Below, piece after piece: positions 1-44,016 of a stretch of 44,016 bases of DNA; position 1 is the stretch's first letter, and every line of letters begins with the position of its first letter. A program made the position numbers and the translations under genes. The stretch is from Desulfobacteraceae bacterium (GTDB taxonomy: Bacteria; Desulfobacterota; Desulfobacteria; Desulfobacterales; SKZT01), in NCBI GenBank assembly GCA_011389745.1, contig JAABTQ010000026.1:1-44016 (forward strand), given 5' to 3'. The notes beneath the pieces were generated by a model. The model ran no database searches and had not been told where the DNA came from. It saw only the letters and a list, made by a program, of their open reading frames with translations.

Positions 1-264
1 GTGGAATTCGGTGCCACCGGTTGTGTACCCTGCGACATGATGCAGCCGATTCTGGACAAATTGCAGAAAGATTACCCGGAAAAGCTGAATGTGGTATTCA
101 TTCATGTGGGTGAAGAGCAGATTCTGGCTTCGCGTTTCGGTATCCGGGCCATTCCCGTGCAGGTATTTTATGATGCCCAAGGTAAAGAGGTTTTCCGGCA
201 TACAGGTTTTTTGCCGGAGACTGAAGTGACCAAACAGATTGCAAAATTAGGGGTTGAAAAATGA
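1..264 (+). CDS. Thioredoxin-family protein, 5' end cut off by the window
   Basis: The visible 87 residues are the core of a thioredoxin fold: a CVPC redox motif at residues 8-11 and an IRAIPV segment holding the cis-proline near residue 52. The GTG at base 1 aligns with an internal valine of the neighbouring homologue, about 55 residues into that protein, so it is almost certainly not the start; an N-terminal part, probably a signal or membrane segment, lies outside the window. The stop overlaps the next start as ATGA, so the two thioredoxins are translationally coupled. Such pairs commonly sit beside CcdA/DsbD-type membrane reductases, but none is visible here. The role is probably thiol-disulfide exchange; partner unknown. 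Confidence 0.85.
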   Translation: MEFGATGCVPCDMMQPILDKLQKDYPEKLNVVFIHVGEEQILASRFGIRAIPVQVFYDAQGKEVFRHTGFLPETEVTKQIAKLGVEK

Positions 265-686
265 ACTTTAAATCCATTTGGATCATCATTATATCCATAG
301 CAATAATTGCTGTTGTGACTTTTTATAATATGATGAAGCCACCCATGACTTCCGTTGGGCCAAAAGTGAATGGGTCAACCGCCGCACCGGTATCCATAGA
401 CTTAACCCCGGGACGGGTTACCATGATTGATCTGGGTGCCACCGAGTGCGTTCCCTGCAAAATGATGGCGCCTATTCTTGAAGAGCTTAAAGGAGAATAT
501 GCCGGTAGGGCTGACATTGTTTTTATCGATGTATGGAAAGATCCGAGCCAGGCCAAAAAATTCGGAATTCGGGCCATACCGACACAAATTTTTTTTGACG
601 CTGAGGGCAAGGAGTTTTACCGTCATACCGGATTTATGGACAAAAAACGCATTGTAGATATTTTGTCCCGATTGGGTGTATCCTGA
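261..686 (+). CDS. Membrane-anchored thioredoxin-like protein
   Basis: A 141-residue protein with one N-terminal hydrophobic helix (about residues 5-24) that should anchor it to the inner membrane with the thioredoxin domain outside. The active-site motif is CVPC (C63, C66) and the cis-proline is P107 in IRAIPT. It is clearly a paralogue of the partial gene before it: the GATxCVPC, FGIRAIP and RHTGF blocks are shared. The ATG lies inside the upstream stop (ATGA), which fixes the start. The likely role is reduction or exchange of disulfides in exported proteins, for example in cytochrome c maturation; the actual substrate cannot be read from the sequence. Confidence 0.85.
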   Translation: MNFKSIWIIIISIAIIAVVTFYNMMKPPMTSVGPKVNGSTAAPVSIDLTPGRVTMIDLGATECVPCKMMAPILEELKGEYAGRADIVFIDVWKDPSQAKKFGIRAIPTQIFFDAEGKEFYRHTGFMDKKRIVDILSRLGVS

Positions 687-696
687 TGCCTGCAAA

Positions 697-1195
697 TTGA
701 ATAATTACCTGCGAAACTTTATTATTATCGCTCTGGTCGCTGCTTTCGGCATTTTCATTTTTTTCTGGTTTTTCACCGGTGATGAGATGAAAAAAACAGC
801 TCAAAAACCTGGCGGAACTGGTATCCAAAGATTCGGATGAACATCAATTAATGGCCGCGGCCAGTGCCCGAAAAATCGGCAACATGTTCACAGAGATCTG
901 CATGATAAAAATTCCGTCCCATTCCATTTCAAGAACATACAAACGGGAAAACATACCGGCCCATGTAATGGCAAGCCGATCCAGGTATTCCGAAATCTCA
1001 TTGAAATTCCATGATATTCAAATCGATTTTCCGGATGAGAGCATTGCCCGGATCGCATTTACGGCATATGTCGAGGCGATGTGGGTTTCAGGTGAACCGA
1101 TCCGGGAGGTCAGCGAATTTGTTTGCCGGATAATAAAAGTTGAAAAAGACTGGTTTTTCACCCAGATCGAAGCTATATCCGTATTGGAAAGATAA
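697..1195 (+). pseudogene. NTF2/SnoaL-like membrane-anchored protein, interrupted by a one-base frameshift in an A7 run
   Basis: Reading from TTG 697 gives a hydrophobic N-terminal helix (IIIALVAAFGIFIFFWFF) and then runs to a stop at 838-840. The frame that ends at 1195 continues exactly where the first fails: dropping one A from the run at 790-796 joins them into one protein of about 165 residues, with the linker KKQLKNLAELVSKDSDEHQL reading through. The C-terminal half resembles small cone-shaped NTF2-like domains. It follows the thioredoxin genes by 10 bases and probably belongs to the same operon. The shift could be a sequencing error, a true mutation, or slippage on the A7 tract. ATG 851 could start a shorter product. 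Function unknown. Confidence 0.6.
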
Positions 1196-1261
1196 GGAAA
1201 GATGCCCTCGATCACCGTGCATCTCAGGATACGCGTTCAGATCAGAATAAATATATTTTTC

Positions 1262-1290
1262 TTGACAAAAAAGATGTTCCTATCTATCAG
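1262..1290 (+). promoter_or_regulatory. Candidate sigma-70 promoter for the SpmA/SpmB-type gene
   Basis: TTGACA at 1262-1267 is followed after 17 bases by TATCAG at 1285-1290. The -35 is perfect and the -10 matches four of six positions. It lies 40 bases before the ATG at 1331. Confidence 0.5.
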
Positions 1291-1330
1291 GTTGTGCCAA
1301 TGTTACCCATATTCTGGAAGATAATCCTCG

Positions 1331-2560
1331 ATGCTTAACAAACTCTGGCTGAGCTTCTTTATGGTGGCCTTTGCCGCCTCACTTTGGCAATGGCTGGGGT
1401 TGGGTGATAGCGAAGTGTTCAGTCGCCTGGTTGCGGCTTTATTCGATATGGCGAAATTGAGTGTTGAGATTGTCCTTTTGCTGGTTGGCACCCTGACTCT
1501 TTGGCTGGGTCTTCTGACAATTGCCGAAAAAGCAGGTTTGATCAATCTGATGGCCCGAATACTTGACCCATTGTTTCGCCGTTTGATGCCTGATGTGCCC
1601 AGTGGCCATCCAGCAATAGGGCATATTACCATGAACTTTGCCGCCAATGTGCTGGGTCTTGACAACGCTGCCACCCCAATCGGCCTCAGGGCCATGCATG
1701 CACTGCAAAGCCTCAATCCCGAACCAGACACGGCCAGCAATTCACAAATTCTTTTTCTGGTGCTTAACACATCTTCTTTGACCCTATTGCCTGTAACCAT
1801 TTTCATGTACCGCGCCCAGCAGGGAGCGGCTGAACCCACAGCGGTGTTCCTTCCTATACTATTGGCCACCACGGCCTCCAGTCTGGTCGGCCTGATGACT
1901 GTGGCAGCAATTCAAAGGCTAAAGATATGGGACCCGGTGGTACTGGGTTTTTTCGGTGCTGGTGCGCTGGCACTTGGGGTCCTGCTGACCGGACTGGCCG
2001 GGATGTCGGCCCAGGTTCTCGCAGCCACTTCAACCCTGGTCGGCAACCTGGTGTTGTTCGGTGTCATCATCGGTTTTTTACTGATAGCCGCGCTTCGCCG
2101 GGTCAATGTCTACGAAAGCTTTATCGAGGGCGCCAAGCAGGGCTTTGATGTCTCGGTATCACTTCTGCCCTATCTGGTGGCCATGCTGGTGGCCATTGGT
2201 GTTCTTCGCGCCAGTGGTGCCCTGGATGCGGGTCTGGATGGTATCCGCTGGATGGCCGAAGGGATAGGATGGGATATACGCTTTATTGATGCGCTGCCGA
2301 CCGCCTTCATGAAACCCTTCTCTGGAAGTGGCGCTCGTGCCATGCTGATTGAAACCATGAATAACTTCGGGGTGGACAGCTTTCCTGCCCTGCTGGCCGC
2401 GACTATGCAGGGAAGTACCGAGACCACCTTTTACGTGCTGGCGGTCTATTTCGGAGCAGTGGGAATCCGGCGCGTGCGCCATGCGGTGGGTTGCGCACTG
2501 ATTGCGGATCTGGCCGGTATTCTGACCTCGATTGCTGTATGTTACTGGTTCTTTGGGTAA
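1331..2560 (+). CDS. SpmA-SpmB fusion-type membrane protein with nucleoside-recognition (Gate) domains
   Basis: A 409-residue polytopic membrane protein with about eight hydrophobic helices. The first half (FAANVLGLDNAATPIGLRAM and following) matches SpmA and the second half (DVSVSLLPYLVAMLVAIGVL, PFSGSGARAM, GSTETTFYVLAVYFG) matches SpmB. In Bacillus these are two separate spore maturation genes; single-chain versions are known in Gram-negative bacteria that do not sporulate, where the role is unclear, possibly transport of a nucleoside-like or other small solute. No sporulation gene is present nearby. A candidate promoter precedes it; it is followed 76 bases later by the acyl-CoA synthetase genes, which it may share transcripts with. 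Confidence 0.85.
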   Translation: MLNKLWLSFFMVAFAASLWQWLGLGDSEVFSRLVAALFDMAKLSVEIVLLLVGTLTLWLGLLTIAEKAGLINLMARILDPLFRRLMPDVPSGHPAIGHITMNFAANVLGLDNAATPIGLRAMHALQSLNPEPDTASNSQILFLVLNTSSLTLLPVTIFMYRAQQGAAEPTAVFLPILLATTASSLVGLMTVAAIQRLKIWDPVVLGFFGAGALALGVLLTGLAGMSAQVLAATSTLVGNLVLFGVIIGFLLIAALRRVNVYESFIEGAKQGFDVSVSLLPYLVAMLVAIGVLRASGALDAGLDGIRWMAEGIGWDIRFIDALPTAFMKPFSGSGARAMLIETMNNFGVDSFPALLAATMQGSTETTFYVLAVYFGAVGIRRVRHAVGCALIADLAGILTSIAVCYWFFG

Positions 2561-2636
2561 GCATATTGACCTTAGCTTCTGAAAATCTTAGTATGAGCTA
2601 TGGGCTAACTCAAAAACCGTACCGGTAATTAATTCT

Positions 2637-4037
2637 ATGCAAAACAACTCAGATTTAAACGAGCTGCTGAATCCCCGGTCCATTGCCGTTATCGGGGCCA
2701 CCAACACTCCAGGCAGAGTGGGACGAATCATATTCGAACAGCTTCTTCGTTTCAAAGGCCCGGTTTATCCGGTCAATATTCGTGAAAATGAAATTCTTGG
2801 AAGAAAATCTTATGAACATGTGGAGGTGCTTCCTGAAACCGTGGATCTGGCTGTTATTGCCATAAAAGCGGAAAGCGCTGTCAGGGTAGCTAATGATTGC
2901 GCCCGAAAAGGTATTCCAAAGCTGATCATCGTAGCGGGCGGTTTTAGTGAGTCCGGCGAAAAAGGACGAGCACTGGAAGACTGGCTTGTGTCCATCACTC
3001 AAAACAGTAATACGCGAATTTTAGGTCCGAACACTCTGGGACTTTTTTTGCCTCACAACCAGTTGGATACCATTTTCGTGGATCACGGTGACAAGGCTTT
3101 GGCCGGAGGAGGAGGGGTTGCATTTATTTCTCAGAGCGGCTCCGTCGGTACCGAGGCTTTAGGGCTTGCCAGCAATACCGGTTTTGGGTTGCGCTCATTT
3201 GTTGGGCTTGGCAATAAATGTGACCTGGATGAATTGGATTTTCTTTCGTGGTTCGGCCAGGACCCGGAGACTACCTGCCTGGCCTTTTATATTGAAAGTT
3301 TGTCCCAGGGCCGTAAATTTCTTGAAAAAGCCCGGCAAACCTCGCTGATCAAACCGGTGGTGGTGTTGAAAGCCGGTCGTTCCGAGGCAGGGGCTGATGC
3401 GGTAAGTTCCCACACCGGAAGACTTGCCGGGTCAGACCGTGTGGTCGGAGGTGCATTTCGTCAATATGGTGTGCAAAGAGTGTTTGACGACGAAGAGCTT
3501 TGCGATGCCGCCAAGACATTGTCCGGTTTGCCTCCTGCTCAGGGAAATCGTGTGGCGATCCTGACTCCCGCCGGAGGTTATGGGGTGATGGGTGCCGACC
3601 ACGTGGAGATGACCCGGGGAGGTATCCGGCTGGAAATGGCAAGACTTTCAAACGAAACCCAGGAACAAATTTACAAAACATCCTTTTCTTTTGCATCATG
3701 CCGCAACCCGGTGGATTTGACCGCAAGCGCAAACGACCGGATGATCGGCGACGCCCTTTCAACCATTATCGATGATGATGGTGTGGACATTGTAATCTGT
3801 ACAGCGTTTTTTTCTCCTCCGTCAATTACGGATGGTCTTGTGGAATCCATAGCCTCCAGGGTCAGGGATTCTCAAAAGCCGGTAATTGTGTTCACCCAAT
3901 ACGGACCCTTTACGGACAGTTATTTGAGACAGTTTCATCGGGAAGGTATCGTGGGTTTTCCTTCTATCGGAAGAGCGGTTCGGGCAGCCAGATTTCTGGT
4001 AGAACGGGCTGGAATACTCCAATCGATCAGGGCTTAA
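2637..4037 (+). CDS. Acyl-CoA synthetase (ADP-forming), alpha subunit
   Basis: A 466-residue NDP-forming acyl-CoA ligase alpha subunit. Order: CoA-binding Rossmann domain (PRSIAVIGATNTPGRVG near residues 13-29), ligase-CoA domain with GPNTLG (130-135) and SQSGSVG (165-171), and the phosphohistidine loop SSHTGRLAG with H259 in the position of the catalytic histidine. The enzyme turns an acyl-CoA plus ADP and phosphate into acid, CoA and ATP, conserving energy in fermentation and anaerobic degradation. The ATP-grasp beta subunit follows two bases after the stop, so this is the split archaeal-type arrangement rather than a single-chain enzyme. Substrate (acetyl-, aryl- or branched acyl-CoA) cannot be told from sequence. 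Confidence 0.92.
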   Translation: MQNNSDLNELLNPRSIAVIGATNTPGRVGRIIFEQLLRFKGPVYPVNIRENEILGRKSYEHVEVLPETVDLAVIAIKAESAVRVANDCARKGIPKLIIVAGGFSESGEKGRALEDWLVSITQNSNTRILGPNTLGLFLPHNQLDTIFVDHGDKALAGGGGVAFISQSGSVGTEALGLASNTGFGLRSFVGLGNKCDLDELDFLSWFGQDPETTCLAFYIESLSQGRKFLEKARQTSLIKPVVVLKAGRSEAGADAVSSHTGRLAGSDRVVGGAFRQYGVQRVFDDEELCDAAKTLSGLPPAQGNRVAILTPAGGYGVMGADHVEMTRGGIRLEMARLSNETQEQIYKTSFSFASCRNPVDLTASANDRMIGDALSTIIDDDGVDIVICTAFFSPPSITDGLVESIASRVRDSQKPVIVFTQYGPFTDSYLRQFHREGIVGFPSIGRAVRAARFLVERAGILQSIRA

Positions 4038-4039
4038 AA

Positions 4040-4711
4040 ATGGACAGAAAAACAACCATACCAATTGACAGTTTCCTGGTTCCCGGTTATCCGGATGAAT
4101 ATGAGACAAAATTAATGCTTTCACAATGGGGTATTCCGGTACCTCGCGGAATGCGGTTTTTACCCGGAGAAAAATTTGATCCAAAAAAATTTATATATCC
4201 GGTTGTTGTCAAGGTATGTTCGGCCCATATTCTTCATAAAACCGACCAGGGCGGTGTGGTCATGGGAGTTGAATCATCCAGGATAAAAGAAGTCTTGAAT
4301 GATTTCGTAAACAAATTTCCCGGCACTCCTATTCTTGTGGAAGAGCAGATTCATTTCCGGGGGCCTGAGCTAATCGTAGGTGCTTTGGTGGATCACAGCT
4401 TCGGAACTGCGGTCATGGTTGGTGCCGGAGGAGTTCTTACCGAGCTTTACAAGGACGTAGCCTTTCGCCTTGCCCCCCTGACTTTTCAGGAAGCCGGCCG
4501 GATGCTTCGGGAATTGACGGTCTCGCCCGCTTTTTTTGGATATCGAGGGTTAAAGTGCGACCCGGACAGCCTGAGTCGAATCATTTCCGCAACCGCCGAC
4601 TTTGCAGTTGGAATTGGGGAACGTTTCAGTCAACTTGATATCAATCCTTTGGTTTTCTCCGGCGACCGATGGATCGCATTAGATGCCAAACTTGTTCTGA
4701 ATCATGATTAA
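4040..4711 (+). CDS. Acyl-CoA synthetase (ADP-forming), beta subunit (ATP-grasp)
   Basis: A 223-residue ATP-grasp subunit, the usual length for a separate beta chain. Visible motifs are FIYPVVVKVCSAHILHKTDQ (nucleotide-binding lysine and the HKTD loop), GGVV, ILVEEQI, and the C-terminal LDINPLV strand that holds a metal ligand. It follows the alpha gene after two bases and overlaps the downstream peptidase gene by eight bases, so the three are cotranscribed. It supplies the ADP-phosphorylating half of the alpha-beta enzyme in the cytoplasm. Confidence 0.92.
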   Translation: MDRKTTIPIDSFLVPGYPDEYETKLMLSQWGIPVPRGMRFLPGEKFDPKKFIYPVVVKVCSAHILHKTDQGGVVMGVESSRIKEVLNDFVNKFPGTPILVEEQIHFRGPELIVGALVDHSFGTAVMVGAGGVLTELYKDVAFRLAPLTFQEAGRMLRELTVSPAFFGYRGLKCDPDSLSRIISATADFAVGIGERFSQLDINPLVFSGDRWIALDAKLVLNHD

Positions 4712-5615
4712 TCGTCGGCTGAATAATACTTTTTTTAATGTGATTTCGATCATAGTGCTATTTTTTATTCTACCGGGCCAGATTCGGGCGGAAAGACCTG
4801 AAGTGTTTGAAACAAATGAAGTCCTCATATTGTTCGAGCCGGGAATTGGTGAGGGCGCCGAGAACGTGGCGCAAATTTTTACTGAAATCAAAGTCAAAAC
4901 CGAGGCCCTTTTCGGATGGACCTATAACCAAAAACCTTTTATAGTACTGATCAACAATAGGGACCGGTTCCTTAAAACGGCAGATCATCCCATCACCATC
5001 GCCTATGCAATTCCCAATCGGAACCTTATCGCCATCGACTATTCCAAAGTGGTTACCACGCCTTTTTCACTGGAAACTACGCTTACCCATGAATTTTGCC
5101 ATCTTTTGCTTCATGATCATATCCCCAATATTCCCAGATGGCTGGATGAAGGTCTTTGCCAGTGGGCAAGCGGCGGCTTCGATGAAATTATTTACAACCT
5201 CAGGCAATCGGCGCTGAACCAGGCGTCATTGACCGGCAATCTTATCCCTTTTGAAAGCCTGAGCTCCGGTTTTCCCAGATCCGAACGGGACAGAATCCTT
5301 GCATATGAACAAAGCAAAAGCTTTATCACTTATCTTGTTCGCCATTTTGGAGAGAATAAAATTCTCGAGCTTCTTGATCAAATGGCCCAAGGAGAAATTT
5401 TCAGCGAAGCTTTTTACAACGTTTACCGGAAAAGTCTCGATCAAATGGAAATATCATGGAAAGAATCCATCCGCAAAGATCTGACCTGGTTTACTTATTT
5501 CAGCAATCATCTCTACGAACTCCTTTTCGTTGCCGGGGCTTTTCTGACCATCATCGGGTTTTTAAAACTCATTCGAAAAAAACATCAGTACAAGGATGAT
5601 GATTTTGATGAGTAG
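4704..5615 (+). CDS. Exported, membrane-anchored zinc metallopeptidase (peptidase MA-like)
   Basis: 303 residues with an N-terminal signal or anchor helix (about 11-24, possible cleavage after QIRA), a gluzincin-type core with THEFCHLLLHD (H129, E130, H133) and the downstream WLDEG glutamate (E149), and a C-terminal helix (about 272-291) followed by a basic and acidic tail. The fold corresponds to the peptidase MA-like group. Both ends look membrane-associated, placing the catalytic domain in the periplasm. The ATG overlaps the beta-subunit stop by eight bases, so expression is coupled to an unrelated metabolic enzyme. The substrate is unknown. Confidence 0.8.
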   Translation: MINRRLNNTFFNVISIIVLFFILPGQIRAERPEVFETNEVLILFEPGIGEGAENVAQIFTEIKVKTEALFGWTYNQKPFIVLINNRDRFLKTADHPITIAYAIPNRNLIAIDYSKVVTTPFSLETTLTHEFCHLLLHDHIPNIPRWLDEGLCQWASGGFDEIIYNLRQSALNQASLTGNLIPFESLSSGFPRSERDRILAYEQSKSFITYLVRHFGENKILELLDQMAQGEIFSEAFYNVYRKSLDQMEISWKESIRKDLTWFTYFSNHLYELLFVAGAFLTIIGFLKLIRKKHQYKDDDFDE

Positions 5616-5625
5616 CCAAGAATCA

Positions 5626-5651
5626 GGTTTCGGGTTTCAGGGTTTCAGGGG
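5626..5651. repeat. Short tandem GGTTTCA-like repeat
   Basis: Three consecutive units of 7-8 bases of the form GGTTTC(G/A)G lie just after the peptidase stop. It is a low-complexity remnant with no sign of function. Confidence 0.5.
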
Positions 5652-5679
5652 TAGGGTGTCCAGCCATGCAGAGAATGAA

Positions 5680-5708
5680 TTGACAATGGTCGGATCAAAA
5701 AGTAGAAT
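5680..5708 (+). promoter_or_regulatory. Candidate sigma-70 promoter for the J-domain gene
   Basis: TTGACA at 5680-5685 and TAGAAT at 5703-5708 are separated by exactly 17 bases; the ATG is at 5747. Confidence 0.6.
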
Positions 5709-5746
5709 GACTATATAATTTTTGAAATTCATCATAAATCAAAAAC

Positions 5747-6205
5747 ATGTTGAAAATTATCGCTACCATACTGGCCATCATTTATGCGATTTGGCCTTTT
5801 GATCTTATCCCTAATTTTATCGTTGGTCTTGGATGGATTGATGACATCCTGGTACTTGCCATGGTCTGGTACTATTTTTACTCAAACCGGGCAAAATCAT
5901 CAGACACATTCGGGCAATTTAAACAACAACACGATTATTACCAGCAGCAATATGGAAACCGCCGGCGAGGCAGTACCGACAATCGCGGCCAACAACAGGG
6001 AACGGGTGATGAAAAAAAAGACCCATATACGGTCCTGGGCGTTGCAAGAAATGCTTCTGCTGATGAAATCAAAAAAGCCTATCGCCGATTGGTCAACACC
6101 TATCACCCCGATAAGGTGGGCCACATGGGTGAAGAATTCCAGCAACTGGCCGAAGAAAAATTCAAGGAAATTCAGGAAGCCTACCTGCAACTGAAAACCA
6201 AATGA
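5747..6205 (+). CDS. DUF1232-like membrane segment fused to a C-terminal J domain
   Basis: 152 residues. The N-terminus ([20 protein letters not shown]) resembles the DUF1232/YkvA membrane segment, followed by a second hydrophobic stretch. A Gln-rich linker (about 56-86) leads to a J domain at 92-150 with the HPD tripeptide at 120-122, which stimulates DnaK ATPase. There is no Gly/Phe-rich region, zinc finger or client-binding domain, so this is a membrane-tethered type C J protein that would recruit DnaK to the inner membrane. It has its own promoter and converges on tssM with a gap of only 30 bases. Confidence 0.85.
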
Positions 6206-6235
6206 TAGACAATTGCTATGTGCTTACGGACTTTA

Positions 6236-9200
6236 TCAATCCCAGCAAAGTGCTATATTTTTAGGTAAACCTGGCATCTCAGGCTTTTTTTCCACTTTTT
6301 TGAGCAACGCCAGAACCCTTTCATAATTTCTAAACTGGTAATTCACCATGATTTGGGTAATATTCAGCCTCTCCAAAGCGGATCGATGTTTCGGAAAATC
6401 CCTGGGATAGAACGTTCTGGTTCCTCGGGAAAAGTCTTGTAAAAACCTTGGAAATGCATTACTTCCTGTATATTTTCTTGTCAGAACCAAATTGTCCACC
6501 TTGATACTGAAGACAACATCCCCGCAATTGTCCGGTGACCAGTTGATGGTTTTTTGGACAGGAAAATTCAAATTTACCATGGTGAAAGCCTGATTTAGGC
6601 ATTTCACATCAAGATTTGTGGCGTGAGGCATGATTTGGGCATCAGAGTTGGCATCAGTAGGTAACCCTCTGATGTTAACTGAATAATTGGACTGGATTCT
6701 TTGTTCGGTTTCCGGTCTTCTATGCTGATCCATTAAGGCTCCCTGAGTCAAAAAATTAAAAAAAGAGTTTTTAAATGTTATTTTTTTTCCCAGTGCTTCC
6801 TTTGAATAATAATTTTTGTCGGGGTTTCGACCAACAAAAGGTTTTGCCGGGCCATCAATAAACTTTGTAATCAAACCATTCCGGCCAAGCATTAAATTAG
6901 CCATGCTGTTGATGTCGGAAATTTCCTGAGCCTCCTCTATGACATTTTCTGCCCATAAAGTTTCGATCTGGCAGGATGATTCCCGTGTTGCATACTCCAG
7001 CAAAAAATCCCATGGACCTTTGACCAGATCCCAGAACATGGGTTGTTCCGCTGTTAAACCTGTCATGGCTGTTTCCATATCTTGAATGGCATTTTGGGCT
7101 ATAAAAAAAGGTGAAATGCTTATGGCAGGATTTTCTTCAAAAATTTCCCGGGTAATTTGGAATGCTATTTGCCTGGAGGATGCAATCGACGTGATTTCCT
7201 GCAATGCATTTTTGTATTGCATATAGGCCTTTTCCGCAACCATGCGGGACCGGATAAGTTCCGATTCCCCCGGATATTCACCCAAACCGTTTTTTTGCTG
7301 GAATTTTTTTATGGTTGCCTTAACTTTTTTTGTGGTCCTTTTGAAAATTCCTGAATTTTTCGAAGCCCCGATACCCTCTCCTGATTTGTCTTCCACATGG
7401 CTCCCGGCAATATAAAATTCAAAAACAAGATTTACCCATGCCGGTAAATCCTTATCCCCAAAAAATCCGTCGTAAAAAGGCGCCAGTTCTTCAGCCATCG
7501 TGTCAAGAACAACAAAATAAGGACTGTTATCAGAAGCCATAATGGAGGCCATTTGCTGCCATTCCTTTTTTCCGTTGAGAAGTTCAACGTTTTTTGGAAA
7601 TTTCTTACCAAATTCATACCATTCGTTAAAATAGGATTCCTTATACCATCGCTCAAATTCCGCTTTACGGTCTGCAAGCAAAATCGGGTCGGGCAGTGCC
7701 TCTTCCATTTCCTGAATGAAGGTCTCTATCATTACCTTTCCTTCGGAAGTAAATGCCCGATGCACTATTGCCCCTCTGACTATTGAGGAATTCTCCTCAT
7801 TTTTCCCCGGGGATTCTTCGGATACTATTGGATAATTTGTTTCGGAAGAGGTGCGGTCTTTCCAAAAAGCATGTAAAAAAATATCGGATATTGTCGGTTC
7901 CTGATTTATCCAGGCCACAATCCAGTGAATCTCATTGGGCCTGAAATCCAAAAGGTGTTTAAGCCGGCTCTGAAGCGTATTTATCTCCTGCTCTAATTGG
8001 CTCGTGTCATCTCTCCAGGCCAGATTGGAGAGATAAAGGCTATGAAACTGTTTTTGCAGTTCAGGAATAAATTGTCGATTTGCTGAAACCACAATGCTAT
8101 CATAAAAAGGCTGAGGTTTTTTATCTAGTCCTTCGAGATCTTTACCTTCCAGATGTGCTCTTAGTAAATTAATTCGACGCACCAGGTGTGCCGCATACCA
8201 TCCTATTTCCTCATCAGAAGTAACAGCAGAAAAACCGGAAAGGGGATCCGACATATGCTTGTCAAATGATACCAGGAATACATCATTGAACCTGGAGCAA
8301 AATTTTTCCTTGAGTTTTTTTTCGATGCCCAGACTCTCGGTGAGCCAAAAGCGTGGAATCCACCATTTATTATTCTGTTCCTCGATATTTAGAATCGCCT
8401 GATGAAGACGATCCAGGGTCGCCAGGTCGGTAAAAATTTCTCCTTGTAAAACAAGAAGGGGTTGGAAATCACTAGCGGCATCTTTCAAGGTGTTCAGGTT
8501 TTTGACAAAAGAAAAGCTGAGCAAGCCGCAAAGCGCAATAGATATTGCGATCCAGGAGGTCAATCCTAAATTTCGGGTCAGTCTCCCCCATCCCAGTGTC
8601 CTTTGCGTTGAAGTAAAAAGTTCTCTGTCTTTGGGAAGTATTTTTGAAAAGAAATCATGTAGAAAAAAATTTTTGGTTGTTCCCGAAAGGAGTTCTTTTT
8701 CCTGGATAAGCCCAAAAGAATTCATAAAATGGGAGTAAGGGTTTCCTTCCTGACGCCCGCTGGTGTAAAATATTCCGCGTAAAACCGGGGTTTCCTGATT
8801 GGGATTTTCCTCAAATGCTGCTTTGATAAATGTATCCAGTCCGGGTTTGATCCGCTCGAACTCTTCAGGAAAAAGCAGAAGTTCCGGGTCAATCTTTAAG
8901 CCGGAACGCTGGAAAATTAATAGTCTTAAATTTTTTAGTCGATCACCTATAATTCGGACCGTCCGTTCATGAAGTGCCATGGCATCCCTGAGCATTTCCT
9001 GGTTCAGAAATCCCATAGCCTGGTCCAGATTTTTTTCGGAAAAGTTGCTGCAAAATTTTGTCATGCCCAGGATCAGATCACATTTGGTGACCATAAGATA
9101 TATGGGAAATTTGGTGCCGCAAACTTCCATCAGCTCATCAGTAAGTTTGCGGATATTGCGGCCGTCATCTTCAAGAATTTCCATCCTTGGATCTATAAGT

Positions 9201-9748
9201 TTGTCAGCAGGCACCGTGATAATGAGTCCGTTAATAGGTTCTTTTTTTCGGAATTTAATTAAAAGGGAAAGAAACTTTTGCCATTCATCCCTGGCAAATT
9301 CTTCATCCACCGGGATAGAATATTTTCCGACCGTATCAAGGACAATCGCCTGATCAAAAAACCACCAGTCACAATTTCTTATTCCTGAAATACCGGAGGG
9401 ACGGCTTAGGTCATCAAAAGGGGATGACAATCCTGCACTTTTTATGGCGGTGGTTTTTCCGGAAGCGCTTTCGCCGATAAATATATACCAGGGAAGAACA
9501 TACAAGGGGTTTCCAAACTTTTTAAGACACGATTTTCTAAGTGCCTGTATCGCTTCTTTCCATTGCTCCTGAAGCTTTTTTGCTTTTTGCTTTTCGCGGT
9601 CCCCCAAATTGTTGTGATAAGCATTCTCCTGAGAAATAACTTGCTGCACAAATTTTTGCTCACGGCGTATAAGCATGATTTTACTTATAAAAAGCATTCC
9701 GATCCAGATACCCCCAAAGCCCAGCAGAATAAAAAAAATCTGTTTCAT
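6236..9748 (-). CDS. tssM: Type VI secretion membrane subunit TssM (IcmF family)
   Basis: 1170 residues, normal for TssM. It has an N-terminal hydrophobic helix (about 4-27), a cytoplasmic NTPase domain with Walker A GESASGKTT at 92-100, a second membrane helix near residue 405 (SWIAISIALCGLLSFSF), then the long periplasmic region with the IcmF-related and TssM C-terminal domains. TssM, TssL and TssJ form the envelope-spanning complex on which the contractile tail docks. The start ATG abuts the tssL stop with no gap. Well-studied TssM proteins have two N-terminal helices; only one is seen here. No baseplate, sheath, Hcp, VgrG or ClpV gene is in the window. Confidence 0.93.
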   Translation of the reverse strand: MKQIFFILLGFGGIWIGMLFISKIMLIRREQKFVQQVISQENAYHNNLGDREKQKAKKLQEQWKEAIQALRKSCLKKFGNPLYVLPWYIFIGESASGKTTAIKSAGLSSPFDDLSRPSGISGIRNCDWWFFDQAIVLDTVGKYSIPVDEEFARDEWQKFLSLLIKFRKKEPINGLIITVPADKLIDPRMEILEDDGRNIRKLTDELMEVCGTKFPIYLMVTKCDLILGMTKFCSNFSEKNLDQAMGFLNQEMLRDAMALHERTVRIIGDRLKNLRLLIFQRSGLKIDPELLLFPEEFERIKPGLDTFIKAAFEENPNQETPVLRGIFYTSGRQEGNPYSHFMNSFGLIQEKELLSGTTKNFFLHDFFSKILPKDRELFTSTQRTLGWGRLTRNLGLTSWIAISIALCGLLSFSFVKNLNTLKDAASDFQPLLVLQGEIFTDLATLDRLHQAILNIEEQNNKWWIPRFWLTESLGIEKKLKEKFCSRFNDVFLVSFDKHMSDPLSGFSAVTSDEEIGWYAAHLVRRINLLRAHLEGKDLEGLDKKPQPFYDSIVVSANRQFIPELQKQFHSLYLSNLAWRDDTSQLEQEINTLQSRLKHLLDFRPNEIHWIVAWINQEPTISDIFLHAFWKDRTSSETNYPIVSEESPGKNEENSSIVRGAIVHRAFTSEGKVMIETFIQEMEEALPDPILLADRKAEFERWYKESYFNEWYEFGKKFPKNVELLNGKKEWQQMASIMASDNSPYFVVLDTMAEELAPFYDGFFGDKDLPAWVNLVFEFYIAGSHVEDKSGEGIGASKNSGIFKRTTKKVKATIKKFQQKNGLGEYPGESELIRSRMVAEKAYMQYKNALQEITSIASSRQIAFQITREIFEENPAISISPFFIAQNAIQDMETAMTGLTAEQPMFWDLVKGPWDFLLEYATRESSCQIETLWAENVIEEAQEISDINSMANLMLGRNGLITKFIDGPAKPFVGRNPDKNYYSKEALGKKITFKNSFFNFLTQGALMDQHRRPETEQRIQSNYSVNIRGLPTDANSDAQIMPHATNLDVKCLNQAFTMVNLNFPVQKTINWSPDNCGDVVFSIKVDNLVLTRKYTGSNAFPRFLQDFSRGTRTFYPRDFPKHRSALERLNITQIMVNYQFRNYERVLALLKKVEKKPEMPGLPKNIALCWD

Positions 9749-10414
9749 TTATGGTATCATCCCCAGCAGATTTTCTCCGACATTACTCAGGATAAACCGG
9801 TATACAATAAAAAGAACTATAAAAAGAATTACTGGAAAACCCGCACAAAAGACAGTAAAAGGGAAAACACTCCATGTGGACCTTTTATTATCATCAACAT
9901 TATAGGCCTCGGGAAAAAGCTCTTGGGTATCCAGCGAACGCAGCGTTTCGGAGGTTCCTGTAAGTGCTACCAGGTTGAAACCCTTTAGCTGTTCAAGGCG
10001 CAACTCATCGCCCTGATTACAATAACGCCCTACAAAACCCATGGCAAGGCATAAATAGTAAACCTCCCGCACATCCCTTTGGTGAAGCCCGAGACTGTTT
10101 AACTTGTCAAAAAAAATCTCATCAGCATTGGAGATATGATAATGGATACGCTGAAGCCGTTCACTCAGCCATCGGTTTCGCTCTTTCCAGGAAGAATTTA
10201 AAATACTCTCATCGATCCAGGCAAAGATGGCAAAACGCGCCAAATCATAGTCTTCATGGGATACCTTGCCTGTTTTTAAACAGTGTTGACTTTCCGAGAT
10301 CAGACGTTCGATATTCGCCTTAACCTGTTCAAAGGCGGGTTGCCTCGAATCCACAAATTTTATAAAATAAGCCACATAGGCAATTAAATCGATAAAACAG
10401 TCGGTTAAACGCAA
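9749..10414 (-). CDS. tssL: Type VI secretion membrane subunit TssL (DotU/IcmH family)
   Basis: 221 residues with the DotU domain (LTDCFIDLIAYV near the N-terminus, FAIFAWIDESILNS, YLCLAMGFVGRY) and a single C-terminal transmembrane helix at about 190-213 (SVFPFTVFCAGFPVILFIVL). There is no peptidoglycan-binding OmpA-like extension, so cell-wall anchoring would need another protein. It lies six bases after tssJ and directly abuts tssM, so the three are one operon. In most T6SS loci tssK lies next to tssL; here it is missing. Confidence 0.92.
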   Translation of the reverse strand: MRLTDCFIDLIAYVAYFIKFVDSRQPAFEQVKANIERLISESQHCLKTGKVSHEDYDLARFAIFAWIDESILNSSWKERNRWLSERLQRIHYHISNADEIFFDKLNSLGLHQRDVREVYYLCLAMGFVGRYCNQGDELRLEQLKGFNLVALTGTSETLRSLDTQELFPEAYNVDDNKRSTWSVFPFTVFCAGFPVILFIVLFIVYRFILSNVGENLLGMIP

Positions 10415-10420
10415 TTTATA

Positions 10421-10987
10421 TTATTCCTTTAACCATTCCCTGACAACGGCTTTTTGAATTTGTTGTGCCCCCAGATACAGATCAATACTCAATATTCCAG
10501 GTTTTTGTATCCTTTCGATTTTTTGCAATCCGGTTATCACTATTTCATCCGCTACAGGAATATGAAAACGCCAAAGCGCTCGTTCTTTTTCCAAAATCTG
10601 ATACCCAGCCACGATTCCAAAATATTTCGCCCCTTCAGTACGATCAAGTGTAAATGTGCGAAAATCGCCGGGTTGAATCCCTGAACGAGATAAAACCATA
10701 GCATCGACTGCGTCGGAATTGAAAAGCCGGCATTGAAGAAGACTGGAAATTCCCTCCGGCGTTTCGGCCAGTTGATTAAAAGAACTGAGATCTTTGAGCT
10801 GATAGACACATACATGGAGAGCATGAGCTCTTCCTTTATAGAGGTTTAACATAGGATCGGCTGTTACATTCAGTCTGATAGCCGACTTTTCATATTCCCA
10901 CTCAACCGGTACTATGGGTATGGGCGCACAGGAACAAAAGATAAGCGGCAACAATAAAAAGCAAAACCCAATGACTTCTTTTCTCAC
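10421..10987 (-). CDS. tssJ: Type VI secretion outer-membrane lipoprotein TssJ
   Basis: 188 residues. The start is GTG at 10987, preceded by an excellent AAGGAGGG ribosome site. The signal peptide ends in LIFCSCA, a lipobox with a lipidated cysteine near residue 20. The mature part has the beta-sandwich features of TssJ (RLNVTADPMLNLYKGRAHAL, VCVYQL). TssJ sits in the inner leaflet of the outer membrane and binds the TssM C-terminus. It is the first gene of the tssJ-tssL-tssM operon. A nested inverted-repeat element lies some 260 bases upstream. Confidence 0.88.
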   Translation of the reverse strand: MRKEVIGFCFLLLPLIFCSCAPIPIVPVEWEYEKSAIRLNVTADPMLNLYKGRAHALHVCVYQLKDLSSFNQLAETPEGISSLLQCRLFNSDAVDAMVLSRSGIQPGDFRTFTLDRTEGAKYFGIVAGYQILEKERALWRFHIPVADEIVITGLQKIERIQKPGILSIDLYLGAQQIQKAVVREWLKE

Positions 10988-11245
10988 CTTCCCTCCTTAA
11001 TTCAGCTAAGCCTTTTATTATCCATTCAAATTTTTGGTTCAATTTCGTTGATTAATGCTCAAATAACATTGAAAGATTCCTGAAATGATATTTAAATTTT
11101 ATAAGAGAGAGACCTCTTTTTCAATAGTAAAAATTTGATTCACAACAAAAACATCATGACAAAAAGCCATTCTGATGATCAGTGGTTTCAGCAACTTTAA
11201 TCTTTAAGTTGACTAAAATGAACTGCATTGATTATAAATCATTTT

Positions 11246-11621
11246 AGTGTAACCTGTTTGTGTGAAAAGACTTGTGCTCAATTGTAGGTGCGAATTCATT
11301 CGCACAATGTGAACCCCGTTGTCCATTATGCAGTCTATGCCCGTTCCCCCAGGAAAAAAGTTGCTGGGGGCTTCTAAGTAACTTCCCACAAGTCCCCCTT
11401 TGAAAAAGGGGGATTTAGGGGGATTTTTAAAATGGCATCAGCTTGTCAAATCCCCCCCGGCCCCCCTTTTTCAAAGGGGGGAGCAGTTACTTGTCGGTTT
11501 GGGCCCGGCGCAGCCGGGTGGAGCGCTTCTAAGAAATTTGCTGTAAAATCCGTGCCGGATTTTAAGTGCGAATGAATTCGCACCTACAGAAAAATCGGAT
11601 TTTACACAAACAGGTTACACT
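11246..11621. mobile_element. Nested inverted-repeat element (MITE-like) between tssJ and the SPFH gene
   Basis: Three pairs of complementary arms are nested. Outer arms: 11246-11268 and 11600-11621, containing GTGTAACCTGTTTGTGT and its complement with one extra base. Middle arms: 11284-11305 and 11566-11587, a perfect 22-base match built on GTGCGAATTCATTCGCAC-type sequence. Inner arms: 11391-11426 and 11448-11482, C/G-rich blocks around CCCCCTTTGAAAAAGGGGG. Nothing within codes for a transposase. The geometry suits a non-autonomous element or a cluster of palindromic intergenic repeats. It fills most of the 749-base gap 10988-11736; I see nothing else firm in that gap. Confidence 0.75.
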
Positions 11622-11736
11622 CAAATCATTTGTGAGATGGTGGACAGCATCCGGCGCCGTTTTTTGTCACATCAGGAATTCACAGCACAATTGGAATTAA
11701 ATCAATCCGGGTGAAGCCGGGAAAAGAGGTCAACAG

Positions 11737-12864
11737 ATGGGAACAAACAACGTGGTTTTTTTGGAGGTTATTGAATGGTTCGATGATACCGGAAAAGCAA
11801 TGGTGCATCGGATTCCGGAAGCAGGTTCCGGAGAAATAAAATATGGGGCGCAATTGACGGTCAGGGAAAGTCAGGCTGGAGTCTTTTTCTACAAAGGAAA
11901 AGCAATGGAGGCCTTTCCGGCAGGAAGGCATACCTTGAAAACAGCCAACATTCCCATTCTGACCAAAATTGTCAGCCTCCCCTGGGGGCTCACAAGCCCT
12001 TTGAGAGCAGAAGTGTATTTTGTTAATTTAAAAACTTTTACCAACTTAAAATGGGGAACCCGGGATCCGGTAGCTTTTAAGGATAAAGAACTTGGTTTGG
12101 TTCGCCTGAGAGCGTTTGGTGTCTTTAACGTGCAGGTAGTCCAGCCGGTCCTTTTTATCAACCGACTGGTGGGCACACAGGGAATTTATACCACCGAAGA
12201 AATAGAAGAGTACCTGAACCTTGTGATCGTATCCAGGTTCAATGATCTTATGGGCGAAACCATCGATTCCATCTTGAATCTTCCCTCAAAATATGACGAA
12301 CTGTCTCATAATCTGGCCAAACGACTGCAAGATGATTTTACCCATTTCGGCCTGTCATTGACCCATCTTTATATGAATTCCATTACGCCTCCCCTGGAAG
12401 TGCAAAAGGCAATCGACGACCGAAGCCGGCTGGGTGTGTTTGAAGACATGAATAAATTGCTTCAAATGAAAGCGGCAATGGCTGTGGAAAAAGCCGCCGA
12501 AGGAGAAGGTGCTGCCAATACCGGGATGGGTATGGGGGTGGGATTGATGATGCCTGCCATGTTTTCCCAATTTTTTGCAAACGCAGGACAGAAGCAACAA
12601 CATCCACAAACCGACAATATTGCCTGTCCGGAATGCAAAAACCCGATATCGTTGGAATCCAAATTTTGCCCCCACTGCGGACATCAACAACTGATTTTTT
12701 CACAATGCCTGAACTGTAAGAAAAACCTGACTCCCAACGCCAAATACTGCTCCCGATGCGGTCATCGGGTCGAAGAAAAACCCGAACCCGGATTGTGTAA
12801 AAAGTGTGGAAGTGAAAACCTTTTGGATTCAGTGCATTGTAACCAGTGTGGTGAAAAGCTTTAA
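11737..12864 (+). CDS. SPFH-domain protein with C-terminal zinc ribbons (YdjI-like)
   Basis: 375 residues. The first 240 or so form an SPFH/band-7-type domain (VRESQAGVFFYKGKAMEAFPAG, then a long helical part ending LEVQKAIDDRSRLGVF). A Gly/Met-rich hinge (TGMGMGVGLMMPAMF, about 265-280) leads to three CxxC-CxxC zinc ribbons at about 298-318, 327-346 and 355-373. There is no transmembrane helix. It resembles Bacillus YdjI, which works with a TFIIB-like zinc protein in a PspA-type membrane-stress set. The next gene, two bases on, is such a zinc-ribbon partner. No PspA homologue is seen. The function, membrane scaffolding, is inferred from the family. Confidence 0.8.
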   Translation: MGTNNVVFLEVIEWFDDTGKAMVHRIPEAGSGEIKYGAQLTVRESQAGVFFYKGKAMEAFPAGRHTLKTANIPILTKIVSLPWGLTSPLRAEVYFVNLKTFTNLKWGTRDPVAFKDKELGLVRLRAFGVFNVQVVQPVLFINRLVGTQGIYTTEEIEEYLNLVIVSRFNDLMGETIDSILNLPSKYDELSHNLAKRLQDDFTHFGLSLTHLYMNSITPPLEVQKAIDDRSRLGVFEDMNKLLQMKAAMAVEKAAEGEGAANTGMGMGVGLMMPAMFSQFFANAGQKQQHPQTDNIACPECKNPISLESKFCPHCGHQQLIFSQCLNCKKNLTPNAKYCSRCGHRVEEKPEPGLCKKCGSENLLDSVHCNQCGEKL

Positions 12865-12866
12865 TA

Positions 12867-14090
12867 ATGACTACTCTTTTTATCGAGCATCAGTGTCCCC
12901 AGTGCGGAGCTCCCGCTATTCTTGAAGAGTCCGACCGCCTGGTCATATGTCCTTATTGCCGTGTGACATCGTATCTTATTCAAAACCCCTATTTCAGATA
13001 TATGCTGCCTGACAATGCACCCAAAAACAGCCAACTCATCTATGTACCCTACTGGCGATTTAAAGGGATGCTTTTTTCATCCGTCTCCGATGGGGTGCAC
13101 CATCGCTTTATGGACATGAGCTGTCAGGGCTTTCAATCCAATTACTTCCCGGTTTCTCTGGGATTTCGAAGCCAAGCTTTGAAACTCAAATTTGTCTTGC
13201 CTGAAACGCCGGGTCGTTTTTTACATCCGACTTTTTCTCGTGATGATGCCATGAAAATTTTTATCCGCAGATTCAGCAAAAATCTGCCATCACCAGTTTA
13301 CCATCAGGACTTTGTCGGAGAGAGCATAAGCATTATTTATTCACCCTTTTATGTTAAAAACCGGATGATCGATGCGGTATTGAACAAATCTGTAAATATC
13401 TCTCTTCCTGACGATTTCAACCTTGAATCTTTTCCGGGAGGTCCGCCCGAATGGCGTCTGATTTTTGTACCGACTCTTTGTCCCCACTGCGGATGGGATC
13501 TTTCCGGAGAGCGGGATTCTCTGGTGCTGATTTGTAAAAATTGCAATACCGTCTGGTTTTCAAGAGGTGAAAGGCTTATACCCGTTAAATTTGCTACTCT
13601 AAAAATGCCCGGTAATTTTTTTCTTCCTTTTTGGCGAATTAAAGCAAAGGTTGAGGGTGTTTGTTTGAATTCCTATGCAGATCTGATACGCGTTGCCAAT
13701 TTACCGAAAGTACCCCGATCGCATGATGATGAAATAGATTTTTTTTTCTGGTCCATGGCTTTCAAAGTTCCGCCAAAGTTATTTCTCCGTCTTAATCGAA
13801 ATATTACCATGGCTCAACCCCGACATGAGCAGGTCAACAAGCTTCCTTCAGGGCATATCTATCCGGTAACATTGCCCGTTAAGGAAGCCGCCGAAAGCAT
13901 GAAAATCATTTTCGCTTCATTTGCATGTCCTTCAAACCATTACCTGCCTCTTTTGCCTCGAATCACCATACGACCGGAAAAAGCCAGGTTGATTTTTATC
14001 CCTTTTCATGAAGGACATCATGAACTGATCCGGGAAAATTTCGGATTAACCATCAATAAAAATCAGTTGAAACTCTCTTCCAGTCTATAG
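12867..14090 (+). CDS. Double zinc-ribbon protein, partner of the SPFH protein
   Basis: 407 residues with two similar halves, each starting with a zinc ribbon: CPQCGAP...CPYC (residues 10-31) and CPHCGWD...CKNC (near 205-227). After each ribbon comes a beta-rich region beginning with a near-identical tryptophan motif (YVPYWRFKG and LPFWRIKAK), so the protein looks internally duplicated. It starts two bases after the SPFH gene and is surely cotranscribed. The arrangement parallels the YdjG-YdjI pair of Bacillus. No enzymatic motif is seen; a structural or adaptor role at the membrane is inferred. Confidence 0.7.
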   Translation: MTTLFIEHQCPQCGAPAILEESDRLVICPYCRVTSYLIQNPYFRYMLPDNAPKNSQLIYVPYWRFKGMLFSSVSDGVHHRFMDMSCQGFQSNYFPVSLGFRSQALKLKFVLPETPGRFLHPTFSRDDAMKIFIRRFSKNLPSPVYHQDFVGESISIIYSPFYVKNRMIDAVLNKSVNISLPDDFNLESFPGGPPEWRLIFVPTLCPHCGWDLSGERDSLVLICKNCNTVWFSRGERLIPVKFATLKMPGNFFLPFWRIKAKVEGVCLNSYADLIRVANLPKVPRSHDDEIDFFFWSMAFKVPPKLFLRLNRNITMAQPRHEQVNKLPSGHIYPVTLPVKEAAESMKIIFASFACPSNHYLPLLPRITIRPEKARLIFIPFHEGHHELIRENFGLTINKNQLKLSSSL

Positions 14091-14170
14091 GCTTATGTTT
14101 GAACTACCTGATGAATGAAGGAGTTCTCTTGTTTTCGATATAGTTATCGCAACCGTTGTGCTCCTGATTC

Positions 14171-14548
14171 TTAGGGATGAGACTCATGTTGCTGAAGCCA
14201 GTTCCACGCATCATTTATTTCGGCTTTGTCGTAATAATTGGTTAAAAATCCACTGAACAATCCAAACAGGGCAACCCAGGTACTTTTCCAGGTTCGATTA
14301 CCTACCACGGCCATTCGCTCAATATTATTGGAATAAAGGTGCGCGAACTTTAGATCTTCATAAAGCGATTCGGCTGAAAAAAAGCTGGCATAGTGTTCAA
14401 CCACAAGAAGCAGGCGGATTTTGCCATGATTTTTTATTGCGCTTTCCATAATACGACAGATATTGTCAAAATCCTTTTGGGTGATCTCCTGGCTGATTTT
14501 CAGCGCTACAATATTTCCCGGTACATTTTTATTAACCTGTTCAAACAT
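14171..14548 (-). CDS. SpoIIAA-like (STAS-fold) protein
   Basis: 125 residues matching the SpoIIAA-like family: an N-terminal strand-rich part (NIVALKISQEITQKDFDNI), GKIRLLLVVEHY, an acidic helix with EDLKFAHL, and the typical RMAVVGNRTWKSTWVALFG segment. Members are small soluble proteins with a STAS/CRAL-TRIO-like fold, often near ion or membrane stress genes; no reaction is known. The start has a good AAGGAT ribosome site. The gene follows a small membrane protein on the same strand after 51 bases. Confidence 0.8.
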   Translation of the reverse strand: MFEQVNKNVPGNIVALKISQEITQKDFDNICRIMESAIKNHGKIRLLLVVEHYASFFSAESLYEDLKFAHLYSNNIERMAVVGNRTWKSTWVALFGLFSGFLTNYYDKAEINDAWNWLQQHESHP

Positions 14549-14599
14549 GGGTTAATCCTTTTGCGAACAATTTCATGGTCACATCCAGCCACTATTTGA

Positions 14600-14827
14600 T
14601 TAAAAGGTGGTAAGTTTTCTTGTTCGCTCGGTGATAATCTGGCAGGCTTGGCTACGACCTGCTCCTAAAAAAGCTATACCAAGCGCAAAGATCGGAATGG
14701 CAACCAATAAGCCGACAACCGGCAATAAAACAAAACTGATTATAGCAAAAGCCACACTAAGCAGTATGAGTGCAATGCCTATACTGAAATTTGAAAATCT
14801 TTCCAACATGCAAGTTTTATTATCCAT
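14600..14827 (-). CDS. Small two-helix membrane protein
   Basis: 75 residues, mostly two hydrophobic helices (about 15-34 and 38-56: FSIGIALILLSVAFAIISFV and LPVVGLLVAIPIFALGIAFL) and a short basic C-terminus. The good hydrophobic pattern and orientation with the following SpoIIAA-like gene support coding. Family unknown. Confidence 0.6.
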   Translation of the reverse strand: MDNKTCMLERFSNFSIGIALILLSVAFAIISFVLLPVVGLLVAIPIFALGIAFLGAGRSQACQIITERTRKLTTF

Positions 14828-15010
14828 AATTCACCTTCCAATGTTAAGTAGTTTGTAATTTAGATATTTCGCTATTTTAAAAAAAATAACCCTCGGTTAA
14901 TGAAAGTCAAGATATCTTTCAGCCAATTTATTGATTGCTAATTTCCCGCTTAACATCATTAGATTTGTGATTGACGAATGGTTTGGAAATAGGTTGATCC
15001 CCTCTTGTTC

Positions 15011-15039
15011 TTGACAAGCATGCGTACCTTTCTTAAATG
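15011..15039 (+). promoter_or_regulatory. Candidate promoter of the MBL hydrolase gene
   Basis: TTGACA at 15011-15016 with TAAATG at 15034-15039, spacing 17. It stands in an AT-rich gap 53 bases before the ATG. Confidence 0.45.
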
Positions 15040-15091
15040 TTTAATATAATCATAAATCTACCAATAACTTTCTGACCTGAAGGAGGCATCA

Positions 15092-15724
15092 ATGATCGCA
15101 AAAGAATTGATTAAGAAAATATTCTGGCTGGGACACGATGGATTCCGTATCGAGGCCGATAAGGTCATCTACATCGATCCCTATCAGATATCCCCGGGAA
15201 AAAAGGCCGACATCATACTGGTTACCCACGAACACTTTGATCACTGTTCCCCCGAAGACATTGAGCACATTCGAAAACCCGACACAGTCATCGTCACGGA
15301 TAAGGATTCGGCAAAGAATCTTTCCGGCGATGTTCGTGTAGTTAAGCCGGGCCAGAGTCTCTCCCTCGACGATATCAAGATCGAAGCCGTAGCAGCATAT
15401 AATGTCGATAAAAACTTTCATCCTAAAAACAAAGGCTGGCTAGGTTTTATCATCGAAATGGATGGCATCCGCGTCTATCACGCCGGCGATACGGATTTTA
15501 TCCCGGAAATGAGTAACATTCAAACAAATATCGCCTTGTTGCCCGTTTCCGGAACATATGTGATGACTGCCAGGGAAGCGGCCGATGCGGCTCTTTCCAT
15601 CAAACCGGAAATCGCCGTTCCCATGCACTACGGAAGCATTGTCGGTGGAGACCAGGATCCGGTTGACTTCAAAGCAGCTCTTGAAGGCAAATGCGAGGTT
15701 GTTATTCTCGAAAAAAGTTCATAA
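15092..15724 (+). CDS. MBL-fold metal-dependent hydrolase (UPF0173-like)
   Basis: 210 residues. The metallo-beta-lactamase signature is THEHFDHCSP, followed by YHAGDTDF (metal-bridging aspartate) and PMHYGS (late histidine ligand), giving a dinuclear zinc or iron/manganese site. The short form without extra domains matches the UPF0173 branch, related to UlaG-type lactonases. The start ATG follows a strong AAGGAGG site. It stands alone between divergent or convergent neighbours. Substrate unknown. Confidence 0.88.
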   Translation: MIAKELIKKIFWLGHDGFRIEADKVIYIDPYQISPGKKADIILVTHEHFDHCSPEDIEHIRKPDTVIVTDKDSAKNLSGDVRVVKPGQSLSLDDIKIEAVAAYNVDKNFHPKNKGWLGFIIEMDGIRVYHAGDTDFIPEMSNIQTNIALLPVSGTYVMTAREAADAALSIKPEIAVPMHYGSIVGGDQDPVDFKAALEGKCEVVILEKSS

Positions 15725-15749
15725 TCCGACATAGCCGTCACATATTCTC

Positions 15750-16583
15750 TTACTGACGGGGATCGCGGAAATTAGAGATTGAACTGGTTTCGGTACTTCT
15801 GAACGGGTTGATATCGATACCGCCCCTCCGGGTAAATCGGGCCGACAAAGTCAGCGTTTCAGGCCTGCACTTTTGTAAGATATGGTAAAACATGATTTCC
15901 ACGCAGGATTCATGAAAACCCTGATGCTGCCGAAAGCTCACAAAATAACGCAGCAAAGAGTCCGGACGAATGCGCGATCCGGTGTATGTCACGTATACTG
16001 TTGCCCAGTCGGGTTGTCCGGTTACAGGGCAATTGGTTCGAATCAGGCGGGAAAAAAGGGTTTCAGATATCCTGTGGTTTTCCACATTGAGTAAGTTCGG
16101 GTTAATGTTGAATTCCGTAACCGTGATATGTTGGCGATCGATGCAGATTCCTTCCGGCTCCATGATCCCAAGTTGTCCAAAGGCATCGGGCAGTATCAGT
16201 TGGATAGAGACTGTCCCTTCCACAATACGTCCGATATCCCGGGCAAGGGTTTGGCGCAAAGTTTCCGGGCTTTTAATCCGGGTCATACTGAAACTGTTGA
16301 GGTAAAGCTTTAAAGATTTTGATTCCACCATATTGGGCGTTGTCACCGGTATCCTGATTTCGGCAACGGCAATGACAGGTTTTCCTTTTGAATCCAGCCA
16401 GGAAAGTTCCCAACAGTTCCATATATCCTCTCCGAAAAAAAAAAGTGGGCTGTTGTCAACGATTCCTATACCCTTTCTGGCGATTTTACGGGAAACTGAG
16501 CGCAATTGGTCCGGATCGTATGAAGTGCTTGCGAATGCCGGGTGGCCAAGAGGAAGGTCCGTCGAATATTGGCCATCAATCAT
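15750..16583 (-). CDS. queF: NADPH-dependent 7-cyano-7-deazaguanine (preQ0) reductase
   Basis: 277 residues, the long two-domain QueF form. It reduces the nitrile of preQ0 to the amine of preQ1 for queuosine in tRNA. Motifs: ESKSLKLYLNSF (NADPH and dimer motif) and TNCPVTGQPDW with the thioimide-forming cysteine and the acid aspartate, then HESCVEIMF with the substrate glutamate. It overlaps queC by four bases and is the last gene of queD-queE-queC-queF. Its presence shows the pathway goes on to preQ1 and queuosine rather than archaeosine or a DNA modification only. No tgt gene is in the window. Confidence 0.95.
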   Translation of the reverse strand: MIDGQYSTDLPLGHPAFASTSYDPDQLRSVSRKIARKGIGIVDNSPLFFFGEDIWNCWELSWLDSKGKPVIAVAEIRIPVTTPNMVESKSLKLYLNSFSMTRIKSPETLRQTLARDIGRIVEGTVSIQLILPDAFGQLGIMEPEGICIDRQHITVTEFNINPNLLNVENHRISETLFSRLIRTNCPVTGQPDWATVYVTYTGSRIRPDSLLRYFVSFRQHQGFHESCVEIMFYHILQKCRPETLTLSARFTRRGGIDINPFRSTETSSISNFRDPRQ

Positions 16584-17266
16584 TTGGAACCTCCCGAATT
16601 CAGGTAAAAGGTGGGATCCATTCCTTCTTCGCAGCGCAGGGCATATTTACGCTCCCGGCAGGCACTGCACACGCCGCAATGATGCTCGCCTCCTTTATAA
16701 CAGGTCCATGTTCGGGCAAAATCCACACCAAGCCGGCGGCCCAGATCACCAATATCGCGTTTGTCAAGCTCTTCATAAGGAAAACGAACAGAAACTTTAT
16801 TGTCGGTTCCAAGACGGGCCGCTTGTGCAAATGCCCGGTTGAATTCAGGTCTGCAATCAGGATAGATGGCATGATCTCCACCGTGAGATGCCAGAACAAC
16901 CTCTGCTGCACCAATGGTTTCGGCATATCCCACAGTAATACCCATAAGAATCGCGTTACGAAAAGGAACCACTGTTTGTTTCATGGTCAATACGTCATAG
17001 GGACCTTCAGGGACCGGTGCACCAGACAAAAGCAGGGCTGATTTAAAAAGCTCCGGTATGAATGTGAGAGGCACGACATGGTGGGATACGTTCAGACTCC
17101 GGCAGACCGCTTTGGCCATAGGAAGTTCCCGGTGGTTGTGGCGAGAGCCGTAATCAAAGCTGAGGGCTGCTGTTTTCGTGCCGCCGGCAATAAAATCGTG
17201 AAGCAATACCGTGGAATCCATACCACCTGAATATACAACGACTGTATGAACCGAGGTTTTTTTCAT
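16580..17266 (-). CDS. queC: 7-cyano-7-deazaguanine synthase QueC
   Basis: 228 residues from ATG 17266. The adenylation loop is SGGMDSTVLL near residue 14, and four cysteines near the C-terminus (TCYKGGEHHCGVCSAC) make the zinc site. QueC turns 7-carboxy-7-deazaguanine into preQ0 with ATP and ammonia. A longer open frame reaches back to 17386, but that extension overlaps queE and lacks similarity; the MKKTSVHTVVVYSGG start is the family-like one. It lies 49 bases after queE and overlaps queF by four bases. Confidence 0.95.
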   Translation of the reverse strand: MKKTSVHTVVVYSGGMDSTVLLHDFIAGGTKTAALSFDYGSRHNHRELPMAKAVCRSLNVSHHVVPLTFIPELFKSALLLSGAPVPEGPYDVLTMKQTVVPFRNAILMGITVGYAETIGAAEVVLASHGGDHAIYPDCRPEFNRAFAQAARLGTDNKVSVRFPYEELDKRDIGDLGRRLGVDFARTWTCYKGGEHHCGVCSACRERKYALRCEEGMDPTFYLNSGGSK

Positions 17267-17315
17267 GAAAATTTTCCCATCATAATTTTGAAATAGTGTA
17301 TCTAATCCGGCTAAA

Positions 17316-17933
17316 TCAAATCCCTTTTTTTTGGTCGAAAGCCAGAATATGAAGCCTGGGTGACATACAGTATCCATAACGGACACAAAGATCCCAAACC
17401 ATGGGCATTCGGACGATTTGTTTTTCCCTGCTTCGGCCCAAAGGCATCAGCCAGACCCGATTTGCCGGAAATCCGCAATGTTGTATGGCTTCCAGGGTAA
17501 TTTGCGGGTCATCCCCCACAAGGGGTTTCAGGAAGTGAGCCTTTGATATTATCCCGGGAGACGGCCATTGCCCGGGTTTGGGTGAAAGCACCACAATACC
17601 GGTGACATTTTCCGGAATACCTGCCCGTCCGCTGGTTTCGTACTGAATGCTCATCCCTTGCTCAAGCAGTTGTTGAGACAGTTGCAAAAGCCCGTCTTCC
17701 CATTGCAGGAAAGGCTCACCTCCGGTGATTACCACCAATGAACACCCATAGCTCCGCACTTGTTTCAAAATCGTTGCCAAGGCCATTGGAGTACCTTGAC
17801 CAAGAGCTTCGGGCGTATCGCAAAATTCACAGTAAGGCTTGACGCAGCCTGACATACGCACAAAAACAGCAGGTCTTCCCATAAAGGGGCCTTCTCCTTG
17901 CAGGGAATAAAAAATTTCACAAATCGCCAGCAT
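17316..17933 (-). CDS. queE: 7-carboxy-7-deazaguanine synthase (radical SAM) with a CX4CX2C cluster motif
   Basis: 205 residues from ATG 17933 (MLAICEIFYSLQGEG). QueE rearranges 6-carboxytetrahydropterin to the 7-deazaguanine ring using SAM and magnesium. Landmarks: FYSLQGEGPFMGRPAVFVRM, the Fe-S motif CVKPYCEFCDT, VVITGGEPFLQ. The cysteine spacing read here is CX4CX2C instead of the canonical CX3CX2C, one residue longer. The start overlaps queD by 17 bases; a start 13 codons earlier is open but lacks support. Confidence 0.93.
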   Translation of the reverse strand: MLAICEIFYSLQGEGPFMGRPAVFVRMSGCVKPYCEFCDTPEALGQGTPMALATILKQVRSYGCSLVVITGGEPFLQWEDGLLQLSQQLLEQGMSIQYETSGRAGIPENVTGIVVLSPKPGQWPSPGIISKAHFLKPLVGDDPQITLEAIQHCGFPANRVWLMPLGRSREKQIVRMPMVWDLCVRYGYCMSPRLHILAFDQKKGI

Positions 17934-18333
17934 GATGTTCAGTCCATTCCGCCCGTGTATCCCGTGTTTCAAATACGGTGATGCGGTGCAACCGGCAATT
18001 GGGGCGTTTCAAATGTGGACGGAGCTTAAAAAATATGGTGCGGGCAATATTCTCCGCGGTAGGCGGACACTCCTGATAATCAGGAAGATCATTGAGGCAG
18101 GCATGGTCATACCTGTCGAGAACTTCACGGGAAACCACGGCCTTGAGTTCGGAAAAATCAAGAATCCACCCATTGGCATCGGTATGACCACAAACACAAA
18201 CCTGTAAACGGTAACTGTGGCCATGAAGATCGGTACATCCACCGTAAATATCCCTATTGGCGGTTTCGGATAAATCTTTTCGGAAAAGACGATGGGCTGA
18301 ATCAAAATGGAAATCACATGTAATGGAAAGCAT
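17917..18333 (-). CDS. queD: 6-carboxy-5,6,7,8-tetrahydropterin synthase
   Basis: 138 residues from ATG 18333. QueD converts dihydroneopterin triphosphate to 6-carboxytetrahydropterin, the first committed step of the 7-deazaguanine pathway. The zinc histidines are in FDSAHRL and LHGHSY, with the catalytic cysteine in CTDLHGH (C-x3-HGH, the QueD type), plus PTAENIA and the late FETRDTRAEW glutamate. It is the first gene of the que operon. A GTG two codons upstream is possible; the ATG is preferred although its AGGTGG site sits close. Confidence 0.93.
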   Translation of the reverse strand: MLSITCDFHFDSAHRLFRKDLSETANRDIYGGCTDLHGHSYRLQVCVCGHTDANGWILDFSELKAVVSREVLDRYDHACLNDLPDYQECPPTAENIARTIFFKLRPHLKRPNCRLHRITVFETRDTRAEWTEHHAGDL

Positions 18334-18427
18334 AGCCACCTGTTTTGAGTGAGGGATAATTTCTATAGCGGGATGCCGCTCGTCCGCTGGATAATAAATT
18401 AAAGCAACTAATGATGATATTGGGGGA

Positions 18428-18457
18428 TCTATATCAGGTGTGTTTTATGGATGTCAA
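18428..18457 (-). promoter_or_regulatory. Candidate promoter of the queDECF operon
   Basis: On the minus strand TTGACA (18457-18452) is followed after 18 bases by TATAGA (18433-18428), about 95 bases upstream of queD. I looked for a preQ1-type riboswitch in the leader and found no convincing pseudoknot. Confidence 0.55.
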
Positions 18458-18510
18458 GCCATAAGTCTTCAGAATGCAGGTTTCAAGATTCGGAAGTTGT
18501 CCTTCTTCGC

Positions 18511-18749
18511 GTCATTCTGAGGGAGCCATCTGGAGTGGTCTGACTGAAAAGAAAATTTTAACCCTATGCAGATTGAACAGATTGAAACCACGGCGACCGA
18601 AGAATCTCTCGTCCTAGTCCGGCAATAATGATCAGATATGACTTTGAGTATGAAATAGATAGACCGTGCCTGCGATAGCGAAAGATTCTTCGTCGGCCAA
18701 TAATTATTTACCAAATAACAACCTGCAATGTTGGCCTCCTCAGAATGAC
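18511..18749. repeat. Nested inverted-repeat element upstream of the que operon
   Basis: Outer arms GTCATTCTGAGGGAGCC (18511-18527) and GGCCTCCTCAGAATGAC (18733-18749) are inverted copies with one mismatch. Inner arms CGACCGAAGAATCTCTCG (18594-18611) and CGAAAGATTCTTCGTCGG (18679-18696) are also inverted. No coding capacity. A related copy is at 28353-28441 and a partial one at 24931-24946, so it is a dispersed family. It explains most of the gap 18458-18780. Confidence 0.75.
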
Positions 18750-18780
18750 AAAAAAGGATGGCTTCATAGCCTTGAAATCC

Positions 18781-18809
18781 AAATCCCCCCACGGGCGTTA
18801 GGGGGATTT
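18781..18809 (-). terminator. GC-rich hairpin after the glutamate synthase-like gene
   Basis: AAATCCCCC (18781-18789) pairs with GGGGGATTT (18801-18809) across an 11-base loop, 40 bases after the stop at 18849. There is no clear U run, so it may be a transcript-end stabiliser or an intergenic repeat rather than a classic terminator. Confidence 0.4.
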
Positions 18810-18848
18810 GAATGTGTTACAAAAAACCTTTGAACTGTCGAGCTGGTT

Positions 18849-20471
18849 TCAATTGGAAACCGCCCTGAAATTTTCGGTATATTCTCCATTACCGTTGATG
18901 ATCTCGATGGCTTCCGCGCGATAAGCATCCATAATATAGGGAATTCCGGTCACTTTCGCAGCTTCTTCGGTTAATGACGCCAGGTCTTTTCTGGACATAA
19001 AATCGACTCTCCATTTTCTTGCTCCGGCCATAAGCTGTTGCAGGCCTACACGGATTTTTTCTCCTGCACTGTAAATACCGATTGCTCCAAGCGGAAGATT
19101 GTCAATTTCCTTGCCGTATTTTTCCTTCAAATCTGCATAAGCCACGAAAATTTCTTCCTTGGTGGTGCCGAACTTCGAAACTGTCGAGGGAAGTCCGCCA
19201 TCTTCACCGCGCAGCCACCGGTCGATATTTTTGCCTACCATTCCCGGAATCATCAGGGCACGTCCCATGCATACGGCCTTGCAATAAGGAGCGCCTAATG
19301 AAAGGGCTTTGAAAATGTGATCTTCGGAGGAAAATCCGCCGGCAAATGCAATGTCAGGTACCCATGCTCCTTTTTCCGCCAACATGTTGCACAGTTCTAC
19401 CGCCATGGAATGTAAATAAATGGAAGGAATTCCCCATTCGGCCATCATCCGCCACGGACTCATTCCGGTACCGCCCGGGGCCCCATCGATTGTCAGCAGA
19501 TCGATTTTGGCATCGGATGACCATCGGATCGCCATGGCCAATTCTCTCATGGGATAAGCGCCGGTTTTTAATGTGATACGTTTGGCACCCAGATTTCTAA
19601 TCCGCTCAACCTCTTTCATGAACCCTTCCTGATCGACAAATCCCAGCCGGGAGTGACGTTCGAACTCTTTTATCGCGCCACTTTTAAAGGCTTCCTGGTT
19701 GGCTTTACTTTCAGGATCGGGTGTAACAATGTAGCCTCTTTTTTTCAGTTCAAGTGCCCTTTCCAAAGAGCTGACCTTGATTTCACCACCGATACATTTG
19801 GCTCCCTGACCCCATTTAAGTTCGATGGTTTCCACACCGAGTTTATCAATGACATATTCGGCCACACCAAGACGTGTATCCTCAACATTAAGCTGCACAA
19901 GAATATCACCGTAGCCTTCATGAAATCTGCGATAAGATTCAACACGTCTTCTCATATCCGGAGATTCTTTGACTTTTCCATTGCTATGAAATTCCAGTCC
20001 GGGATCGATTCCGCACACATTTTCGCCACAAACAAGGCTGATTCCGGTAATTGCAGCACCCACAGCAAAATGTTCCCAGTTTGCCCTTGCAATTTCAGTA
20101 CTTCCTAACGCACCCGTAAACATGGGAATTTTCATTTTGACTTTGTGAGTGACCCCATATTCGGTTTCAGTGCTTACCCTGGGAAATGTGGCCATGTCCG
20201 AGTTGGCTGCAATCCCCGAAGCTCCAAGGGCATAGCCCATGATATTCAGGTGGGAATAATCCACGGGGTAGTCTTTGTCCGCTCCGGCAGTGATTTCACC
20301 AAAAGGCGCCGGATAAAGCAGCTCCCTTCCTCTGAACGTGGCATTGAAAAGGTCACAGTTTCCCTTGCAGCCATCAATGCATCTGCTGCAGAGTCCTGAC
20401 TGGGGTGCTACATCCCTGGAACGGTTCTTGGTTCTTAAAGCCTCGTTGGCATTGGGTTTATGAAGATTCAT
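18849..20471 (-). CDS. FMN-binding glutamate synthase-like protein (archaeal-type GltB core)
   Basis: 540 residues. The C-terminal two thirds are the FMN-binding alpha/beta-barrel of glutamate synthase: ELKWGQGAKCIGGEIK, RITLKTGAYPM, IDGAPGGTGMSPW, and the GRALM segment. The N-terminus carries a cysteine cluster (CSRCIDGCKGNC, about 27-38). The N-terminal glutamine amidotransferase domain and the GXGXG domain of large GltB are absent, as in archaeal-type enzymes, so ammonia must come from a separate subunit. It should make glutamate from 2-oxoglutarate and glutamine-derived ammonia, though related proteins have other roles. An AGGAGGT site precedes the ATG. The leader contains an ANTAR-type antitermination device, and the regulator gene is next door. 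Confidence 0.85.
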   Translation of the reverse strand: MNLHKPNANEALRTKNRSRDVAPQSGLCSRCIDGCKGNCDLFNATFRGRELLYPAPFGEITAGADKDYPVDYSHLNIMGYALGASGIAANSDMATFPRVSTETEYGVTHKVKMKIPMFTGALGSTEIARANWEHFAVGAAITGISLVCGENVCGIDPGLEFHSNGKVKESPDMRRRVESYRRFHEGYGDILVQLNVEDTRLGVAEYVIDKLGVETIELKWGQGAKCIGGEIKVSSLERALELKKRGYIVTPDPESKANQEAFKSGAIKEFERHSRLGFVDQEGFMKEVERIRNLGAKRITLKTGAYPMRELAMAIRWSSDAKIDLLTIDGAPGGTGMSPWRMMAEWGIPSIYLHSMAVELCNMLAEKGAWVPDIAFAGGFSSEDHIFKALSLGAPYCKAVCMGRALMIPGMVGKNIDRWLRGEDGGLPSTVSKFGTTKEEIFVAYADLKEKYGKEIDNLPLGAIGIYSAGEKIRVGLQQLMAGARKWRVDFMSRKDLASLTEEAAKVTGIPYIMDAYRAEAIEIINGNGEYTENFRAVSN

Positions 20472-20520
20472 TTTGAAATACCTCCTGTGTAATTTAGAAA
20501 ATTAAAAACGCCGGAAATGG

Positions 20521-20565
20521 AAAAACAAAAAGGCGCCTACCCAAAATCAGGGTAAAGACGCCTTT
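20521..20565 (-). terminator. Intrinsic terminator inside the glutamate synthase leader
   Basis: In the minus-strand RNA, AAAGGCG (20565-20559) pairs with CGCCUUU (20535-20529), and ACCC (20553-20550) pairs with GGGU (20542-20539), with a small internal loop. A U-rich tract (UUUUGUUUUU, including 20528-20521) follows. It lies 50 bases before the glutamate synthase start, so without antitermination most transcripts should stop here. Confidence 0.8.
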
Positions 20566-20614
20566 GTCTTGTAATTTGATGAAAAATTCGCACGCCATTG
20601 TGCAAATTTTTCAT
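20555..20614 (-). promoter_or_regulatory. ANTAR-type dual-hexaloop antitermination RNA
   Basis: First hairpin: a stem of at least 13 pairs (20612-20600 with 20593-20581, one G-U) capped by the six-base loop AAUGGC at 20599-20594. Second hairpin: AAGAC (20570-20566), loop AAAGGC (20565-20560), GUCUU (20559-20555). Both loops have A at position 1 and G at position 4, the known ANTAR recognition code. The second hairpin uses bases 20565-20555, which the terminator also needs, so the two folds exclude each other. A GAF-ANTAR protein is encoded immediately upstream. Confidence 0.88.
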
Positions 20615-20636
20615 TAGTAATTTAATTAATTATTAA

Positions 20637-20665
20637 TTTTTAGCGCCACTTAATATAAATGTCAA
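20637..20665 (-). promoter_or_regulatory. Promoter of the glutamate synthase-like gene, flanked by an inverted repeat
   Basis: TTGACA at 20665-20660 and TAAAAA at 20642-20637 with 17 bases between them place the start of transcription near 20630, just before the antitermination hairpins. A 12-base imperfect inverted repeat (TAGCGCCACTTA at 20641-20652 and TTAGTGTCGCTA at 20695-20706) brackets the -35 and could be an operator. Confidence 0.55.
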
Positions 20666-20722
20666 GAATTTTTCCTGAAAATTTTTTAATTTATTTAGTG
20701 TCGCTAATGGTGATGGTTTGAT

Positions 20723-21436
20723 TTATTCGAGTTCTTCGGATAAAAGAATGGCTTCTGCCACATGGCGTATGGATTTTCGCGTATCCATGGCCCGTTTCTG
20801 GATCCATCGGTAGGCTTCTTCACCGGTTTTGTTTCGTCGGTGCATCAGGACTTCCTTAGCCCGTTCCACAAGTTTCCGGGTTTCGAGTTCTTCCTGGATG
20901 ACTTTGGTCTTGACCATCAACTCAGTATTCATAATCCCCACTGCCGCCTGGTTGGCAACGGTGCGGATAAGGTTCACCTCCGTTTCACTGAAATGATATG
21001 TTTTGACCGTGAAGCAGTTTAAAACACCGACTACTTTGCCATCTCTTACCTGCAGCGGAACACTGAGCATGGAAACCAGGCCCAGTTTACGGGCCATTTC
21101 CTTTTCTTTAAATAAGGGTTCCTTGAGAACATCCTGAATCATAAGGGGTTGCTTATGGGTAGCCACATATCCGACCACTCCCTCGGTCAAATCCAGCGAA
21201 CGATCCTTGACATAATCCGGGTCGATTGTTTGGGAAGCTTTGAGCCTGATTTTTGGCGGGTTGATACTATCATCGATCAGCCAAAGTGAACATATTTCAT
21301 ACCCAGTCACCTTGGCTGTGACCATAACAATAAGTTTAAGTATATCTTCAAGATAAAAATCAGAGGTAATGGCCCGGCTGATATCCATCAGAGCCTTGAT
21401 GTACTTATCGTATGTTTCCGTATCAGCCTTTTCCAT
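20723..21436 (-). CDS. GAF-ANTAR transcription antitermination regulator
   Basis: 237 residues: a GAF sensor domain at about 25-165 (EDILKLIVMVTAKVTGYEIC, GVVGYVATHKQPLMIQDV, SMLSVPLQVRDGKVVGVLNC), a short coiled coil, and an ANTAR RNA-binding domain at about 178-235 (LETRKLVERAKEVLMHRRNK, GEEAYRWIQKRAMDTRKS). ANTAR dimers bind paired hexaloop hairpins and prevent terminator folding. Here the target-like hairpins stand in the next leader, before a glutamate synthase-like gene. There is no receiver domain, so activation would come from a ligand or partner acting on the GAF domain, not from phosphorelay. In Geobacter, ANTAR proteins control nitrogen genes, which fits this context. Confidence 0.92.
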   Translation of the reverse strand: MEKADTETYDKYIKALMDISRAITSDFYLEDILKLIVMVTAKVTGYEICSLWLIDDSINPPKIRLKASQTIDPDYVKDRSLDLTEGVVGYVATHKQPLMIQDVLKEPLFKEKEMARKLGLVSMLSVPLQVRDGKVVGVLNCFTVKTYHFSETEVNLIRTVANQAAVGIMNTELMVKTKVIQEELETRKLVERAKEVLMHRRNKTGEEAYRWIQKRAMDTRKSIRHVAEAILLSEELE

Positions 21437-21565
21437 TTTCCGTGGGTTATAAATTCCTTAAAGCTATTAAATAGGAGTTACTTGTAAGTTATATGCCACA
21501 CTGAAAAACTTGTGATGCACAAATTTTGATCTAACAGAAATTTATTCGACTGTAAAGCGCTCAAT

Positions 21566-21952
21566 TCAACCCTGCGAGGCCCGTTTTTTTTTCTGGGTTC
21601 TGGTCCAGATTAATTCTTTTTTCTTAAGTTTATGCTTTCTTTGGTAAATAAATACCAGCATTTCTTCGTGGGCTTTTTGTCTCAATTCCGGGTCAGTAAT
21701 CTTGAGCAAATGGTTTCTGCGAATTTCCAGCAGCAACCATAACATTGCAAAGTTGCCCAATCCGCCGAACAGAATGGAATTTAGAGCTGTTTGAAGATGG
21801 ATAACACCACTAATACTCAAAAACAGGATGGCTGCAACCGCTGTAAACGTATATATTCCAATGTTAACAACAATTACAACATGGTTTTTAATAGTCCAAA
21901 TCCAAAACCGGGTCATTAAGTTTCTGAATTTTTCACGCGTATTGTTTTTCAT
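21566..21952 (-). CDS. Two-helix membrane protein with basic tail
   Basis: 128 residues with two hydrophobic helices (about 24-46, VVIVVNIGIYTFTAVAAILF, and about 55-75, ALNSILFGGLGNFAMLWLLL) and a strongly basic C-terminus rich in Lys and Arg. The ATG follows a GGAGGC-like site. No domain recognised. It stands between the GAF-ANTAR gene and the pyruvate dehydrogenase remnant, with no operon link visible. Confidence 0.65.
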   Translation of the reverse strand: MKNNTREKFRNLMTRFWIWTIKNHVVIVVNIGIYTFTAVAAILFLSISGVIHLQTALNSILFGGLGNFAMLWLLLEIRRNHLLKITDPELRQKAHEEMLVFIYQRKHKLKKKELIWTRTQKKKRASQG

Positions 21953-22060
21953 AGCAGCCTCCTTTCGCTATGTCTCAATATTACTAAACTAAGCACATTT
22001 TCACGCATGTCAAAAGGGCTGCAATGACAATTTACACAAGCAGGTGCGGGTGTCTGGTCC

Positions 22061-22207
22061 TTATTTGTTTGTCGAGATAATGTGAGTGGCGCTTCCCAGG
22101 AAAATCTCAGCGGTTTCCATCTCGGTTTCAGAAAGGGTGGGATGGGCATGGATGGTCAAGGCCAAGGTCTTTGGTGTTGGGATTTCGACCGATAGCAATG
22201 AGAACAT
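22061..22207 (-). pseudogene. Decayed dihydrolipoamide dehydrogenase remnant
   Basis: Directly after the E1 beta stop, one frame reads HVLIAIGRNPNTKDLGLD, the conserved strand from the middle of lipoamide dehydrogenase, and then the other frame reads LTIHAHPTLSETEMETAEIF and on to IISTNK and a stop, which is the extreme C-terminus of the same enzyme. About 150 residues between the two pieces, and everything before them, are missing. So internal deletions and a frameshift have reduced an lpd gene to about 147 bases. It would have been the E3 component for the pyruvate dehydrogenase encoded upstream. Confidence 0.8.
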
Positions 22208-22210
22208 GGG

Positions 22211-23197
22211 TTATTTCATTCCATCCATCATTTTCCTTGCAGTTCGCAGAATTCGTTTAACGCTGGGTATATAATGGTTTTCACGGTTGAACAGTGGAAT
22301 AATGATATCAAAGCCGGTGACCCGTTCGACAGGTACTTCAAGATAATAAAATGATTTTTCCACCAGCCTCGCCAGTATTTCAGCTCCGGGCCCGTAACTC
22401 ATGGGTGCCTCGTGAATGATCATGGCTTTTCCGGTTTTTTTGACCGATTCGGTAAAAAGGTCATCGTCCAGGGGTGACAGCGTCAACAGGTCGACTACCT
22501 CGGCTTCGACACCATCTTTTTCAGCCAATTCCGATGCGGCTTCCATTGTGGGACGTGTCATGGCCCCATATGAAATCATGGTCAAATCATTACCTTCTCT
22601 GGCAATCTGGGATTTTCCGATGGGCATGGTTTCTTCCTCTTCGGGAACTTCTTCCCGAAATGCCCGGTAAAGGGCTTTTGCCTCGTAGAAAATGACCGGG
22701 TCGGGATCACGGATCGCACTTACCAGAAGAGCCCGTGCGTTTCGGGGGCCTGAGGGAATCACCATTTTCAGGCCCGGCATGTGGGACCAGAATGCTTCCC
22801 GGCTTTCCGAATGATGCTCCAGGGCGCGGACTCCCCCCCCGTAGGGTGTTCTTAAAACCATGGGTACCCCGAATCTACCCTGGGAACGCCATCGCATTCT
22901 CGATGCATGGTTTTCGATCTGATGGAAATTCTGATATGAAAATCCTGAAAATTGTATTTCGCAAACCGGTTTTAAACCGTAAATGGCCATACCGATAGAC
23001 ATACCCACAATCGCGGTTTCCGCAAGAGGGGTATCCACTACGCGATTTTCTCCAAACTGTTGATAAAGCTGGTCGGTTACACGAAAAACACCGCCATCCA
23101 GTCCGACATCTTCACCAAGCACGATAACGGCGTCATCTTTTTCCATCTCTTGTTTCAAAGCCATATTCAACGCTTGTACCATAGTCAGCTTAGGCAT
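22211..23197 (-). CDS. pdhB: Pyruvate (2-oxoacid) dehydrogenase E1 component, beta subunit
   Basis: 328 residues from ATG 23197, with a strong AAAAGGAG site; a longer open frame upstream overlaps pdhA and is not used. It has the transketolase-like pyrimidine domain (VIVLGEDVGLDGGVF, VDTPLAETAIVGMSIGMAI) and the C-terminal transketolase domain (VEAEVVDLLTLSPLDDD, IHEAPMSYGPGAEI). With E1 alpha it makes the thiamine diphosphate-dependent decarboxylase of a 2-oxoacid dehydrogenase. The gene starts four bases after the pdhA stop. The E2 gene is missing and E3 is a fragment, so the complex cannot be assembled from this locus alone. Confidence 0.92.
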   Translation of the reverse strand: MPKLTMVQALNMALKQEMEKDDAVIVLGEDVGLDGGVFRVTDQLYQQFGENRVVDTPLAETAIVGMSIGMAIYGLKPVCEIQFSGFSYQNFHQIENHASRMRWRSQGRFGVPMVLRTPYGGGVRALEHHSESREAFWSHMPGLKMVIPSGPRNARALLVSAIRDPDPVIFYEAKALYRAFREEVPEEEETMPIGKSQIAREGNDLTMISYGAMTRPTMEAASELAEKDGVEAEVVDLLTLSPLDDDLFTESVKKTGKAMIIHEAPMSYGPGAEILARLVEKSFYYLEVPVERVTGFDIIIPLFNRENHYIPSVKRILRTARKMMDGMK

Positions 23198-23201
23198 TTT
23201 T

Positions 23202-24299
23202 CTACTCCTTTTCCATTGTTTCGGCCAGCTCCTTGGCAAGATATGCTTTTTGAACTTCCAGGTGCGGCGGCAATTGGGCATATGCATGATTGAACATGTC
23301 CAAAGGATCACCCAGTTCTTTCATTAGTTTTTCAGCTTTATCCACCGCCTGCTGAATTTGTTCCTTTACCTCTTGATCCACGGACTCGATTTTCTTTGGT
23401 TCAAGCAGGTTTTTGTCAATAAGATACTTCTCAAAACGGGTGATCGGATCCTTTTTTCGCCACCCTTCGACCTCCTCGTCGGATCGATACCGTTTGGGAT
23501 CATCAGCGGTGGTGTGCATCATCATACGATAGGTGACACATTCAATCATGGTGGGACCATCACCGGCCCGTGCTCTTTCGACAGCCTCTTTGGCGGCGGT
23601 GTAGACAGCCAGTACATCGTTGCCATCCACCTGAATTCCCGGAAAACCGTATGCCAGCGCTTTTTGCGCCAAGGTTTTGGACCGGGTCTGTTTGGAAAGC
23701 GGGACGGATATGGCCCACTGATTATTCTGGCAGACAAAGATCACGGGGAGTCGAAAAACCCCGGCAAAATTCATGGCTTCGTGAAAATCACCCTCACTGG
23801 TGGCGCCGTCGCCGAACCATGTCATGGCGACATCATCTTTTTTACGGTATCGAACCGCCCACGCCAATCCCACCGCATGAAGCGTCTGTGACCCAACCGG
23901 AACACTCAGGGGAAGATTATTTTGGTCCTCTGCGATATCAACTCCTTCGTTATACCCTGAATAATAGAGCAAAAAGGTTTCCATGGCCCTTCCCCGCCAA
24001 ATCTCAGCTACCATTTCCCGAAAAGAAGGGACAAACCAGTCAGATTGCCTCAAATGTGCTACTGTTCCAAGCTGAGCAGCCTCTTGACCAGTTATGGGAG
24101 GGAAGGTACCGATCCGCCCCTGACGCTGAAGATTTAACATTCTTTCGTCAAATCTTCTCCCCAAAACCATGGCTTTGTATATGTCGAGTAAAAAATCATC
24201 GGAAATATCCGGTTCCAGTTCTTTATCAACCGTACCGGTTTCATCCAGGATCGAAAGGTAATCTACATGGCAGGGAATATCGATTTTACTTCTCGGCAT
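23202..24299 (-). CDS. pdhA: Pyruvate (2-oxoacid) dehydrogenase E1 component, alpha subunit
   Basis: 365 residues from ATG 24299, preceded by AAGGAGG. The thiamine diphosphate motif begins GDGATSEGDFHEAMNFAG and ends in QNN about 30 residues on. Other E1 alpha landmarks are RQGRIGTFPPITGQEAAQLG and the DDPKRYRSDEEVEGW region. It looks closer to the PdhA-type of Gram-positives than to branched-chain enzymes, but the 2-oxoacid used is not certain. First gene of the pdhA-pdhB pair. In an anaerobe that normally uses pyruvate:ferredoxin oxidoreductase this is a noteworthy addition. Confidence 0.92.
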   Translation of the reverse strand: MPRSKIDIPCHVDYLSILDETGTVDKELEPDISDDFLLDIYKAMVLGRRFDERMLNLQRQGRIGTFPPITGQEAAQLGTVAHLRQSDWFVPSFREMVAEIWRGRAMETFLLYYSGYNEGVDIAEDQNNLPLSVPVGSQTLHAVGLAWAVRYRKKDDVAMTWFGDGATSEGDFHEAMNFAGVFRLPVIFVCQNNQWAISVPLSKQTRSKTLAQKALAYGFPGIQVDGNDVLAVYTAAKEAVERARAGDGPTMIECVTYRMMMHTTADDPKRYRSDEEVEGWRKKDPITRFEKYLIDKNLLEPKKIESVDQEVKEQIQQAVDKAEKLMKELGDPLDMFNHAYAQLPPHLEVQKAYLAKELAETMEKE

Positions 24300-24368
24300 G
24301 GCTGACCTCCTTGAGTGGTAAGGGTCTTTTTGCAAGCGGACTCATTCACTGATAAATCCTGAGAAATG

Positions 24369-24713
24369 TTATATCACGTTGTTGATATCTTCCACTACAA
24401 AGGGGGTACATCTGACTCCGATCGATTTTTTCTTGATCCAGATTCTAACCATGGTTACCCCCTCACCCTCAATGTTGACTATGTTGTGGAGATCTTCAAT
24501 GAACTCTATATCACGGATTTTAAATTCGTAATAAAATGTATTTCTGCTGAAAGGATCAGCCACCAGTATAACCTTGCTGATATCATACGGATGTTTCTGG
24601 GGAGAACCGGAGTAAGGCAAATGCGTTTTGGAAAGGCTCTTCCAATCTTTCGGCTTTTTGTAAGCTTCGATATCGAGTTTCTGGGCTTTTTGCAAAAATG
24701 TCGGCACCGTCAT
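24369..24713 (-). CDS. Conserved hypothetical protein, 114 residues
   Basis: The minus-strand frame has a good AAGGAG site eight bases before the ATG and a soluble-protein composition (KVILVADPFSRNTFYYEFKI, IVNIEGEGVTMVRIWIKK, CTPFVVEDI). I have the impression of a small family seen in sulfate reducers but cannot name its function; no catalytic motif is evident. An almost equally long plus-strand frame over the same DNA lacks a ribosome site and looks like its shadow. It is transcribed from the same strand as pdhA, 70 bases upstream of it. Confidence 0.6.
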   Translation of the reverse strand: MTVPTFLQKAQKLDIEAYKKPKDWKSLSKTHLPYSGSPQKHPYDISKVILVADPFSRNTFYYEFKIRDIEFIEDLHNIVNIEGEGVTMVRIWIKKKSIGVRCTPFVVEDINNVI

Positions 24714-24719
24714 GAGTAA

Positions 24720-25086
24720 AACTCCTTGTTAAAAAGTCATAGGTTCTCAATAATTTATGATCTATATAGACACTTATTTGAATGATTTTTAAGGCGTTGT
24801 CAACTAATACGTTTTAGGCGAGGTAATTCTTATTTCTGACTAGGTCTGACTTTATCCTTTTCGTTCAAAACCCTTTGCGTATAAAATCTGTAAGCTTTTG
24901 TCCTTTCAACCATAAAAAATACTGCACGTCCCTCCTTCAGAATGACAGCAAAGAATGAATCCATAGTCTTGACCCGCATTATAAAAAAGCTTAACATAAT
25001 CCATTTAGGGCAGGAAAAACTCTTGTAAAGCGTTAAACCAGGCCCTTGGTTTTAAATGTCCTGATTCAGATTGATCGGAGATAATC
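24720..25086. other. Non-coding gap with a partial dispersed repeat
   Basis: No convincing gene. CCTCCTTCAGAATGAC at 24931-24946 is one arm of the intergenic repeat found whole at 18511-18749. The rest is AT-rich with no clear promoter or hairpin. Confidence 0.5.
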
Positions 25087-25359
25087 ATGATTGATGTCAA
25101 TGAAGCATCCGGCAAAGCCATCGACCACCTGAAAAAACTTTATCCCGAACAGGATCTGGGAAAGGTTCTGTTTGAAGAAGCCGAACTTACCGATGATGAC
25201 AAATTCTGGATCATCACGCTGAGCTACAAAACCCCGGTGGCAGCCGGTGGTTTGGGGCAATCCATGTTTGTGGGTGACCGGTGTTACAAGGTGTTCAAAC
25301 TGCTGTCGGAAAATGGTGAAATCCGGTCCATCAAAAATCCGGCGCTCAAACAAGCCTGA
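25087..25359 (+). CDS. Conserved hypothetical protein, 90 residues
   Basis: A small soluble acidic protein (IDVNEASGKAIDHLKKLYPE, FWIITLSYKTPV, GDRCYKVFKLLSENGEIRSI). The layout, a helix followed by a beta sheet with a Y-K-V-F-K-L end, resembles a single PepSY-like or similar small beta fold, but the match is weak. A GGAG site stands before the ATG. The glyoxalase II-like gene follows after 29 bases, so they may be cotranscribed. Confidence 0.6.
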   Translation: MIDVNEASGKAIDHLKKLYPEQDLGKVLFEEAELTDDDKFWIITLSYKTPVAAGGLGQSMFVGDRCYKVFKLLSENGEIRSIKNPALKQA

Positions 25360-25388
25360 TCATCAGCAAAAGGATTAAAGATAAATTT

Positions 25389-26084
25389 ATGAAGGTCAAA
25401 CAGTTTCGGTACTCTTTTGATAACCTGGGATACGTGGTTTATACCAAGCATGAGGCCATTGCCATTGATGGAGGTGCCGTGAATGAGATTAAAGCCTTTA
25501 TCGAAGACCATGGTCTGATTTTGGAATTTGCGACCAACACCCATTCTCATGCAGACCACACCAATGGAACATCGGAGTTAATCAAAAAAATGAATACAAC
25601 TTATAAGGATCACAAAACCATAGCAAAAACCGGGAAATTATTTCTGGAAGACCAGGAATTAAAAGTTTTACACACTCCGGGGCATACGTCCGACTCAGTG
25701 AGCTTTTATACCGGGTCTTGCCTGATAGCCGGAGATACTCTTTTTAACGGTACCGTTGGAAATTGCTTTTCCGGTGAACTGGATCGATTCTTAAAGTCCA
25801 TTAAACTTCTTTTATCTTATCCCGACGACACCATCCTGTATGCCGGTCATGATTATGTGAGAGCGTCTATTGCCGTTGCAAAGCAATTTGAGCCTCACAA
25901 TCCGGACCTCGACAGTTATTTGAAAGATTATGATCCTGACCATGTTCGTTCGACCCTGGCTGATGAACGTAAAGTAAATCCTTACCTGAGATTCAACCAG
26001 GATTCGATCATCGCCATTTTAAAAGGAAAAGGCCTGCCTGTAGACACGGAAAACCAGCGATGGTCCTCCGTGATGACCCTTTAG
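25389..26084 (+). CDS. Glyoxalase II-like MBL-fold hydrolase
   Basis: 231 residues. Metal ligands: THSHADHTNG (HxHxDH), HTPGHTSDS, AGDTLFNG and YAGHDYVRAS. The C-terminal VNPYLRFN stretch resembles hydroxyacylglutathione hydrolases. The protein should hydrolyse a thioester or related ester at a dinuclear metal site. Related enzymes include glyoxalase II and persulfide dioxygenases; the enclosing motifs here are closer to glyoxalase II. Substrate unproved. Confidence 0.85.
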   Translation: MKVKQFRYSFDNLGYVVYTKHEAIAIDGGAVNEIKAFIEDHGLILEFATNTHSHADHTNGTSELIKKMNTTYKDHKTIAKTGKLFLEDQELKVLHTPGHTSDSVSFYTGSCLIAGDTLFNGTVGNCFSGELDRFLKSIKLLLSYPDDTILYAGHDYVRASIAVAKQFEPHNPDLDSYLKDYDPDHVRSTLADERKVNPYLRFNQDSIIAILKGKGLPVDTENQRWSSVMTL

Positions 26085-26156
26085 GATGTCATATCACATC
26101 GTTTAAAAAATGTTTTTGGAATACCGATAAATTTGCCGTGGTCCTGACCGTAAGCA

Positions 26157-26185
26157 TTGACAAAAATGCTTCCGCGTTTCATATA
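26157..26185 (+). promoter_or_regulatory. Candidate promoter of the inositol-phosphate synthase operon
   Basis: TTGACA at 26157-26162 and CATATA at 26180-26185, spacing 17, about 75 bases before the ATG at 26260. Confidence 0.5.
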
Positions 26186-26259
26186 GACCTCGATGAAAGA
26201 GTTCGGCAGAGGATAAGCCATAATATAGTTGGATCTTATCAATTAAAGGATTGATCTAA

Positions 26260-27420
26260 ATGAAAAGCATTGAACGCTCTAACAGCCGCCCCCTGATGAT
26301 TCTTATTGCGGGAGCCAAAGGAGCTGTAGCCTCGACTGTGGCGGTTGCGGCATCCGTAATAAATGATTGCCCTGAACTGATAGTACCTTACCTGACCACC
26401 GCAAACAATTTATCCACTCTCGGTACCTCAGGCACCATTTTAACTGCGGGTTGGGATTCCCAAAACAGTACTCTGGTCGATGCGATTTGCCATCACGGAG
26501 TCCTTTCTCCCCAAATTTGGAAGCCTTATGAGGCGCAACTTCTTCAGATACCCATAAGGCCGGCCCCGGATAAATCATCCGGATTAAAAACGCAGGTGGA
26601 GAAAATTTCAAAAGATATTTCTCATTTCAAATCGCTAAATCCTGATGCCTTGCCTGTAATGGTCAACCTTTTGCCGGCCGCTTTAAACACTTTTCTTGAT
26701 GACACCATAGAACTTCCGGACCTTTATGATAACGTAGATACGGAAAAATTTCCCGACCTTGCTTATGTCCTTGCCGCTATCTTTTCAGGCGTGCCTGTTG
26801 TCAATTTTACCCCTAATTCCGTGGAATTTCCGGTGATCTGCCGGGAAGCTGAAAAAAGAGGAGTACCGATTTGCGGACGGGACGGCAAAACTGGTCAAAC
26901 CTATTTGAAAGTCGTTATGGCGTCGGCTCTCAAGGCCAGATCCCTCAAGGTTGATGGATGGTACAGCTTGAATATCCTTGGAAACGATGACGGTAAAAAC
27001 CTCATGAACCCGGGCTGTGCATCAGGAAAATTAGCTAATAAGACAGAACTTCTCGATGATATTCTCGGATATGCCGTAGGTGAAAAATACGGAACTTCCA
27101 CGCACAAAGTCGTCATTGATTATTATCCCCCCCGGGGTGATGCCAAGGAAGCCTGGGATGTGATTGACTTTAACGGTCTGTTTGGTCTTCCCATGAGCAT
27201 CAGAATTAATTTTCTATGCCGGGATTCCATCCTGGCCGCCCCGCTGGCAATTGACCTTGCCCGCTGGATGGCCGCAATTGGGCTGACAGGCCGCAGCGGT
27301 CTTATTCCAGAACTGGGGTTTTATTTTAAAAAGCCCATGGGCATCAATCCACCCCTAACTTTTGAGCAACAGATCAGGGCCCTGCAAAAACTTGAAAATG
27401 AGTGCCGACAGGTTCAATAA
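26260..27420 (+). CDS. Myo-inositol-1-phosphate synthase family protein
   Basis: 386 residues. Family landmarks: an N-terminal Rossmann start (ILIAGAKGAVASTVAVA), VVNFTPNSVEFP, GRDGKTGQTYLKVVMASALK and SLNILGNDDGKNL, then IDYYPPRGDAKEAWDVIDF. The enzyme isomerises glucose 6-phosphate to inositol 1-phosphate using NAD. The glycine-rich loop is AGAKGAVAST, near the family norm. It is followed by a TIM-barrel sugar isomerase, so the product may feed an inositol-type solute or lipid pathway. The exact product is inferred from the family; divergent members may use other substrates. Confidence 0.82.
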   Translation: MKSIERSNSRPLMILIAGAKGAVASTVAVAASVINDCPELIVPYLTTANNLSTLGTSGTILTAGWDSQNSTLVDAICHHGVLSPQIWKPYEAQLLQIPIRPAPDKSSGLKTQVEKISKDISHFKSLNPDALPVMVNLLPAALNTFLDDTIELPDLYDNVDTEKFPDLAYVLAAIFSGVPVVNFTPNSVEFPVICREAEKRGVPICGRDGKTGQTYLKVVMASALKARSLKVDGWYSLNILGNDDGKNLMNPGCASGKLANKTELLDDILGYAVGEKYGTSTHKVVIDYYPPRGDAKEAWDVIDFNGLFGLPMSIRINFLCRDSILAAPLAIDLARWMAAIGLTGRSGLIPELGFYFKKPMGINPPLTFEQQIRALQKLENECRQVQ

Positions 27421-27500
27421 ATCACAGGTCCAGTGGATTAAAAAAACTGCCTCTGATATTATCAGGTTTTTTAAAGCTGAAAAAGAATCAGGAGAAAAAA

Positions 27501-28349
27501 ATGACATTCGGATACAGCACCAACGCTTTTGTCAGGTATTCCCTGGAAGAATCCATTCAAATGATCTCCCGGCTTGGGTTTAAGGGTATAGAAATCATGG
27601 GTGACCAACCGCATCTTTATCCTCCGGATTATAGCCAGGAAAAGCTCGGTCATATCAGAGCACTTTTAAAACAACATCAATTGAAGGTTAACAACATCAA
27701 CAGCTTCACACTTTTTGCCGTTGGTGACACCTACCTTCCCTCCTGGATCGAACCCGAGGCGGAAAGGCGGGAAATTCGGATCCGGCATACCATCCAATCC
27801 CTTCAGGTGGCCAAGACCCTGGATTGCTCCAATATTTCCATTCCGCCCGGAGGCCCGCTCGAAAAAAACATGACCCGAAAAAAGGCTTTCGATCTATTTC
27901 ATATAGGCCTGGAAAAGGTTATGCCTGATGCTGAAAGTCTGGGGATAAAAATTCTGGTGGAACCCGAACCCGATCTTCTAATTGAAAACACTTCGGAATT
28001 TAAAGAGTTTATCATAGACGTCCAATCCCCTTTCATAGGACTCAATTTTGATATCGGTCATTTTTATTGCGCGGGTGAAAATCCGTCGAAATCTTTCGAA
28101 GAACTTTTCGAATACATTGGCCACGTGCATCTGGAAGACATCGCTGCCACACGCAAACACAATCACCTTATTCCGGGTTTAGGCGCAATTGATCTTAATG
28201 AAGTTCTTTGCACCATGGTTAGACTTGGCTATCAGGGAGATACCAGCCTTGAATTGTATCCTTATACGGATATGCCTGAAGAAGCCGGACAAAAAAGCCT
28301 TGAATTTCTGAAACCGATTTTTGAAGAAGTCGGTTATGACATGTACTAG
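27501..28349 (+). CDS. Sugar phosphate isomerase/epimerase (xylose-isomerase-like TIM barrel)
   Basis: 282 residues from ATG 27501, preceded by AGGAG; an extension to 27402 overlaps the upstream gene and is not used. The AP-endonuclease-2/xylose isomerase-like barrel shows ILVEPEPDLL (metal glutamate), GLNFDIGHFYCAG (Asp and His), HVHLEDIAA and SLELYPYTD (late glutamate). Enzymes of this group isomerise or epimerise sugars or inosose. It follows the inositol phosphate synthase after 80 bases. The substrate is not determined. Confidence 0.85.
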   Translation: MTFGYSTNAFVRYSLEESIQMISRLGFKGIEIMGDQPHLYPPDYSQEKLGHIRALLKQHQLKVNNINSFTLFAVGDTYLPSWIEPEAERREIRIRHTIQSLQVAKTLDCSNISIPPGGPLEKNMTRKKAFDLFHIGLEKVMPDAESLGIKILVEPEPDLLIENTSEFKEFIIDVQSPFIGLNFDIGHFYCAGENPSKSFEELFEYIGHVHLEDIAATRKHNHLIPGLGAIDLNEVLCTMVRLGYQGDTSLELYPYTDMPEEAGQKSLEFLKPIFEEVGYDMY

Positions 28350-28352
28350 ACC

Positions 28353-28441
28353 GTCATTCTGAGGAGGCCGTCTTTGCAGTTTGCCCCTTGGCATGGAAAT
28401 CCCGGCCGATGAAGAATCTTTAGTCGGCCGGGATTTTCTTG
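28353..28441. repeat. Dispersed intergenic repeat with terminator-like hairpin
   Basis: Begins with GTCATTCTGAGGAGGCC (28353-28369), the same arm as at 18511 and 18733. It contains a hairpin with 13 perfect pairs, AAATCCCGGCCGA (28397-28409) and TCGGCCGGGATTT (28424-28436), around GAAGAATCTT, which is also the inner motif of the 18594 copy. It lies between the convergent isomerase and GH17-GT2 genes and can act as a terminator for both. Confidence 0.7.
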
Positions 28442-28487
28442 TCCCGTGCTGCATTTGGGAACATGAAGATTGCGTTCAGGCAACCAC

Positions 28488-31142
28488 CTATCTATGGTCT
28501 TTTACAAACACCCTCAAATCGGCCGGAAGTGTAGGATGAGTCTCAAAGGTCTTCCGCCGGGATGCGGGTATTAAATTGATCATGGACATCACCAAGGATG
28601 CAGCATAGGGCAAAGATTGAATAATCAATACATAAGCCCAAAGTACCGAGCCCGGCGTATCCTGTCCCTGAACCAGTATGACACCAATAGCTACAGCCCA
28701 GAGAGTGAAAGCAATGCAGGTTTCCTCAAGCGATGCAGCCATGGCTTTGATCAGCTCAGGGCAGTTTTCACATTTGGGGGTCCTGAAGAAAGGTTTGCCC
28801 GAAGTGAAAAATCCGGATAAAACCGCTTTGGCAATGGTATGGGACAGGGCAAGCCCTGAAAAAGCTGCCACAAATGTTTGAATTCTGGTAGTGCCGATCC
28901 GTGTCCGATAAAGATGAGCCATTTTAGCAACCTTGAAGCAAAAAAGGGCCACGGGCGGAATCATGAAAATAGCCAACGGTGGGTCCACATGCCCGGGATT
29001 GATGATCATCAATAAAGACCACACAATGGCACCAAGGGTATAGAATATATTGATACCGTCGGATATCCATGGAAGCCATCCCGCCAGAAAGTGATATCGC
29101 TGGCCGGCAGTCAGTCGTGAGGCTTTTTTCCCGAACAACATCTTTCCGTGACGTTTAAGAATCTGGATAGCCCCATATGCCCATCGGTAGCGCTGTTTTT
29201 TGTAGTCTGTAAAGGTGTCCGGAATCAGCCCCTTACCATAACTGTCCTTGACATAGACCGCTTCATACCCGTGCTCGAAAATACGAAGCCCCAATTCGGC
29301 ATCCTCAGTAATAGACCATTCTGCCCATCCGCCGACCTCTTCAAGAACCGAAGCCCTGATCATGGTCATGGTTCCATGTTCAATGATGGCGTTACGGTCA
29401 TTTCGGGTGACCATGCCAATATAAAAAAAGCCTTTGTACTCGGCATGACACATGGATTTGAAAGCTTTTTCATTCCCATCTCTATAATCTTGCGGTGCCT
29501 GTACAAATCCGATTTCAGGTTTTGCAAAATATGGAACAAGGTCTTTAAGCCATGAAGGTTTTACCTGGTAATCGCTGTCAATGACGGCAATAATTTCAGA
29601 ATCCTTGGATGTACGGGCTGCGGCAAAGTTCAGAGCCCCGGCTTTGAATCCCGCAAGAGGGTCCACATGGAAAAAACGAAACCGATTCCCAAGCTTTTGG
29701 CAATGGTCTGAAACCGGCTGCCATATGGCCGGGTCTTTGGTGTTGTTGTCGATGACCAGAACCTCGAAATTGGGATAATCGAGCTGAGCAAGACTGTTTA
29801 AGGTTTCTTTAACCATTTCCGGCGGCTCATTGTATGCCGGGACATGGACAGAGACTTTTGGATATCTGACCGGATGATAAGCCGGCGGACAATCGGTCGG
29901 GGTGAAAAGCCTTCGCCGACGCTTGACCCATGAGGTTTCGGCCCATTCATGAGCCTCGGCCAAAAGAACCAGACCGATTCCCAAAAAGCCCATGGCAAGG
30001 ACAATCCCGATCACAATAATCCCAGGCGTCAGGTACTGATTTGTATAATCATACCCTGCCCATACTATACTTACGCTGAATCCATATGCGATGACCGCCA
30101 GAAAACCTTTTCCCCGGCCCAAAAGAGTATGACTGTCAAAGAGAAGGATAAAGAAAACAAATAAAGCCACAACAATAGATCCGCCGGCAAGCCAGCGCCA
30201 CTCAGGTACCTTAACAATAGGCTCCGTAAAGGCGAATTTCGGATTTCTGTAGGCATCAAAAACTCCCCAATACGCACCGACCGATCCTTCTGTCTCTTTT
30301 TTCCATGTTTGATCAAAGGCTTCCATCAGATAATATTCATAATTTTCAGCGGTTGCCCGTTCGAGAAACCGTCGAAGAAAAATGGCTTCGTTTGCTTCGG
30401 ATGCAATGGCGCTTTTTCGTGTCCGGCCATTGCTGGGCCAGCCGACCTCAGCCATCAGTATGGGCATTTTCGGAAAATCAGTCTGAAGCAAATTATAGGT
30501 CATTTCAACGTGATCAACGGCCTCATCAAGGTTGATTCCCTCCCAGTAGGGCAGAAAATGAGCTGCGATAAAGTCCACATGGTTGACCAGTTCGGGGTGC
30601 TCAATCCATATATGCCAGGGCTCGCCGGTACTGACAGGGATGTCCACCTCGGATCTCACACGTTCAAGATAAACCGCTAGTTCATTTACCGTCAGTTCTT
30701 TCCGAAGAATTGCTTCGTTGGCCACAATCACCCGTTTAACGACATCCTTATTGGCATTGGCAACGGAAATAAGTTTTGTCAATTCAATATTGTTTTGAAT
30801 CGGATCGGCTGTGAGCCACGCGCCAAGTGTGACATTCATGTCATATTTTTTTGCCAGTGCGGGAATTTCGCTGAGTGTGCCGCTGACACCATAAGTTCTG
30901 ATGGAATGGACCTGTCCTGACAGAAGTTCGATGTCCTGGTCAATTTCCTCAACAGAAGGATAAAGATTATTCGCCGGATCATTTCCAATGCGCAACGGTG
31001 AAAAAGACATACCTGAAACTGAAGAGGGCCATGCCGGTTCGGTGAAAGGCCGATTCAGTACGGCCCAGAAACTAAAGGTGATGACACCAAGGACCAAACC
31101 AAGTATCAAATTGAGCATTATTTTATCTTTAAAGTGTTTCAC
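28488..31142 (-). CDS. GH17-GT2 beta-glucan synthase (NdvB-like)
   Basis: 884 residues. A membrane helix (10-28) leads to a periplasmic GH17-type barrel (41-305) with the catalytic pair in VANEAI (E143) and MAEVGWPS (E232). Helices at about 318-335, 345-362 and 372-397 follow, then a family 2 glycosyltransferase (428-680) with VPAYNEP, DSD (522-524), TED (612-614) and QRYRW (650-654), and further helices at the C-terminus. GT2 makes and exports the glucan while GH17 remodels it. This matches NdvB of Pseudomonas and Bradyrhizobium, which make cyclic or branched beta-1,3-glucans. A phosphoglycerol-transferase-like gene is divergent upstream, fitting a periplasmic glucan. Confidence 0.88.
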   Translation of the reverse strand: MKHFKDKIMLNLILGLVLGVITFSFWAVLNRPFTEPAWPSSVSGMSFSPLRIGNDPANNLYPSVEEIDQDIELLSGQVHSIRTYGVSGTLSEIPALAKKYDMNVTLGAWLTADPIQNNIELTKLISVANANKDVVKRVIVANEAILRKELTVNELAVYLERVRSEVDIPVSTGEPWHIWIEHPELVNHVDFIAAHFLPYWEGINLDEAVDHVEMTYNLLQTDFPKMPILMAEVGWPSNGRTRKSAIASEANEAIFLRRFLERATAENYEYYLMEAFDQTWKKETEGSVGAYWGVFDAYRNPKFAFTEPIVKVPEWRWLAGGSIVVALFVFFILLFDSHTLLGRGKGFLAVIAYGFSVSIVWAGYDYTNQYLTPGIIVIGIVLAMGFLGIGLVLLAEAHEWAETSWVKRRRRLFTPTDCPPAYHPVRYPKVSVHVPAYNEPPEMVKETLNSLAQLDYPNFEVLVIDNNTKDPAIWQPVSDHCQKLGNRFRFFHVDPLAGFKAGALNFAAARTSKDSEIIAVIDSDYQVKPSWLKDLVPYFAKPEIGFVQAPQDYRDGNEKAFKSMCHAEYKGFFYIGMVTRNDRNAIIEHGTMTMIRASVLEEVGGWAEWSITEDAELGLRIFEHGYEAVYVKDSYGKGLIPDTFTDYKKQRYRWAYGAIQILKRHGKMLFGKKASRLTAGQRYHFLAGWLPWISDGINIFYTLGAIVWSLLMIINPGHVDPPLAIFMIPPVALFCFKVAKMAHLYRTRIGTTRIQTFVAAFSGLALSHTIAKAVLSGFFTSGKPFFRTPKCENCPELIKAMAASLEETCIAFTLWAVAIGVILVQGQDTPGSVLWAYVLIIQSLPYAASLVMSMINLIPASRRKTFETHPTLPADLRVFVKDHR

Positions 31143-31331
31143 AATATCTCCTTATGGTGGAATCCTTTAACCCGCATGATGTATCAACGAATTGGAAGGC
31201 AACGGTTCATGTATCAATTGGATACACTGCGTTTGAAGCGAAAATCGAAGGGCTATGTTGGGAACTGTTTCTCATATCTATAAAGTTAAATGGTACTACA
31301 TATACAATGCTGATAAATTTTGAATCAAACC

Positions 31332-31397
31332 CAAACAATAAGCCAACAAAATGCAAATAATCCGCTAACCGAGTGCAAACAATAGGCCAATGGTCTA
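31332..31397. repeat. Three tandem 22-base direct repeats
   Basis: Units begin CAAACAATAAGCCAAC (31332), CAAATAATCCGCTAAC (31354) and CAAACAATAGGCCAAT (31376), with exactly 22-base periodicity and several matched positions. They may be regulator sites or the terminal repeats of a lost insertion sequence. Confidence 0.6.
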
Positions 31398-31452
31398 ACC
31401 TATTGATTTTATATTTTTATCTAATATTGGGAAAAATAATACAGTTGCCGAA

Positions 31453-31494
31453 GGTTACGAAAATTGCGCACATGGTTACGAAAATTTCCCACCC
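31453..31494. repeat. Two tandem 21-base direct repeats
   Basis: GGTTACGAAAATTGCGCACAT (31453-31473) without its last base, and GGTTACGAAAATTTCCCAC in the next unit (31474-31494), share the first 13 bases. With the 22-base repeats 56 bases before them they fill the gap 31143-31683. Multiple internal repeats of this kind occur at the ends of IS21-family elements; no transposase remains. Confidence 0.55.
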
Positions 31495-31695
31495 TACTTC
31501 TGCAACAGCGTTGAAAATTCCTCGTTCCCTCATTCAAGATAAGAACAAGATAAAGGGGTCTTTTTCCTTGACAAAAGGCAGGTTTTTATCCATTTTAACC
31601 GATTATTTTAATTAATATTTCAAATTGGCTTTATTATTGCTTTCTTAAATTCCTTTAGATTTAACCATTTAACATCATCAAAATTGTTCAAGAAA

Positions 31696-33483
31696 ATGAA
31701 ATCACGTTCTTTCTTTTTTTCATCCGGCCCGCTTCTTTTTGTGTTTTCCCCGATTGCAGCCGTCATTATTCAGGAAATGATCATCCGTCGTAGTTTTTTT
31801 GATATGATCGACTGGATTTTGCTTTACCCAAAACCGTTCGCTATCAATGCATTACTGATCACAATCGTGTTTTCAGCCTTTATTGCCCTGACCGGAAAAA
31901 TAGTTACAGGTATAATTTGCGGCGCTGTTCTTCTGATGATCATGACAATGGTCAATATTGTCAAAATGATGATTCTCCATGTTCCCTTTTTCGGATGGGA
32001 CCTTATATATGGCTGGCATTTAGGGGCACTTGCAGTGGCTTTGATTTCAGGTAAAATTTTGATTCCGGCCGGAATTTTAGGTTTTGCGATCTTTTTATTT
32101 TCTCTCTATCGTTTTAAACACATTGTTGGACCGTTCAGGATTAAAACCCGCTTGTCGTTTCTTGTTGTTACCGTAATGCTGCTTGGCCTTTTTTTCGGCA
32201 ATTCACTCAACCCCATTGCATTGTTCAATATCCGAAATATCAATTGGGATCAGACCGAAAATTATGCCACCAACGGATTTCTGCTGGCCTTTACAATGAA
32301 TATTGCACCGGCGTTGATTAAGGCGCCCCAAGGTTACAATCGGGATATGGTGGCCGGCCTGGTCGACGACTATTCCAATTTGGGAAATGAGCCCTCCGGC
32401 AAAGATGAACCGGTAAGTTTAGTGATTCTGATGAGCGAGGGATTTTCATATCTTTCCGACGCTAAATTTGAAGCCTCGGATGATCCCCTGAAAAACATCA
32501 AGCAACTGTCTGCTAAATTTCCGAGCTTCACACTGGTTTCCCCCACATTTGCGGGTAACACCAGCCTGGTGGAATTTGAAATTTTAACAGGCCTTTCCAA
32601 TGCCTTTCTTCCGGCAGGGGCCATTCCTTTTGATCATTACCTGCGCCGCCCTACCCCCTCACTGGCATCGGTGCTCAAAAATGCGGGTTATCAAACCGTT
32701 GCCGTACATCCTTTTCACGCATGGTTTTGGAGTCGCAACCGGGTTTACCCCAACCTGGGGTTTGAGGAGTTTATTTCCATAGACCAGTTCGAAGAGGCCG
32801 AAATCAGGGGAAAATTCACTTCGGACAAAGCACTGGTGGACAAAATGATTGATGTTATTGAGTCCACAAAAGGACCTTATATGGTTTATGCGGTTTCCAT
32901 GCAGAATCATATGCCATACCTTCCGAATGCATACGGTGCCGACAGTATTTCCGTCACTGCTGATTACCCGGAACGGTTGCGAAAGGAACTGGAAACCTAC
33001 CTGACCGGACTTCGGGATGCGGACAGGGAACTGGCCAGGTTGACACAATACCTGAGCACCCGCAAGGAGCCGGTCATCCTTTTATTTTTCGGTGATCATC
33101 AACCAAGCATAGGACCGGCCTTCTATCACCTTTCAGGCACGCTTAAGCAGGGACTTCAAATGGAAAAGCAGCTCAGTGAAGTACCGGGATTGCTATGGTC
33201 AAACAAAAAAGAATTGCTCAGTAACGCGAATATTCCTGAAGGAATAAGCCCGTCTTATATTCCCGGAATCCTGCTTCGGCAAATGGGCGAGGATCAGCCC
33301 CCGCATATGGCCTTCACAGGACATGGTATTAACAGTTACCCGGTGATTCACCGCAATTTTATCAAAAACGGTGATGATGAGCTGGTCCCGTTTTCTCAAA
33401 TGCGTCAGGAACCTTTTATCCGGGGATTGGAAGTTCTTTCCTATGATGTGCTTTTCGGCAAGCAATTCAGCAGCGGGATGTAA
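31696..33483 (+). CDS. LTA synthase/phosphoglycerol transferase-like membrane sulfatase-fold protein
   Basis: About 595 residues. Five N-terminal helices (to about residue 170) precede an alkaline-phosphatase-fold domain. It has the metal and nucleophile sites LMSEGF (E), FAGNTSLVEFE with the catalytic threonine, and FFGDHQP (D, H). Gram-positive homologues polymerise lipoteichoic acid; Gram-negative relatives (OpgB/MdoB) move phosphoglycerol from phosphatidylglycerol to periplasmic glucans. The beta-glucan synthase gene is divergent upstream, so glucan decoration is plausible. An earlier TTG start at 31684 is open. It is followed by the dikinase-like gene after 26 bases. Confidence 0.82.
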   Translation: MKSRSFFFSSGPLLFVFSPIAAVIIQEMIIRRSFFDMIDWILLYPKPFAINALLITIVFSAFIALTGKIVTGIICGAVLLMIMTMVNIVKMMILHVPFFGWDLIYGWHLGALAVALISGKILIPAGILGFAIFLFSLYRFKHIVGPFRIKTRLSFLVVTVMLLGLFFGNSLNPIALFNIRNINWDQTENYATNGFLLAFTMNIAPALIKAPQGYNRDMVAGLVDDYSNLGNEPSGKDEPVSLVILMSEGFSYLSDAKFEASDDPLKNIKQLSAKFPSFTLVSPTFAGNTSLVEFEILTGLSNAFLPAGAIPFDHYLRRPTPSLASVLKNAGYQTVAVHPFHAWFWSRNRVYPNLGFEEFISIDQFEEAEIRGKFTSDKALVDKMIDVIESTKGPYMVYAVSMQNHMPYLPNAYGADSISVTADYPERLRKELETYLTGLRDADRELARLTQYLSTRKEPVILLFFGDHQPSIGPAFYHLSGTLKQGLQMEKQLSEVPGLLWSNKKELLSNANIPEGISPSYIPGILLRQMGEDQPPHMAFTGHGINSYPVIHRNFIKNGDDELVPFSQMRQEPFIRGLEVLSYDVLFGKQFSSGM

Positions 33484-33509
33484 GATAAAAAATAATAGAG
33501 GTAACAGAT

Positions 33510-36122
33510 TTGGAGAGTTTGACTTTTATGGAGGGGTTACTGGGGATTCACGCCCGGAAAGAGGATTCATTACATTGTTTTGGATCAAAAGGGCTCAGGC
33601 TCAGGGAACTCGCCGGTTTAGGCTTTGATGTGCCCGACGGCTTTTTGATATCCGTCGAAAGTATGTCATGGCTGGTCAAGGCCTGTGGGATGGATCAATA
33701 TGTTTCCGATGTTGTGGCATCGGAAGCTGCCGGTGAATCGAATTTGGAAGAGGCGGTGAAAAAAACATTTCAGAAAATCGAATTGGAAAACACGATTTTC
33801 CGGCAGTTTATGGAGCGTATTGAAAAAATACGAGGGTTTCATCCGGAAATGTATCTTGCAGTCAGGTCTGCAGCAGTGGGAGAGGACGATGGTGCGGCAT
33901 CATATGCGGGGCAGTATTCCACTGTTTTGGGGGTTTCTCCGAAAAATGTTTTGAACGCTATTTTTGAGTGTTACGCTTCCTGGTGGTCGGACAGGGTCAT
34001 GGTTTACCGAAGGCAAAAGGGAATACCCCCATCCGAACCTTATATATCCGTGATCGTTCAGCGCCAATTATTGCCTGAATTTGCGGGCGTATTGTTCACC
34101 CGCCATCCTCTTTCAGGAAAAAAAGATACCATGCTGGTTGAAAGTGTGATTGGTCTGGGTGATAAGCTCGTATCAGGAGAGGTGACTCCCAGCAGGTGGG
34201 AAATATCCAGAAAAACCGGACTTACCAGTATAGGTTCCCGCCAGCAATCCTCAGAACAGGATATCGGAAAAAAAAATCTAATGCGGCTTTATGACATCGG
34301 AAATAAGCTGGAAAACCATTTCGGCCGGGGCATGGACATGGAATGGGCCATCGAAAAAAATCAGGTATATGTCCTTCAGGCCAGACCCATCACCAACGGA
34401 GCTTCTCATCCCGAAACTGAATCACCCGAACCTGTCCGTACCATGGTTGAATGGGCTGAAAATATTTACTCAAGAGCCATCATCGAAGACCTCTGGGCCG
34501 ACCGGATGAGTGACATTACCGGATCAATCGTTTTTGATGAATTTGCAGATCTTTTCACATTTAAACCCGTTTTGAGGAAATTGAAACTCAATGATATTGC
34601 AAACAAGGACCTGGTCAAAGTGATCAATGGGTATGGTTACCTCAGCAGCCAAGCTGTCGCCATGATCCTGGAACTGGTGCCCCGATCATTGCGTTTCAGA
34701 GAAATCTCCCGGATGTTTCCCGTTTCCATGCAAAAACAGGTATTGGAAACCCCATTCAACTGGAAAAAAGCGATAGGGTTAATTCCCCGAATTCCGTTTC
34801 TGATCACCGACCCGGCCATGATTCCTCTCTTTACTCGTCGTTTCCTGAAAAAACATCTCATTGCAATTGAAACGGAATTAAACAGGGTTGATGTATATTC
34901 CTATCAGAACATGACGCTGGGAGAGTTGAGTGACGAGCTGGAACGTGTGTTGAGCCTTCAGGGGAAACTCCAGGAAAGAAACCAGTGGGGGTACGGCAAC
35001 GCCACTGTTTTTACCTGGCTGCTTCGCCATCTGGCCACTATCGTTTTTAAAAAAAGCGAACAATGGGTCCTCGAACAAATTACACATATCCCCTCAAATG
35101 TTACAGTCAGGTCCCAGGAAAAGCTTAAATCCATTTGTCGCATGTGCGATGAAACGCTTCTGGAAAACGCTTTCAGGGGAAAAAATGGCAAGGATACATG
35201 GAAAGTGCTCTCCTCGGAATTTCCAAATCATCCTGTCACCCGGGCGATCCGATCTTTTGTAAAAACCTACAGGTTCCGATCAGCCAACCGGGATTTTATT
35301 CATCCCAGATGGGATGAAGCCCCGGAGATAGTGGTGTCTATGATGGTCGTTATGATAGGTTCCATGGAGAAGAATTCAGAAAAAGACCGGAGTTCCGTTT
35401 CAAGCTCCCAAATGAATTCATCCCGAAACCGAAACGGCCGCATGAAACCGTCAACTTTTCTCCTGGCTCCTTTTGTCAATGCCACCAGAAACTTTCTGGC
35501 TCTCAGGGAAGACCTCAGATATGGCCTGGACAAAATTTTTTACCGGATTCGAAAAATTTTGATCACCATATCCAAAACGCCCCAATTTGCCTCTTTAAAT
35601 GACATCCCGGATAGTATTTTTTTTATGACACTCACAGAACTTAGGGCTGTTTTTTCAGGTCAACTGACCGTTGATAGCCTGCATTCTAAAATAAAAACAA
35701 GAAGACAAACTTTTTATCAGGAGCAGGACCGTCCTCCTGCTTACTGCCTTAGAATGAATAAGCCGTCAGAGGCCATTATGACTTCAGCCGATTCATCCAC
35801 CACTATCCTTTCCGGAATCCCGGCCTCATCGGGAGTGGTTGAAGGCGTTGCACGGGTGATACGCCATACGGATCAGTTTCACTTGTTAAAACCCGGGGAA
35901 ATCCTGGTGGCTTTTAACACTGATCCCGGATGGACCCCTTTGTTCATGTCCGCAGCCGGAGTCATTGTGGAAATGGGAGGAATCCTGAACCATTGCGCCA
36001 TTGTAGCCAGAGAATATGGAATTCCGGCAGTAGTGGGCATCGAGCAAGTCAGCCGGAAAATAGAAACCGGCCGGAAAGTTCGGCTCGATGGAAATACCGG
36101 TGTGGTAGAATTGCTTTTATAG
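33510..36122 (+). CDS. PEP synthase-like / rifampin-phosphotransferase-like dikinase
   Basis: 870 residues. N-terminal ATP-grasp (AVRSAAVGEDDGAASYAGQY, LFTRHPLSGKKDTMLVESVI, MEWAIEKNQVYVLQARPI to about residue 290), a long middle substrate region, and the swivelling phosphohistidine domain near the C-terminus (GGILNHCAIVAREYGIPAVV, H828). The PEP/pyruvate TIM barrel of true PEP synthase is absent. That order, size and histidine position match rifampin phosphotransferases, which pass the ATP beta-phosphate to a substrate bound by the middle domain. The middle domain is not visibly like RPH, so the substrate is unknown; a cell-envelope molecule is plausible from its neighbours. Start TTG 33510 or ATG 33528. 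Confidence 0.8.
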   Translation: MESLTFMEGLLGIHARKEDSLHCFGSKGLRLRELAGLGFDVPDGFLISVESMSWLVKACGMDQYVSDVVASEAAGESNLEEAVKKTFQKIELENTIFRQFMERIEKIRGFHPEMYLAVRSAAVGEDDGAASYAGQYSTVLGVSPKNVLNAIFECYASWWSDRVMVYRRQKGIPPSEPYISVIVQRQLLPEFAGVLFTRHPLSGKKDTMLVESVIGLGDKLVSGEVTPSRWEISRKTGLTSIGSRQQSSEQDIGKKNLMRLYDIGNKLENHFGRGMDMEWAIEKNQVYVLQARPITNGASHPETESPEPVRTMVEWAENIYSRAIIEDLWADRMSDITGSIVFDEFADLFTFKPVLRKLKLNDIANKDLVKVINGYGYLSSQAVAMILELVPRSLRFREISRMFPVSMQKQVLETPFNWKKAIGLIPRIPFLITDPAMIPLFTRRFLKKHLIAIETELNRVDVYSYQNMTLGELSDELERVLSLQGKLQERNQWGYGNATVFTWLLRHLATIVFKKSEQWVLEQITHIPSNVTVRSQEKLKSICRMCDETLLENAFRGKNGKDTWKVLSSEFPNHPVTRAIRSFVKTYRFRSANRDFIHPRWDEAPEIVVSMMVVMIGSMEKNSEKDRSSVSSSQMNSSRNRNGRMKPSTFLLAPFVNATRNFLALREDLRYGLDKIFYRIRKILITISKTPQFASLNDIPDSIFFMTLTELRAVFSGQLTVDSLHSKIKTRRQTFYQEQDRPPAYCLRMNKPSEAIMTSADSSTTILSGIPASSGVVEGVARVIRHTDQFHLLKPGEILVAFNTDPGWTPLFMSAAGVIVEMGGILNHCAIVAREYGIPAVVGIEQVSRKIETGRKVRLDGNTGVVELLL

Positions 36123-36199
36123 AACAATTCTATTTGCATTTGAGATATGCCGGGATCCGTGTAAACAGCATTTTTTTATTGTAATATTTTTAACTTTTG

Positions 36200-36228
36200 T
36201 ATAGGATTAAATATAAATAATCCGTATA
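36200..36228. promoter_or_regulatory. Operator-like inverted repeat upstream of the GAF gene
   Basis: GGATTA (36204-36209) and TAATCC (36218-36223) are inverted around eight bases, extended by TATA on each side with one offset. It lies in the 361-base gap 36123-36483, in which I see no gene or strong terminator. Confidence 0.35.
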
Positions 36229-36483
36229 AAAAAATTGTGAACTGGCGGGCTTGCACCATATCGTATCATTGAATTGAAACATTGCAGTTTTTTTAATGTT
36301 CATCCGGTGCCTGATTCAACTGATTCTTTTCCAGGCGACTTCGCGCTTCTCTTCTGCTTTGGAAAACACTCACACTCCTTCTCTCCGGCCGCTGTCTTAT
36401 AAGTTTGGCGTATCTCAAAAAGGACCGTAAAACATATTCGTCCAATGCCAATTCATCAACCCATTAAATAAGGGAGGCCGTTC

Positions 36484-37041
36484 ATGAAGAAAGAACTTAT
36501 CAACTATGAAACCTTTATTAACATTACCAAGTCCATTTCTCACTCTAAAATTCCCGAAGAGATCGTATTGATGACCGTGGATGGAATCAAGAACGCTCTG
36601 GATGTCAAGGGATGTGCCTTGTTTCTCATCAACAAGAAGTCCCAGGAACTTGAGATCGCCGCCTCTTTCGGGCTGAGCGATGAATACATCAACAAAGGCC
36701 CCCTCAGCGCCATGCAGTCCATAGCTGATTCCTTGAAAGATGGCCCCGTAGCAATCTATGACGTATCCGACGACCCGAGAATCCAATATCCCGAAGCCGC
36801 TCGAAAAGAGGGTATTGCGTCAATTCTCTCAGTACCTATCATTGTCGGGGGACGTCTGCTCGGAGCGCTCCGGGTCTATACTGCCGAGCCCTGGGAGTTT
36901 ACCCTCTCGGATGTCAATTTCGTACAGGCCCTGGCCCAGTTCGCAGGTATGGCCATTGACATGTGCCGGATGTATCAGGGACAGAAAGAAGCCGTCGATG
37001 TTCTGAAACGGATGAGGGAAGCCAATATCGCCCGAACCTGA
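36484..37041 (+). CDS. GAF-domain protein
   Basis: 185 residues from an ATG with a GGGAGG site. One GAF domain at about 18-165 (ILMTVDGIKNALDVKGCALF-like start, RKEGIASILSVPIIVGGRLL, GALRVYTAEPWEF, FAGMAIDMCRMY), no output domain and a short basic tail. It would act as a small sensor or bind a partner. A perfect hairpin lies 14 bases beyond the stop, so it is monocistronic. The ligand is not known. It is unlike the GAF-ANTAR protein in lacking an RNA-binding part. Confidence 0.85.
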   Translation: MKKELINYETFINITKSISHSKIPEEIVLMTVDGIKNALDVKGCALFLINKKSQELEIAASFGLSDEYINKGPLSAMQSIADSLKDGPVAIYDVSDDPRIQYPEAARKEGIASILSVPIIVGGRLLGALRVYTAEPWEFTLSDVNFVQALAQFAGMAIDMCRMYQGQKEAVDVLKRMREANIART

Positions 37042-37055
37042 CAGCCCTGAATTTA

Positions 37056-37088
37056 TTGTTTCCATCCGGAATCTCCGGATGGAAACAA
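37056..37088 (+). terminator. Perfect 15-pair hairpin after the GAF gene
   Basis: TTGTTTCCATCCGGA (37056-37070), loop ATC, TCCGGATGGAAACAA (37074-37088). The stem has no mismatch. No long U run follows, so termination is weaker than the stem suggests. It may protect the 3' end. Confidence 0.65.
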
Positions 37089-37315
37089 GGATAATTCTCT
37101 CCGTCGTATCGTATATTTTATTCTAACCAGTTTATTGACAGTGACCCTGAACCTGTTTAACCTATCAGGAAAGTCAGTACACACTATCATCAAAATAAGC
37201 GTCTTCTCAACGGGCTTCAAAGTTGTATAGTAACCCTTTGCTTGTCATTGTGGGGGATTGACTCACGATGGCTTAATAGTTTGCAAAAAGACTATTTACC
37301 AAAGGAGGTAATACC

Positions 37316-38248
37316 ATGCAGCCTTCAACCGACATCACAGATCATGATCGATATGCCAAGTGTATTGAAGTATCAAAGCGGGTCCGGTGGGATATCGACA
37401 AGGATGTCATCCGGGGTCGGGAATTTGACTTTTCCCAGAAATTTTTACCTGACGGTATTTCCCAGATTAATCAATTCGATTTTTTAAGTGCTGAAGAAAA
37501 GAGGTTCCTCAGCCAGATTCAGGGACGAACCTATGCCAACATGTTCGGATTCGTGGAGCGATTTATCACTGCCAAAATTCTCGAATTAACCCGTGATCAT
37601 TGGCTTGGAGATCAAGTCGTCCTTGAAGCCTTAATTCGATTCTGTGATGAAGAAGTAAAGCATCAGGATCTGTTTCGGCGGGTAGAGACACTGATGGCCA
37701 AGGGCATGCCTGTGGGGTACAAATTCCTGCCCGATCCGGATGCGGTCGCCGAAGCGGTATTGAAAAACTCCACATGGGCTGTTATGGCTCTGATTCTGGA
37801 AATTGAACTTTTTACACAGGAACATTACAAGCAGAGCATAGAGCCGAATGAAAACCTTTCTGAGCTTTACAAGGACCTGTTTTTATTTCACTGGAAAGAA
37901 GAAACCACTCATGCAATCATGGATGAGCTGGAGTGGCCTCGGGAAGATCACAAGCTTTCCCCTGAACAGAGGAATCAGGCTGTTGATGAACTTATTGGAA
38001 TTGTGGTGGATGTGGATAGTATTCTCCAGGCTCAGAGTGCAGCTGATGTGGAATATTTTTTAGAGGTCTGCGACCGGACATTTACCACAGATGAAATCGC
38101 ACGGCTAAAATCCGGAGTGTTAAAAGCTTACCGCTGGCAATACATTTTTTCAGGTGTTGAGCATCCGCGATTTAAGAAATTGATAAAGACTTTGACCACG
38201 GATGAGCAACTTAGGCGTATTCGGACCGCGCTGGCGCCTCTTGCATAA
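37316..38248 (+). CDS. Ferritin-like diiron protein (AurF-like)
   Basis: 310 helical residues with two metal-binding pairs typical of di-iron carboxylate proteins: E81 (FVERF), E113 and H116 (DEEVKH), E162 or E164 (LEIEL), and E196 with H199 (KEETTH). Length and spacing suit an AurF-like N-oxygenase/diiron oxidase group rather than rubrerythrin or ferritin. Such proteins activate oxygen or detoxify it, a sensible function near oxidant stress in an anaerobe. The ATG has an AAAGGAGGT site. The substrate is not evident. Confidence 0.7.
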   Translation: MQPSTDITDHDRYAKCIEVSKRVRWDIDKDVIRGREFDFSQKFLPDGISQINQFDFLSAEEKRFLSQIQGRTYANMFGFVERFITAKILELTRDHWLGDQVVLEALIRFCDEEVKHQDLFRRVETLMAKGMPVGYKFLPDPDAVAEAVLKNSTWAVMALILEIELFTQEHYKQSIEPNENLSELYKDLFLFHWKEETTHAIMDELEWPREDHKLSPEQRNQAVDELIGIVVDVDSILQAQSAADVEYFLEVCDRTFTTDEIARLKSGVLKAYRWQYIFSGVEHPRFKKLIKTLTTDEQLRRIRTALAPLA

Positions 38249-38329
38249 ATTAAGCGGTCAGGATTTTGCAATCAGATTAATTTGAGTTTAACCCATACCT
38301 ATCATTGGAGAAACTAAGGAGGTATTGCT

Positions 38330-38836
38330 ATGAACATAAAATTTAAAGCAAAGTTATCGGTTATTTTACTTTCAACATGCCTTTTATTGATATTTACAGC
38401 ATTTGCAACGGCGGGAGATTACAAGGCATTGAAAGACGTCCAATCCGTAAAAACGATTTTTGATTTCAGGGATGGAAATCCTGAGTATGCCCTGGTTCAT
38501 ATCAAATTGCTTCATGACACTTATAAGGACAATGCCATAAGAGCCGTTACCGAAAAACCTGACTTCGTAGTGGTTTTCATGGCCGGCTCGGTAAATCTTT
38601 TGTCGAACAGCAGAGAGGGATTTTCGCCTGAACAAAAAAAAATGTTGGAAGAAATGGATACTGTTATTGAAGCCATGGCCAAAGATGGCATCCAAATGGA
38701 AATCTGCATGTTTGCCGCCAATTTCTTTGGTGTGGCCCCGGAAACCATATCGCCTTTAATTTCCCGCGTGGATAATGGCTGGATATCTTCAATAGGCTAT
38801 CAGGCAAAAGGGTATACGCTAATACCTGTTTATTAA
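38330..38836 (+). CDS. Exported DsrE-like protein
   Basis: 168 residues. A clear signal peptide (1-28, VILLSTCLLLIFTAFATAG) is followed by a DsrE/DsrF-type alpha/beta domain: KTIFDFRDGNPEYALVHIKL, FVVVFMAGSVNLL, QMEICMFAANFFGV with one cysteine in the position typical of sulfur-carrying family members, and a GYTLIPVY end. Cytoplasmic DsrEFH carries sulfur; periplasmic DsrE-like proteins are common in sulfur bacteria with unknown partners. The ATG has AAGGAGG. It may be transcribed with the diiron gene 81 bases upstream. Confidence 0.8.
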   Translation: MNIKFKAKLSVILLSTCLLLIFTAFATAGDYKALKDVQSVKTIFDFRDGNPEYALVHIKLLHDTYKDNAIRAVTEKPDFVVVFMAGSVNLLSNSREGFSPEQKKMLEEMDTVIEAMAKDGIQMEICMFAANFFGVAPETISPLISRVDNGWISSIGYQAKGYTLIPVY

Positions 38837-38994
38837 GGGGTGTCTGAGTCATATGCAAAAATGATCTTTAGCGGTGTCCAAAATATTTTGTCTCAAAATA
38901 ACTATAGACTAACAGGCGGCCTTTTGATAGGGTAGCGTGGGGTATGTGGATATACAGTCCAATTGAAACGTTACCTTTGAAAAAGGAGGTTGCC

Positions 38995-39909
38995 ATGATA
39001 GTCCAATGTGGTCGACAGATTAAAAAAGAGGAGCTTGTTCAGATTCGCGAGACCGTTGAGACATTTTGTCGCCTGAGCCGAACTGAATTGGCCCACACAG
39101 TGTGTGAACATTTGGGTTGGCAAACCGCCTCGGGCAGCAACAAGGTGGATGCATGCATGAAGTTGCTCAAAACCCTGGAGGCCCGAGGGCTCATAAAATT
39201 GCCTGGCAAGGCTGATGCAGGTTGCAAGCGGCATAAGCAACCGGTGGTAAACAATACGGTGGTCCTTGCTCAGGAAACTGTCGAAGGTAAACTTGGCAAC
39301 ATAGGGCCAATCAAGCTCAGGGTTGTAATAGGCAAAGAAGAAACGGCCATTTTTAATGAATATCTGCGCCGTTACCACTACCTGGGCTATAAAAGACCCT
39401 TTGGATGTTTTCTTCGATATTTTGTTGAGGGCCCACGGTCAATATTGGGCTGCATGCTGTTTTCAGGCGCAGCCAAGGCACTCAAATCAAGGGATCAATG
39501 GATCGGCTGGAGCACCAATGAGCGGTTAAGAAATCAGGGTTTTGTTGTAAACAACGGGCGGTTTTTGATTTTTCCCTGGGTCCGGGTCAAATACCTGGCA
39601 AGCCACGCACTGGGTAGGGTTGTCAGGGTCCTGGGACAGGACTGGCAACAGCAATGGGGCTATCGTCCGGTTTTACTGGAGACCTTTGTTGATCCGCAAT
39701 ATTATGATGGGACATGCTACCGGGCGTCAAATTTTAAGTATCTTGGGATGACCAGCGGAGCAGGACTTGTTCGGAAGGGCAAAACCTACACAACGAGTCC
39801 GAAAAAGATTTTTGTTTATCCGCTTGTGGATAATTTCCGGCAAATTTTATGTTCACAGCATGCGCCCAGCAATTCTCATTTTGGCCATACTAACGATATG
39901 AAACCATAA
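38995..39909 (+). CDS. DruA-like DUF4338 protein (solitary)
   Basis: 304 residues from ATG 38995, with a near-perfect AAAAGGAGGT site. The N-terminal part (LSRTELAHTVCEHLGWQTAS, ACMKLLKTLEARGLIKLP) is a DruA-type winged-helix-like region and the rest a DUF4338 domain (YHYLGYKRPFGCFLRYFVEG, LFSGAAKALKSRDQWIGWS, NGRFLIFPWVRVKYLASHAL, VLLETFVDPQYYDGTCYRAS). DruA is one of the Druantia defence proteins, but DUF4338 proteins also travel with insertion sequences. None of the other Druantia genes is present, and the next reading frame is a basic stub, so a mobile-element context is more likely. Confidence 0.75.
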   Translation: MIVQCGRQIKKEELVQIRETVETFCRLSRTELAHTVCEHLGWQTASGSNKVDACMKLLKTLEARGLIKLPGKADAGCKRHKQPVVNNTVVLAQETVEGKLGNIGPIKLRVVIGKEETAIFNEYLRRYHYLGYKRPFGCFLRYFVEGPRSILGCMLFSGAAKALKSRDQWIGWSTNERLRNQGFVVNNGRFLIFPWVRVKYLASHALGRVVRVLGQDWQQQWGYRPVLLETFVDPQYYDGTCYRASNFKYLGMTSGAGLVRKGKTYTTSPKKIFVYPLVDNFRQILCSQHAPSNSHFGHTNDMKP

Positions 39910-39934
39910 TTTTATTGCACAGCCTTATGCGCTG

Positions 39935-40156
39935 ATGAACAAACCCAGCCGCAGGCCAAGTCGTGAACAGATCAAAGCCCAAAGAAAGCAGCGCAAGCAG
40001 GATCGAGGATCCGAGAAACCCAGCATTTTTATTCATGCGACAGCAATGAGCCGCTTGACAAGACCATTTAAAAAAACTATTGAAAAACCAAAGTTAATTG
40101 TCGATCCACATGGGTGCTGTATTTCATCATCGCAGCTGTTAACAACCAGTTTCTGA
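39935..40156 (+). pseudogene. Basic stub, possibly the N-terminus of a transposase
   Basis: 73 residues beginning MNKPSRRPSREQIKAQRKQRKQ, an extremely basic start that I associate with some insertion-sequence transposases paired with DUF4338 genes. The remainder does not follow a transposase pattern, and another frame is open over the last part, so the gene was probably shortened by deletion. The assignment rests on composition and position and is weak. No flanking inverted repeats were found for an element spanning 38995-40156. Confidence 0.35.
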
Positions 40157-40187
40157 GAGATTATCGTGCTTCAGGACATTTAATGGC

Positions 40188-40685
40188 ATGTATATAGCAA
40201 ATCAGTTCAAACAGGCACAAAAAATTATACGCGAATTTAACCCTGAAAATTTAAAATCCTTACAAAAAATTTGTCGGGAAATTCAAGCAACCCAAAATGC
40301 GCTCCAGGAAAAATCAAAAGATCTGATGACCCGGTGTATCAAAAAATGCGGGGGCATTTGCTGTAAAAATGTGCAGTCGGATCTGATTATTAGCCACTGG
40401 GACTTTGTTTTTATCCTGACATTGAAACCTTCCCTGGAAAAAAACATGCTAAAATGCCTGGAAAAGGAACAGCCGTTTTTCTCCTCAGACTGCATATTTC
40501 TCAGAGATGGTGCCGGCCCGTGTATTTTTCCCAATAATATGCGTCCGGAAGTTTGTATCGTCACATTCTGCGACGATACATCGCCGGTAAAAAAAGAAAT
40601 CGTCAGCGTTAAGCGAAAATTTTTCAAACTTACCTGGTTTGTCCTTTTGCGAAAATTCAGAAGTATATTTTTTTCGCATAAATAA
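40188..40685 (+). CDS. Cysteine-rich metal-chelating protein (YkgJ-like)
   Basis: 165 residues. An N-terminal helical part is followed by paired cysteines: CIKKCGGICCKNVQ, then DCIFLRDGAGPCIFPNNMRP, then VCIVTFC. Such spacing is typical of the YkgJ (UPF0153) zinc- or iron-chelating cluster group. The C-terminus is basic and hydrophobic. Function unknown. It has no close neighbours on the same transcript except the DUF4338 gene upstream. Confidence 0.6.
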   Translation: MYIANQFKQAQKIIREFNPENLKSLQKICREIQATQNALQEKSKDLMTRCIKKCGGICCKNVQSDLIISHWDFVFILTLKPSLEKNMLKCLEKEQPFFSSDCIFLRDGAGPCIFPNNMRPEVCIVTFCDDTSPVKKEIVSVKRKFFKLTWFVLLRKFRSIFFSHK

Positions 40686-40691
40686 TTTTTG

Positions 40692-40720
40692 TTGACATGG
40701 AAAGTTCGGTTTTCCATATT
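40692..40720 (+). promoter_or_regulatory. Promoter of the broken ArsR gene
   Basis: TTGACA at 40692-40697 and CATATT at 40715-40720, spacing 17. An AT-rich ATAT...ATAT stretch and a GGAGG site follow before the ATG at 40744. Confidence 0.55.
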
Positions 40721-40743
40721 GCTATATATCTATATGGAGGTAA

Positions 40744-40898
40744 ATGCGAGAGTTCATAAAAGTCATGAAGGCACTTTCCGAGCCGAACCGGGTAAGATGG
40801 TCAAGCTACTGCAACGTAAAGCATTGTGCGTGTGTGAAAAAAGAAGCTCTGGGTCTGGCCCAGTCTACCGTTAGCAAACACCTTAAGATACTTTCAAA
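40744..40898 (+). pseudogene. ArsR-family repressor, frameshifted and truncated
   Basis: MREFIKVMKALSEPNRV is in one frame, KMVKLLQRKALCVCE in the next, and EALGLAQSTVSKHLKILS back in the first. Two opposite single-base changes, a missing A near 40793 and an extra A in the run around 40838-40843, restore the reading frame. Together they give the start of an ArsR/SmtB winged helix, with the CVC metal motif in its usual place and the recognition helix STVSKHLKIL. After KILS the sequence changes to an unrelated frame, so the second half is lost. Confidence 0.75.
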
Positions 40899-40988
40899 CC
40901 ATTGCGCTCGCCGGCGGAGACTAAAGCCGACATCCCGGCCCTGGAAACCATTTCCCTGGAGCTGGAAGAAGCCGTGCTGGAGGAGTGA
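40899..40988 (+). pseudogene. 3' remnant of a probable type I restriction hsdM gene
   Basis: The frame ending with TGA at 40986-40988 reads PLRSPAETKADIPALE and continues as an acidic helix to VLEE. This resembles the C-terminal tail of N-6 adenine methylase subunits (HsdM), which end with a similar PAE-x-x-A-x-I-x-ALE helix. The stop lies two bases before the rhuM start, the order seen in some type I loci. Only 30 codons remain, so the identification is tentative. Confidence 0.45.
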
Positions 40989-40990
40989 TC

Positions 40991-41998
40991 ATGGATGAGG
41001 ACCGGCAGGATATTATCATTTACAATACCATCGACGGCAGAGCCTCGGTATCTCTTTATGCCAAAGACGGCATGGTCTGGATGAACCAGAATCAGTTGGC
41101 GGAACTTTTTGACACCTCCGTGCCCAACATCAGCATGCACATAGCTAACATACTGAAAGAAAAGGAATTAGATGAAAATTCAGTTGTTAAGCAATACTTA
41201 ACAACTGCCGCCGACGGTAAAGATTATCAGGTCACCTTTTATTCCCTGGAAATGGTCCTGGCCATCGGGTTCAGGGTCCGGAGCAAACGGGGCACCCAAT
41301 TCAGAATCTGGGCCAACCAGCATCTGAAAGAGTATATGGTCAAGGGGTTTGTCATGGATGACGAACGCCTGAAAAATCCCGACGGCAGACCCGACTATTT
41401 TGACGAGCTGTTGGAACGCATCCGGGATATCCGGGCGTCTGAAAAGCGCTTTTACCAGAAGGTCCGGGATCTGTTCGCCCTGAGCATCGATTACGACAAA
41501 ACCGATAAAGCCACCCAGATGTTTTTTGCCGAAACCCAAAACAAGCTGCTCTATGCCGTCACCGGAAAAACCGCCGCCGAAATCATCCTGGATCGGGCCG
41601 ACGCGGATAAACTCAATATGGCGCTCACCTCCTGGAAAGGCAGTGTGGTACGCAAGCAAGATATTTCCATCGCCAAAAATTATCTCAATGAAGATGAGAT
41701 CGATACCTTAAATCGTCTGGTGGTGATCTTTTTGGAAACCGCCGAGCTGAGAGTCAAAAACCGTTCCGACATTACCATGAAGTTCTGGCACGAAAACGTG
41801 GACCGCATATTGACCTTCAACGAAAAACCGCTGCTCAAAGGTAAAGGAATCATCAGCAAAGCGGAAATGGAGGAAAAAGTCAAGGAAATATACCGGCTGT
41901 TTGATGCAAAGCGTAAAAAGTATGAGGCGATTCAAGCGGATCAAGAGGATCTGGCGGAACTCAAGGTGCTGGAAGAGAAGATAGAAAAGAGCAAATAA
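40991..41998 (+). CDS. rhuM: RhuM-family protein
   Basis: 335 residues from ATG 40991. A RhuM/PhiC31-type N-terminal region (IIIYNTIDGRASVSLYAKDG, WMNQNQLAELFDTSVPNIS with a helix-turn-helix) is followed by GTQFRIWANQHLKEYMVKG and a long C-terminal helical part (YLNEDEIDTLNRLVVIFLE). RhuM proteins occur in pathogenicity islands and inside type I restriction loci; the molecular job is unknown. Here it is intact between an hsdM-like tail and a possible hsdS start, which it overlaps (TAATG). Confidence 0.9.
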   Translation: MDEDRQDIIIYNTIDGRASVSLYAKDGMVWMNQNQLAELFDTSVPNISMHIANILKEKELDENSVVKQYLTTAADGKDYQVTFYSLEMVLAIGFRVRSKRGTQFRIWANQHLKEYMVKGFVMDDERLKNPDGRPDYFDELLERIRDIRASEKRFYQKVRDLFALSIDYDKTDKATQMFFAETQNKLLYAVTGKTAAEIILDRADADKLNMALTSWKGSVVRKQDISIAKNYLNEDEIDTLNRLVVIFLETAELRVKNRSDITMKFWHENVDRILTFNEKPLLKGKGIISKAEMEEKVKEIYRLFDAKRKKYEAIQADQEDLAELKVLEEKIEKSK

Positions 41999-42153
41999 TG
42001 GAACGGTATGAAAACAGTCCTAATGCTGTAGTGCTTTGTACGGACCATGTTTCTGACTATATCAATAGTTTCGGTTCCCCCATTTCAGTGCCTCCCGGAT
42101 CCTTTGTCCTACGCCTGAAGGGCGTTCACATGCATCAAAACACCATTTTGTAG
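41998..42153 (+). pseudogene. Possible hsdS start, truncated after a few codons
   Basis: The ATG overlaps the rhuM stop as TAATG, which strongly suggests a translated downstream gene. The first residues MERYEN resemble the common MERYE start of type I specificity subunits, but the next 45 codons do not match HsdS and end at TAG 42151. With the upstream hsdM tail this suggests a locus deleted on both sides of rhuM. Only five or six residues support the assignment. Confidence 0.35.
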
Positions 42154-42449
42154 CTGAGCGATTTTTTGGACGTTCCAATAATCGTCGTGGAACGCAGAGA
42201 GACAAAGTGTTTGAAGAATGTCCTTGGGGTGTTGAGGGTAAAACAACAATTTTCTGCTACGACTGTCATGAGGAATTAATCCATAATCCTGTTTTCCTGC
42301 CCAAGGACATCGAAAGACTTGCAACTTTAGTAAAGGAAAGAGGGCTTGATGAAAAAAGTAAGACAGATTCAAAAGAAAAAATTGCGGGAAGAATAAAATT
42401 GCTGCATGAAATCATCCAGCGTGGCCTTGAGGAGTTGTTAGGAGAATGA
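42073..42449 (+). pseudogene. HNH-like small protein frame without a start codon
   Basis: The frame is open from a TAG near 42070 to TGA 42447-42449 and reads SHASKHHFVAERFFGRSNNR and later FCYDCHEELIHNPVFLPKDI. The paired H-H, then C-x-x-C-H and H-N-P, look like an HNH zinc-finger nuclease-type small protein. No ATG stands before the conserved part; GTG 42207 would cut it off. So the gene is probably truncated at its 5' end by the same rearrangements as its neighbours. Confidence 0.5.
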
Positions 42450-42577
42450 ATCGCCAACCAGGACTGGTGCCGACCCAAACTACCGGGCGGCACAGTTTTC
42501 GTTCGCCAAAGACCATGATTTGACAATTATCAATACAAGAGGTTATTTTAGTAAGTAAATCAATAGGAGTATATACC

Positions 42578-42796
42578 ATGTCAAACTGCATTGAAATACT
42601 AAACCTTTCCAAAGAAGAGAAGCTTCGGGTGATGGAAGCCATATGGGAAGACCTGTCAAAAGATGATGATCAGATCGAATCTCCTGACTGGCATCTCCAA
42701 GCTATCCAGGAAACAGATCAACGCCTCAGGTCGGAACAAGAGAATATTGTCGGCTGGCACGATGCAAAAAAGGAACTCAGAAAGCGATTCGAATGA
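42578..42796 (+). CDS. Addiction-module antitoxin
   Basis: 72 residues of the putative addiction-module component group (KEEKLRVMEAIWEDLSKD, SPDWHLQAIQETDQRL, GWHDAKKELRKRF), an alpha-helical antitoxin of RelE/ParE-type toxins. The ATG is preceded by TAGGAG. It overlaps the toxin frame by ATGA. Intact in length and sequence. Confidence 0.88.
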   Translation: MSNCIEILNLSKEEKLRVMEAIWEDLSKDDDQIESPDWHLQAIQETDQRLRSEQENIVGWHDAKKELRKRFE

Positions 42797-43167
42797 AAAT
42801 GGAACTGCTTTCTTCGGCACTGGAAGATTTGTATGATGGCCGGTTGTTCTACGAGAAGCAGGGAGAAGGCGGCACGACTTTGATTTCGCACACCCTAAAG
42901 GAGAGAAGCTTGTATGCCAAAGTCAAAACAAACCCAGGATTCGCTGAAGACTACAATATGGAGAGGTTCTTACCCGCTGACCCATTGGTTCTTCTTTCCA
43001 CGAAGAGATTCCAATCCAGCATCCCTCTATGTTTTATCAGCTGTGCTCCCGGAGCATTTGCTAGCGTGGCAATTTCATTGCTGCCCACGAACAACAAGAG
43101 GGATACAATTCCCCAACCAAGCGGTTCTCACAATTCCGGTCAGCGCTCGGCGCCGACCTCCATGTGA
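42793..43167 (+). pseudogene. ParE/RelE-type toxin, truncated after 26 codons
   Basis: Starts in ATGA overlap with the antitoxin and reads MKMELLSSALEDLYDGRLFY to EKQGEG, which is the first strand and helix of a ParE-like toxin. After this point the frame (GTTLISHTLKERS and on) no longer matches the family; the catalytic and C-terminal strands are lost. A 300-base stretch from about 42880 to 43197 shows no recognisable gene. The antitoxin is therefore unpaired. Confidence 0.7.
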
Positions 43168-43197
43168 GACCTTGCGGTCGCATACCCCTTTTGCATC

Positions 43198-44016
43198 ATG
43201 TCAATAAAACCCAAAGGGAAAGCACTCCATTTCCTCTGCCGCGTCGCTGTGGGCCTGCTTTCGTTGGTGTTGGTCTTCGGTACCGCAGTCCCTCTACTCC
43301 ATAGCAACGCCTGGTGGATACGTGTCCTTGATTTTCCGCGCATACAGATCGCCGTACTGATAGGGCTGACGCTGGCAGGCTATGCGGTGCTGCGTCTTTG
43401 CGGACGATTGCGGCCATGGGAACACGCGCTTGCTGCGGTGGTCGGACTTGCACTGTTCTGGCAGCTCATTTGCATCGCTCCCTACACGGCGTTTTATCCC
43501 AGGCAAATGTCGGACAGCCGCGCCGAAGACGATTCCAACCGCATATCGCTCCTGGCCTTCAACGTGCTCTCCGACAATCGTGAAGTGGAGGCGCTGCGCG
43601 ACCTCATACACGACACCAATCCCGACCTCATCCTGCTAAGCGAACCGAACCAGTGGTGGCTTGAACAGCTCGACAGCCTGGAAGACGACTATCCTTACAC
43701 GCTACACCAGCCGCAGGAGAATTATTACGGAATGCTGCTTTATTCCAGGCTGGAGCTGGAAAATCCAGAGATCCGGTTTTTGATTCAGCCGCATATTCCG
43801 TCGCTTCGCTCCCAGGTGCGGCTCCGTTCGGGAACGCTCGTGACCCTCTTTGGCGTGCATCCTCGCCCTCCCGGTGCCCATGGTCCAGACGAAGAGAAAG
43901 ACAGCGGCACCGAGGTAGCCGCAGGAGAGGAGGACGAAGACAGCGATCGCGTAGACTCCGTTTTGCGGGATGCCGAGTTGCTGCTGGTTGCCACAGAGGT
44001 AAAAAAACTTGGGGAC
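43198..44016 (+). CDS. Endonuclease/exonuclease/phosphatase-family protein with membrane helices, 3' end outside the window
   Basis: The frame is open from ATG 43198 to the last base, 273 residues visible. Three hydrophobic helices (about 12-30, 43-60 and 71-86) precede an EEP domain: LLAFNVLSDN (Asn), PDLILLSEPNQ (catalytic Glu), GMLLYS, LFGVHPRPP (His). A charged, acidic insertion follows (DEEKDSGTEVAAGEEDEDSD). The arrangement is that of membrane-anchored EEP phosphodiesterases. The DNA is visibly richer in G+C than the rest of the window, which suggests recent transfer. Substrate unknown; the C-terminal Asp-His part lies outside. Confidence 0.8.
   Translation, partial: MSIKPKGKALHFLCRVAVGLLSLVLVFGTAVPLLHSNAWWIRVLDFPRIQIAVLIGLTLAGYAVLRLCGRLRPWEHALAAVVGLALFWQLICIAPYTAFYPRQMSDSRAEDDSNRISLLAFNVLSDNREVEALRDLIHDTNPDLILLSEPNQWWLEQLDSLEDDYPYTLHQPQENYYGMLLYSRLELENPEIRFLIQPHIPSLRSQVRLRSGTLVTLFGVHPRPPGAHGPDEEKDSGTEVAAGEEDEDSDRVDSVLRDAELLLVATEVKKLGD

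Follow-up and report, generated by a model that had tools for sequence, protein, structure and literature searches.

The window analysed here, a stretch of 44,016 nucleotides, is contig C19 of a 3.6-Mb genome in 80 contigs. Its minus strand carries, in this order, a GAF-ANTAR gene, a promoter-like element, two hairpins that we call P1 and P2, a terminator with its U-tract, the sequence AGGAGG and the ATG of a glutamate-synthase-like gene, glt. The features of the locus are the following:

20723..21436, minus strand: gene of a GAF-ANTAR one-component regulator, 237 aa (Pfam GAF 1.1e-20, ANTAR 7.8e-19)
20660..20665, minus strand: -35 hexamer TTGACA of the probable leader promoter (conserved TTGAC upstream of leaders)
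20637..20642, minus strand: -10-like hexamer TAAAAA, 17 nt after the -35 hexamer (T-A-A columns in TTGAC-aligned rows)
20579..20614, minus strand: P1 hairpin, 15 bp, hexaloop AAUGGC at 20594-20599 (fold and covariation)
20555..20570, minus strand: P2 hairpin AAGAC[AAAGGC]GUCUU, 5 bp, hexaloop at 20560-20565, the proposed antiterminator (fold)
20529..20565, minus strand: terminator hairpin, mutually exclusive with P2 by pairing (fold and covariation)
20521..20531, minus strand: U-rich tract of the terminator (sequence)
20481..20486, minus strand: ribosome-binding site AGGAGG of the glt-like gene (sequence)
18849..20471, minus strand: glt, gene of a glutamate-synthase-like FMN-domain protein, 540 aa, PF01645 (Pfam)

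The GAF-ANTAR gene ends at 20723, which leaves 108 nt to P1. Both loops have six bases with A at position 1 (A1) and G at position 4 (G4), on hairpins of at least 3 bp as the dual-hexaloop pattern demands, and the linker between P1 and P2 measures 8 nt. A first-pass annotation of this DNA had reported the hexaloops AAUGGC and AAAGGC, the second lying in the 5' half of a terminator with a U-tract, and we could confirm both the sequences and their coordinates. Its GAF, ANTAR and Glu_synthase domain calls were right as well: ANTAR (PF03861) scores 67.6 bits against a Pfam gathering threshold of 27.3, and Glu_synthase (PF01645) scores 50.5 bits against 20.4 (E 2.3e-13), over residues 278-408 only.

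The 94 nt from 20614 to 20521 on the minus strand fold at -40 kcal/mol (z = -7.6), and none of 200 shuffled sequences was as stable. Since the loop and the 3' arm of P2 serve as the 5' arm of the terminator, the two structures exclude each other, and as the fold with P2 forced is less stable than the terminator fold by 5.3 kcal/mol, 'off' is the default state. A detector that looks for two A1/G4 hexaloop hairpins, the second overlapping a terminator, found a single site on the two strands of the 44-kb window; when run on random first-order Markov sequences of window length, it reported any site in 3 of 150, with a mean of 0.02 sites each. In an Rfam scan of the entire window no family reached its gathering score. 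Two sub-threshold matches were rejected, namely the trpB motif (RF04312; 24.2 bits against a gathering score of 59, E 0.32), which matches exactly 20521-20614, and P11 (23.1 bits against 70, E 0.0038), whose match covers the leader. Downstream of the glt-like gene, at 15750-18339 on the minus strand, the window holds a queuosine biosynthesis cluster (QueD-like protein, radical SAM protein, QueC and QueF).

Covariation and loop conservation

The first-pass annotation had named a lack of covariation in relatives beforehand as an observation that could overturn its reading of the element as an ANTAR leader, but P1 and the terminator do covary. Twenty-one leader rows were pulled by pattern and 17 of them were aligned with MAFFT; L025 was included without its terminator, and the rows omitted were the two leaders with a long linker (L013 and L019), the upstream P1 in L014 and, in L004, the second of the tandem units. 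For P1 plus terminator, 93.6% of the cells in this alignment are paired, and changes on both sides occur at 10 pairs and in 30 cells, against shuffled means of 5.4 and 9.6; none of 500 shuffles was as high, and every measure was lower in slid versions of the structure. For P1 plus P2, 27 cells are changed on both sides against a shuffled 9.9 (0 of 500 as high). There are 7 pairs so changed and 19 pair types; the first figure was reached in 67 of 500 shuffles and in two slid versions, the second in one slid version, so that slid versions match two of the five measures.

From the 17 rows we built R1, a model of P1 plus terminator, and searched the window together with 70 named loci, obtaining 34 matches at E <= 0.01. 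The window and 22 loci from outside the training set were then realigned without structure. Left out were 11 R1 matches, on the training contigs L137, L139, L140, L143, L146 and L164, on L147 (two), on the truncated L176 and on L178 and L179, both weak and on the minus strand. In this second alignment, the loci of which had been found by a structure-aware model that scores pairs and the shuffles of which ignore relatedness, 92.1% of the cells of P1 plus terminator are paired, and 10 pairs and 52 cells are changed on both sides, against a shuffled 5.6 and 17.6; again none of 500 shuffles was as high and slid versions were lower. P1 plus P2 has 42 cells changed on both sides against a shuffled 14.9 (0 of 500). 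In each alignment P1 changes on both sides at 6 of its 8 pairs. The three top (inner) pairs of P2 are almost unchanging in both, as expected because hairpin and terminator use the same bases, and covariation does not speak for P2 apart from the terminator.

Across the 40 rows of the two alignments, in which the window is counted twice, A occupies loop base 1 in all 40 rows for P1 and in 39 for P2, and G occupies loop base 4 in 39 rows for P1 and in all 40 for P2. Loop base 2 is A in every row and base 3 of P1 varies freely. From loop to loop, the aligned rows measure 26-47 nt. Three arrangements that stand outside the alignments (L013, L019 and the upstream P1 of L014) measure 60-65 nt. Changes in the linker are reported to impair EutV (PMC8934654; PMC3369931), and the 8 nt of the window lie within the 5-12 nt given for the eut leaders of Enterococcus faecalis.

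Exceptions to the loop rule are the P2 loop GAGGGC in the elements of G035 (L035, L091) and the P1 loop AATTAT in that of G036 (L088). In L004 (G039), L014 (G004) and L019 (G014), either the P2-terminator unit occurs in tandem or one more hexaloop hairpin stands between P1 and P2. Five leaders that the model missed (L188, L192, L193, L194 and L050) retain A1/G4 hexaloops by eye; one example has the P1 TAATAC[AAGGGC]GTATTA and the P2 GAC[AACGGA]GTC with a different terminator sequence.

Probable leader promoter and co-occurrence with the ANTAR gene

The leader probably has a promoter of its own, since TTGAC is conserved upstream across leaders. The motif lies within 60 nt upstream of 29 of 30 leaders (the miss being L147), against a mean of 1.5 and a maximum of 5 in composition-shuffled sequences. 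Among 18 other elements, 16 have it in the 90 nt that precede them; the two misses are G036 and G035:C319, the latter with only 32 nt of upstream sequence to scan. When the 29 rows with the motif are aligned on TTGAC, T-A-A occupies columns 24-26 in 76-79% of them. A consensus promoter scan of the window alone returned 3 sites against 2.3 in shuffles, which is not above chance, and the evidence for the promoter is therefore its conservation rather than a consensus match; that scan favours an 18-nt spacer with AAAAAT as the -10 hexamer. Near the leader promoter there are partial inverted repeats, TTAG-N5-CTAA or TTAGC-N3-GCTAA in form, at 20695-20707 in the window and in the promoter spacers of L144, L203 and L165; they may be a repressor site.

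We examined co-occurrence in 58 genomes, the genome of the window and relatives. Homologues of the regulator at E < 1e-80 are present in 32 of them (33 matches, with 58-83% identity when the window's own is excluded), and PF03861 is found in the same 32. R1 matches at E <= 0.01 occur in 30 genomes, 29 of the 32 with the ANTAR gene against 1 of the 26 lacking it; these, like the counts below, are raw genome counts that are not corrected for phylogeny, and absences are less certain than presences, the scans having scored part of the first-look candidates (76 per genome in the 58 genomes, 150 of 933 in the window's own). The lone genome with the RNA and no ANTAR gene, G033, is 65% complete. When the 17 training genomes are removed, the RNA remains in 12 of 15 genomes with the ANTAR gene against 1 of 26 (Fisher p = 7e-7). 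Three genomes with the ANTAR gene gave no R1 match among the candidates scored (G020, G043 and G053), and in G043 a divergent dual-hexaloop leader is visible by eye.

The same pattern is seen at the target gene. Among the 38 genomes in which glt was found (E <= 1e-40), the RNA lies no more than 400 nt upstream of it in 24 of 26 with the ANTAR gene against 1 of 12 without, and in 10 of 11 against 1 of 12 when the training genomes are removed (p = 1e-4). In 10 of these 24 genomes the ANTAR gene is not adjacent: the leader and glt are clearly apart from it in seven (G004, G011, G019, G023, G038, G044 and G046; contig ends checked), and in G006, G035 and G036 contig ends could adjoin across an assembly gap. 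Because the RNA precedes glt where the ANTAR gene lies elsewhere, we conclude that it belongs with the target gene and not with the regulator gene. Regulator, leader and glt stand together in 14 of the 58 genomes, and the first-pass description of an 'unusually clean' unit was thus overstated; it is further weakened by Ramesh et al. 2012 (PMC3369931), where ANTAR RNAs are tied to glutamate synthase and other nitrogen genes.

In the genome of the window, R1 has one strong match of 83 bits and the next scores 21.6 (150 of 933 candidates scored). Inspection by eye showed no hexaloops in the matches at 21.6 and 19.8 bits (E 0.7 and 1.7), which were put down to chance. A single PF03861 protein was found in this genome, and a control panel of 14 genomes, E. 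coli among them, gave no ANTAR match. Of 297 genomes drawn from the phylum, 51 match R1 at E <= 0.001 (15 candidates scored per genome), and 16 of 25 further loci (L207-L231) hold a regulator homologue, all 16 with glt downstream on the same strand.

Genes preceded by the RNA

The 39 R1 matches in the 58 genomes comprise 26 before glt (25 genes, as G039 has two in tandem) and 13 elsewhere. In three genomes the RNA precedes a glutamate dehydrogenase gene directly downstream of the GAF-ANTAR gene (L051 in G025, L036 in G027 and L019 in G014); PF00208 matches at all three sites, the G025 protein exceeds the NCBIfam cut-off for NADP-dependent glutamate dehydrogenase, and a glt search at E <= 1e-40 did not find glt in any of the three genomes. 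One match precedes a gene for a GOGAT glutaminase domain (G004), and three precede an amidotransferase-like gene with a second PF01645 gene of GltB type (G044, G029 and G035), assigned by Pfam in G044 and by 84% identity to G044 in the other two. The amidotransferase-like label of the G044 protein was read from its MCRLF start, Pfam and NCBIfam searches giving no match for it, and the partner was not found in the genome of the window by a search that had no positive control and so carries little weight.

Four further matches precede an operon that we take to be mvhD/FlpD-metV-metF, the names mvhD and metV being in part our assumption (L086, G047:C410; L096, G018:C17:3475-3564; L097, G019:C67:56564-56647; L099, G005:C42). 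The genes of G018 and G019 were called by Pfam and metF was identified in all four by tblastn, the other three being 72-75% identical to that of G019. A methylene-THF reductase behind a nitrogen-type regulator was unexpected, and a full-text search found no literature that pairs an ANTAR protein with methylenetetrahydrofolate reductase. The remaining two matches lie at contig ends (G008 and G035:C324); a single base separates the two G035 matches, which may be the same element seen on two contig ends. Overall, 37 matches can be assigned, and 33 of them stand before genes of glutamate-forming enzymes or of relatives of these enzymes. The genome of the window also has two PF00208 genes, neither with an R1 match.

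The glt-like protein is the only PF01645 match in its genome, which is estimated to be 99.9% complete. The class-II glutaminase domain PF00310 (GATase_2) is absent from it and an NCBIfam search gave no match; with both the glutaminase domain and a full-length match missing, we rejected its identification as a canonical GOGAT large subunit. It has the stretches E-x-K-x-GQGAK and IDG-x-x-GGTG in common with a clearer PF01645 protein, which scores 192 bits; for the pair, hhalign gives a probability of 77 and E 2e-5. Compared with solved structures by sequence, it matched only two designed TIM barrels. Its AlphaFold model is poor (mean pLDDT 55.5, 12 sequences) and was given little weight; a fold search with this low-confidence model retrieved FMN alpha/beta barrels generally, with no specific enzyme among the best 50 matches.

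Judged from the company that the RNA keeps across the regulon, the output of the leader is probably the formation of glutamate. It is conceivable, though unlikely, that the RNA is an ANTAR target serving another end, with the PF01645 protein carrying out a different flavin reaction and the regulator sensing redox or one-carbon status. The divergence of the protein would fit such a role, with its partial PF01645 match, its missing glutaminase domain and NCBIfam match and a low-confidence model that resembles FMN barrels in general, as would the four mvhD-metV-metF operons; against it stand the glutamate dehydrogenase genes that follow the RNA in the three genomes where glt was not found, the GOGAT and second GltB-type operons that follow it elsewhere, and the two stretches held in common with the 192-bit PF01645 protein. 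A tentative extension of the glutamate reading, on which we would lean slightly to the sceptical side, is that the GAF-ANTAR protein governs a small antitermination regulon in Desulfobacterota that is defined by outcome and not by homology and that embraces routes to glutamate together with mvhD-metV-metF. More speculatively, the GAF domain may read a nitrogen or carbon signal, for example 2-oxoglutarate.

Probable ANTAR antitermination and its regulator

We consider it very probable that the element is a genuine cis-acting ANTAR antitermination leader, as the first-pass annotation had proposed: the terminator covaries as P1 does, presence of the RNA goes with that of the ANTAR gene, and the RNA stays before glt where that gene lies elsewhere. 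Against this reading count the near-invariance of the inner pairs of P2, the replacement of EutV E160 and the differences at the R168, N173 and R177 equivalents described below, the loop-to-loop distances of up to 65 nt, given that linker changes impair EutV, and the members that break the loop rule. In the mechanism that we envisage, a promoter just past the GAF-ANTAR gene would start a transcript in which P1 folds, and by default the stabler terminator would form and transcription would stop before the glt-like gene. Upon receipt of a signal by the GAF domain, an ANTAR dimer would bind the A1/G4 hexaloops and hold P2 as a short hairpin, the terminator would be blocked and the glt-like gene would be transcribed. 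Binding, the mutual exclusion of P2 and terminator in the cell and antitermination itself are steps that we infer by analogy with EutV and NasR.

An attenuator of another kind, be it a riboswitch for a metabolite, one that works through a leader peptide or a member of a known family (the trpB motif or P11, for instance), is highly improbable: the sub-threshold Rfam matches to these two families do cover the element, but no family reached its gathering score, the presence of the RNA follows the ANTAR gene, the conserved core consists of two short hexaloop hairpins that are in our judgement small for a ligand pocket, and reading the stretch from promoter to P1 by eye revealed no leader peptide. 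Least probable of all is that the GAF-ANTAR gene simply has its intrinsic terminator here, with another hairpin beside it by chance, for although a terminator does lie downstream of that gene on the same strand, a conserved -35 element stands between the gene and the hairpins, the unlinked loci at which the element precedes glt without an ANTAR gene contradict this explanation, P1 covaries and its loop is conserved, and the detector averages 0.02 sites per random window.

The antitermination mechanism is a known one, and the leader is a well-supported new example of it. A pair of A1/G4 hexaloops is the published ANTAR signature (PMC3369931, PMC8934654), and ANTAR RNAs are described as widespread in firmicutes and proteobacteria (PMC8164766). 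Like EutV-type leaders such as that of E. faecalis eutP (PMC3369931, PMC8934654), the leader of the window has dual A1/G4 hexaloops, a P2 that overlaps the terminator and an ANTAR protein in the same genome. In contrast to the EutV system, its regulator is a GAF one-component protein rather than a phosphorylated response regulator, its target is glutamate-related, and its P1 has 15 bp. The NasR/nasF leader of Klebsiella oxytoca (PMC7496416) also depends on a one-component ANTAR regulator and precedes a nitrogen-assimilation operon; NasR carries a NIT nitrate sensor where the regulator of the window has GAF. The genome of the window is a minimal case, with one RNA of this kind and one ANTAR protein found in it. 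Desulfotomaculum reducens and D. acetoxidans are Firmicutes. For the former, ANTAR RNAs were predicted by Ramesh et al. 2012 (PMC3369931) at genes of glutamate synthase, for the latter in nitrogen regulons, and the same study predicted them in nitrogen regulons broadly. These predictions resemble the window in both RNA architecture and kind of target; unlike these two organisms, the window belongs to a Desulfobacterales-type genome with its single protein and RNA. A search for ANTAR in Desulfobacter or Desulfo returned no dedicated study among the matches listed, and relatives possibly figure in the supplementary tables of Ramesh 2012. By comparative evidence, our data extend ANTAR antitermination to a large set of relatives of sulfate reducers, most of them uncultured. 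ANTAR proteins with a GAF domain were called uncharacterised in 2012 (PMC3369931), and the pair would therefore be a convenient system for finding what a GAF-ANTAR protein senses; the GAF-ANTAR class is mentioned in passing in PMC7496416, the sole full-text match for the term.

By regulator protein, the nearest named relatives come mostly from metagenome assemblies of Desulfobacterales and of other Deltaproteobacteria, and the best NCBIfam match of the regulator is the N-terminal region of NifA (56 bits against a cut-off of 529). To compare it with EutV, the RNA-contact residues, agreement at which is a correlate and not part of the definition of an ANTAR protein, were mapped through EutV chain 6wsh, the number in the paper being in our mapping the chain number minus 2. 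The regulator keeps R142, K143, K149, Y164, M172 and R175 of EutV and has Arg for K147; it differs at E160 (Gly), R168 (Gln), N173 (Asp) and R177 (Ser). Among 103 distinct homologue sequences, 101 span the EutV-equivalent positions, and in these the equivalents of R142, K143, K149 and R175 are identical in all 101 and that of M172 in 100, Y164 is represented by Y, F or H, and the equivalents of R168, N173 and R177 mostly differ from EutV.

E160 of EutV contacts G4, and its alanine mutant is reported to bind 60-fold worse (PMC8934654). The equivalent position, residue 205 of the GAF-ANTAR protein (20822-20824), is Glu in none of the 101 homologues and instead G in 71, A in 19, V in 3, S in 3, P in 3, M in 1 and I in 1. 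Either a neighbouring acidic residue substitutes for E160 or the clade reads G4 differently. The absence of the G4-contacting Glu makes the clade a sharp test case for hexaloop recognition by ANTAR domains.
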